From Ulva prolifera (lineage: Eukaryota; Chlorophyta; Ulvophyceae; Ulvales; Ulvaceae): a DNA stretch of 64,000 nt. A program made the position numbers and the translations under genes. The notes below the pieces were generated by a model. That model was not told the origin of the DNA. It made no database searches and saw only the letters and a program-made list of their open reading frames with translations. Within the stretch, counting starts at the first letter, position 1. Every line of letters starts with the position of its first letter. This document shows positions 1-64,000 of the stretch, piece by piece. Location of the stretch: the NCBI GenBank assembly GCA_023078555.1, contig CM041197.1:2700501-2764500 (forward strand). The letters are read 5' to 3'.

Positions 1-16
1 TATGGTTTGGTTGCAG

Positions 17-281
17 GGCAGTGGCCAGAGAGGAATTTCAGGAAATGGTGGAACATACAGCAATCAAAGCTTCGCGAGTGCCCATCTTGATCCTGGCGAA
101 TAAGATGGATTTGCCAAAGAGCATGCCACATCAGACTATAGCTGAGGCTCTAGATCTGACAGGCAGCGCCCTGAATCATGCTTGGAAAGTGATGCACTGC
201 TGTGGCCTGACTGCAGTAGGTGTTCGGGAGGGCTGGGACTGGCTGGTTGACCAGATGAAGCGTGGCAACGGGAATCGCTAG
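17..281 (+). CDS. ARF/ARL-family small GTPase, C-terminal exon (ARL6/BBS3-like), 5' part outside window
   Basis: This is the terminal exon of a Ras-superfamily GTPase of the ARF-like group. The window opens in an intron whose acceptor (ending TTGCAG) is at 11-16. The exon starts at 17, completes a split codon, and reads to TAG at 279-281. The guanine-specificity motif NKMDL is clear, preceded by a hydrophobic strand (VPILILA) and followed by the C-terminal helix ending EGWDWLVDQM. ARF-like proteins carry NKxD at this point, and NKMDL with a DWLxDQ end resembles ARL6, the GTPase that recruits the BBSome at the cilium base, better than ARF1 (NKQDL). The P-loop, switch regions and N-terminal amphipathic helix lie upstream of the window, so the subfamily is inferred from this fragment only. 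ARL3 is the main alternative. Confidence 0.75.
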
Positions 282-2547
282 CCGCCGCAGTTGGGTCAGC
301 ACTGTGGGCGCTTCCATCTGCTGCAGCCCATGTAGCGCCATACAGTGGACTGTCACAGCTGACAGCACGCAGGCGCTGTTGGTGGCTGAGCGTTCACCCT
401 CTGGCAAGCAAAGGCACATCGTTGCACGTCCGTTGAGGAACCCAGAATGCAGTGGTGGGCACAGAGTTCGGAAGTAATAGGTCAAAAGCTGAGCTCCTTC
501 TGACAGATGTGTGTATATAACCGTTTGGACATGGAGCAGGGTGCCAGAGCTGTCAGGTCACGCAAGGAACAACACCGAGCGCTGCCACAGTATCACCAAG
601 GTATGCTCGTAGTTGGGCATGGGGATGTTCAGTGTGCATGGAGGCAGAACAGCTCACTAGTGTTTGTGCGCCACTTGGCAGGACATCATTGTCACTCGCT
701 TGGAAGCAGTGCGTGGCATGCAATTGCGCCAGCAACATGCCACGAACATGATTAGCTTCGATACTGCTTCTGTTTTGTCCGTGTATCATGCATGGAGCAC
801 AGGCTTGATGAATATTCCTTTGCTGAGTACGATGCTCACGGTGACAGCAGTGATCTGAAGCAGGACAGTACAGTGTGCGGCACATGCACACACTGCCAGA
901 GTCCAATGGCAGCAGAAGTAGCCACTCGACAGCCTGGGGGAGCCTTAGGGACCCTTGGAACCCCATGTATTCAAGTAGAATGCTGCAAAGATGCGTGCAT
1001 GTTCTTGCGATCGAGAGGGCCAAGAGTTCACCAGCAGCTCAACCAGTCAAACCTAGGTATGCCTAGGTGTTAAACCTGACGTCGACCGAGCAGCATCGCC
1101 CCGAACTTGTATGAAGAATCCCGGTGTACATCATGATGCTCGAGATACGTCATGATGCTTTTCGATCGTCTCGACATCACCAAAGCTATTGGGTTTGTCA
1201 CCTCGTGCAGAGCGTCGGCCTGAAGCGGTGCGCTGCGGAGATAGCACAGTTGAGCGTTTGGGCGCACTATCGATGATGCGTGCTGCTGCATGGTAGCTCC
1301 AGGTCTTGGCAAACGTGGGCTGTTGAGCAGAACGATCTGCACACGCTAATCATGGTTTACAACGCGTTGCAACGGCGCATGTACCCGTGCCGCGAAGCAA
1401 GCAGCCCACACGCTCATAGATGACCTAGGGCTTTGCATGTGTTGAGCGCCTTGGCCTGGTTCTTGCAGATGACATGGCTGCAGCATGCTTGGTTGCAGGG
1501 ACAGTACCGCAGCCAGGAAGCAGCCGCTGCTCTGTTCTGTACGCCGTTCAACATGCTGCAAGCGCTGATACGTCCTAGGCCTGCCGTAGGCGACATCTTG
1601 TAGCAGCGTTCGGAGAATCCAGCGCGCCGTGGTGCAGCGTGTTGCACCTGCTGTCTGCTCACGTACAGCTGGCGCGGATCGCACGAGTCATGACCGTCAA
1701 GTGAGCTCTTGAGACGGTGCACAGGGCGTACATCGCAGCGTCGCATTTTGCCCTCAGAGGCAAGCGGCGAGCTCGCAGATGTGCGCGTGCCCGGCGCGCC
1801 TCCATGGAAGTCACGCAGGCATGTGCATTCTCGCGGCGGATCATGAGCATCCTTTTTTGGACGGCACTGATACGCGCCACACAACATCCAAGCAGCTCAT
1901 ATATACTTACGATTTTACCAAAACAATATTCAATTTAAGTTTCCGATACCTTAAAAGGTTGATACGAGCAGGATAACATCCGTTTCCAGCAAGCTGCCGG
2001 AAGAATCGACCCTGTGCCCCGCGCCGAGGGCTGAATCGCAGAGGAAGAAGCTTGAAGCTTGAAATTTGCATAAGTAAAGTGGTGCGTGCGCCTGATACCG
2101 CTGGATGGCTTGCGCATGTCGCCAGGCTACGTCGTGTGCTCGATACCCGACACGGCCGTACCATGTGGCCAGCTCTTGCACTGCTCACAAGAAGGCAGTT
2201 GAAAGTTTGAATGCACAATAGAAACTATCCTAGCCTATGGCATTCTCGCTACCGTGAGCTCCGGAGCAGCGGCTTGATGCACACTTGGACGCTGGATTCC
2301 ACGTCAGCGTTCGACTCTGTACGTGTCCGATCGCATCATGCCTCGACCAAGCAGATTGTTATATCGTGTGACGTTCCAGCCCATCAGCTGGTATTGATGA
2401 TATTGGCTAGTTGCTCAAATCTTCGAGCCCAGATTCCGCCCACTTGGACGTGCGATGCTATATGCGCTCGCTGCCACCACCCGTTGATCGAGCTGTGTAT
2501 ACAGGCAGCACCACGTCGGATAGCAGCTCAAGCTCGAGTCATCATAC
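282..2547. other. Intergenic interval, no supported gene
   Basis: About 2.3 kb between the ARL6-like stop and the first transaldolase-like exon. Open frames on both strands are short, overlap one another and show no family motif. The palindromic string CTCGAGATACGTCATGATG near 1140 recurs in similar form elsewhere in the window. A short AT-richer stretch lies at about 1895-1960. I see no tRNA, rRNA or transposon domain. The promoter of the downstream gene presumably lies near 2300-2540, but I recognise no element. Confidence 0.5.
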
Positions 2548-5297
2548 ATGAGTAAGTTCGTATCCAGAGGCTGCACCAAAGATCTACATCAGCATGCCAT
2601 CCGCAGCGAGGTCAAGCGTCATGCCACGGCGCTCCAGCGGCGTATGGACAGAGCAAAACTGCGCAGCCCAGCCACACAGCTCGGTGAACTGCGCAAGTTT
2701 ACTCCAGTTGTGTTAGAATCAGGTGTGCATCCTACCTGGATTCCGGCGAAATGCCTCCATGGGCATGAATGGGCCACTTTTCAGTCACAGTGCTCTATTT
2801 CAGAAAACTGCGTGTGCTGGATCAGCACACGCAGCACTGTCACAGCGCTCGCCTCGCCCAGCCAAAATGATTTGGCATGTCTAAGCTTGACGCTATCATG
2901 CTGCATGGCGGTGTATTTTGCTCAACATCGGCAGAGTTTAGCTCTGCCCCTCATGGACCTGCCTGGACGAGCACTGTTACCGTCCGGGCAGCTGTATCTG
3001 TGTGCACAGATCATGCACTGTGTCCTTGTAACACAGATCATGCACTACTTGCCTCATTCACCTGCCACACACACACATCACCAGCGTGTCTCTCAGCGCC
3101 AGTCCACGATGCCAAAGCCATCACCACCACATAATCGCTGGCTACTGCTGTGCAACAGGTCAACTTTCCTGTACATCCCTCCATGGCTACACACAGGCGA
3201 ATGTAGAGCGGTGAACAAGCCCCAGCCAGGCATCTTGTGAGCCTAGGCAATCTCAATTTACAGGACAGTCAGGTCCAGCAGCGTCGAACACATTGACCAC
3301 CGGAGAGTGTTGCCTGTGCAGCTGACGCCTCGCGGGTGTCCCGGTACTGCCCCGATGGCTCCACCATCTCCCCGTCGCTGCTGCTCGAGGTCCTCGACCT
3401 GCCAGAGTACGAGCTCATCATCAAGCAGGCGCTCGAGGACGAGGCGAGCAGCCCGGAGCTGCTGCACAAGCGCTTCCCCTACGCCGGTGCGCCACCACAC
3501 ACCGGCCTCGCGCCGCCGCCGCAGCACACCCGCCTCATTTATTCGGCCGTCAACAAGCGCACCCAGACATCCACTGCAGGAGCCGGCGTGCGGTGGATGT
3601 CTGGGTGCCCTTGTACGCGCAGAGGCAGAACGGCGCGGCACAAGTAGCCACACCAGCAACTCTGCACCTGTGCACATATGTGTCACAACGGCAAAGCCGC
3701 AGCGGCAGGTAGCACCGGAGCAACCGCGCGCATCATGCATTCACCCGTGCATGCATACGTATCTCCTCCCGTATTCGATGTGTGTTCCACCCATGCTCCG
3801 GGTGGGGAAAAAGAAGCAGCTGTGTCGTGCGGGTGCAGGCGTGGCTGACCGCGTCGCGGCCGGCATCGGCGGCAGCCTGCTTGACGCTACACCCGGGACG
3901 CTGACGACGGCGTGCGACCCGCGGCTCGCGCGCGATGTCGAGGCGCAGATCGATCGCAGCCGCCGCCTCGTCGGCCTGCACGCCTCCCGTGGCCACCACC
4001 GCCGCGTCACCATCACGCTGCCGGCGACGTGGGAGGGGCTGCAGGCCGCGGCGCAGCTCCGCCGCGACGGCATTCCCACCAACATCGACCACGTCTTCTC
4101 CGTCATACAGGTGCGCCTATGGCCACGTTCCAGCGCAATGTGGCTGCACGGGCACTGAGGCCGCCGCGAGAGCACCCCCCACCTGCGCGTTGCGTTGCAG
4201 CTTCCCCCCACACGCTCCGGCCCTGGCCGGAAACTCCCCGGGGCCCGCCGCGACGGCGCACGCATGCATGCAGGCCGCCGCAGCCGCAGACGTCAACCCT
4301 ACGACGATCACTGCAGTCATGCACACCCCCCCGGCCGCTTCCGCGGTCGTTGCGCCCCACCCCGCCGTCCTCCATGCGGCCGCTTCGTCCGTCGACCTGG
4401 ACAGCACGGACTTGTCGGACGCAGGAGTGTGCGACAGCGAGGCCGTGGAGGCTGTGCGGCGGGTGTACCGCTACTGCAAGCGCCACGGCGTGGCTGCCCG
4501 GGTGGCGGTGGCGGGCGTGCGCACGCTCACGGAGGCGCGGGCTGTGGCCGGCGCCGACGGCGTGGCCGTCTCGCCGCGCATCTTCCGCCAGCTTGTGAGC
4601 TGCCCCGGCCCACTGCAACGGGAGCTGGAGCCGCTGGCAGCATATGAGCTCTGCACGGACGAGGTGCGGGCACGCTGTGTGCTGTGTGCTTTGATGGTGA
4701 TGTCTGACATGTGCCTGCGTTCACGTGCTTGTTCAGGCTGTCGAGTGCTCTCAAGATACATCATGCCTACGGCCCCCCCGAACCTGTGACGACTGCATTC
4801 GAGCCATGCGACCCAGTCATCGATCCTTGTGTCGTGTGTGCTTTGCCACGGTTTCACCCGGACACAGCCCGTGAGGCAGAGCAGCCTGTGTGAGGCCTGC
4901 ACAGCATGATGCCTCGCCCGCAGCATATTATGCTGGGATGTGCAAGCGCCATCACACACCGCTGTGCCCACGATCGCGGTCTGACGACGCATCTCATCTG
5001 CCCAGCAGCCGCAGCTCCTCTACACAACCCACCCCCCACAAACGCATCGTCTCCTTGTGCATGCATGCAGCGCCCCTTTGCTGACGACCTCATCCGCGCA
5101 TGCAGCTGGCCACGTGCACCTCGGAGGAGGCCTTCCGGCAGATGCTTGCGGCGGACCCTGTAGCCACGGAGAAGCTGGAGCGCGCGCTGCAGGCGGCGGA
5201 GGGGGCCCAGCACGCGCTGGAGGCGCGGCTGCGCGACAAGGCCGCCGCCTGGAGCATCCCGCTGCTGCCGGCGCGGCCCCTCGTGTACGCTGACTAG
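2548..5297 (+). CDS. Transaldolase-like protein with replaced catalytic residues, five exons
   Basis: Exons 2548-2722, 3322-3486, 3839-4110, 4274-4663 and 5106-5297 join with matching phases (1,1,0,0) into 397 codons plus TAG. The protein aligns along its length with class I transaldolases: LRKFTPVV near residue 48, DGSTISPSLLL (about 70-80), a GTLTTACDPRL segment (133-143), LPATWEG (174-180), DGIPTNIDHVFS, and RVYRYCKRHG followed by a GADGVAVSP segment. Transaldolase transfers dihydroxyacetone units in the pentose phosphate pathway through a Schiff-base lysine. Here that Lys is Thr173 (codon ACG), Asp17 of E. coli TalB is Glu57, Asn35 is probably Ser75, Glu96 is Ala138, Thr156 is Asp197, and the phosphate-binding FVGR motif is not recognisable. 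The fold may remain, but ordinary catalysis looks impossible. The start at 2548 is the first ATG of the open frame; Met33 (2644) is an alternative, and the N-terminal 40 residues could be a targeting peptide. Confidence 0.8.
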
Positions 5298-7537
5298 GCC
5301 GCCTCCGCGCGCCCCGCGGCGCATGCGTGCGCAGCGGCTGTACCGCTGCGCCACGCGGCGCAGATTTTCCTGTTGCTGATGTGCGGGACCGCTGGTTGGG
5401 GTGGCTCGCGCCGCCACGCCGAGACGAGGCCTCTTGGAGGAGGTCCTGCGCGCGATGGTGTACCTGCCCCTACCCGCTTGTGGCGTGCCGAGGGGATGTG
5501 TGCAATGTACCGCCAGTAGGCTTCGCTGCAGTGTCTTTGAGCATGCTATGCTGGTGGAGATGTGCACTCCATGCCTGCCCTATTTTCTGTTTCGGTCGCC
5601 TCGCAGGGGCGACATTCCAATCCTAATGCGCTGTGCCCACATCCCGGAGCTGATCAGTTGTCATGTTGGTTTATAGTATACAGAAGAGCCGTGATATGTA
5701 GTGATGGATGTGTTGGTAGAGGCGGCCGCAGGCGGCGTATGCATCTGGCTCCCACGCTCTGCATGATGCCCTCGCCCCGCAGCTCCCGCCGGGGCTGCTC
5801 CTTTTCCTTGCTTGAGGCTGAGCGTGAGCGTGTGCCAGCGTTATTGGTGCCGTGTTGTAGTGTGACGCGAGGTGACGTGCTTGTGACCGGCTGCAGTGCC
5901 GCTCCATGAGACTTGGCTGCCGTGCAGCAGTGGGTGTACATGAATATTCGTGTGGCGGTCATGCCTCGTCGTCGCATGTAGTTCTCCACATGGGAGTGTG
6001 ATGTGGCCAGGGGCGCTGCACTGCGGGGCCCCCGGGGGCCTGGTCTGCCCAGCCACGGCATCTCGGAGAGATGCGCTACAGCGGGCCGGCCTGTTCCAGC
6101 GCCAGGGCGGCGGGAGTAGAGCTGCGTGTCACCACAGGCTGGCCGGCTGACCACAGCACGCAGCACGCAGCAGCTGCCTGCGGCGGTCGCCATGCGAGAG
6201 TGTCAATCAGCTTAACAAGCAGCCCTATACTCAGCTTTGTTCCTAGTTTTGGCATGGTGGAGGTTTGCTAGTGCTGTCTGATGATTTTGATAAGCAGCCG
6301 TACAACGCAACTTTACGTTGTGTATGGATATGGTCGGATACGTGGCATGGCCGGCGTTACACGGCGACACGACTCGATGGCCGCTTGCAAACGTGAAACA
6401 ATCTCAGATCACGCTATGGCGAAGACTGCTGAACTAGCGTGGGGAAGGCGTGTCAGGTGGTCGCGGCCGAGCCTTGTGGTGAGATAAGGCCATGCATCAG
6501 ACTGTGCCATTTGCACACTTGCATCCGCAACATGTACCCGGCAGCTGCACCTCGGCGGCATCAGCCTGTGGTTGTGCCGATCAAGTCCAGCAGGCACTGG
6601 CAGAGCCGTTGGCACACCTGCATCGTCTCGTGTGGGTTGCAAATAGCCATATCATAAACAAGTCTCACATACGATCGGAACATCCTGTGAAGTTTTGTTG
6701 ACGCCGTTGCAGTTTGTATTCCCTTATGCCGGGTGCACACAGCCGGTGCTCGTATGACACTCAGATGGTGCATGTGTGCCGAGTGAGTACATTGTTTCAA
6801 CGGTAATGGCATAAACATTGGCACTGGTGAGGCACTAGCCAGATCCCAGGACGCTGTAGCAAGCCCGTTCTGCTTCGAGTCACCAGCAAGCACCGACCAT
6901 GCATATGAATGAAGCAGCACAGGCTCTGCCACCGCATGCATCTGAGCCATGGTTGCGACGTTACACACCGGCTGTGGTGCTTCACACCGCGAGCCCGCCG
7001 CCGCACAGGCATGAATCAGGCGCAAATCATGCGGGGGGGTTTCATACATAAGGCCCGGAGGCACCTGCTGTCAAAAGCAGCCACCGCAGAGCAGTGGCTC
7101 ACACAGCACACAGCACGCACGCAAGGGAAGGGGGGCCAACAGGCGCAAAAGCCCTCAACGTGCTCTTGACGCAGTTCAGTCCCAAATCGGACCGATTTCT
7201 GCAAGCCTCAGATTGGAAAGCGGCGCTGGCTGCGCTGGCTGCAGCAGCGTTGCATATTTGCGATCCGGCTCGTCATGTGTTCCCGGGAGCGTCCACCGAC
7301 GCTCAGCGGAGACCCGTGGCGCACGCCCGCTCTTCTCGCCAGCCTCCGCAGTCCACAACGACCTCAAAACAGTCCAGAACAGGCTGCAAGGCTTCCATAG
7401 TCGCAAAAACAAGGCTGCGGGCACCCCGGCGGTCTTTCCCGGTCTCCCCATACATGCATACCGGGAGCGCCCGCCCTCAACAGGTGAGTCAAAACATGTG
7501 TGCATCATAGTCTCGATGAGACGCGGCCGGCGTGTGG
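5298..7537. other. Intergenic interval between convergent genes, nothing recognised
   Basis: This lies between the transaldolase-like stop (+) and the receptor kinase stop (-), so it should hold two 3' ends. A 179-codon minus frame at 5654-6193 is Arg/Ser/Pro-rich and matches no family I know, so I do not call it a gene. No TGTAA polyadenylation signal (the usual chlorophyte form) is evident close to either stop. No RNA gene seen. Confidence 0.5.
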
Positions 7538-10500
7538 CTACCGGGGCGATTTGTGGCGTAGGGGGAAGATCTCGTTGAGCTTCTCCTCGGTCGTCATCTT
7601 CTGGAGCGCCTCCTCGCTGTACACGCGGCCGTCGGCGCCGCGCGCATGCATGGTACCACGCGGCGAATACCACACTTTCCCGCCCTTGAGCAGCACCGCG
7701 TCCCGTGCAGCGGGCTTAGCGCCCGGCAGCATGGAGGGCTTGCGCGACGGCGCAGGCGCCGACGGCGGCGGCGGCGGCCGCGCCTGGTGTGCTGGCGGCG
7801 ACGGTGCGACCGGCGCGCTCGCGCCGCCTCCGCCCCCGCTCTGCGGCGGCAAGGCTGGGCCGCCTCCGCTCGAGCCGTCGCTGCCCGGCCGCCCCGCGAG
7901 CGTGTGGCTCGACCCAGAGACGACATGCATGCCGGCGGGCGCCGGCGCGGCGCTGCCGCCTGCGGAGCGTGTCGAGCCGGAGGTGCCGGAGCTGTCTGGC
8001 CGCATTGGCAGCGCGTTCCCGATGCGCTTCAGGATCACCTGGTTCGGGGGGTCACCCCCTGCGAGGGAGCTCGAGGTGGACTGCGGCCACGGTGACGTCG
8101 CCTCCATCTTGGCCTCGAGCCTCAGGTCGAACGAATTGTCGGCCATGTCATAGAAGGAGCTGTTAACCGGGTGGTTGACAAAGGTATACTTGTCTGCACA
8201 GCACGGCCACACACGTCATGCATGCGCCGGGCGCGGTGCATCTGGTGAGTGTGTTGGGCACAGCGCGGCACGCTGCCGGGTGATGCCCGGCCACACCCCG
8301 CACAAACTGTTGCATGCATGCGACTGAGCGCACGTAGGCCGCCGCGCTGGCGCACGCCCGGCTGCAGCACTGCAGGGGTGCGGGGTGCGAAGAAAAGCAT
8401 GCAGGCACGGGGCACAGCGGGGATGGAGGAGTGCCGCATTGGAGGAGGGGTCTGGTGGGGGCGCACATGGGGACGCCTCCTCCGCGGACGGCTCCTCATG
8501 CACGGTCGACATGACGTCGTCGGGGTGCTCCGCGAGGGGATTGTCCGTGATGCGCCGCCCCTGCCGCTCCTTCAGCAGGCCCGCGATCTCTGCACCCAAG
8601 CCACACAGCTCAGCCAACAGACCGCACCATACAGCGCCACACCGCGCTGCGTGCTCGCGCAAGTAGCTCCCGCAGCTGGGTCAAGTCGCATCACAGCCGC
8701 GCTGCGCGTGCTGCGTGCTGCGGAGAGAACAGCTGAGGTCAAGAGATCACGGCGGTGTGTGCGTGGCAGCGAGGGCGCGCACCGGTGCCATCCATGTCCT
8801 GCTCGCGGCGCTGCGCCTGCAGCCGCGCGAGCGTCTCGGCGTTGAGGCCGTCGAGGAGGGCGTTCGAGATCGGCGCCGGGGGCTCGCCGGGGTTGGGCGG
8901 CATGACCTCGATGATGCCGAGCTCGTACAGCCGCATGTTCTCGAGGTACTCCGGGGGGAGGTCCTTGCGGCGGCTCGCCATGTTGGACATGCTGAAGGCC
9001 GTCTTGAAGAAGGTGATCGACAGCGGCTCGTGCGGCATGCCGAGCTCGATCGAGTCGCTGACCGAGTCTGCCGCCTGGCTCTGTGTGTTGGCCGCGCTGC
9101 TGCTGCCGTCACACCGCGCACCCCGCCGGAACCGGTCGTCGATCAGCCCCGCGTCCTACACGGCGGACTTTGCTGAGCACATCACAGAGCGCTTGGGGTT
9201 TGGCGCGGGGCGGTGTTGGTGCTGCGAGCGATCAACGCACAAATCACGCATCACACGCGGCATGGCGCCGTCGCGCGGCGTGCGCAGGCTCGTTCGACAC
9301 GGAAGAAGTGGGTGTGTCTGCTCCAAGGCGAGGGGTTTTTGACAAAACGATGCATTCTTCTCATCCCTCAGGTGGGGAAGGGTGCGTGCCTGCACTCGGC
9401 CGGTCGAATCGACGTAGGACCCCTTGGACACCTCCTTCTGCAGGTCGGCGAGGAGCTGCAGGATCTGCGCAAACGACGGCCGCTCGGTGTGCTTCTGGCT
9501 GAGGCACGCCTTCATCGTCAGCGCGAACGTCAGCGGCACCTGCGGGCTGAGCGTCGGGAAGTCAGGGTGCGCCGTGTAGCCGTCCGCGCCATCCGCCGTC
9601 TTGTTCGAGTCGTTCGTGTCCGCTCTGCACATGCGCCGCTCACCTCACACCAACCACAGCACACACTCCCCCCCCCCCCCCCCCTTATGTGCGGTCAATT
9701 CCCAGTCTCACACACATGTTTCAGATGGCCACTGCCTCCAGCGCACGGCACAGGAAAGCCACGCGGGGCCGTGCAGCAACCGGATGCGCTGCGGGCAGCA
9801 TGCGGGCCGGGCGCAACGAGCCGACGGATCGTGCACGTGCGGGATACCGTCCTCAAGATCACCCATCACAGCAGCCCGCGGCCACAGCAGCCACCACCTC
9901 TTGCAGGCGGCGGCAGGGCCGATACGGCTGGAACGGCGACAGGGCAGAGCCAACGGCGGGGAGGCGCCGAAAACCACGATAAACAAGCCGAGAGAGCGGG
10001 ACGCACGGGACGATGTGGTACACCGGCTCACCGCGGAAGAGCTCCCACATGATGACGCCGAAGGAGTAGACGTCGCTCGCCTGGTGCAGGCGGTGCAGGC
10101 GCGAGACCTCGGGCGCGATGTAGAACGGCGTGCCGACGCGGATGTTGGACTTGTGCGTGCGGTCGTGCTGCATGCGCATCGCGACGCCGAAGTCCGTGAT
10201 CTTCGCGGTCACGATATTCCGCCGCAGGGACTCGGAGAGCGTCACCTCCTCGCGGCTCTCCGTCTGCACCGCAGCACGCACCCTCAGCACGCCCGCAGCA
10301 CGCGCCCTCAGCACGCCCGCAGCACGCACCCTCAGCACGCCCGCAGCACGCTACGCCAGGAAAGCAAAAAATAAAAAAGGAGGTCAAAGAGCGTTGCGAC
10401 AACGAACGATCGGACGAAACGGCGCGGCGGAGCACAACTAGCCTGCACCCTGGAAATACGAAACAAGCAGGTGGATTGCTATGGCGATCATCACACATAC

Positions 10501-13500
10501 AAAATAGACGCGCTTCATCTTGGAAGGGGCATCAGCCAGACCTGGCATAGCCTCGTCATACATGCCTAGGGGGCGCCGCGCCACACGTGCGCATCCCCGG
10601 CTCTGCTGCCGCAGCACACAGCACAGCACACGCCCACCACACCGACGCGGCTTCAAGCGCGCACAAGCAATCCCCGGTGCAGTCGGTGGCCACAGGTGCT
10701 CTACGGTGGCTACAGGAGCCGATGCACACCTTGAGGAGCACGTTGGCCGGGTTGAGGTCGCCGTGGCAGATGCGCTTGGAGTGGATGTAGGCCATGCCCT
10801 GCGCGACATCGATCAGCAGTGACATCACACTGCGCCAGTGCCGCTCACGGCTCGGCGAGAAGTAGTTCTTCGCGACCGCCTGCCGCAGGCTCCCCCCGTT
10901 GCAGTACTCCTGCACAGCACGCAGCACGCGTCACACGCTGCGCGCGCCGCTGCGCGAAGAGCGCGCACGCTCTCCATCGACAGCGTGAAGAGCATCTGTT
11001 TTTCCTCACGTACGGCTCTATGTTCCCAGCCCAGAGACTGCGGCCGCGTGTCGAGCTGCGCCGACGCGCCACGCACAAGCCACATGGAATTCCGCAGGAC
11101 CCGCTACGTTGGCTAAAGCGGTCGTCCACAGCATACTCCTCGGACCACCAATACGTAGCAGGGCAGCAGGCTGTATCATGGATGCATGCGTGTCACATGC
11201 ATGCATCCCATGTACTGCGCCACCAGGCGCACCTGCAGGAGGTAGAACTTGAAGACGCCCTCCTCGTTGCCGACGCCGCCGCACATGAGGCTGCGCACGT
11301 CGTGGCAGTAAGTGGCGACGACGTTCTTGTGGAAGAGGTTGCTCGCTATCGCGGCCTCGCTGACGATCAGCGACGACTGCGTCTGGTCGTCGCCGCCCTG
11401 GAACACGACCGTCTTGATCGCGACCGGGATGCCCTGCCACTCCCCTGCACGCGCCGCCGCTCCCCGTTCACCCCTCAGCCACCACGGCTCTACCGCGGCC
11501 TGGGGCTGCAGCTGTGAATCAATGCGCAAGCAAGCCGACAAGTGGCGCACTCTTCAGCGCAGCGAAATTCTGATGAGGAAAGCACCGCAAAGAACCATCC
11601 ATTCACGTCGCGCACATATGCATGTGATGAGTGCACCAGTGCAGCTGCAGTGATGTCAGTTCGCAGCAAAGCACAGCACGCGAGGCGGCAGCGCCCCCGG
11701 ATGTGTTTGAGCGGCCGCGCACCATGGTACACGGTGCCAAACGCGCCCTGGCCGAGGACGTGGTGGATCTTGAGGTCCTCCTCCTGCAGCTCCTCTTGTA
11801 GCTGCGCCTGCATCTCGCTCACCGCGTTCTGGATCTTGCTCCGCATGCTCGACATCAGGAACTCGAGCTGCTGACTCATGCCGTCGCTGCTGCGGCCGCT
11901 GCCGGGCTCGATCACCTCGCGGCCGCGCCCCCGGCCGCCCGGCGTCGTCGTGCAGGGGCTCTCGACCGCGTCGAACTCGGCGACAGCGTGGGAGATGCCG
12001 ATCGGCGAGGACGCGGCGGCCGCGGAGGGCGGGCGGTGCGCAGCGTGGGTGGCTGCGCTGCGCGGCTCGCCGGCGGCGCTGACGGTGGCGTGGCTCGAGC
12101 GGCTCTGCATGAAGTCCTCGGCGCCGCCGGCCTGTACAACTCCCGGCCGATGAAAACACACCACAAGCCCTTGGGCCACTGTATGGTACAGCACTAGCGG
12201 CAAATCACCTGGCATTGCAACCAACAGGCTCGATCCACACGAGAATCGCTTGTTTCCGGCCGGTGGGAGTGTGCATGTGCATGTTGGTGTTTTGCCAGTG
12301 CGGTGCTGTACAAGTGCTGCGCAGCCATGGTGTGGTGTTTGGTACGCCCGAACCCATGCACCTGGGCTGTGGCTTGAGGTGGCTTGCCTACGGCGGGGAG
12401 AAACAGATGTGCTGGTGGACAGGATCACGCATGCAGGGGTCACACACAGGGTTACGCATGCACACTGGGCTTGGCCCCATAAATGCAAATGAGTCGAGCA
12501 AGAAAGCACAGACGAATGGGTGAACAAGCAGATCCATAAAAGGTATATAGATCAAAGTCTCGCCTACTCATGTTGGCACCCACAGGGCTGCGCTACGCAG
12601 GGGGCCCATTTAGCTGCCCTCCTGCTTGGCTGCTTTTCGTTCACGGCACACTGAGAGTGCACCATCACTGAGTCATAAGCCTGAATGTGAAGCAAGTCCC
12701 ACAGGGACAAAGCTGAGGAGGCAAATAGTAGCAGTAGCTAGTCCTGTGGCATGCTTAGTAAGAAGTGAAGCCAGCAGAGAAGGTGGAGAGCAGTGCAGCT
12801 GTCACGACCCGATTTCAAATCTCGGTGTTCAAATTTCAAAAGTCGATAGGCAGTGCAGACTGTGTGGAGCAGAACAATGCAGCATTGCTGCATTATGCAA
12901 TCTCAATCATGACTGCTGCAATTTGCATCATGACTGTTGCAATTTGAAGTTGCTGCCTTACTGTCTGTGGCATAGACTCTAGGTGCATGGGGCAGGAGCC
13001 ATTGGCTTGCTAGTCTGGAGCAGAGCCTGCGGCTGCCACACAGCACAGCCAGACAAATGGCAAGGGTAACAACGGAGGCATGGAGGGGCCGCAGTGACAT
13101 GTGGGCGGTCATGCTGCGAGTCAATCGTGATCAAATATCATCCAGTTGGACTAGCCCGCCATGCCCGCCATGCCGCTACGCCGAGGCAGCTTGTTTACAG
13201 AAAAGTGAATGGCAATAGACAAACACAACAAAAGAGTCTGTTGCAAATCAACAGAACGCCGAGGCAGCAGAGCGGCCGTCAGAGAGGCGGTCGTTGAGGC
13301 GCACGCCGACGCACGACGCAACAACACCTCGGCAGCATGACTATGCAGGCGCTTCGATGCATATACCGGCGCGCAGCTTCTGCGGGGTGCGTGCTGCGAA
13401 GTTGACAGGAGATGCGAGATGCGGTCAGTGCGGTCACACGCCAACCTCCTGACCTTGCAAGCGCCACAGTACCAGAGAATCGGCCAGCGCGACCGTCAGA

Positions 13501-16500
13501 CCCTCTGACGAGCGCTCTCCATGGACACCGGCAACGTGAAGGGGACATGCATGCAAGCTTACGATGGCGCATCTTGGTCAACATATATGCATGGAAAATT
13601 ACGTGTAGCCCGGCGCGTAGGCACGCGGGCAAACGACGGGAGGACAGCGTCAGGATCAAGGCAGACTGGCAGTATTAGTTGTTTGGGGTGCTGCTGCAGT
13701 TGCAGGGGCGCCCGCTGCAGGCCACAGACTGAGATACTCTGTGCTGCCTTTGGTGGATTGTGCATGCCATCTGCACAGAGACAGATCAGCCATGCACATA
13801 TGCGTAAAATGCCAGCCCAACAAACGGATCCTTGGCGCACTCCGGTTTCTTCACAGCATTTCGCAGCCCATGGCACCTGCCTCCAAGCAATTCCTTCCGC
13901 ACAGCACTCCCAGCACGCAGCACACCTGCAGCCGGAACGACTCCTTCGCCGACTCCCCAGAGTACGCGTCCCCGTGGCCCCCCCGGCTGAAGGCGGACGA
14001 GGCGTAGAGCTCCCCGGCGGAGTCGACGGCGGCGGCGCCGGACTTGCTGCGCATCGGCGCGTGCGGCAGCAGCGAGAGGGAGCCGGGAGCAGCGCTGGGG
14101 GGCTGCAGTGCGAGGGCGCGCTTCGCGACCTCCTCACGCTTCCGCCGCCGCGACCGCCGCACGCAGCACATGCATGCGATCGCCGCCGCCACCAGCAGCA
14201 GCAGCACTGCACCCACCAGCTGACGTCAGGCGTGGCATGCGTTCACGCGCGCAATCGTGTGCGAGTGCCAGGCTGCGGCTGTCAGTGAACCCCCTGGATG
14301 CTCACGAGACCCACACAGGGGAGGGGCACCACAGGCGGCGCACTGCCCCCCGGCCCCAGCCTGTCCTTACATTTACAAAAACAATTATAGGTTTTGGAAA
14401 AATCACAAAAAAGCCCAGTGCGGGGCCAATATGGACTGTATGGCAGGGATGCCGGGGGGGAAGGCCCGGTGGCCGCTGCTGCAGACCAGCATCTGCGATC
14501 CTGGGTCTCAGTACTTGCAGGCATGGATCGCACGCGCAGTGGCTGCCCAGGCTGCAGCCCTCGGGAACACATCCCGGTCTCGAGGCACCCTGTGCTGATC
14601 CGTCTATCTGACTGCACCAACCACAACTGTAGGACGTTGGTGAGGTCACTGCCGCACACCTCACTCACCCAACCACCCCCACAGCCACACCAGCCCAAGC
14701 AACGGCATGCAACGCACCTCGCAGCACAGCATCGGATCTGAGCCAGACACCATAGCAGCGCTGGGCGATCCGCGCAGCGCACTGGGGAATTTTTCTGGGG
14801 AGGGGGGACACACATCGCCGTCATGCCGATTGAGGAGCGACACAAGCGCATGCATGCACGCAGGGGGGGGGGGGGGGGGGGGCGCACCGCCGCAGGCGAT
14901 GCCTGCCAGGAGGGACGCCGGCGTGCCCGAGCTGCCGCCGCTGACGTCATCCCCAGTTTCGGCGCCGGAGGCGATGGAGAAGGCCGGGGGCGAGCTCTGC
15001 GCGCTGAACTGTGCGCGCTGCGCGACGGTGCGGTCCGTGCCGCAGAACATCGTGCTGTTCATCACCTCATACCTTACCTGCACCTGCCGCCACCCGGTCA
15101 TGTGACGTGAATGGCATGCCTTCATGCATGCGCGGGGGTTCACGCACGCGTCGGGCCGGAGCGGGAACTTGGCACAGGTGAGAGTGCGGGAGGACGGGTG
15201 GGTGGGGACCGGTTTTTTTTTTCTTTTCTTATTGACCGCTGCCGTGCCCGGCGGCATATGCATGGGCGGTGTGCGTGGGAATCCGCAAGCACAGCACACA
15301 CAGCACACGAAGCACATCGCCTTCACGCAAGCCTCCTGAATAAACAAAGACGGGCACATGCACGTGCATGCTGGCGTTCGACACACGAAAAGGCAGTGAG
15401 CGGACTGGGGCCGGGGGGTGGCGGAGGGGGAGGGTGCGCACCTCGCTGGGGGCGCCGCCCCGGAAGGTGGCGAAGTACCAGTGGACTGCGGAGGAGGCCT
15501 TATCCGTGGCCACCTCGCCGAGCGCGAACGTGGCGTCGGCCTGCTCGGCGGCCAGGTCCGCCACGTACTCTTGAATCGCATACACGAACTGCATGTGGGT
15601 GGAGGCGTCGGCATGAGGAGCGGCCTGGTGATCCTCGCATAGGGGTGAGAGTATCATGGCGTTTGTCTTACTGAGGTCGGCCCTCCAGCACCCTCAGCAC
15701 CACTTAGACTGTGGATCAAGATGGGCGGGTATACATGTGGCTGGAGGGGCACCTGTGGAGGCCGCAGGCTGCTGCTGCTGATGACGACATCGGCCCAAAC
15801 AAACTTTGGGCCTGCCCAGCTGCAGGGGCAGCAGCTGAGGACACTGCCACACTGCCACGCAGCTGAGGACAGCTGAGGACACTGCTGCAGACACATAACA
15901 GACGCGCAATCATGTCACATAATCATGTCACACATGCTCAGGACAGCCAGGCTACAGATTATGGCCAGATGAGTTCTGAAGCATACGCAGTCAGAACCAT
16001 TTTCAGCTGTTAAGTAGGTCTGACTGCACATCCTTCAGCACTACTTGACAGCTGAAAATGGCTGTGTGCTATGCTGTGGCATCCTGTGAGCCGTGCTATG
16101 TGCTGTGCATGCTGCACACGCGTGTGTGTGATCATGTGTGCCCCGCAGCAGCTCGGAGGCTGGGCTGACTCTGGGTGCCACGGACGCCGTCTCGCCGGAC
16201 AAGATCTGCAGGAATCGGACTGTAGAACGGGGCTGTAGCACCAAGCAGCGGGTAGCGGCGTAGGCTATTTGGTCAAGGGCGCGCTTTGGGGCCGCGTCGG
16301 TATTGGGCACAGGGCATGACTCTTGGGTCGGAATAGACTGAAGACCACCTCGGCATGCACCCGCACCGTCCGAAACACGCATGCACTCATGCATGCCGCC
16401 CCGCCCCCAACAACACGCCTCCGCTCCTTCAGGGTCAGCTGGATCGCCCTGAGTGGCTGAGAGCTCGTCGTGTTGCAAGCCGCACAGGGCAGGCTTGCTG

Positions 16501-16888
16501 ACGTCGGTGTGTCGACAATAACAGACGTCACGAGCTCGGGCCATATCACGGCGGAGCTCCACACCAAAGTGCCACGCCACGCAACCAAACGCAGCGGTCT
16601 GAGCACAAGCTTGCAGAAGGGGGGGGGGGGGGGGAGGGGCGGACCGCGCATGCGTTGCCGAAGCCGAAGAGGGAGTTCACGACCTCGTGCTTCGAGCCGG
16701 CGGGGTTGACCGCGTCCGTGAGATCATAGTGCTGCAACACGCAGTCCTGGAAGCGCAGCACCGAGCCCGGGCCCATCCCGAGGCGGCTGCTTATGGCACC
16801 GTAGTCGAACGTCTGGCCCCGGCAGTCGATTGTTACCGAATGGTCTGACCCCAGGTCGAGGGGGCCAGTTAGACTCTCTCCCCATGAC
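7538..16888 (-). CDS. Receptor-like protein kinase: beta-helix-type ectodomain, one TM segment, TKL kinase; 5' end unresolved
   Basis: Exons in transcription order: about 16888-16645, 15588-15442, 15077-14888, 14206-13926, 12131-11723, 11444-11233, 10909-10730, 10263-10007, 9624-9396, 9155-8783, 8589-8467, 8193-7538 (TAG). Phases agree at every junction. The ectodomain exon has the VTIDCRG...FDYG...[13 protein letters not shown] pattern of beta-helix-like ectodomains in chlorophyte receptor kinases. The TM segment begins [15 protein letters not shown], followed by basic RRSRRRK. Kinase motifs: glycine loop GQGAFG; ATP lysine in VAIK; catalytic loop [12 protein letters not shown] (Arg of HRD is Gly, Asp kept); [25 protein letters not shown]. 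It therefore looks active on Ser/Thr (TKL class). The tail is about 380 residues, Ser/Pro/Gly-rich, ending [14 protein letters not shown]. The first exon(s) with signal peptide, probably at 16889-17600, could not be placed. Confidence 0.85.
10271..10352. repeat. 24-bp tandem repeat, about 3.4 copies, in a kinase-gene intron
   Basis: The unit GCAGCACGCACCCTCAGCAC plus GCCC repeats head to tail with single-base changes, immediately upstream (in the gene's orientation) of the exon starting at 10263. On the minus strand it reads GTGCTGC/GGGCGTGCTGAGGGT, the same GTGCTG-rich composition seen at the ends of many introns here. It looks like local slippage rather than a regulatory array. Confidence 0.8.
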
Positions 16889-19800
16889 CTGTAGCCACAG
16901 TAGCTTGAGCCTGCAGAGCTGTGACAAGGGGTACATGGCGAGGCGTGGCGCATGTGGGATTTACGACAACAAAGTCACGTAGGTCTGCGCTCTCGTGGGA
17001 GCTTTGATGACTGCAAATTTCCTCTGCGCCCCTTGCAGCTGCGATTCGTGCATGCGACGCTGTCAGGCGCGTGGGCTGGAACTGGGACAGAGAGTGGCGC
17101 ACTCGCTTGGCCCGAGGCACACTCGAGAGACAGCTCCTTGAGGCTGATCTGAGAGCTCGAACTGCATGGCTCGCATGTCAACCACCTCTCGACATTGGCC
17201 TGACTGGCCGTCCAGCAGGTCCCTGGTGGCGGTGGACACATCGGGGCGGATGCTCGCAAGCAGCAGCAGCGCTGCCGCACGCGCATGCGTGGCCTGTTGG
17301 CTAGAGACACGAATCGCTGTCATGCTGTCGTGACCGCCGTGTTGTGCTGCTTCGCGCTATACACGCAACAGCGTGCTTGACCGCTACGGCGGTTGTAGCG
17401 GAGCAGCGCTCCCTGCGATGACCTGTACGCATCCCAGAACAATAAGTACGCATATTTGGATCAAGCGCAGGTGCGTAGGATATCGCCTGCGTCCCAAGCT
17501 GCATCCGGAAAGACAAAAGCAGCGGCTGTCAAGCCTACACAAACAATTCATCCCGCAGCAGGTGCATAGCAGCAGTGAATAATGCACGTGGACTCTACTC
17601 TGTCGTAGCGCGGTCCCCTGTACTATCGGATGAGAAGCCCGGACAGCAACACGCCTCTACGCCTGGCCCTGCGCCAGCTCGAGGCATGCAGAACAAAACG
17701 GATCACGTACGCATGTCCATACCTGACAACAGCAGCGATTCAAACAGCTGAAGCGATTTCACGCAGATCAGAGAGATACGGGCGCGCATGCACCAGGCAT
17801 TCACTCAACGCCATGGTCGATGGCAATTCCACAGCAGAGCGCCAGCGCTATATTTCTCACAAAACTATGGCAGCTTACTTCGCTGCCATCGTGATAAAGG
17901 CATCAGTATTCTATCTGCCGCAGTCCCTATCGCGTATCGCTGTGTGCCGCGACGTGATCGTTCGATTCATTGCACGACGAGCTGAATTGAATGGTGCTAG
18001 GCGTACCAGGGAACTCAGCCTTGCTGTTCCAATCCCGTCAAATGTCCGTTGTTTACTTCGTGGGTGAGGCATGATTGCACATGACAGTCATGCTGGCATT
18101 ACTATATCATCATACGTCAAGAGAGCTGAATTCGCACACGATGCTCCATTCACAATAGAAGAGAGCGGTATGCAAATGATTTGGGGGCAAACCGTGTTCG
18201 TGGGAAGCGTATTGCTTGTTCTTCAGCCCTCGAAGTCGACCCTTGAGCATTTGCGAGATGCCGCTTTTGAGCAAGCAGCCACTAGCCTTATACTGCGAGG
18301 AGAACTTTCCATTAATTAAATTCTACAGTCTCTGCTCGTTTTGTGTACTTCAAGTCTCGATGGGTCTGAATTGACTCAACACGGGCAGCTGAACATGAGG
18401 GGCACTTCAGTGAAGGCAGTATCCGCACGCAAGCACACCGCTGCGCAAAAATAAAATAACAAAATGCATCATGGTGATGTGTGAGATGGGTAGTTCCTCG
18501 CAAAACAGCGTCGACACCGAGCAGAGCTACCTGCGTATGTAGGCATGTGTCACCTCCTCTGCGTCATGAACGTGTCTACAAGAAGCGCAGCATAGACATG
18601 TCCGCCCCGCGCAAGCCACGGCGTGACGACCCGCGACGCGTCACCGTGCGATACGCGCTATGGAATCCGGGAAATGCGGGCGCAACATGTTGCAACACTC
18701 GACACTCCCCCCAGTTCCAATTTGCGAGGCTCGTGCGTACACAAACTGGCCTGGGCTTCGAGCAGGGCAGATAAGGGGCAGCGATGGCGTGCCGACTGTT
18801 GAGACGTCGATGCTCCCAAGTCCAGCTACAACTGTCCCAACCTTGCAAGGCCTTGGCACCCCGCATGCCTGCACGACTCCTGCGGGTCATCATCTGCACG
18901 AGCGGCGCATGCGCATGGCGTCACCCACTGACTTTGGGGCTTGAAGTTGCACCTCACAGGCCGGCCTTGCGCGCAAGTAACAAGTTGCATGCATATGCAG
19001 GCCAGGTGCTGCCGGACTGAGGCATGTGCGCTGCTGCAGTGTTGCCCTACGGCAACGTGTGAGTGTGTGTGTGCGTGTGTGTTACAAGGACAAAGCAAGC
19101 GAGGCAGGTAGCACCGCAAGCAAGAAGCAGGGGAAACGCACACCACGCAGCAAGTCACACGAAGCGCACACCAGAGTGTGTGTGTGTGCGTGTGTGGCTT
19201 TTGATTCGGACGGGAGTCTGTTGCCGTGTTTGTCTATGCCCTTTTGCTCTTCTGTAATCACAAGATGCAGGCCAGCTCTGCGCACGACGTTGCATTGCTG
19301 CTGCTGCGCACGGCTGCCTACAACTATCTCGAGATACGTCGCATGTAATCACCTGGGCGCCCGTCACGAACTCATCCAGCTGCCACGCACGTTCAATATG
19401 GATCAAATCGTGCAAGACTCGGATCGGCGCAGCGCTGCATGCGGGCCGCGCGCGCCTTCGGCATGAAGGGCCGTCTATCGTGCATTTCGAAGCTCCATGA
19501 TCAGGAGCGATATCCGGAGGCCGCGTGGCACTGCGCGATCAGTAACGCGCGCTCCGAGCAGCCCACGCGGCCGACTAGATATATACAGGGTATACGTAGG
19601 CCTGCGATTGTATCTAGAGATACGCCTAGCAGTTGCAAGGCGCCAACGATCGGCCCAATGCGGCTGAGTTTGTTCACGGAGATTCCTGTGTTGCGTTTGT
19701 TGGCGCCCGTGCAGTGTCTCCTGAAACTTGCTTGAGTTTCTGGGTCAAAGCGAACAGCGCCTTCGATCGCGCATGTACATGTGTGCGTGAATGGCACACC

Positions 19801-22405
19801 GCCTGTGTTTGCTGAATTCACAGCTATCCTGCAGCACGTGCGGTGCACCACGCTGCTACTCTTGCCGCTCAAACGAGCTCTGAACCTGCGATCGCGGTGC
19901 ACGAAATTGGACCCGCTGCATCGCCGCGGGGAAGTGCACAGGACACCTCGAGCTGTCGCTCTCATGATGTGTGTGGTCGCCCGGGCCAGATGATTCGTCA
20001 TCACGCGTCATACTGACAGGCCAGCACAGCTGGACCATGCGCCGGCTGAACGCATAGCTTTTGTAACGCATGATGATTGGAGCTCCATGGAGGCGTGCAT
20101 TGCGTATGTAGGCCTGTACAGGCTGTCCCCACGACGCTCGCCAGGCTGCCTCATCCATGCATGTAGGTCACGCCGGCGCCTGCACCCAACGCCACTCCAG
20201 GACACTCCATTGTCATGACGAGCCTGTCCGGGAGACGAGTAAGAGTACATGACGAGCATGAAACGCGCTGGTGGCGCTACTCGCGACATGTCGAATGCAC
20301 CCGTAACGGGCCGTCATAAACTGAGCTCCTCGTGGTGAAGACCGGTCGTGGTTGCACCTCGATGCACGGCTGGCAGGGAATGCCTCGTAAGTACGTCCGT
20401 ACGTACGTCCGCGTGTATGCGTCGCAAAAATGGGTGCCCAGATGCGGTCTGCCACAGTCGTGCTGCGCAGCGCCTGACACCGATCGTGTTGTGCCTGCGA
20501 TGATGAAGAATCTTGAACGGCGCGCGGTACACACCACACCCGTCGCATCGGCCGCGCACATGCCGCGCAACACAGGCTCGGCCCATGCATTCGCTGATCT
20601 CGCGGCGCCGGCATCAGCTGGTAGGGCGGTCAACTTGCGGCAGTCGGCCGAGTGATGACAGGCTGTGTTTCAATAATCTCTCGGCATGAGCTGCACCATG
20701 CATGTGATGACTTACTTCATCGTCCAAAAATGGCCAGCGCCCTGCAGGGTCATACGGATATCCACTTCAAATTTGGGAGCATCCCAATCGAAGCGCAGAG
20801 CTCCCATGAGTTTGCAAAGTCATGTACTCGAGCCTGCAAGTACGCACATGTTGAATGGGACTGTTCCGGGTCAGCTTCTGGTGTTGCAGTCGGTAGAGGT
20901 GGATCGTATGTCAGTGGATTGAGCTGCCAGCGGGTGGTCGCCTGTACAGCAAAGTAAATCTGAATTTACTGAGCCGTATCATATTGGACATTGACAGCTC
21001 CGAGCTACAGGTACCACATATGCCGATGCCGGTGGCTGTGGGGGTGTGCCTTCCTGCCTCTCAGGTGGCGCTGGCCCTTATACGTACTGCACCTCTTTGT
21101 GTTAAAAACCCTGCGGGGTGCACTGACACCGTGACACAGCGGGTGCCTTGGTGAACTATGCAAGCGCATTGTGCTCAGGCAATATGTATCCGATCCAATC
21201 TGGCCATGCAGCATGCCAGCAGCTGGCAGCTACGCAACAGCTGTTGGCTGGAGTGTGTTGATCCAAGCAGTACCGACGTCCACCGAAACCACTGGCCACA
21301 TGCCAGGGATGGCCCGAGTGGATGACGGAATACCCATGCACATGTCATGTGAGTCTAGTACCTCCAGCCAACTGGCTCATGGCATATGCCCCGCTCTGCA
21401 ACTGGACTGTGTGTTTACTCAAAAATCAGTGCGCGTTGAGTGACCTTGTGAAGGGTCATGCCAGGCAGCCTCTGTGGTCCAGCAAAAACCAACGCAATTC
21501 CGTGTCTGCAGTTACCGATTCAACCGCTGAAGTCCACAGCCTTGGTGGTCAAACGTGGCACACGTTTCCATGAGCACCAGGCTGAGGCTGGTTTGCATGA
21601 GCACCAGGCTTGAAGAAGCTGCATGCGTGCAGCTCGATATGATCACACAGAGATGGCGTTGTGTGTCAGCACCTCTGGGCCCCAGAGTGTGGGCCCCAGA
21701 GTCACCTGAATTCCGTCGTTTTGTTCCATCTCGCACGCTCGCACACATTGACATACGAGAGAAGGTTGCTGAAGATAGCCTCGATGACGCCAGATGGTAG
21801 CATCTACAACGATAGGGGTATTGTGAGAACTCTATCATATGGTCATTTGAAGCAGTACGTGTGCTGGTGTGCCAACATCAACCTTTGCAGCACCACGCCC
21901 ATCTATGACCAACTGCCACACAATCAGAGGTGCTTGCACCAGAAATTCGGGAGCATGGCACCCCCAAGCAAGTTTGTGAACGGAAATAACCAAGCCGGCA
22001 AAGAGCAGGCCTACACCCCACAAACATCCATTTGAAGAAAACCCTCGAGTCCTTGTTATCTACTACTACACCTCAAGTCCCAACACAGGCAGAGGCACAG
22101 GGCCTGGCGGCCAGCTGCATGCATGCAGTGGGTCTGGTGTCCACGCGGCCGCCGCAGTGCACAGCACCACCCCCCCTCCCTGGATGCCCCCAACAACCCC
22201 ACGCCCGTGTCCACCCCCTCTCGGCTGTGCCTCATGAGCTCCGCATGCGTAAGCTGCAGCGCTGGCCCTCGCCCTCCAGCGGTCACCGCCAGTTGGCCGC
22301 GTGAGAGATCAGCGAAGGCCTTTGCCGTCGAGAAGCAGCCAAGGACGCCGCGGCAGCGATGTGCGAGCAGCGTGATGCAGGGCACACGCAGCAGAGGTGC
22401 GTCAA
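16889..22405. other. Long interval between receptor kinase and OYE genes, no confident gene
   Basis: About 5.5 kb. The first 700 bases should hold the missing 5' exon(s) and promoter of the receptor kinase; minus-strand frames at 16975-17310 and 17063-17323 are candidates, but neither has a clear leader or a splice junction that fits. From 17.6 to 22.4 kb, open frames are short and unsupported. Visible low-complexity items are a TG-rich stretch near 19055-19200, the palindrome TATCTCGAGATA near 19325, a GTACGTACGTACG run near 20390-20412, and a near-duplicated GAGCACCAGGCT string near 21574-21612. No tRNA, rRNA or transposase motif seen. Confidence 0.5.
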
Positions 22406-25634
<3,229 letters not shown>

Positions 25635-28626
25635 GGCGATGAATGAACTGCAGCAATGCACACAGGTTTTAGTGACTGCCAAAAGTATCGTCAGCTAAAG
25701 TCGGGCGAACATAATTCGCGCCAGAATGTCCATAATCCAACGAAAAATCACGTTTCCAGGTCTGCTGACGCTAGCATATGGCGCATCGTAGCTCGCAAGC
25801 GCTGCACGGTCCCGGCCCGCCACCCGCGCCCACAACGCCCATGCGCTACCGGCTACAGCTGGACCACTTAGATACTAACGATGGTCAAGCAATCGAGCAT
25901 TTCGGATGGAAAGTACTTGTTCCCAAACGCAGAACATGGAAATCCGCTCACCTGGTCACAGGAGTAATTGAATGTTGGGTAGTGGTAAAAAGCGCTCGCG
26001 CATTTGCACGGAGTCAGGAGACACCCAGCTTAAGTATGCAACAACGAACTACTCGTTCAAAAATTCTGCAATTTGTCCGATCACGTCAGCGCTTGATGTG
26101 TCGATGCGTCGTGTGACGATTTCAAACGTTTCAATGGCTGACGTGATTTTGCGCAGGCATGGTGGGTGCCCCAAACCACAAGAAACATGCGGCAGACAGC
26201 AGCATGGAGTGCGCCTTCGCCTCGAAATCATACAACTGCGCACGTCGGTTTCTTTTTTCCTGCAGCCGTCAAAATGCAATCTACAGGCGCATGCAAATGC
26301 CCACCCCAGCTAGCAACGGCATCTCCAAATCGTTGACGGTTTTCCGGCCCCCATGACTGAGTTCCCACACAACCACTGCAGATGACCCACATCTTACCAT
26401 GTCATGCCAAAGCAGTTCAGGAATAGCCAAAGTTTGATGTGATTGAATGGGGGCAAGCTTCTACAGCACCTCGGACAGCGGCTGGCATCCCAGGCTCAAG
26501 CACGTGTGAGACTGCTGAATGGCTTTCTCTACAGTATCTCGTACACCGGCACGTTCTGGACTTGAGAGCAGCCCTAGGAGAGTGACTGCTGCAGGACTGC
26601 TCACCCACCCCTCCATGCCGCCCCAACGCCACAGCACAAAGCTCGAGTGCCACGGAGTCACGCTGCTTTGATATTCTGTTCAAGCTACTCCGGCCGGTGT
26701 GGGCCACAGTGAGTGGTGCATACGTGCGGCATGCATGCATAGTCGGCCGGGAGGTGCAACGTGCGGAGCGACGTGTCCATGTACGCTTCTGGACTCTGCA
26801 GCAGGAAAGAATGTATTGTGGCCATCCAGTGTCATAGCGTGCTTATCACTGGATTGCCAACCCTATATACATGCATTGCAAAATATGGATGCGAGCATTG
26901 CTGGCTCTGTCAGCTGTCAGCCTGACAGCTGCCTCCATGTCAGACCCAGCTACTGCCTTTCGGCATGAGGACTGTGCGTGGGGCTGTGCGGCTTGCGTGT
27001 GCTTGTGGTTTCGATGCACCAGGGCCCTGCAGGGGCGTGCCGGCGCATGCATCTCTCCGATGCGTGGGCAGTGGGCAAAAAAGGTCAGCAATGAAAGAGG
27101 CTTACGTGAAGTAAATGCATGCGAGCGTCCATCTACCATGTAGACGCCGGCCGATAGTCCTGCCTGTGGGAGAAGCGGAGTGAAAAGGATGGCTGTCGAA
27201 ATGTCATCAAATAATCCAAAAATGTAGTTCCTAGCAGATTTGAACTGCTGACCTTCTGCGTGTTAAGCAGACGTGATAACCAACTACACCAAGGAACCTA
27301 CGTCATGTACACGCCACATTTTATACTATATTTATTAATGTATTGTTTGATCGAATATGTCGGAGTGCACTCAGCTGTATTCTTAATAGGCAGGCTCTCG
27401 ATGTTCTGTACACGTCCATGTAGAGACATAATCCTGGCCTGCGTCTCCCTGTGAGGCCTTGATGGCTCGGGGTACCTTGCAAGCACGAAATACAAAACAG
27501 AGGGGAGACCTGAGAAGGGAGACAAGAAGCCTTCTGAGGTCTCCCTGACAGAAGATAAATGTCAACGGCTAGGAACGTGCCTCTGCGCTCTCAGGATCAC
27601 GGGCTCTCTGTTGCTAAAACAATTTCTGAACCCAAAGCGATGCAGGAGTTATGACAGCACATGAGCATGTAGCCGCAATGGCAGTGGCTGTTGAACTTGG
27701 TTAATCCAGGCAGATCACGCAATCATACCTCACAACAATCAAAGTTGACCGGTGGCCAGACACTGGGAGATGAGCGCACGCCCGTCAACAGTCAAATGCA
27801 TGGACATCCTCTGCAGTGTTTTGCACTTCATTATGATCAGCGTAGCAAACCAACTGGTGAACAGCAATACGAGCCATGCAAACAGAACCTGTTCTGACTC
27901 CCACGGGAAGAACATGACCTACTTCTCATCACGATGGTATCGCTGCAACTCATGCAGCCAGTCATGCTGGCATGGCATCTGACAGTCCAGAGTCACTCTC
28001 GCTGCAGCAACACCGTCATCCGACGTCCGCAATCCAAACAAAGATTGTGTTCAAGTGGTGTAAAGTAGAACAAGCCAGCTCCAGCCCGACAGAGTCAGGT
28101 GTCAAAACAGTTGGTGCACCATTGTCAGGTTGGCTCCAGCAGCATTTCACTGCAGCAAAGGTCACAGCATGGCGTGATCTTAAGAATTCCACGGTACAGC
28201 AGCCATATGTCCCTTGGCACAGCGGTCATGCATCCCCACCCACATTGTGGCATGCACATCAGCCTGCTCAACGGCAAGGATTGTCGTTGCCAACGTACGA
28301 CCACAATGCCCCAGCGAGTGCGGGGACGTGTCAGCTGCAGATCCCTGGCAGGATCTAGGTGGCTCTCCCCAGCAAGACCAACATCAGGCGTTGCGGATTA
28401 CGGTAACGATCGGTGTGTATGCTCCAAGCCATCGGCCCAGCAGGCGCCTGTAAATCGTGAGATCACTCCACACTGCGACAGGGTGTGTCAAGGCCATGGG
28501 CCGGCGAAGCGTCCTCCTGTAGAGCCACAAAACAGCAAAACAACACGCTCGTGTATCCATAGTCGGACCATAAAGCGCAACATGTGGCTCAAGCGCCTCT
28601 GAACACCAGCGGCGGCAGAGCACAGG
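25635..28626. other. Intergenic interval holding one tRNA gene
   Basis: About 3 kb upstream of the OYE start, and downstream (3') of the receptor-like protein. Apart from tRNA-Val at 27225-27298, I find only short unsupported frames. AT-rich DNA surrounds the tRNA (about 27200-27400). The OYE promoter presumably lies within the first few hundred bases, but no element is recognisable. Confidence 0.5.
27225..27298 (-). tRNA. tRNA-Val (anticodon AAC)
   Basis: The complement folds into a 74-nt cloverleaf. The acceptor is GGTTCCT/AGGAACT with a terminal G-U and discriminator A. The D arm contains TGGTGTAGTTGGTTATCAC, typical of eukaryotic valine tRNAs. The anticodon arm is TCTGC-TTAACAC-GCAGA and the T arm is AGCAG-TTCAAAT-CTGCT. 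A-box and B-box promoter sequences are intact. There is no intron, and CCA is not encoded. On the minus strand the DNA just past the 3' end is AT-rich, but no long T run follows, so the terminator is unclear. Confidence 0.93.
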
Positions 28627-31600
28627 CTACCCCACGTCCACGTCATCGACTGCGGCGGCCGGCACCCGGTCACCACCCACCGCCGACGCTGCGCGGGGCT
28701 CCCCAATCTCCATCGGCTCTGCGAGCGCGACGGACCGTCGGCTGCCGGCACGCCTGAGCATGCTGCCGCTGCTGCCCTCCAGCCGCCGCTCGCACAGACG
28801 CGCGGCGCGGCGGACGTACAGCACGAGCAGCGCCGTCGCGACGACGATGGCCGCGCAGAGGGTGGTGCAGAGCGTGAGGGCCGTCACGAGGACGTGGCTG
28901 CGGCGCCAGCTCGGGTCCTGGGACTCGACCTCCGGCGCGAGCACCACGGCGACTGAGGGGATCAAGAACCGCTCCACGGGCGGCAGGCCCGTCGCCCGCG
29001 CCTGGTCCTGCACAGCAGCTGTACATGTTGGAGTCGGTGTGTCTCCAGGGCTGCCGGCACAACAAGTGGCAGCTCCGGCCTGCATTTGGTGTCTTCGGGT
29101 ACCGACGCAGTGTCCGCAGATTGGCAGCATCAGAACAGGAGCAATTTAATTCTGTGCCACGCCTCTCCTCCGCGGCCGCAATCTCATCTGCCGCCTGGAG
29201 TGAGACTCATCGTCTGGCCTAGAAATTCTACACGTTTCCGACATGCATACGGTTTGCGCTTCATCGTCAGCTGGTTGCCAAACAAGCTTCACACACAGCT
29301 CGAGTGCGCATGCACACCGCCACAGCAGTGACACACACCCCTTCCATGGCTCCCCCAAAACTCACGCCCACCAACAACTCCCAGAGCACAACAAGTCGGC
29401 ATGCCGAATCGCCCCCCCCGTTCCATTCAAGTCAACAGCGGTCAACGAGTTCATGGCTCCAACGCAACGGTAAAAATAGACATGCGTCGTTGCAGGCGCG
29501 CCCGCTGCAGGCACCAGCATGCCAGCCTCAGCGCGGAAATGGTGTCACACACCGCAGCCGATGGGCCCCCTGCGTACCAGCACGGCATCAAAGAACCAGG
29601 GGTCGCGCTCGGTGAGGAACATGCTGGTGTTGAACAGTTGCTTGCCGGCGTCGGCGGCCGTCGGGAAGCGAATGAGCCACGGCACCGTGAGGCCGAGCCG
29701 CGACGAGTCGTACACGGCGATTGCGGCGGGCGTGTCGGAGTAGACGCGCGAGCCGTGGTGCATGCGGATGACGGCCGCCTCCTCGGGCTGATTGCCTGAG
29801 AACGTACACTCCTGCAGGCTGTGACCCCTTGACCCCCCAAATAAAAACTAACCACAAGTTGTTGCATTGCTGCTCGTGTATCGGCATGTTCGATCCAGGC
29901 AGCTCTTGCTGTATATGCCCCTCCGGGAGACAGTGCCACGATGCATCTCTCAGTGCATGTACGAGTGATCACTCGCGACCAGACAGGTCATGAACATTTC
30001 ATGCGGCCGACTTCGACTGAGGTTGCTACGGTACATGCTCCTGAGCAGGGACACCATCACGGGGCGCACCTGGATCCACAGGTAGGAGGGGTCCCTGTAC
30101 GGCTGATCCTCGATCGCACGTGCGCCAATGACGCTGCCCTGGGCGCCTGTGGGAATCACATTGTCAGTGAAGTTGCAGCGGGCAAAGGCAGCTGTCGTCC
30201 CCTGCTGGAAGCGCCACACCGCGTCCGCTTCCTTACTGAACCGGCTGAAGATCGTGTCTGCAAGCACAATTGTGGCTGTGATGTCAACTCACCACTACAC
30301 AGGCGCAGCTGGTGTGGACCATCCGCGGTCCACCATGATTTCCTGCCATGACATTGCCTGTGCCAGTGTGATGTATTGACTACAACAGCTGTCAGTGCCT
30401 CCACTGATGCTCCAGACGACCAGCACTTGCCACGAGAATGTCCGTGCACATGTCAAACGCGTGGCAGGTAACACATGACTTTGAAGCAGACACAGGCGCT
30501 TCAGATGGAGGCACACCACGTGCATAGCCCTTCCAAGGCGTGTGTGTGTCAGCTGCCCGTGCTCGGAATCCATCCCCCCGCATCACGCACTGCGTGAGCC
30601 AGAGGTTTCCATTATGAGCTCCAAAGTAAGTTGCATGGTCCTTTGTAGAGTCCCCAATGAGCCGCAAGTAGACGTCGTGAAGCCACAGGTTTGCCTTCTG
30701 CAGCTCCACAAAGTCTTCAAAAATGTCCAGCACACATTGCCGGTCGCTCTGCCGGGGTGGCTGCAGGGATGTGTGGTGTGACAGCGTTGTACAGTTCCCC
30801 TGCAAACATGTCTTGTTCATGCTGGGAGTGGATGCCTGCTGGCAGGACGGACAATTCCTCTGTGAATTCTGAGTGTTGCCAAAGCCAGCTGCATGTAGCT
30901 TGTCGCTTTACACATGCATCAACAGACCACTGTGCAGGCAGCACGACACGCTATCTTGACCTAGACCTCAGTCTGCCTTGGGCACTGCTATGAATACAAT
31001 GATATACAAGGCATGAGAGGCTAGGCCCTGACCTTGGGCAGTAGTACTATCTTGGCTCAACCACGGCCGGCAAAGCGGAGCAGATTAGCAGGGACTGTGA
31101 TCCTTTTGTAGTAGCATACAGGGCTGACAAGCTCACAGCAATGTTGTAATTGGATATGCTGTGAGGCTGAGTGCTCATGGGCAGCTCAGATGTATTGGCC
31201 GGCCGCATCGGGGCAACAGGCATGCCAATGGTCCGAAGTTGATACGCCATTCAGGCATCTTGACAGGAGTTCATCGACAGAACGCTTGAAGAATGCAAGG
31301 TATCCTGTTTTGAGCAAACACAAGCACAGGGCAAAAACTAGGAGAAGTGGAAACAGAGATAGAAATGCTGGTACTGGGACATACTCTTACACTGTCGGTA
31401 CCAGAGACAATCACTCCAACTGCTGTAGTTGTTATGGAGCTTGCAGAGAACAATGGCAGGTTAGTGAGGTCCAGGTGGTCATTGATGACTATATGCCTGG
31501 CATGGTCTCGGAATGCTTGCTGCAGCTCCTCTCCAGTCGAGACGGACACCACTAGAGGTCCTTGTGTTTGTGTAGGAGGAGAGAGAGGTGTTGATTCGAC

Positions 31601-31726
31601 GTGGGCAGCGATGCCAGGTGGACCAAACTGTCCACCAGTGCAGGCACATGCCAGAACTGCTCGCAGGTACTGTGGCACACTGAGCCTCAGGTAGGGAAAA
31701 CGACTCTGCCCCTTCACTTGCTGCAT
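28627..31726 (-). CDS. Receptor-like membrane protein with beta-helix-like ectodomain, one TM segment and no kinase; five exons
   Basis: Exons 31726-31391, 30760-30517, 30257-30070, 29811-29578 and 29007-28627 join with phases 0,1,0,0 into 460 codons plus TAG. The first 30 residues (MQQVKGQSRFPYL, then a moderately hydrophobic stretch to about ACACTGG) may be a signal peptide. Then come STGEELQQAF and HIVINDHLDLTNL, the usual opening of algal beta-helix-type ectodomains, and further strand-turn segments (NLWLTQCVMRG, AFARCNFTDN, LWIQECTFSGN). A membrane segment lies at about 373-399, followed by basic RRAARLCERR and a tail of about 55 residues ending VDDVDVG, with no kinase domain. It resembles the ectodomain-plus-TM part of the kinase at 7.5-17 kb, on the same strand. 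Binding a cell-surface ligand or partner is inferred; the ligand is unknown. Confidence 0.75.
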
Positions 31727-33068
31727 TTAATTGGCATACCACTGCAGCCTTACACATCCACCCTCATCTGCATCGTTCCATCGATGGTTCAAGGGGTGAA
31801 TGATCATGCCACCGACAAGCAGGTTCGGGGGGTGCATCCGCACAGCCACACCAAACGGAACAAACTAATGCAGTTATGGATCATATTTCAATTGCCCTCG
31901 CTGTAGGCGGCGGATTGGAGCTTGCGCGTACGCTCCTTCTCAGGTCTCCGACAGAGAACAATATGAACGACAGTACACATCCCGGACCAGGAAACAGAGT
32001 AACAGACATACCTTGTTTCCAAGCCGATGCGCGCTGACTTAAGTTGCGGCAAGGTGTCTCATGGCACGAGGTGACCGAGTAGCTCAAGCGCTGAACATAT
32101 GTTCGGACACGGTCCAGTCAGAGTTTGTACCGATTCGACTTGTGCAGTCTGAAATTTGATTATCATACAGCGCTGCGATTACGTATCAGCATAACACGAA
32201 CCTGTCCGCAAGAGCATCAAACAGTGAAGCAGCAACGGTGAGAGTTCATGTAAAGCTCTCGTAGGCTCCTGACGACCTGTTCAACAAAAGTTCACAAATG
32301 ATGCCACACAGCTGGCGAATATGCGCAATGGCTCGCCGATGCATCGCGACGCGATGCATGGCAGGCATCCTGAATTGGAAGAGTACACACGCTGCCATGT
32401 GACCAGGCGTGACCACGCGCTGCAACAGAATCGCCGAGGCCTTCCCAAGATCGACAACACATCAAGCGAGGTCTATGTCATGCAGTGGCGACAGCTCCGC
32501 AGGTCAGTGTTGCTGCCCGCCTATCTGCGTGACAGGCGCACGCTCACTGTTCTAGTTGACTATGGATCGGCATCCAGAAACTGTCAAGGGACAGGGAAGT
32601 TTTCTCGCACAAGGCCTTTCCTCCACCTCAGACTACACAATTGGAAGTATCTCAGTGATCAGGATCTCGTACATGCACACAAATCGATAGAGACAGAGTC
32701 CTTCTGCCCGGCATGCCCTCGGCACCGCCCTGGGAGTGCACTTGACACGTACAGAACATAATCAAGAAGCAAACGTGCATGCATGGATCTCCACTGTGGA
32801 CATGTTTGTGTCACTGGTATTCCGGTTTCAGCCTCGCAAGTGCGCCATTGCACAACTGCATCACAGTCGTTGACGTGGCCTGGGGGAAGCGTACGGTCCC
32901 GACCTGGGACGGGCGCATGTGGGGCCAGTCGAGAATCAGCACACGATGCGACAGGGGCATACATCCATCTCAATGTGGCTAATAGAGGGTGGCTCTTGAA
33001 ATGTTGCGTCGGGACCTGCGCACGCCTTCACGTTCTCGCCTGACCAACTGCAACACGGCGTGACGGAT
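31727..33068. other. Divergent intergenic interval (shared promoter region), no gene
   Basis: About 1.3 kb between the start of the receptor-like protein (-) and the F-box/JmjC gene (+), so both promoters must be here or in unseen 5' exons. A 146-codon plus frame at 32321-32761 begins MRNGSPMHRDAMHGRHPELE and is charge-rich, but it matches no family and has no neighbouring exon, so I leave it uncalled. No TATA-like element stands out at the right distance from either start. Confidence 0.45.
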
Positions 33069-36000
33069 ATGAGCACACGTCTGCGCGATCATTTGAACGG
33101 GGTGAAGCCTTTGGGCGTCACGTTGCAGACTGGCGCTTGTAATATTCGAGACAAAAGCCTGGGCCGATTTGCTTTGCTGTCGGACGAGCTGTTGCTGATT
33201 GTCCTTGAGGTGCTGTCTGCCAAAGATCTGATCCGCCTCAGCAGCGTGTCAAAGGCACTTTACTGCTTCAGTAACCATGAGGATCTGTGGAAGGCCCTTG
33301 TGATCGAGGTATGCAACTCAGATCTGCTCGGCTATGGCGTTTTTGCATGCAGGATGCTTTGGCAGTGGCCCCCACGGTCGTGCTAGACATTCGCGCGGGC
33401 GACGCAGCCAATCGTTACAACAGTACTGTAGGTCATCGGCGTTCCCATCATGAAAAAGCACTGTCTTGCGCGCTGTGGACAGTTCCCAGGGGTACTTGAC
33501 ACTGCAGATTGGCTCTGCAGAAGCTCAAAGGTAAATTCACATTCCAGGCTTCGTGGAAAGATACATACATTCATACAGATGCGGAAGGCACTGCGCAGTT
33601 CTTGCCATCTGAGTCTGGTTCAGTAGACGCTCAGGCGTGCAAGGCGGGCGCACTGCAGCCAGATGAGACAAAAGGCGCAGCATACGCTGGGCGTGTTCGA
33701 AGGGAAACCAGACTCCTCGTCAAAAACTTCTTCTCCGATGTCCTGTATCAAGGCCACCTGTGTGCAACTCATCCAATCAGTCCGCATTGGTTGGCAGGAG
33801 ATAACCTGCCCAGGAGGGACAGCCTCGGAGCAGAACAGTTCCGACGGGACTTTGAGCGTCCAAGCATTCCGGTGGTAATGAAAGCAGGCCAGAGCTTCGC
33901 CAGCGCATGCAGCAGGTGGACAGCAGAGTACCTACTGCAACAACTGCGAGGCCGGTCCATCATTGCAGGTGTGCCGCCATGCTCTTTTGATGGCTGCCTC
34001 GAGATGGCAGTTTTTGTAGTGTGCTGAATGAGTGGAATTGGATTAAATCCTGGTAGGTTGATTTGGTGCTCTGCCATACAAGGGCCCCGAGCGCTCGCAG
34101 CTTGATCTGCTCCTTGCATGCACTGCTGCCACACACTCAGTTGCAGATGCTAAGCTGGAGTGTCAGACTGCACCGAACTGTCTGTTTCAGGCGCACTCCT
34201 GGAACTTTCCCAGCTTGCAGTGCCTCGCCTGTGCAGACGAAGCCACGTTGAGGCAATCGCGGCAGTATGATTGTATCAATCATCTGCTCCACACCCGGGC
34301 ACGATTGTTGCAGCACAGTCACAAGCAAGCAACTGCGTTCGTTTCACTGCCACGACTCGCATCATCCTCGCCGGGTGGTGTTCCCTTGTGGCATGATCTT
34401 CACTCTGTTGATCATGACAGAGTCACCGCAGTGCCATTGACCATCACACCCACCACGCACGCATGCACCAGAGACCTGAATGGGTGTGGCCGCTGCTTCT
34501 CCTGCAGTGCGTTCAGCACTGCTGCCCAGCAGCAGCCACCATCCCGATCGGCCGGCAGTCACCCTCCCCACGATGGTGGCTCGGCCGTGCCTGCACACAG
34601 CACCTCGGAGCAGGTGCGCTTGGTTTAAACGGGTAACGCTCGGCCCAGTGTATGGCAGAGCACCAGCTAAAACTGCAAAGCATTAGCATCAACAACACTC
34701 AGCCCAGTGTATGGCAGAGCACCAGCTGAAACTGCAAAGCATTAGCATCAACAACACTCGGCCCAGTGTATGGCAGAGCACCAGCTAAAACTGCAAAGCC
34801 TTAGTATCAACAACACTCGCACAAGGAGCAGTCAGAGTACAGTACATCACAGTCACAGGCGCCAGGCTGGCCACCCTCTGCGACTACAGCGACTGCTTCG
34901 ATGTTCTTTGTTGTGCCCTCCCGGGCGCTCCCACTCAGGCAATGCCCTCGCAGGGTGCGCCCAGCTCACGCAACGCACCTGTGCTTCCACTTTCTATCTG
35001 TTCGAATCACTGTAGGGCCTCCAGCGTCCCTTTTCCTGCTCTCAGGCACACACCATTGATGTGTCGCGGTCGTTTCTTCGCGATACCGGATGTCAGAGTG
35101 GTCAACGTCCCTATGGACTTGACTGCGTGTCAAGCATTGACACCTACATGAACACAGACATACATACATGCATGCATGTGGTGCGTGCTCGTACCCGGCC
35201 TAGTGCCATGAATGCCTGAGTGGATTTGCGGATGGATTCCTAGGAACGGCCTGGTACCCGGCGTCTCTTCTTTGTAACTACATGCATGCGAGGTTGATGA
35301 CTGGCTGCTTCCTTGTGAAGCTGAATGCCTGTGTTTTCTCTACTTGTGAAGACGCTCTTGTAGTTTCTCATGTGCAGTGTACTTGCCCGTAGTGGGCGTG
35401 CACAGAACTGGTGAATGAGCGGATTTGCCAGTGCATTCCGAGCAACGGCTTCCTGCCCGGCCTCTGTCCTTCGTAACTACATACATGCATGCCAAAGGCT
35501 CCCAGACGATCGGACAAGCCACCATTACGGCACCGGTGGTTTCAGTGTACAGCTGTGTCTGGGTGATGCTCCGTGTGGAATGACGGCAGTGGCTCGCGTG
35601 TGTTGTGATCCTGTTCTCATCGTGCACAGATCCTGCGGCACTTCCTGCCTCTCCGATGGTGTTCTCTCAACACCGGACTCTGTCACGCGCTCTGCCCCGC
35701 AAGGCACAGCTCCTTGGCCCTAGTCTCCACACAGCACCCGCCAGCATCAGGCTCCTCGCCCTGAAGCTGCCCGCCCCACACCAGCGCTCTTGCCACTCAA
35801 ATGTACAAACATCACCACCACAAGTGTTTTTTGCGCCACCACTAGAGCGCCGGTGTGTCTGCAGGGCAGTGTTGGGTCGCTTTGCAGCATTTCCAGGGCT
35901 GCCACCCCGAAATCAGGCCTGAATAGTCGGAATTTGTCACATGTGATCGGGCCCGACGGCCCAACACTGTTGCAGGGGACATGGAGATGCAGGCGGAGGA

Positions 36001-38571
36001 CTACTTCACGTACATGGCGCGGCAGCACGACGACGGTCCGCTGTACCTCTTCGACAAGGCCTTCGCCGACCGCTCCGCCACGCTCGCCGGTGACTACGCG
36101 GTACCCCCAGCCTTCCAGGAGGACCTCTTTGCGCTGCTCGGCCGCAGCCGCCCCGACCACCGCTGGCTCATCGTCGGGCCCGCACGCTCCGGCAGCACCT
36201 TCCACGTCGACCCCAACGCCACGTCTGCATGGAACGCATGCGTGCGTGGCCGGAAGCTGTGGTGCGCTGTTCTGCTCGGCCGACTGTTCGGAGGCTGACC
36301 TGGCGTATATCGTTTGATCTACGGTGGCTATCGTCACTTCCGGGTCGCTTGCTCTCAATTCCGGTCGGTGTCCACTTTGGTCCGATCGGAGTTCTGGAGC
36401 TCTGGAGCGGAGTCAGGACCGCAAGGTGCGGCAGGATTCACGCTGGGCCCGGCGCAGCTCCGGGCCGATGCGGGGCTGCTGTACAGCGGGGCTGTCCGCC
36501 GCCAGCATGCACAACATGCACAACACGCACAAACAACATGGGCAGGGCTGACCATATACAGGCCGGGGAGCTGTGCACACAGCGCAGACTGTGAACAGCT
36601 ACGCGCGCCTGCGGCATCCATGGTTCCGATACGTGGTCAATGGTCTGGCTTGGTGTGTTTGTTTGCTTTGCCATGCAATGGCCCGGCATGTGTAGCTAAT
36701 GTATGGTTCCGGTGCCTGGCGGCGGGCACCACGGCGCGCCCGCGTCCGCAGACTGAAGCGGCGTCAGCCGAGTTTCCGGTTCACGTTCCCTGTTGTTTGG
36801 GGGCGCACGCGAAACGGCCCCCGCTGTTGCAGGGTGTTCTTTCCCCCCGGCCCGCCGCCGCCGGGCGTGCACGTCAGCGCCGACGGCGCCTCGGTCGCCG
36901 CCCCTCTCTGCGTCATGGAATGGTTCATCTCGTTCTTCGATGCCTGCTGCGAGCTGGACGACCCCGCGTCCGGCTCTGACGACGACGGCACCAACACATC
37001 CGCTGCCGCGGAAGTCGCGGCTGGCGGACAGGAGCGGCGGGAGCCTCGAGCCGGGGAGTGCCGCAACTCCGCGCCAAGAGGTGCGCGCACTTGCTGATCT
37101 GTTCGCCTGCGCTGTGCTGCGTGCTGCGTGCTGCATGCTGCGGATGTGGTGCCTCGGCGTGTTTCGACCTGGAGCTTCATGCTATCATGTGTGTTTCTCT
37201 GGTCGCATTCCGATGTGTGGCAAACACCTCACCTGGCGCCTTGAGTCTGGGCCGAGCATGCATGCATGTTCCGGGTCGGTCCCAGGTGGTGACGGTGCAG
37301 AATGGTGACTTGTTCCTCGTCGAGCCGGCCCTGTGTGTGTCCTCGTACAGGCAGAGGCCTCTCCAGAACGGTCCGCTCTGGCTGTGTCCCCATAGTAGCT
37401 GTCGCTCTGCACATGCAGCGTGCGCAGGGTGCCCTTGTCTGTGCCGGACACGACAACGTTGACCAACTTGACGTCTACCGCTTTGACCCGCACTTCCAAC
37501 AGCTCAACACGCCACCCCCAGACCGCTGTGGGAAGTATCAACCGCGCCATTGCTGTGTGGCAACAGCGGTATTTGAGCCTGCAGCATAGAATTGTTGTCC
37601 TGTTCGTGTCCTGTTCTTGTAGAATGCCGGAAGCCTCTCGGTGTTCCGAATGCGCAACATTCGCGAGGTGCCGCTCCCGGCCGTATAGCAGTGCAGCGAG
37701 CCGCAGCCACTGCCATGCATGTACGCTTGCACCAAAGCCTGGCTGGAGTCCTATTGGGCAGCTTGCAGGGAGTGGCCATGCTGAGGCAGACCGCAGCGCG
37801 CCGGGTGGCGCCGCACCGGCACCCGGGGGCCACGGAGGCTCCCGCAAACGGCCCCGAGACGGCAACACCGATGGCACAAGCACGAGCAGCGGGGAAGGTG
37901 CAACCCCTCCCGGGCACCCGGCCCCGCCTGCCTCCACCGCAAACGCCCAACCGCCGCAGCGAGCGGGTTCCGGCACGAATGCGGGGGGCTACATGCATGG
38001 GGTGCATGCATATGCACCCAAGGCCCGCGGCCGCGCCCCGCCGCGGCGCCGCAAGTGGTACCACGGCGTCGTCGGCCCGGGCGAGGCCGTGTTTGTGCCG
38101 CAGGGGTGGTGGCACTGCGTCCTCAACCTCGACGACTTCTGCGTCGCGGTCACACACAATTTCGTGTCTTCGGTCAACCTGCAGGCCGTGCTGAGCGTGC
38201 TGGCGACACGCAGCGCGGACCTCATATCCGGCTGCCCTGTCGAGGAGCGCGCGGACCTGTACGACCGGTTTGCCGCGAAGCTGCGGGTCGAGCGGCCGGG
38301 GGAGTGGGCGGAGTGGGAGGCTGCGCTGCGGCGCCGAGAGGAGGCGCAGGGGCAGCAGCATGCGCTGGCCGGCCTGTTCCGGGAGGCACGGGGGGCGCCG
38401 CCGGGAGGAGGCTGCGGCACCGGTGGTCCGCCGGGGCCGGCGAGCGCGCGGGGCGTGGAAGGGGGCACCGGAGAAGAATCCGGGGCTGGTGTCGGCTCGG
38501 GCGCCGGCGCTGCTGGGGGGTTCACTTTTGGGTTTAGCATTGGCGGTGCACCTGCTGCCGGGGGGGAGTAA
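33069..38571 (+). CDS. F-box plus JmjC-domain 2-oxoglutarate/Fe(II) oxygenase, five exons
   Basis: Exons 33069-33308, 33521-33968, 35976-36261, 36833-37080 and 37769-38571 (phases 0,1,2,1) give 674 codons plus TAA. Residues about 33-75 ([21 protein letters not shown]...DLWK) form an F-box, the SKP1-binding motif of SCF ubiquitin ligases. Then come the [12 protein letters not shown] and NFFSDVLYQ segments typical of F-box/JmjC proteins and of JMJD6. The JmjC core has iron ligands His306 and Asp308 in [12 protein letters not shown], Lys323 in GRKLW for 2-oxoglutarate, and His523 in [13 protein letters not shown], so it should be catalytic (lysyl or arginyl hydroxylase/demethylase; substrate unknown). 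The two halves of the core are separated by about 135 low-complexity residues (366-502) containing a KRPRD patch that could be a nuclear signal. The C terminus is Gly/Ala-rich. ATG at 33069 is preferred over the upstream in-frame GTG. Confidence 0.88.
34643..34819. repeat. Three tandem copies of a 59-bp unit in a JmjC-gene intron
   Basis: Copies start at 34643, 34702 and 34761, each beginning GCCCAGTGTATGGCAGAGCA and ending ATCAACAACACTC. They differ at a few positions (for example AGCTAAAA versus AGCTGAAA). They lie in the 2-kb second intron. The unit has no inner symmetry and no spacers, so this is a minisatellite, not a CRISPR array. Confidence 0.95.
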
Positions 38572-41150
38572 ATCTGGGGGAAGGAGGGGGGTTGGGATCG
38601 GGGAGTCGGTGTGTACTTCTCAGTGCGTACTTCTCGCTGTCGTCGGCTATCAGCGGCGACTGGTTTGTGACAAAACCGTAGGCGAGCAGACAGGTGGCAC
38701 CGCAGGGGTAGTGAAGGTGTCAGCTGGGTATCAGCGGCGACAGATGTGGCTGTGGCTGTGGCTGTGCGCAGTCACCGCGGATCACCTGCTCTGTTAGCGC
38801 TGCATCCACTGTATCAGGTCTCCAGCTGCATGCAACATGGTCCTTCGCGACTCGACCAATCAATCCGTATCCGCCTCATTGGCAGCGTCGGTGTTTTGCA
38901 CGGCGCAGCTGTTCATACAGCTCATGGCGCCCTCATGCATGAGGTGCAGCATCCTGTAGGGAGGCCTATAGGCCTTCCAGGCTGCAGGGGGATGCTGTCA
39001 GAGAATGTCAGAGTAACCTGCCGCGGCGCAGATGCGGGCACCACTCAAACTATCACCGCACAATGGCCACCACGGCAACGCTGGCGCTTGGGCTTTGCTA
39101 CAGGTGCCGATGCCCGGATCGCACAGGCATAAATTGATCAGTGGTGAGTCACATCCATCATTGATGACTGTCACAAAGCAAAGGTGATCACTAGAACCTG
39201 CTGGTCTGCCAACAGTCTGCATTGTCAGTGGCTGCAGGCATAGCACACACGTTGCGCTATTGCCAAGGAACCCCTTCCCCACTGTGAGCCCTGAACTTTC
39301 AGAGTGGTGTATCTAGTGGGGCTGCTGAACTACAGTTAACCCGAATTAAAGCACAAATTACAGAGAATTAAGGCGTCATCATTACCTGTTAATTGCAAAA
39401 CACGAGATCAACTGGGAATCAATTGACCTAACGCTGATTGCAATTACAATTGTTGTCAATGACAACTTTTCATACTTCATTCAACACAGGAAACCGCTAC
39501 TGAAACTGATTGACTTGCTCGCTGTAAAAGTGGCCTGCTGAGTATGGTATTATCTGTGACTGGTGTCCCTGAGTCAGCCATATTATATAGCGCACTGTCT
39601 TGCGTCACAGCTCTCACCACATCGAATGGCTTTCCACAGCACTAGCAGCCCATGCCCTCCCGGCTAGGATGCTATGAACAGCATCGCATAACAGTAATTT
39701 ACAGATTCATAGACTACCACTGTCTACATGCTCTGAAGCCACGATTTGGTTTGCTGCGTGACAGTACTGTGGATGGGGAAATGCGCTGCCCAGCTGTTGG
39801 CCTGTTATGAAGCTTGGCTTTGAAAACGAGCATTCAGATTTCACAAACCTTAGGCACAGATAATTCTCAGCTGTGCAATAGTGTGTAGCTAGCACTTGCG
39901 GTGGTTCACTCAGCTTCACAAAGCAGCTGCTCAAGCCAGCTGCATGCTCTCTTGCAAGTGTTGTGTACACAAAACAAGTCAGCGACATGAACTTGCAACA
40001 TCTGCACACGTAGTGACTGTCATAAGGCAGCCATATGATCTGGTGGGTTGCAATTGCTGACATGAAGCTGTTGGGAGCACTGCCTCTTCCTGCAGATCTC
40101 TGCCACTTATCTCTGCCCATATTTGATGCTGTTCCTTCACCACCATGGTTAGAGTGCCTGTTACTTTTTCCTCAGCCTGGTGTGCTCGCGGAGATCATGG
40201 AGCTGCCAGCTGCATTTTGTGCAGCACTGCCTGTGTTCGAATGAAGTGGCCAGTCGGAGGCCAATATTGACAGGACTCCTGCTGACAGATGATACCTGTT
40301 CCTAGCTAGAGGCGGTAAAATTAAGTCTTTTGGATGAATCAAATCAAATGATGTTCTGTGCAATAGGTGGAGCATTTGTTTCTTGCAGCCTAGAGGCTGA
40401 GTGCTACTGCTACCTTGGCCTAGCTGCATCTGCTTTTATACATCTGTGCAGCTCACAAGGTCATACCACAAATCGTGGCTTGTGGTGAAGAGAGCACAAC
40501 ACTTCACCTTCAGTCTGCTCCTGGATTTGTTGCATGCACGATGACAGTGCTGCACTGACAGTGTTCCCCCTGATGTGAGGGCAGCTGGCTGCTCGATGAT
40601 CATTCCGAGTCAGCGCGGGCAAACCAGCACACGCAATGTTTTGTAAGCATCGATGCATGGCAGTGCCTCACACGCCGACTGACTGACAAGGCCCGCACAC
40701 GCCGACTGACTGACAAGGCCAGGCAGCATGTACAACGATCAATCAAGTACGTAAAGAAGTGTTAATTTGGCACCGAAAAAGCCGGATATTGTGATGTAAA
40801 ACATGTTGAGGAATTTTCCACTTGCAGAAAATCGAATCATTTGTCAACTGGGCATTGTAATCAGCAGCCCTAGCATCTACATTGGTACTGCTTCAAGTTT
40901 GCTATGTACTATGACTAGGTCTGTTGTTGATATCTCTGGATATCAGTATCCAGATACCTGCAGCAGCCAGCAAACCCCCACCAGCTGCACCTCAACTGTA
41001 GTAAACTGTAGTCTAACTGCTCCTTAAGCTTGTGCTGATACATGTCGGCAGTGGCAATGTGCTGTAGGTTGTGCTGGTTGGCTGCCATACACCGGCCCGA
41101 GCTTTTGAAATCTGTACTATCTCGAGATAAAGTGCCAGCTGCAGCGCGAC
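38572..41150. other. Intergenic interval, AT-richer in part, no gene
   Basis: About 2.6 kb. Immediately after the JmjC stop are short repeats (TATCAGCGGCGAC twice, near 38648 and 38730, and a TGTGGCTGTGGCTGTGGCTG run near 38744). Bases about 39300-39480 are clearly AT-richer. A duplicated string CACACGCCGACTGACTGACA occurs twice near 40670-40720. A 69-codon frame at 40035-40244 is hydrophobic but unsupported. A TATCTCGAGATA palindrome is near 41120. No RNA gene found. Confidence 0.5.
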
Positions 41151-41217
41151 CGACCTCCTTATCGAGACCCCTCGCGGATGGGTCACGGCGTCATCCTTCG
41201 TACTTGGCTAACCGAGC

Positions 41218-41633
41218 ATGACGGCATGGCCTCGCGCGCAGTTTGGACTCGCCATCGCGGTGGCCCTGGCGCCGTGGCTGTGCGCTACAGAAGTAATTAA
41301 AGTCACACGCAACGCAAACGATCCGTACTGCTATGCGGGTGTTGTCAGCGCCGCGCGACTGCATTGGTCGAGCAAATGCAACCCCGAGCCCTCAGCGGCG
41401 GAGCCTGCAGCCTGGAACGGCCCGCTTTCAAACACAATGATATCCTGTAACCAGTTCGGGGTATCTTGACAGCTACTTATCTTTGCATGATTTTCTGCGT
41501 TGCGTGTGCTTGGGCTTTTCAGGGACCGTCGCACATGTACATTGCAGCCCCGCAGCCTTGCGTAGTCACAGTCGATGCTTACCATCCATTGAACTTATCG
41601 TCACAAGACGATTGCTTGTTACGATTTCGCTAG
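41218..41633 (+). CDS. Hypothetical small secreted protein, two exons (tentative)
   Basis: A frame from ATG at 41218 encodes a plausible signal peptide (MTAWPRAQFGLAIAVALAPW, then LCAT). It continues with a cysteine-containing segment (DPYCYAG, SSKCNPEP, MISCNQFG) to a possible donor GTATCT at 41461. A pyrimidine-rich acceptor ending CTTTTCAG at 41522 opens a phase-0 exon 41523-41633 (GPSHMYIAAPQPCVVTVDAY... to TAG). The spliced product would be 117 residues with about six cysteines after the leader. I do not recognise the family. The start lies at the inner edge of the left inverted arm. The frame could instead be the 5' end of a longer gene, since more Cys-bearing frames follow to about 42420. 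Confidence 0.4.
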
Positions 41634-41792
41634 ATTCATCTTTGGGGGCATTGAAACAAGCGGCATGCAGCATTACGTCTATGCTTGTGTTGCACTTTCT
41701 GGCCGGCGTGGGCTGCAAGACAAAGATTGATTGCTTGACAAAGGCTTGTTTTCGCTTCTACTCAGCTCAGCAAGCGCCAATGCAGCCGTGAT

Positions 41793-42260
41793 ATGGCAGA
41801 GATTTTGCTTGCCAACTTCATAGTCTCATCGGCCATTGCAGCGAATAGTTGGCATGAGCCATTGTTGCCCAACGTGTACGTACCTCGAACAAGACGTGGT
41901 CACCAGCGGACATCACCCATGATATCAACAACTAAAAGAGCAGCAACGATAACAAAGTTCATGATGTTTCAGAGGCCATGTATATGTGGTCTCATGTTAC
42001 ATGAAGCATGTACAATCTCGCGGCTGGAGCATCTCGCAGGCTGCGGCAATCGGTATACAACAAGCCCCGTGTTATGCAGCAAGGATAACATGTATGTAGG
42101 CGTAATTCGATGTCGTATATCTGCCGATGCTGTCCGGCTTGAGGAAAGGCAAACGTTGCTGTTAGCACTAGCGCAACTATATCGAGATACTGCCGCTCGT
42201 ACGCAGCTATTCGCTAAACATTGGGCCGACAATAATTCAATCATACTTGAGTGTGTCTAG
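41793..42260 (+). CDS. Hypothetical ORF, 155 codons, possible leader and Cys-bearing middle (tentative)
   Basis: The open frame starts MAEILLANFIVSSAIAANSW, which could be a leader or a membrane-anchor-like start. It has several cysteines in its middle (RPCICGLMLHEAC, LAGCGNRY, VLCSKDN) and ends in a Leu/Gln/Arg-rich stretch that would form an amphipathic helix (RLEERQTLLLALAQLYRDTA). Another frame directly after it (from 42251, CLEYLTALLKSIRSLEDETA) has similar composition, so the two may belong to one gene with an intron or frame break that I could not place. It lies wholly between the inverted arms. No family recognised; it may not be a gene. Confidence 0.25.
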   Translation: MAEILLANFIVSSAIAANSWHEPLLPNVYVPRTRRGHQRTSPMISTTKRAATITKFMMFQRPCICGLMLHEACTISRLEHLAGCGNRYTTSPVLCSKDNMYVGVIRCRISADAVRLEERQTLLLALAQLYRDTAARTQLFAKHWADNNSIILECV

Positions 42261-43248
42261 AGTATCTCACAGCTCTGTTGAAGAGCATACGCAGCCTGGA
42301 AGATGAGACAGCACATGCCGCTGCAAATAGCACGGCAACACAGCCTTCAGTTAGTCAACTATGCAACGTCACATCCGCTATGAGCAACGTACTACTTGCT
42401 TGTGATTGCAGCCATGGCAAAGGCGCCCCCATGGGGCCCCAACGGGTTGTTGCCTGCGCGCTGTTGGCCCGACGGAGACACCGTCATGCTCGGTTCGCCA
42501 AGTACGAAGCATGACGCTGTGACCCATCCGCGGGGGGTCTCGATAAGGAGGTCGCAGCGCGACAGGGTGTGCCGGCGGCTGGCGGCGCGGGACGCCGGCA
42601 GTCTAGATCTGACCCGCAGCGAAAACCGTGTTGTGCACCACCACCATGGCTCCTCTCTAAAGTTACCTCCGTCAGCCTGACCCACGTGACCGACGCCGTC
42701 ACGCCTCGTGCCTTACGACGCCTGCATGACCACCGGGGTCACATGCCATGCAGTTGCACTGCCATGGCGCTGCAGCTGCGCTGGCGCTCGCGGCGGTCCA
42801 ATAATTAAAACGCATTCAGCGGGAACACATTGCCCTTGTTTCTTACTGTGCTGTTTGGACATTGATAGGCGCTGTGCGACCTGGTGGGTCAGGACAACGT
42901 TGGCACGAGCCCGCAGTGAGGCCTGCAAATTGGCTGCAATCTAGGACAATGTGCTTGCTAAAGTGAAGCCGCTCCACTACCTGACATGCTGGTCGTTGAG
43001 CATATGTAGTTGCTGCGGTGCCGGGGAGATTGCCGTGTTGCCGTGTTGATGCAGTGGCCCGTGCCCCTCCGCCAGGCCGCATGTTTGCTGCAACACAGCT
43101 CCGTTGCAACGAAGAAACAACAATGCCAGTATGTGGACGTTGGCTGGGTGGTCAGTCTATAACTGTGTTTGCGTTGCAAAAGCTCTGCAGATGCTAACAC
43201 TGATGTTGACCTCGCCCGCGGCTCTGCAGCAGCGCTCGACACACTAAA

Positions 43249-43581
43249 ATGAACCACAAATTCACTGTTGTTTTACTGCTGACCATATTCCTGTACTGTA
43301 GTGGAACCGCCGCAAATTGCACCGCAAAGGCAATTGGTTTGCTCCGAGTAGCCGCGCGTGACAATTCTGATCGTCGCTCTAATACAACATCGCCGCAGTG
43401 CTATGAAAATCAACGATATGATGTAAAAAGTTTAATGTTTGCTTTGCGTTTAGCCCTGATTATTACGCAACAGCTGGGCAGGTCTCTGCAGTGGTTTACT
43501 GCCAACATCCGAAGACAAGACAGTGCTGGCAAGCAAGCACGTCCACAGTGTGGACTCCACACTAAGCTAAAAAAAAATTAA
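43249..43581 (+). CDS. Hypothetical small secreted protein (tentative)
   Basis: A single open frame of 110 codons begins MNHKFTVVLLLTIFLYCSGT followed by AANC, a textbook-shaped signal peptide (basic start, hydrophobic core, small residues at the cleavage position). The rest holds NTT as a possible glycosylation site, two more cysteines (SPQCYEN, PQCGLHT) and a lysine-rich end (KLKKN). A GTAAAAAG donor-like site at 43422 could end the first exon early. No family is recognised; the leader is the only real support. Confidence 0.35.
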   Translation: MNHKFTVVLLLTIFLYCSGTAANCTAKAIGLLRVAARDNSDRRSNTTSPQCYENQRYDVKSLMFALRLALIITQQLGRSLQWFTANIRRQDSAGKQARPQCGLHTKLKKN

Positions 43582-43978
43582 ATCAAAGCTTGCATTGCTG
43601 CTCAGCTGTAGGCCAGCCAAGGCAGCTCGCAGAGACAAGCTTTTGGCGAAAGGCACTTTGGTTTGCAGTCCGCGCTGCCCAACATCGCAGGCATGCACGC
43701 ATCGCAGCGCTGCCTCTTTGAAAGCTTTTCAAGCTCTTTGTAGTGGAACGCCAGACAGCAGTCGTTCGTCTTCACGTTGCATGGCTGGGCAGTTGCGGTG
43801 ACTGCTCGTGGCAGCCGTCATATCCACCTACAGGCGGTCGTCATATGCGCGTAACATGCCCACCCATGTGGGGTGGCGTGACCTCACGGAGGTACACCTA
43901 AAAATGACCCCACCATGTGCTGCACCGGCTGTGCACAGTCAGCGCGCACGTGTACACGTGCAGCTGTCGTCGCGGCTA

Positions 43979-44010
43979 GTGTATCTCAGAGATATATCTC
44001 TGAGATACAC
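43979..44010. repeat. Perfect 32-bp palindrome
   Basis: The half-site GTGTATCTCAGAGATA is followed directly by its exact complement, with no spacer. A nearby ATCTCGAGATACACT (about 44038) and AGATCTAGAGATACACTGG (about 44577) share the GAGATACAC end. A hairpin-forming element or the footprint of a small inverted-repeat transposon are both possible. Confidence 0.9.
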
Positions 44011-46726
44011 ATACTGCAGCTGCGAAAATCCTGCACCATCTCGAGATACACTGCGGCACGCAACATCGATGCAGACTCGAAACCGAGGAGAGATGAACAG
44101 ACAACGAGAACCACTGCAGCCTTGGCAAATTATACTATCGCAGCTGCAGAATATGCATGCGAAGCTGGTTGTAGCCACAGAATCGGGTGTTCTGTCAGAC
44201 TGTCGGCAGCAGTCCTGTTCTGGCTATGCAGTCGGATCTGTATATCCTGATCAGCGGATATCTCGCGGAAGTCGTTACGTCGCGACGCTCCACATCGGAG
44301 ATCGCGCGGTTCACGCAGAATCTGCAGAGCTGGGCGACGGGCACCGCGTCCATGGTGCATATGATGATCATGCATCATCATGCACTTCAGCTCCCCACCG
44401 GCAGACATTCTTCGAGCCACACTCTAGCTACGTAGCAGCATCTATGTCTACATATAGTTCTGACACATGTGCAGGACATACGGTATATGTGCTGCCAGTG
44501 CCGACGGTGCGGCCGTCCAGCCACTGGGCCACTGAATGGGCCACTGAATGGGTCCGGACAGCATCGGTATGAGATAGATCTAGAGATACACTGGTGTCCA
44601 AACAGCTTACGCTGCACACACACGACTGGAGCAGACACTGGCAGCGTCCTTGACCTGGTGCGGTCAGGGGTCAGGGGTCCGGGTCTGGAGCAGCAGCGCA
44701 GCGCATGCATGCTGCAGCGGTGCGGCCGCTGACGCGCGAGCGCACTCGGGCGCCGGGCACCCCTGGGCTTCGGAGACTGTCCCCAACGGCGATGTTGCGA
44801 CTGAGCTTGAGGTTTGCTCGAGGGTCAAGAGCCCGGGCCCCCTGCGACACTGAGGCCCCCGGAGGCCCCCATGGCACGCGGGCACGCGGGGCCCAGGCCG
44901 GGGCGGTCCTTAATATATTTACACATTGCTGATCTGCATGATTGGCCGTCTTGACTGCAGCTGCCGCGTTTGCATGTGTGCATGTGTGCATGTGGCCGTG
45001 AGTGTGAGTGTGTGGGTTGTTGTATGCATGGAGGTGAGACTATGGGGGGGGGCATGTGTTGCAAGGACAAAGCCGGAGTGGCCAGTAGCACCGCCATGGC
45101 AACGCAAAAGCATGCCAACGCCCCAATGGGGGTGGGGGTTTGTGAGGACAGCGCGGGCTCACCGCGTGGGCGGCGGTGCTGCACCTCCACACCTCTGTGA
45201 GTTGTGAGCATTGCGGATCCTTCGGTGGATGTCTCTGCCGGTACGTCTCCCGAAACGTGCGTGTGTCTGCAAAAACTGTTTGCAGAGATTAGCAAGCCGG
45301 CGTCCCATAGGCACCGATGGCGTGGCCAAGCGATGATATCGCAATTAATTGGTGGCAAAGCTGCATTGGCATGAGGGAAGCATGAGCTGCAATTCTCAGA
45401 GGGCCAGGTGGTGACTAGCAGTGTGGTAACAGATTTGGAGATGGACACGGGTGGACACTGGGGTCTTTCCGGGGTCTTTCCGGGGGCGGAGCTATCAGCA
45501 AGTCTGTGATGAAGCCCGTGTAGGTGAGGCGTGATGTCCGGTTTGGATTTTTGAAAGCAACGTGGTCACCTTGCTCATCTGACTCTCCAATGGTATCCAT
45601 TCATGGAGATTCATGGACGTGACAGAGTCTCCATTCATGGAAATATGCACATGCTCAGTGTTCAGAGCCTACAGTGAACTGGTCGCGTTGCAGGTGATTG
45701 GCGTGGCGACCGCTTTCGAGACGCGCACCTGCTCTTTAAAGCTTTGCTGCATGGATGGAGGTCCATCCGATTGCCACAGTTGGCCGCGCATGGATCAGAC
45801 GTGCGTGGGGCCGAACACGGTCAGTGTGGTGTTTGCACGCCACGCTGGTGTCCCAAAAGACTCCACACCACCGTCTTACACGGACAACACGCCGTGACGT
45901 GCAATGCGCAAGGTATAGATTACGATTTGTGGCTCTCGATGGTGTGAGCGCTGCATTAATCAATGTTCACTGCGGGTGCAGACAAGATCAAGGTGTCATG
46001 CATTGTCGGCTGAGAAGTTCGAGTTCAATCACGAGCATGCCGTGCATTGCGTGCGGACGTCTCCGATATCTCAGACTGATTCCCCAGCGCCTCGAGAGCA
46101 GTGTTCTTTGCTTTTAGCGGCTTCGGTGTCCTCATGTGTGACTGCGTGCCTACAGAAGCACACCAAACTTGCGCTGTTACATCTGTTGTTTGTTGCAGCC
46201 AGGTCCTTACAGTTGATAGCGCGTTGTATCCTCGGCTACACTGTGCAATTTGGTGGGAGGATGGCCGCTGAATCACAAGACAAGCTGCGATACGTGCGAG
46301 CCCCGTCCATCTGAATCTGCCGTTAAGAGGCCAGCCACGGGGGCATACCTTGAGTTGCTTACGAGCCCAAATTAATTCCTGGTCAGGTAGAATCAGGTGC
46401 ATCTTGGAGCGGGAGCGCGAATGTTCAGTGTGCAATCAGATGGCGAACATCCCCTCTACGCTGGCGTTTTACATCGATGCTGTTCATCACAAGCCAAGCT
46501 TGGTGCACGGACACTAAAATTTACTGTCACCTGGTACCACAGCGTCTGCGATAGATGGTCATGTTGTTGTCTCTAGCTTCTGAGGTCCCGAACAGGCGCT
46601 CATTACAGCAGCTGTTCGTCAACGACTGGACGGAGTGCATGCGCGCACATAAAAACTAAAGATAATACATGCGAAGCCATCTGCGATGCCAAGTAGCCGC
46701 GCTCATGGCTTGCAGTCTCCGCGCAC

Positions 46727-49700
46727 ATGGAGGACTCGATATGTGTGCAGGTGAAAGAGCTTGGGGCGGGGAGTTTCGGAACATGCAAACTGGCGATCGA
46801 CCATGACGGTGAATATGTAGCAGTAAAATTTATACCTCGGGGTCGAAAGGTGTGCCTCTCTGCATATCCTGGTCCGTCGCGTCTTGATGCAAGGCTGTTT
46901 ACACAACGCTTCGTCCATCACCGTCGACTCAATTACACTCATTGAATTTGGCGGATATTTCCTGGCAGATTTTGTCATATACAGCGTTCTGCGCGGAGGG
47001 TCTCGATGTGAATCTGTGTGTTGCGCGTCACCGACAGTCAACTCGGCACGGCAAGGATTGCAGGGCACGTGCGACCGTGTCATCGGCAGGCTGAAGCGCA
47101 CTGCCTAGGAATTTGTTCATGCCTTTTGACCTACTGTATCCAGCTTGTACTTGCTAGAGGTGGCCGGCGACATCGGTGCAATCGTCGGCAGCATGTGTCG
47201 TGTCAGGCGCATGCTCCATCTGGCTTCTACCCTGCACGAGCCATACTGATCGGCTGTGATGCTGCAGGTCGACAAAAATGTCATGAGAGAAGTATTAGTG
47301 CACTCACAGCTGCACCACCCCAACGTGGTTGGCTTCAAGAGGGTGCGCCCTGCGTCCATCTGCAGCTCCCAAGCAGCTGTGTCGGCCCAGCTTAGAAAAA
47401 CCAGGCCATGCTCTCCGTCTGCCTGTAGTCCGTATTACATAGAGGCTAGCCCGTTCATCCAGTCGCCTGCTGTGTGCACCATTTGTCAAGTGGCTAGCAT
47501 CTGCATCAAACTGCAAGCGTCGCTGACTCCTCAGGATATGTTCAAGTAGACTGTTCCCTGTTGTACGGAATTCCGGAAATCACAACGAGCATGTTTTCAT
47601 ACATTTCTGGGGCAACCACCAATACACACCGCCTACTGCCCCTTGCCTCATGGAGCAGCAGAGCTGCCGAATTCTTCGCCAGCACCTGACTGTTCACACG
47701 ACGAAAGCCAAATCGCGACACTAGCTGCAGACACATTCACCAACAGTGATCTGTATACCCCCTCACGGTGGCCTCACCCTCTCCATGGCCAGCCCACCCA
47801 GGGCTCCCGCAATTCCATCCTCCCGACACGTGGTCCATGTCGAGCTTCCGGATGCCGAAAACATCCTCTCATGTTGACAGCACACCCAAGAAGCCGCCAG
47901 CAGCACAGCAGCTAGTAGCTGAGACTGTACCCCCTGGCACTGGTACATTCCGACACCATACCAGGCGGCCATACACAGCCACGCTGCAGCTGGTCCAAGC
48001 ACCGAGCGCCCGTGCCGCTGGGCCGCCGAGAGAGGCCGCTGGGGTGCTCCGTGGTCATACCGCAGGCCTTTTTCATGCAGGTTTTCCTTACGCCGACACA
48101 CCTGTGCCTCGTGCTGGAGTACGCGAGTGCGGGGGAGCTGTTTGAGAGCGTGCGGGACGCCGGCCGCTTCGATGAGGACATGGCCAGGTCCGCCCCCCCC
48201 TCCTTGCCGCTGCTTCTTCCCCGGCACCTCTGAAACCGCTGATGCCGCAACCTGCCTCCGCCCCTCTGCGCCCCCACCTCTGCCCTGCGCGGTGGCGAGG
48301 TGGCTTCCGGACGCACACCGACTCCTGACATGGTCACAGTCAGCCAGATCAGAGCTGTCATTGCCCAGCAACGATGCAGCCCGCAGCACGACTGATCCTC
48401 ACATGGGTCCCAGCACACAGTGCCGCCAGGCCGTTCCCTGACCCACAGCAGCGTATTGGTAGGCTTGATATGTTTGTTTGCTTTGCCATACAATGGCCCG
48501 GTATGTGTAACTTGCGAACAGCAGCGTATCGCCCGCAGCATGCGGGCGCGGCGGGCGCGGCTCCCCGTGTGGCACGACAGCCGCAGAGCGACGGGGGGGT
48601 GTTCGCGGTGCAGGTTCTTCTTCCAGCAGCTGATCGCGGGGGTGCACTTCTGCCACAAGCACGGCGTGTCGCACCGCGACCTCAAGCTCGAGAACACGCT
48701 GCTGAAGCACGAGGTGACGCAGGCCGGCTGCGCGCCGATCCCGGTCCTCAAGATCGCGGACTTTGGCTTCTGCAAGCACGAGTCGCTGCACACGCCCCCC
48801 GACTCGAAGGTCGGCACGCCTGCGTACATCAGCCCCGTGTGTCCCCCACCGATGTCAGCATAATCGAGTGAATCTGGATTCACCGAGCTGTGTGCATTTG
48901 GGCCGTTGACAGCTCGGGGCACATGGGACCACGTATGCCAGCGGTGTGCGCCTGACGGATGCTTCCGTTGATGTTTGTTGCTCCTGATGCTGCCCCGGCC
49001 CCTTCCCCCCGAGCAATCCTGCCACGGAGCTGGGCCCTGTGCATGCGCACTTGATCGGCCGTGCCGGCGGTCTCGGTGTCTCGGGAGCGCCGGCCCGGGC
49101 CACAAGGCGCCTCGCCCGAGCGGCTCCTACCGCACCTCCTCCGGTGTCACGTTCACAAGCAGCACCAGCGCATGGCGCGGCGCCTGCGCTGGTGCTCGCC
49201 GACCCTTGCGGCAATGGCCAATGTCTCCAGGGAGGGCCTCAAAGGTGGCCAACCTTCGGGCGCTGGCACAGGCCGCCGCTACCCCACCATTGCACTGTCT
49301 ATCATCCCAGCACAAGCCCAGCGCAAGCCCAGCACAAGCGCAGCAGGTGCCTTGATAGGGGCGTAGGCCGACCAGGCCCGATCGGCCACGCGGATCTGCA
49401 GGCAGCGTCACGGCCCCCACGCTTGAGATCTACGCGCCTCATTGCCGACAATGTCACCGGCAGGGCTGGCTGTCATCGAAGGGTGGGTGGGGCCTGCGTC
49501 AACGGCCGTCGCACAGGTCGTAGGCAGCCGTGGTGCCGATCATCCCCCACACCTCCCGCATGCCCCAGGGACGCGCACGGCACAGCTCCCGCGCCCTCCA
49601 ATCGGCGCCGTGTAGCATGCGACGGCCCCGCATGCAGTCAGGGTTGCGCACGGAGGAGAGAGGCGGCCGTGTGCGTGTGTGCAGGAGGTGCTGCAGGCGC

Positions 49701-50595
49701 CGCAGCAGTACGACGGCAAGGCCGCCGACGTGTGGTCGTGCGGGGTGCACCTCTACATCATGCTCGTCGGGTGGTACCCCTTCACCGACCCCCGCGACCC
49801 GAAGAACTTCCCGAAGACCGCGCAGTGCATCCACGAAGGACAGTTCTCGTACCCCGCGGGCCTCGAGCTCTCGGCGGCCTGCCAGCACCTCATCCGCCGC
49901 ATGCTCGAGAAGGACCCCCGCCACCGCATCACCATCGCCGAGGTGCAGCGGGATCCCTGGTTCCTGAAGAACCTCAGCCGGGAGCTCATGGTGCGCTGCG
50001 CGTGCTGTGCGTGCTGTGCGGCGGGCCATGTGTGCTGCGTGAGCGCGCGTGCGTTCGTGGATTAGAGTACATCTGGGGTCTCCTGGCCGCATGCATACCA
50101 ATATTGGCGTCTCCGGAGTAGCGGGAGCGCATATGCTGAATGTGTGGTGCCGCGTGGGTGGATGGGTTGTGCCGTGTGCGCTGCGCGGTGGTGTGTGCGT
50201 GTGCGTATTTGAGAGTGTGAGCAGGCGGTGCCGATGCCTGCCAGCTTGACTGATGTACGGTCGCTGCTGCTTCTGTGTGAAACACTCAGAAACCCATAGC
50301 TGCGGGCTGAGCTCTCGCCAGACGGGTGCGGGATGTGCGCAGACAGGAGAGCGGTACGCCCCCCTGCAGCTGCGAGCTCACGGCACGTACATCGCCAGAC
50401 GTGCAGCCACGCCTCCTGTGACCACGCTGCCTGTACTTGCTGAGTGGGGCGGTGGCGGAGGCACTCGTGGCCGGGCGGTTGACGGCCTGTGCTGTGGTGC
50501 AGGACGACTGCAGTGGCCTGCCGCACTACAAGAAATGCCAGCAGTCGTTACAAGAGATCAAGAAGCTCCTGGAGGATGCGAAGCGGACGGTCTGA
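46727..50595 (+). CDS. SnRK2-like serine/threonine protein kinase, six exons
   Basis: Exons 46727-46849, 47268-47342, 48081-48187, 48614-48836, 49685-49990 and 50503-50595 (phases 0,0,2,0,0) give 308 codons plus TGA. All kinase marks are present: GAGSFG (13-18), Lys34 in [36 protein letters not shown] with Asp124, DFG at 151-153, GTPAYISPE (Ser replaces the usual Ala of APE), [20 protein letters not shown] and [33 protein letters not shown] and FLKNL are SnRK2 hallmarks; in plants this family acts in osmotic-stress and abscisic acid signalling. The last exon encodes [17 protein letters not shown], matching the short helical domain I that packs on the kinase, but the acidic domain II that binds PP2C/ABA receptors in land plants is absent. 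A TGTAA polyadenylation-like signal lies at 50655-50659, about 60 bases after the stop. Confidence 0.93.
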
Positions 50596-51556
50596 TGACC
50601 ACACCTCTGTACAACACAAACGGGGCTTGCCAATGGGCGGTATTGCGATGGGGCTGTGTAATGGTTGATCATGCCACGTTGCTGGCTGCGGCGTCAGCGA
50701 TGGAGTTGGAGTCAAGCATTCAGACCTGTCCACGCAGGCTGGCTGTGCAGCCGCCTGGGCAGCCTCGGTGCCAAGATAGATGCTGCAGTGTCCAGGTTCG
50801 AGGGATCTGGCCAGTGAGACACGAAAGCGGCCTCCTGGACGGTGTTCTGTATGCCCGGCTGACCGTGACACTTGCTGAAATTGGGCTGGTCCACAAAGCA
50901 TGCTGTGATTACCGACACGTTATGATGCAACAGCTATGTCGGCCGCCCCTGCAACTGACTTGCTTCCGCCCCTGCAACTGACTTGCTTCTGACTTGCTCT
51001 TGACCCAGTGCTCTGACATTGACAAACGCTAGACTTGATGGCGGTGTGGCCATGGAAGACTTTTCCAATATAATTTCATGTTGTAATTCAGTCGTCGTGT
51101 GTGTGACCGGTCTGAGACAAGCTTGTGTCGAAAAAGGGCGCAGTCGGTGCGTGTGGGCACACCTGAGTGGGCACACCTGCCTGCAGATAACGGCGAGAGC
51201 GCCGAGCCAGTGCAAAAAACCAGAATATCGCGCCTTCGGTAGTATTGCTGGCCCATCGCTGCAGACCTGGGCTGCTTGATTTGCGCATACATGAGGTGCA
51301 CACCGGGCATCACTCCTTCGCCACTCTCCTCGCTCTCGTGAAGGGCACCGCTGCCACAGACTGCACGTGTTTGCGCGCGATCGCGACCAAGTGGCACGCT
51401 CACACTGTGCATGGTATCCATTTATAGTGCCATATGATGCGTTATGTGTCCTCTTCATGTTTGCTGTTCGCATTGAAAGACAGTGTTTGATTGACAGATG
51501 CAATCCATCTAGCGCGCTCAGCATTGTCCAGCATGTCCAGTTGATTCGGCGAAAGG
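50596..51556. other. Intergenic interval, no gene
   Basis: About 1 kb between two same-strand genes. It contains the SnRK2 3' region and presumably the promoter of the next gene. A short duplicated string CCGCCCCTGCAACTGACTTG occurs twice at about 50942-50985. Minus-strand frames at 50934-51593 carry no family motif. Confidence 0.5.
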
Positions 51557-54500
51557 ATGACCAATGATGCCCATGAAGCTCTGTGTCACGCACTTGATGA
51601 TGACGAAGTCGCCGTTGACGGACAGGCCGGACACGAGCACTCTGCCGAGGAGCTCGCAGCCCTCCTGCAAGGTTCGATCCGCGCCAAAATGTTCAAAACA
51701 AACAAATTGTTTAAGCTCGATGTGTCACGCATGTGATGATCCGCGATTGTTGTTTTCGCGCGTCGAGTGACACTGGCGTTGTCAGTCAAAGGTGATGGTT
51801 CTGCAACAGAACTTGGCGCACAATTTGGGAGTGTTATCAAGAGGTCAATGAATTGAGATCGTGTGCCAGGCATGAGGTGTGACAAAGGGAATGCGACGGG
51901 GCACGGCGTTACGCGTTCAATGCGTTGTCGTTGTGCGAACGGCTGCTCTGCTGCCGCCAGCAAGCATGTACTGTTACATTCATTCGCCCCCAAATCAGAC
52001 TATTGACAAATTCAAAATGCTTTCAGCTGAACACGAGGCGCGGCTGAAGGCCGAGGCCAGTGCTGACAATCATCTGCAGAGGTTAGCAGTTCACTCCCAG
52101 CAGGTCTCGGAATACGCGGTGCAGAAGGCAACAGACTTTGATGAAATCTGCAAGCAGGTCAGTGTCCGTTGCCATGCGTTTCAAATGCTCGTTCCTGGGC
52201 CTGGCTCAGCTGGCAGGCCCGTCCAGGAGGATGTCCTCATGAGCTGGGCAGGGCCTGCATTCCGTATTCTTGCTGTTATTGCTGTAAGAGTGCGCTAAAA
52301 CACGTACCTACCTGTTGCCTGGCCGTCATGGACGCCACGTGCGCCTCGTGCAGGCATCCGAGCTCAACGAGATGGTCGAAAGCATCAATGGGGCGATGCC
52401 AGCTGAGGCTGCAGCCAGCCTGAAGAGGCTGTACAAGTACATCCAAGATGCTGCAGATGACGCTCACGCCTTTGCAGCTCAGGCTGCATCAGATGCCAAA
52501 CGCCACCATCTCGGAAACTCAACAGGGATCACCAGTGACGGTGATGAGGAAGGCGACAAGAAGGAAGCAGCCTCCACTGAGGATGCTGCTGCTGCTACAG
52601 ACGACAAGGTCAGTGCCTGCGCTGCAAGCTCCCTGTGACACCCATGTCAATGTGTCGCTAACCTGCCTCACTCGCACAGCGGCACCCCTCCCACGCCTGT
52701 CACTGCCATGGCGCTCAGTTGCTGCACACACCTGAGGCATGCCCTTCTCGTCTCACGATGGTCCATGTGTCGCTACGTAATGCGCATGTCGGCATCGGCG
52801 GCACAGACGGAGCGCAGGTGCATAAGTGCAGCCTCACTTGTCGAATTGGTACCTGTCTTCTGTACACAGCCACTTGAACATGCACAGAGATGTGCACAGC
52901 TGGCCAGCGCTCACCTCGGCTCTGAACTGATGGCAGTGCATGTGAATCTTGCCTGCTTCACAGCCTGTCAATCACAGCAGTACCATGCAAAAGGCCATCC
53001 CTGTTGATGCGGTCATCGCCGGCACGCCTGGCACTCATACCAGATGTCGCCGATGTTGTCAGGACTGCGCTGACCTCCATGGCAGACGCTGACGTCAGCA
53101 CTGTACAGACCTCCATGGCAGACGCTGAGGATCCTCCTGGGGCCCCCGCGTCCATGGCAGATGCTGACGAGGCGCCGGACGCGGCCCCGCCGCCGCTCGC
53201 CGCCGGCCAGTCGACGGATGCAATGGACGCCGAGGACTCGCCGAGCAGCCCGGAAGCCTCTGCGCCAGCCGCCGCCAGCCCGGCCGCCCCCACGAGCGGC
53301 CCGCCCATCGCCGCCGTCGCGGCGCCGCCACCAGCCGCCCCGCCAGCCCCGCGGCCCGCCACCGCGACATTCACGGAACTCGCAAAGTACACGCCTATGC
53401 GGCTGACGCTGCCGGAGCGGCGGCTGTTCCGGCTGCTCGAGGCAGCGCTGACAGTGAGCGAGTACACGGACCGCGTCGACATCCTGACGTGGAAGCGCCG
53501 CGACGGCCGCATCGTGCAGCAGGTGAAGGACATCTGCAGCATCCTCTCGGGCCTCGTCGTCGCGCAGGTGTGCTGCAATCGAAGCCTCCCCCGAATCGCT
53601 GCCCTGCACTGCTCCGTCCACCGATGATGGCGGGACGTTGATTATGGCTTTCCATCAGGGCTGCAAAACATGGGATGTAGGCAGGGAATGGCACACCTTT
53701 TGACACCTGCGCATCTCGTCTCGAGCTTTGTGGGGAATTGTGTTCACGGGTTGTGACCTGGCCCTCTACCCATCAGAGGGGCAGCAGTCCATCTTATCTG
53801 TCAGTAAGCGGCTCATTCACTATGGATATCACACAAAGGCATACATGCATGCATTGTACGAGTCTCGCTCACGGTGGTAGCATGCTACCCGCATATTTGC
53901 CCCTCTATGCGTACACCGTGGCACAATGACTCAGCCCTAGCGACCTCTTGCTCTGTGATGACTGAGCTGAATTTAAAATTACTGTGCAGGACTACAGGAA
54001 GGGGCAGGAGTTGGTGAAGAATCGCAACTTCAAGCAGAACGAAGAGTTCTTCCAGAATGTATTTGAGGTCGGGCGGCGGTACAAGATCATGAACCCCGAC
54101 CGCATGCGTGCGACATACGGCAAGCTGCTCTACATGCTCATGGACACTGCCAACGAGCAGGTCACCGAGCTCCTCGAGTTCGGCTGCATCTCGTGCGCCG
54201 CCCCCTCCTGCGCCGCCCACCACTGTTGCCTACCTGCCACTTGTCCCCGCTTGCCACTCTTCCTTGCCTGTCCCTGTTCCCTGCCTACCACTCTTCCATT
54301 GCAAGGAATCGCGTGCCTGATCGCCTTGTGTGTACACCCTGCCACGCTGCTGCCATACACGCCTACCAGCCCTGTCCAATTGGTCCATCGTTCCATTCGC
54401 GCGGCAGCACTGCGGCAGGCCTTGCAAACACACGCACACAGCCAGCCACACCGTACCCGACCAGCCCCATCCACCTCACCTTGTCAGGAAACAGCATTCC

Positions 54501-57500
54501 GCGTCAACAGGGGGATGCACGACATGAGGCCTGGGGCACATGCATCCACATGCACCCATGCGTGCAGGCCGCTGCGGACGGTACGCAAGTATCTCGAATC
54601 CGTCGGCGCCTCGGCCGTGCTCGAAGACCCCCTGTTGGACATCGCGACCGCCGAGATCGACGGCTCTCCGGACCGCCCGCGCGCCGCGGTGCAGGCAGAC
54701 CTGGCGCGCAAGGAAAGCGCGCGCAAGGCGCTCGCGCGCGCGCATGCCACTACCCAGTGCCCCCCGGACGACCTGCTTGCGGCTGTTTACAGCCTCGCGG
54801 ACCACCACACGTACCTGCTTTACAACCGCGACCCCGTGGAGCGCATGATCGGCTACCTGCAGCAGTTCTTCCACCCCCGCAAGATCGAGGGCAGCCTGTC
54901 GCTTGCGATCTCTAGCGGTGCGGTTCGGGCTGTCGTTGGCTGCCGCCGCAGCCTGCGTGGTTGATGCCCAAGGTCATGGCTGTGTATTCAACTGTTTGAA
55001 CTCCAGCTCCGACATGAGCGAGTTGGGTCTGAGAGCTTGCGGTCTGTGGAGCGATTCCTGACTCAGGAATGCTTGAATTGAAGGCATGCGCAACTGCAGT
55101 GGTGCCTCTCGGCGATAGTGCGCATGTGGTTGGGTGATGTGTGATTGTGTCAACACCAGTGGGCATGCAATTACAGGCGTGCGGCTGAAAGGATGTCTTT
55201 GCATCAGCGTCGTGCACCTACGTCGGTTCGGGCGCGCCATACGTAGCAATCGCGCTGATAATTACATGAGCGGGTCATGGTGTTTGAGCAGGGGCTCCCA
55301 CACTCCAATACCTCCGTAGGCACTTTGCTTGTGGCCTTTATGTGTTATTGCAGCAGAAAAGGTGATGCGTTGCTCTGGAGAGGCGGCTCGGGTTGACCCC
55401 AAGGAGAGGGAAAACAGCAAGATTGGACATGGAGCAGGCATACTTGCCAAGGCATGCGAGCGATTGTGTGCTGCCTTCAAGCATCACCCCATACCCACAA
55501 CTGCACCGGCACCAGCGCCCGGAGCGCACAGGCGGGGTACATCTGTACATGAGCATGCTCTCTCTGACGACACTGCTGCAAGCAGCCGAACCACATTGCC
55601 GAATGTGTGCAGGTAGAGGGGGTGCCAGGCTTTCGCACAACCATGAGCGGCAGTATGCCTACGTATTGCAGAGTCTGTCATTGTGGAGTGAGATTGCAGC
55701 TGACATGTTCAAGCTGTGGTACCTATCAGAGCAGGATCTGCTCTCAAAGAAGAATCGGTATAGACTTCAAGATACTGGCCAGGGATTGAATCGAGTTCAG
55801 GTATGATTACAACTGCTGTCACAGAGTACCTGAAATGACAGGCGACCCACACAGCACCCGTCCCACAATAAACTCAGTTCGTGCGCACAGTTGCGCATGG
55901 GACATTCATTCCACACCCTGATAGCCGGGATAGCTCAGTCGGTAGAGCGCAGGACTCTTAGCTCGAGTGCCATCCTGTGGTCGTGGGTTCAAGCCCCACT
56001 TTCGGTAGTCCTCGTTTTATCAGCAATTTTTCTCACTTTTGAGCATTTACAAGTGTTGTTTATCCTATTGACGACATCCTCAATCAGTTTCAGCTCGTTT
56101 GGATGTGTATTCGCAATGTTATAGCGTTTAGAGAACACCAGGGTAGCCGAATGTTCGTCGGATCCCCCCGTAGCCACGAGGGCGTCTGCATCGCGACTCG
56201 CAAGAAATAAGAATTGGCGTAACGGAGTCGTCTGCACTGATTGAAGGCTCAAACGTTTGCATCGCTGCGTAGCGAAGTATGTCCGAGCTGACACTTTAGC
56301 TGCGGAGGTTTCGAGCGTGGCTTCGGATGTGAAACGTGACCATCGAGCATCCTACCTCGAGCCACCTGCCTGCGGCGCTTTGCGATTCAGCATGCCAAAA
56401 CCTGACGGAATCGGTGTCATGAGAAATGATGTCGCGTGTCTTTTGTAGTGCCGTCCGATGGCCTTAAGCCATCACGCTAGCGCTCCGCCGGCCCCAATTG
56501 TGTCCTGAATGCTGGAAGCGCAGCTAATCTCTGCAAGGATGTCGCCTATAATCAAGTATGATGGCAAACGCATGCTTGTGAAGATTGTGGTTGGATGTAG
56601 CAGCATCTTTTGGAGTGCTTCGTGAACGATTTCGTGTCCAAGGCCCTCGATGCCGCTGTCTTCATCGCATTTGAGTTCCAGGGGTGACTTGTTGGCCTGC
56701 TTGCATGTCTCCCAGATATTTGCAACAATGCCTTTGCATCTATAAACCAAAGTCCGGTTCACATCCTTCAACAGTTAATGTAGATAACCAATTCAGACCA
56801 GGGCCTGGGGTGCACAATTTGAGATCATATGTACAGTCTACACCCAAAACGGTACAGTTCAGGCCGGACATGCCATCAAATCATGGATAGATGTATTTGT
56901 GAGCTACCTGCCTGCAAAGAATGTGTGTCCACATCTCTGAGTGAAAATAGGAGGTCGCAATCTCAATTTCAACTGCACACGTGCCATTATGGACACCCTT
57001 CCTTTGCGTCAGGGATAGGTCAATGTGTGCTCAGCCATGATGTTCATAGTAGCTGCTGGACTGTTGCGCATTGTTCTGGGTGGCCCTGCACTGCACACTC
57101 AGTTATCCACCACACGACAGGGGACGGCCTCAAACTCTGAGGGCAACCGTTGGTTGCACCGGCCCGCCACACAGTCAGTCTGAGTCGCAAGCAAAGACAA
57201 GGCCACAGTTGCCAGCAGGCGACAGATCAAACAGCACACGACTGACAAACAGTTAACGGCCGCAGTGGTGTTTAAGCATGAGTTAAATCGCAGTGCACTT
57301 TCGCGAACGATACAGCCATGTTCAACCCATCACAGTCGACAATATCTATGCAGTCCCCCAACTGCTATCCATGAGATCTTCCGCAGAGAAACACATGTCT
57401 TGTGTCTGCAGGGCGCCCCGCTGGTGAGCCGGGCGATGGCGGACATTCTGCGGCGATGCCAGACGAAGGTCGGCAGCTGGGTCGGCAGCTCCGTCGTGCA

Positions 57501-58666
57501 TCTCGGCGACTCGAATGTGCCCAACGCGCTGATGTTCATCGACAAGTACACCCAGGTGCGCCCCCGCAGCCCCGGCCGCCTTCCACACCTGCCCTGCACA
57601 GGCCACTCGATTCTGCGAGCTGTGTTTTGGGGGCATGCACATGACGTCGCCGCAAGTAAGTTGACAACTCGCACTTTGGCAGTGTCTAGATGAGTGGGTC
57701 AACATGGGTGCACAGAGGAGTGTGGGGCCAGGCCTGTCCGCATGGCCCAGCCGGCCTGGCTGCGCCGGCCAGCACTCCTGTGCCGGGTTGGCTGGTGTTG
57801 TTTGCAGTCAGCGTCCGACGTGGCCTTATCCCTGCCTAGCGAGCTCGCCTATGGCATGCAAACAGACAACGAACATGTGCGCCCGCCTGCGGCATGCTCG
57901 TTCGCCTACGCCACATGCACATCCAGATCCCTCATGCACGCGTCCACTGCATCGACGTCAACTCCCTGTCATTGCTGCCGCTGAGTGTGCCCTTCCAGAT
58001 CGCTGCATGACTGTGCTGTGGCGTGCTGTGCTGTGTCCGATTCTGCGGCTGCAGTGCTCGCGAAGAAAGACGCCCATGCATTGTGCAACGAATTCCTCCG
58101 GCAGCCCTGCACTAGGTTGTGAATGAGGCGGGTCAGCACGATCCCCACGTATGAGGTCGCCGAAGCGTGCCGCGAGGCCGTGCACTTGTCTATCCGCTGA
58201 GCACTCAATCTGTCATTCGTTTCAAGATCGTGCATGCTCACGTGCCCGTCCCCACAGTCACCTGGAAACCTCAGGCGCCAGCCGAGCCACCGTCAGCGTG
58301 CCCAGAGCATCCCCGTATCGACGACGCATGCTCAGCGCCGCCGTGTGTGTGCAGGTGCCGCGCATCCTCAACCCGCTTGTGCGGGTGCTCGATGAGCTGC
58401 CACGGCTGGTGGCGCGCGACGCCAAGGTCGCGGCCTACGTCGAGTCGGCCTTTGGCAGCGCCGACGAGTGCCGCAAGCTCATCTGCCTCGACTTCTTCCG
58501 CCACGCCTTTGACGGCTCCGGGGCCGACAACTTCTTCGATGCCGGCTCCTGCATCGATGGCCGCCTGACGAGCGCATGGAACTGGTGCGCCAAGCTCGAG
58601 AAGAAGCCTTACTACATCGTATTCAAAATGGCCGGCTTCTATGGCTTTGACGGCGACTTCAGGTGA
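51557..58666 (+). CDS. DUF2009 / UPF0652 family protein with extra N-terminal helical region, nine exons
   Basis: Exons 51557-51671, 52027-52157, 52354-52608, 53109-53567, 53990-54192, 54568-54917, 55613-55800, 57412-57555 and 58355-58666 join with consistent phases to 718 codons plus TGA. From exon 4 on, the protein follows the eukaryotic DUF2009 family: [68 protein letters not shown], and the terminal [12 protein letters not shown]...KKPYYIVF...GFYGFDGDF. The molecular function of this family is unknown to me. Residues 1-165 (exons 1-3) are charged and helix-rich ([32 protein letters not shown]) and are not part of the usual domain; they could belong to a separate upstream gene, because their link rests on phase only. 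Exon 4 opens with SMADAE/SMADAD repeats and an Ala/Pro-rich run. The stop overlaps a good donor (AG|GTGAGG), but the family normally ends here. Confidence 0.85.
55924..56007 (+). tRNA. tRNA-Lys (anticodon CTT) with an 11-nt intron
   Basis: The cloverleaf has acceptor GCCGGGA/TTTCGGT (three G-U pairs) plus discriminator A, D arm GCTCAGTCGGTAGAGC, anticodon arm CAGGA-CTCTTA...A-TCCTG interrupted one base after the anticodon by GCTCGAGTGCC, variable TGGTC, and T arm GTGGG-TTCAAGC-CCCAC. The insertion sits at the canonical position 37/38 for eukaryotic tRNA introns. The gene lies in an intron of the DUF2009 gene (between 55800 and 57412) on the same strand. A TTTTAT run follows within about 10 bases and could act as the Pol III terminator. 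Confidence 0.92.
56445..56505 (-). other. Degenerate tRNA-Leu-like sequence
   Basis: On the minus strand GGCGGAGCGCTAGCG resembles a box A, and GATGG-CTTAAGG-CCATC is a 5-bp stem with a 7-base loop whose middle would be TAA (leucine). The D loop is short, no acceptor stem closes, and the only candidate box B (CCGATTCCGTC, about 45 bases on) is poor. It reads as a tRNA relic or the head of a tRNA-derived repeat, not a working tRNA. Confidence 0.25.
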
Positions 58667-61316
58667 GGAGGCGGCTGCTCCTCTCCGGCCACGTTAATTC
58701 CGGAGCTCCGCCGGGGACTGAACTTCACTCGCAGACGGAGGGGGCGTCTGTGGGCGCCCGGGAATCTGGTCATCGGGGTGTTGCGGAGTAGTGGCGTTGC
58801 ACCTGTGGGCTCTGCATCTGCCGGCGGCAACAAGTGAACGCGATTGTGGATCACACCGGCAAGCTCAAGCGATGCCGGCAAGGCACGGTGGTGCCGCGAG
58901 AGGTCCAGAAAGGCACGCGACTATTTCACACTCTACCGTACCTTCCCCGACTGCGTCGCTTTTAAAAACAGGCGAAGGTCCGCTGTTGGTGCTTGCAGCT
59001 GCGGTGGCTGCATGCTACCACGAGGCCGCACGTGGCCACGTGAAATGCATGCGCGAACATGTCGCACCCCTTCGCAGATGTCTGGCTCGCGCGGGCGCTG
59101 CTGCGATTCACCCATGACGTGCTGGAGTGACAGTGCAGTGTGTGTGCGCGAGGGCTCTGCGCTGAATTTGGCTCTGGATGGGCATGCAGATGCGCTAGCG
59201 GCGGGAGCGCATTGTCATGGCGTTCAATGACTGCCTGATGGATTGTGGGTGCTGGCGGAGAGCGTGGACTGGCGGACTGGCAGTGGCCATCGGGCGGATG
59301 CTGTGTAGAGTTGAGTACAAGTTGGCATATGTATTCTCAGGTCTAAATGGCGGATGTATGAAGTGTTGCGTCAGTTCTCTGCGCCCTGTGCATTCCCGCC
59401 AAGGCTGAAGCATGAATTCCCTTGTAAGCAGTGTGTGCACTAGCGAACTGCCAAGCTAGCTATATCATGCTAGTGTGGTGTGACTGTACATGTCCCCGAG
59501 GAACTGTGGCTGATTTGCCACCAAAAACATCCGGAATGATGACCACTCCATTCCTGACCACCCATTCCCTGCAGATCGCAGATACCAACGTGCACCACAA
59601 ATCCAATTCACAAGGCCGCGACAGAGGCAATTAGCATGATCTGGTTGGCCCTTCCTGGGCCAGCCCTTGGGAGGGAGCCTCTGGGAAGGATCTCCCTTGT
59701 GCCAATTGCATGACGTACACTGCAGCAGCATAGCAGATTTCGAAAGCAGCTGATCGTTTGTCTGTCTCTGGGCTAGTTGTGTCGCGCTCCTTTAGCTCCC
59801 GGACGAGTGCCAGGTCCGGGTCCGCAGCTGCAGACGCGTCAGATGTACCCCCAGCTGGGCCCAGGCACTCCTACCAGCGCCTCACATATTTAACAGTGGT
59901 GCAGCAATGGTGTGCGCTGGTCAGCGGCCGGGAGTCAATCACCTCCGAGATGTCCCATGCTGAGTCGCTATGGCAATACCATGAGCCGATCCCGCACCTA
60001 GGCCTGGAGCAACGGCGCCGCGCAACGCAACCGGTTTGCGCGCAACGCTTGAAGTACACAGGAGGAAGTAGCCCAAATGTACGCATTTGATTTCCCTCCG
60101 CCGAAGGCATGTACTCGTCTTCAAATCAGTCCGATGCACCGGTACCTGTACACGTGTACATGTCGTCCAGCTCCGGGTGCCAACTCCACATTCAACTTGT
60201 GGTGGCCTGCACATGGCTGTGCACATGTTTATTTGCGAACCTCAACGTTTACGGGCAATCGTGCCCCGCAGGTGTCCACATCCGCGAAGCACACGCTCCA
60301 TGCTCTAGCTCTGACAGCATGGCCATGGACGATATCGCGAACGATATCTCGCGACATCTCGCGAACGCATGATGGAGAACAGCGCACTCCAAATGGCATC
60401 CTGAGCAGAGGCGCCTCAAGCAGGCCAGCGCAGTGTTCGGTTCATGCGGGCGTGGAACGGCGTGCTCCCTGCTGCGTGCTACATGCTTTCGTGATGTCCG
60501 CCCTGCAGGGCGCATGCGGCTGCCACCATTGGCTGAAGCTGCGCGAGGCGCTAGCTAGCTATATCTCGAGAGATAGTGTGCAGGAGGCGACTCGGACATG
60601 CTCTATATGCACACTGCCGTACACGTACCGCGCGGTACGCATGTGCCCAGACCATGTTAACAGCAACGTTGCGCTCCAACAGTTCTGACAGATCTCTCTA
60701 GAGAGGCGGCAGAGCGCAACGCCCCCGCGCCGCAAAACGGCCACACCATAGCGTGTCCCACGCACGTGCTGAGCAGATCGACGGCCGGGTGTCGCAATCC
60801 AGTGATATGGCCGCTATGCCACCATGGATTGCCACACCGGGCGACAGGCAGATGAAGGAGGGGAGCCCGCGCCGCTCAGGCACATGGGCATGCATGCTGC
60901 AGCGCCGGCAGTCTATGTCGAGATGATGTCTTTTGGGAGCTGTATCTTGTGGCGGGCCCCGGGGCTTGTCGTTCGCGTGAGCATGCATGGGGTGCACTGT
61001 GATGTGGGGCATGAGCTCCCGACCCTGGCTAGCTAGGTACTACCTATAGTATAGGTCATGCGTGTGCCTTCCGCAGCTTGATGTCGGGATTGCAATTCGG
61101 AGTGTGCGTTGGAGCTGGTTCTGATCATGACGAGCTCGAGATGCTTGTGTTTGCCTGTACACACCATGGAACATACGCGTACAGCATACATGTACCCATG
61201 AACAGAATTTTAAAATTAATACAAGAACTGAACGACCTCAACTACAATTGCAGTCATGTCTGACGCCACCAATTGTAACACACAGTTCGCACCGGCGCCC
61301 TTGTTGCATCAGTACC
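58667..61316. other. Intergenic interval, no confident gene
   Basis: After the DUF2009 stop, a plus-strand frame near 58831-58960 (VDHTGKLKRCRQGTVVPRE) and an overlapping frame (ARDYFTLYRTFPDCVAF, 58916-58966) look coding-like but are in different phases. They may be a broken exon of another gene. Beyond this I see only short frames. GATATCGCGAACGATATCTCGCG near 60333 and TATATCTCGAGAGATAG near 60559 are clustered palindromes of the CTCGAGATA type seen elsewhere. Confidence 0.4.
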
Positions 61317-61398
61317 TAAAAGGTCTGCATCAATTGCAATATGCTGTGTACAGAGGATCCTCTGTACAGAGCATATTGCAATTGATGCAGACCTTTTA
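61317..61398. repeat. 82-bp near-perfect palindrome centred on GGATCC
   Basis: Two 41-base arms meet without a spacer at a central BamHI-like site. The left arm runs TAAAAGGTCTGCATCAATTG... and the right arm is its complement with one mismatch. The arm end GCAGACCTTTTA recurs near 61792-61804. It could form a long cruciform, or mark two inverted copies of a small repeat joined end to end. Confidence 0.95.
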
Positions 61399-62109
61399 CG
61401 TACTCCGGAGCAAGGAGCGCCAGGGCCCCGGGGAACGCCAGCGCGGCGGAGCCTGTACACGTAGCTGTAGGTACCAGATTATAGAAGAATGAACGGGAGG
61501 ACAAATACCACAAAATAATCTCATCTGCATCAACAGCCACACACACGGCCAGCTATAGGTACCCAAGTACCTCACCGCGTGCGCAGAGGATGCTGCATCA
61601 AAATGGCCAGCATGCATTGCAATGCAGGTCCGTGACCGCGGTCATGAACGCCGCGGTGCTGGCGCCGGCGACACATGCATGCGTGTGCTGTCAGTCCGGA
61701 GGACCCGGGCAGGTACCGCCGCAGGTACCGACACCTCCATCTCAGCGAGCGCGGTGAGGTCCTACAGTACGAGCAGCTACATTGGAGGATTTGCAGACCT
61801 TTTAGGCACTTTGAACATGTGGCCGTGAGTGCATGCTGCAGCGCTAGCCTGAGGTTCACCTAGGCAAACCGTGCTTGATGCGAGCCCGAATTGTGTTATA
61901 GAAGATTGACGAAGAAAAACACAGCAAAGGAATCTCTCCCGATCCATCGATACCGTCACAAGCAGAGCTACACTGCCGCAGCGCACGCGCACACGCCCTG
62001 ATTAAGGTTAAGCTTGATCTATGTGGCCGTGCATTTACAAAATATTAAACGGCAGAGGACCCAATGCCACAGAAGACTCTCATCTGAATCAACAGCGCGC
62101 GCGCGCACA

Positions 62110-62947
<838 letters not shown>

Positions 62948-63070
62948 ACAACCGCGTCCACACCCCAGTCCGGCAGGATCGCGCCCAACGTGGCCGTGCA
63001 TGACCACCGACGGCGGAACAAGAACGTTAACATGTTATAGCGCATACGGCTACTAATAGTATATCTCCAA

Positions 63071-63174
63071 AATCACAAAGCTGCATATATGCAGCTTTGT
63101 GATTCACTCGTTCGTTATATAGCTGAACGAGTGAATATATGAGCTACGAGAGGTTTGCTCACCCGTGGGTGAGC
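63071..63174. repeat. Three consecutive inverted repeats (hairpin cluster)
   Basis: A perfect 34-bp palindrome at 63071-63104 (half-site AATCACAAAGCTGCATA), then a 9-bp stem CACTCGTTC...GAACGAGTG with an 11-base loop (63105-63133), then GCTCACCC-GT-GGGTGAGC (63157-63174). They abut the dispersed CA-core repeats. No gene is adjacent. Confidence 0.85.
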
Positions 63175-63515
63175 GACTTGGGTGAGCCGCAGATTCGTGA
63201 ACGGGTACTGGCTGTATCTGTGAGATGAAAAAAAAAACCAAAAAAAAATCGGAAAGGCGGGCCAAGTGGATGCGATCCTGCCGGGCTGAGGCACGGGCGC
63301 GGTTGTAGTGTACTTGTGCATACTATAGTATGTTGCTGTTGTTTCAGATGATATTCTTTTGTGGTGTTTGTGTCTTCTCCCGTTTACTCTTTACAATTTG
63401 TTACAAACAGTGAACGGGAGAAGACAAACACCACAACCGAATCTCATCCGAAGCAACAGCAACACATACACACACGATCACACTACAACCGCACCCACAC
63501 CTCAGTCCGGCAGGA

Positions 63516-64000
63516 GTTTTTACTCTTTTGTAATACATGAACGGGTACTGCCAGTGCTGCAGAAGAGCCCGGCTGCGAGTGCCAGCCATCGCACTGCATG
63601 CAATTGCAATTGCACAACTGAAAAACTGCTGTTGTAATACGTATTGCAATTGCGCAACTGCAGTTCATGAAGGCGCTCCGGGACCCAAGAATTCATCGGT
63701 GCAAGGTGCATGCAGCCGCGTGTGGTGGCTTCGTCTTCAGCCTTTACCAACAGCCCCTCTTGTGGGGTGTTGGCTCAGGCCCGTTCACACTTCTGTTACA
63801 TTGTGTTTTGGCGTCGCGCGCCCGCCCCGCGCTCCATGGCCTGCACGCCTATCATATGAATAGTGCTAGCTAGCTCCGAGTCGCTGCCGCCAGCCCGTAC
63901 GTGTACACGAGTCATTTTCGCCGACGCCCTCACACTGTCCACTCCGAAACAGACTTTGATATGCTCTGCGCATGCGTGCTCAGCGCTGGAATGCGAGCGC
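63516..64000. other. Terminal interval, no gene
   Basis: The last 485 bases contain a repeated TGAACGGGTACTG (near 63198 and 63538) and short CAATTGCAATTGCA-type palindromes near 63601-63660. No feature can be supported at the window edge. Confidence 0.5.

Follow-up and report, generated by a model that had tools for sequence, protein, structure and literature searches.

Transaldolase is described as an enzyme with a Schiff-base mechanism and a barrel fold (PMC3962226). According to PMC4407918, land plants contain TAL-type proteins, which alone were active in E. coli lysate, and TalAB-type proteins (At1g12230, PoTAL2), which were inactive; the same source gives green algae TalAB-type transaldolases only. 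In Chlamydomonas, PMC8927339 refers to two assumed transaldolases located in chloroplasts. Allosteric regulation, signal integration, scaffolding and competitive inhibition are listed as roles of pseudoenzymes in PMC10211241. A search of the open-access literature by titles and abstract openings found no description of a transaldolase pseudoenzyme, which is a weak negative at that depth; PMC7828330, the single paper in which both "transaldolase" and "pseudoenzyme" occur, mentions transaldolase in a reference only.

We analyzed a stretch of 64,000 nucleotides, hereafter the window, which covers positions 2700501-2764500 of contig C2 in a genome of 88.9 Mb and 44 contigs. The genome has 38 exon-level matches to the chlorophyll a/b-binding family, as would be expected of a photosynthetic eukaryote. 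It contains a transaldolase-like gene at 2548-5297 on the forward strand that has no Schiff-base lysine and that probably encodes a pseudoenzyme kept in function. The gene consists of five exons encoding 397 amino acids, and its introns, of 599, 352, 163 and 442 bases, are all GT-AG and lie in phases 1, 1, 0 and 0. The exons are as follows.

Exon 1, 2548..2722, + strand: first in-frame ATG (putative start) to a phase-1 donor; N-terminal extension and strand 1 (LRKFTPVVLES); GC3 0.57
Exon 2, 3322..3486, + strand: phase 1 to phase 1; GC3 0.96
Exon 3, 3839..4110, + strand: phase 1 to phase 0; barrel strands 3-5; GC3 0.90
Exon 4, 4274..4663, + strand: phase 0 to phase 0; strands 6-8; FVGR lost, additional residues past strand 6
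Exon 5, 5106..5297, + strand: ends in the stop codon TAG; ADPVATEKL retained in the C-terminal helix

The frame runs through 397 sense codons with no stop, frameshift or damaged splice site. The same five-exon model had been proposed in an earlier note on this DNA, and it is borne out by the GT-AG borders throughout, the open frame and exon borders that are those of an intact paralogue described below. The coding-like codon use claimed there is also found, with a GC3 of 0.894 in codons 59-397 and of 0.596 in the pooled introns. Exon 1 is the weakest of the five: its GC3 of 0.57 compares with 0.85-0.96 in exons 2-5, and its alignment with solved transaldolases is limited to its final ~15 residues. 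The start codon and a transit peptide are therefore uncertain. Further along the window, positions 9862-10350 on the minus strand match Pfam Pkinase (E 5.7e-14) and belong to a protein kinase gene, which has no evident link to transaldolase.

The gene belongs to the transaldolase family, and a chance match is excluded. Its product matches Pfam TAL_FSA with 102.3 bits (cut-off 27; E = 4.1e-29), the match covering residues 55-375 and profile positions 2-284 of 285. Against the NCBIfam equivalog model talAB (TIGR00874) it scores 166.3 bits (E = 1e-48); this falls below the cut-off of 396.2 bits, which the catalytic paralogue passes with 409.3 bits. Using phmmer against solved chains, we obtained matches to 24 distinct sequences, with 3cq0 as the best (E 1.1e-36). 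The family assignment made earlier is supported by both profiles and by the solved transaldolases.

We compared the window protein with E. coli TalB at 12 positions that form the active site in the TalB literature. Glu57, Ser75, Ala138, Thr173 and Asp197 align with TalB Asp17, Asn35, Glu96, Lys132 and Thr156, and Thr217 lies at TalB Ser176. The first five equivalences had been drawn before from family motifs, and they are reproduced by alignment with TalB and with the solved chains; phmmer against the solved TalB chains pairs the same segments. The codons below were assigned by alignment, with positions counted from the exon table.

Glu57 codon (TalB Asp17), 2716..2718, + strand
Ser75 codon (TalB Asn35), 3369..3371, + strand
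Ala138 codon (TalB Glu96), 3910..3912, + strand
Thr173 codon, ACG, replacing the Schiff-base lysine (TalB Lys132), 4015..4017, + strand
Asp197 codon (TalB Thr156), 4087..4089, + strand
Arg287 codon, the phosphate-site arginine that is kept (TalB Arg228), 4520..4522, + strand

Three of the 12 positions are retained, namely Thr73 (TalB Thr33), Asn195 (Asn154) and Arg287 (Arg228), in agreement with the claim that most of the active site has been lost. The reported loss of FVGR also holds, as none of its four letters is kept and a short insertion is aligned there. Small residues stand in place of both Glu96 and FVGR. One detail of the earlier account was wrong: the Thr173 codon had been placed at 4038-4040, which is a few codons downstream of the actual ACG. 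Asp17, Glu96 and Thr156 form the acid-base set of TalB, and FVGR together with Arg228 its phosphate site.

All 12 positions are invariant in a catalytic-type set of 22 rows, composed of 20 full-length bacterial loci collected by BLAST alone with no motif demanded, TalB and the algal paralogue; the lysine, too, is present in 22/22. The same invariance is found in a motif-filtered family set of 21 rows, for which the lysine motif or FVGR was required. One bacterial locus of the 22-row set, L033, is without the exact FVGR letters, for which reason it is missing from the filtered set, and has the aligned F178 and R181. Of the columns with at least 95% conservation, 47 of 94 (21-row set) or 48 of 95 (22-row set) are retained in the window protein. 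The excess of loss at the active site, with 3/12 positions kept versus 44/82 other invariant columns, is not significant (Fisher p = 0.12).

Strands and helices were taken from a structure predicted for a bacterial homologue with TalB numbering (mean pLDDT 96.3). The window protein has ten lysines, four of which are in the N-terminal extension and six of which map to helices, with none on a barrel strand; thus, no migrated catalytic lysine is evident. Hydrophobic residues are retained at 16 of 21 strand positions and 64 of 81 helix positions of the homologue's predicted structure. Identity to the paralogue is 12/37 in strands and 77/176 in helices, so that the strands are seemingly a little more diverged. 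Class I aldol chemistry requires a pocket lysine. Since the window protein has no pocket lysine, Glu96 or FVGR, this chemistry is not expected of it, and we infer that it would be incapable of the transaldolase reaction.

A catalytic TalAB gene is located ~81 kb from the window gene on the opposite strand (C2:2787147-2789555, minus). It encodes 373 amino acids in five exons, and all of the active-site residues checked are present (12/12). Four introns are common to the two genes, with the same phases and at the same TalB positions (18, 71, 163 and 271). The proteins are identical at 142 of 370 aligned residues (38%), and exon 3 reaches 45% identity; their N-terminal extensions differ. The third intron of the paralogue has an apparent GC donor (CAG/gcacgt; 3000-3525 of the reverse-complemented locus), unlike the GT of the window gene. 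In a tree of 23 proteins the two form a pair (99/98), and their branch lengths are 4.56 (window protein) and 0 (paralogue). For this tree the program cautions against relying on long branches and flags an unusual composition of the window protein. The shared introns support a common origin independently of the tree. The window gene is an ancient paralogue of the nearby catalytic transaldolase.

Segmental duplication was also considered. The window plus 10 kb upstream (blastn) and 214 reading frames from window positions 1-20000 (tblastn) were compared with 40 kb around the catalytic gene, and nothing was found in common except the transaldolase exons and short repeats. With no shared flank segment beyond such repeats in this comparison, a segmental duplication is rejected, and the flanks fit an old duplication. 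A repeat of ~100 bases at window 19060-19173 occurs in several copies within the same 40 kb, at identities of up to 95%, and is probably a dispersed element.

A whole-genome profile search returned five exon-level matches that fall in three genes. When the window protein served as the query, all genome matches at E < 0.001 fell in these three genes (12 matches at E up to 10, the best candidates scored). When the bacterial and archaeal contigs were scanned with the catalytic paralogue, one bacterial gene was found; the viral contigs, scanned with the window protein, contained six candidate stretches, none of them related.

The third gene (C9:4477743-4479601, minus) encodes a transaldolase-like protein of 402 amino acids in four exons. 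Like the window protein, it is without the Schiff-base lysine, having Gln182 where the lysine is expected, and it retains the equivalent of Arg228. Unlike the window protein, it has kept the equivalents of Asp17 and Glu96, and the residues retained amount to 5/12 of the active-site positions. Its three introns lie at TalB 43, 105 and 195, versus 18, 71, 163 and 271 in the window gene, and the two proteins share 95 of 352 aligned residues. It is possibly kin to the land-plant TalAB-type proteins reported as inactive.

We next consider whether the window gene is maintained or decaying. When the coding sequence of the paralogue was left to drift neutrally in simulations until identity had fallen to 37%, the mean number of stops was 6.9-8.0, and under each of the two compositions used 0/60 runs were stop-free. 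The window gene, at 38% identity, contains no stop. The same drift brought GC3 to 0.69-0.72, compared with the observed 0.894 in codons 59-397. At 0.1-0.2 neutral substitutions per site, 6/60 and 1/60 runs were stop-free at each of the compositions, so a neutral phase of more than ~0.1-0.2 substitutions per site is unlikely. Amino acid changes at 90 invariant columns have a mean BLOSUM62 score of -0.40 versus -0.84 and -0.86 under neutrality; simulations were as mild in 11/300 and 5/300 cases by this mean, and in 18/300 and 12/300 by the share of non-negative changes.

A dN/dS comparison had been suggested earlier as a check. The codon model for the window gene and its paralogue rejects omega = 1 with a likelihood ratio of 94, but the GY94 dS is saturated and runs to a meaningless size, and the pairwise values pool both branches. 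By NG86 (327 codons), dN is 0.61 and dS is 0.88; their ratio of ~0.7 is again a pairwise value in which the two branches are mixed.

An unlikely reading of these data is that the gene is a decaying duplicate, long relaxed and recently dead or unexpressed. Its very fast evolution, seen in the branch of 4.56 against 0 for the paralogue, would fit decay, as would the NG86 ratio, the loss of about half of the family-invariant positions and the weak first exon. TGTAA is the usual poly(A) signal of green algae, and its absence within 1.5 kb past the stop codon of the window gene points the same way; in that interval the catalytic paralogue has three and the C9 gene none. Against decay stand the 397 open sense codons with four GT-AG introns, the high GC3 of codons 59-397, changes that are milder than neutral and the counts of stop-free simulations, by which a long neutral phase is unlikely. 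The combined evidence favours a loosely constrained gene that is retained for a function and whose protein is presumably made and under selection. The open frame, the codon model, the drift simulations, the residue losses, the tree and GC3 lend good support to the description of the gene as a non-catalytic homologue and not an obvious pseudogene.

We find it rather improbable that the product is a different lysine-free enzyme, in which the barrel would have been refashioned to carry out some other reaction with a phosphorylated or polar ligand, through new pocket residues such as Asp197 and Glu57 together with Asn195 and Arg287, which are retained. The pocket is indeed altered and not emptied, as it contains the polar Glu57, Ser75, Thr173, Asp197 and Thr217 in addition to the three retained residues, and TIM barrels often switch chemistry. 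However, no new motif is recognizable, conservation of the polar replacements is not known from any relative, and the places of Glu96 and FVGR are taken by small residues.

An artefact, in which wrong exons or a base error mask a normal transaldolase, is extremely unlikely even though genomic sequence is the sole source, since a six-frame motif scan of window 1-14000 found neither the lysine motif nor FVGR on the gene's strand (four loose matches, all on the opposite strand at 6222 or beyond) and hence no alternative exons that restore them, the exon borders match those of the intact paralogue one for one, nine separate active-site differences are more than one miscalled base (ACG for AAG) would produce, and the genome already has an intact catalytic gene.

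The window gene thus combines demonstrated family membership, an intron structure shared with the paralogue, loss of the catalytic residues and an intact reading frame. We consider it likely that it encodes a maintained pseudoenzyme and arose long ago by duplication of a catalytic TalAB-type transaldolase gene; its product would have lost Schiff-base chemistry, with its lysine, and most of the sugar-phosphate site, and would have kept the barrel as a scaffold. Such a pseudoenzyme could act by binding, either as a hetero-dimer partner or as a modulator of the active transaldolase; alternatively, it could serve as a sensor of phosphate ligands through the retained Arg287. A binding role of this kind, as partner, modulator or sensor, would be its most likely mode of action.

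More speculatively, photosynthetic eukaryotes may keep dedicated non-catalytic transaldolases, with two TalAB-type genes of this genome having lost the lysine separately (to Thr and to Gln), and the window protein may serve the active transaldolase in the plastid, either as its regulatory partner or as a sensor of sugar phosphates; we hold this wider proposal to be possible but doubtful. If the window gene is expressed and conserved, it would represent a transaldolase pseudoenzyme in a pathway tied to the Calvin-Benson cycle, and a test case for why plants retain TalAB-type proteins that are inactive in lysates. Without conservation, the gene would be an ordinary, fast-evolving duplicate.

Comparison with known systems places the window protein in the same family as E. 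coli TalB (e.g. 1onr), with 92 of 316 aligned residues identical, and apart from it in function-related residues: TalB has Lys132, Glu96, Asp17, Asn35, Thr156 and FVGR, and the window protein is without all of them. The second-best match among the solved chains, 1i2o, has Ala at the Glu96 position, as does the window protein with Ala138. A non-catalytic transaldolase homologue had been called unusual in the earlier note; the reading as a non-catalytic homologue stands, and "unusual" is tempered by the second lysine-less gene in this genome and by the inactive TalAB-type proteins that PMC4407918 reports from land plants. These proteins, At1g12230 and PoTAL2, are TalAB-type and inactive in lysate, and they provide a precedent for the window protein, to which we liken them by description (PMC4407918).
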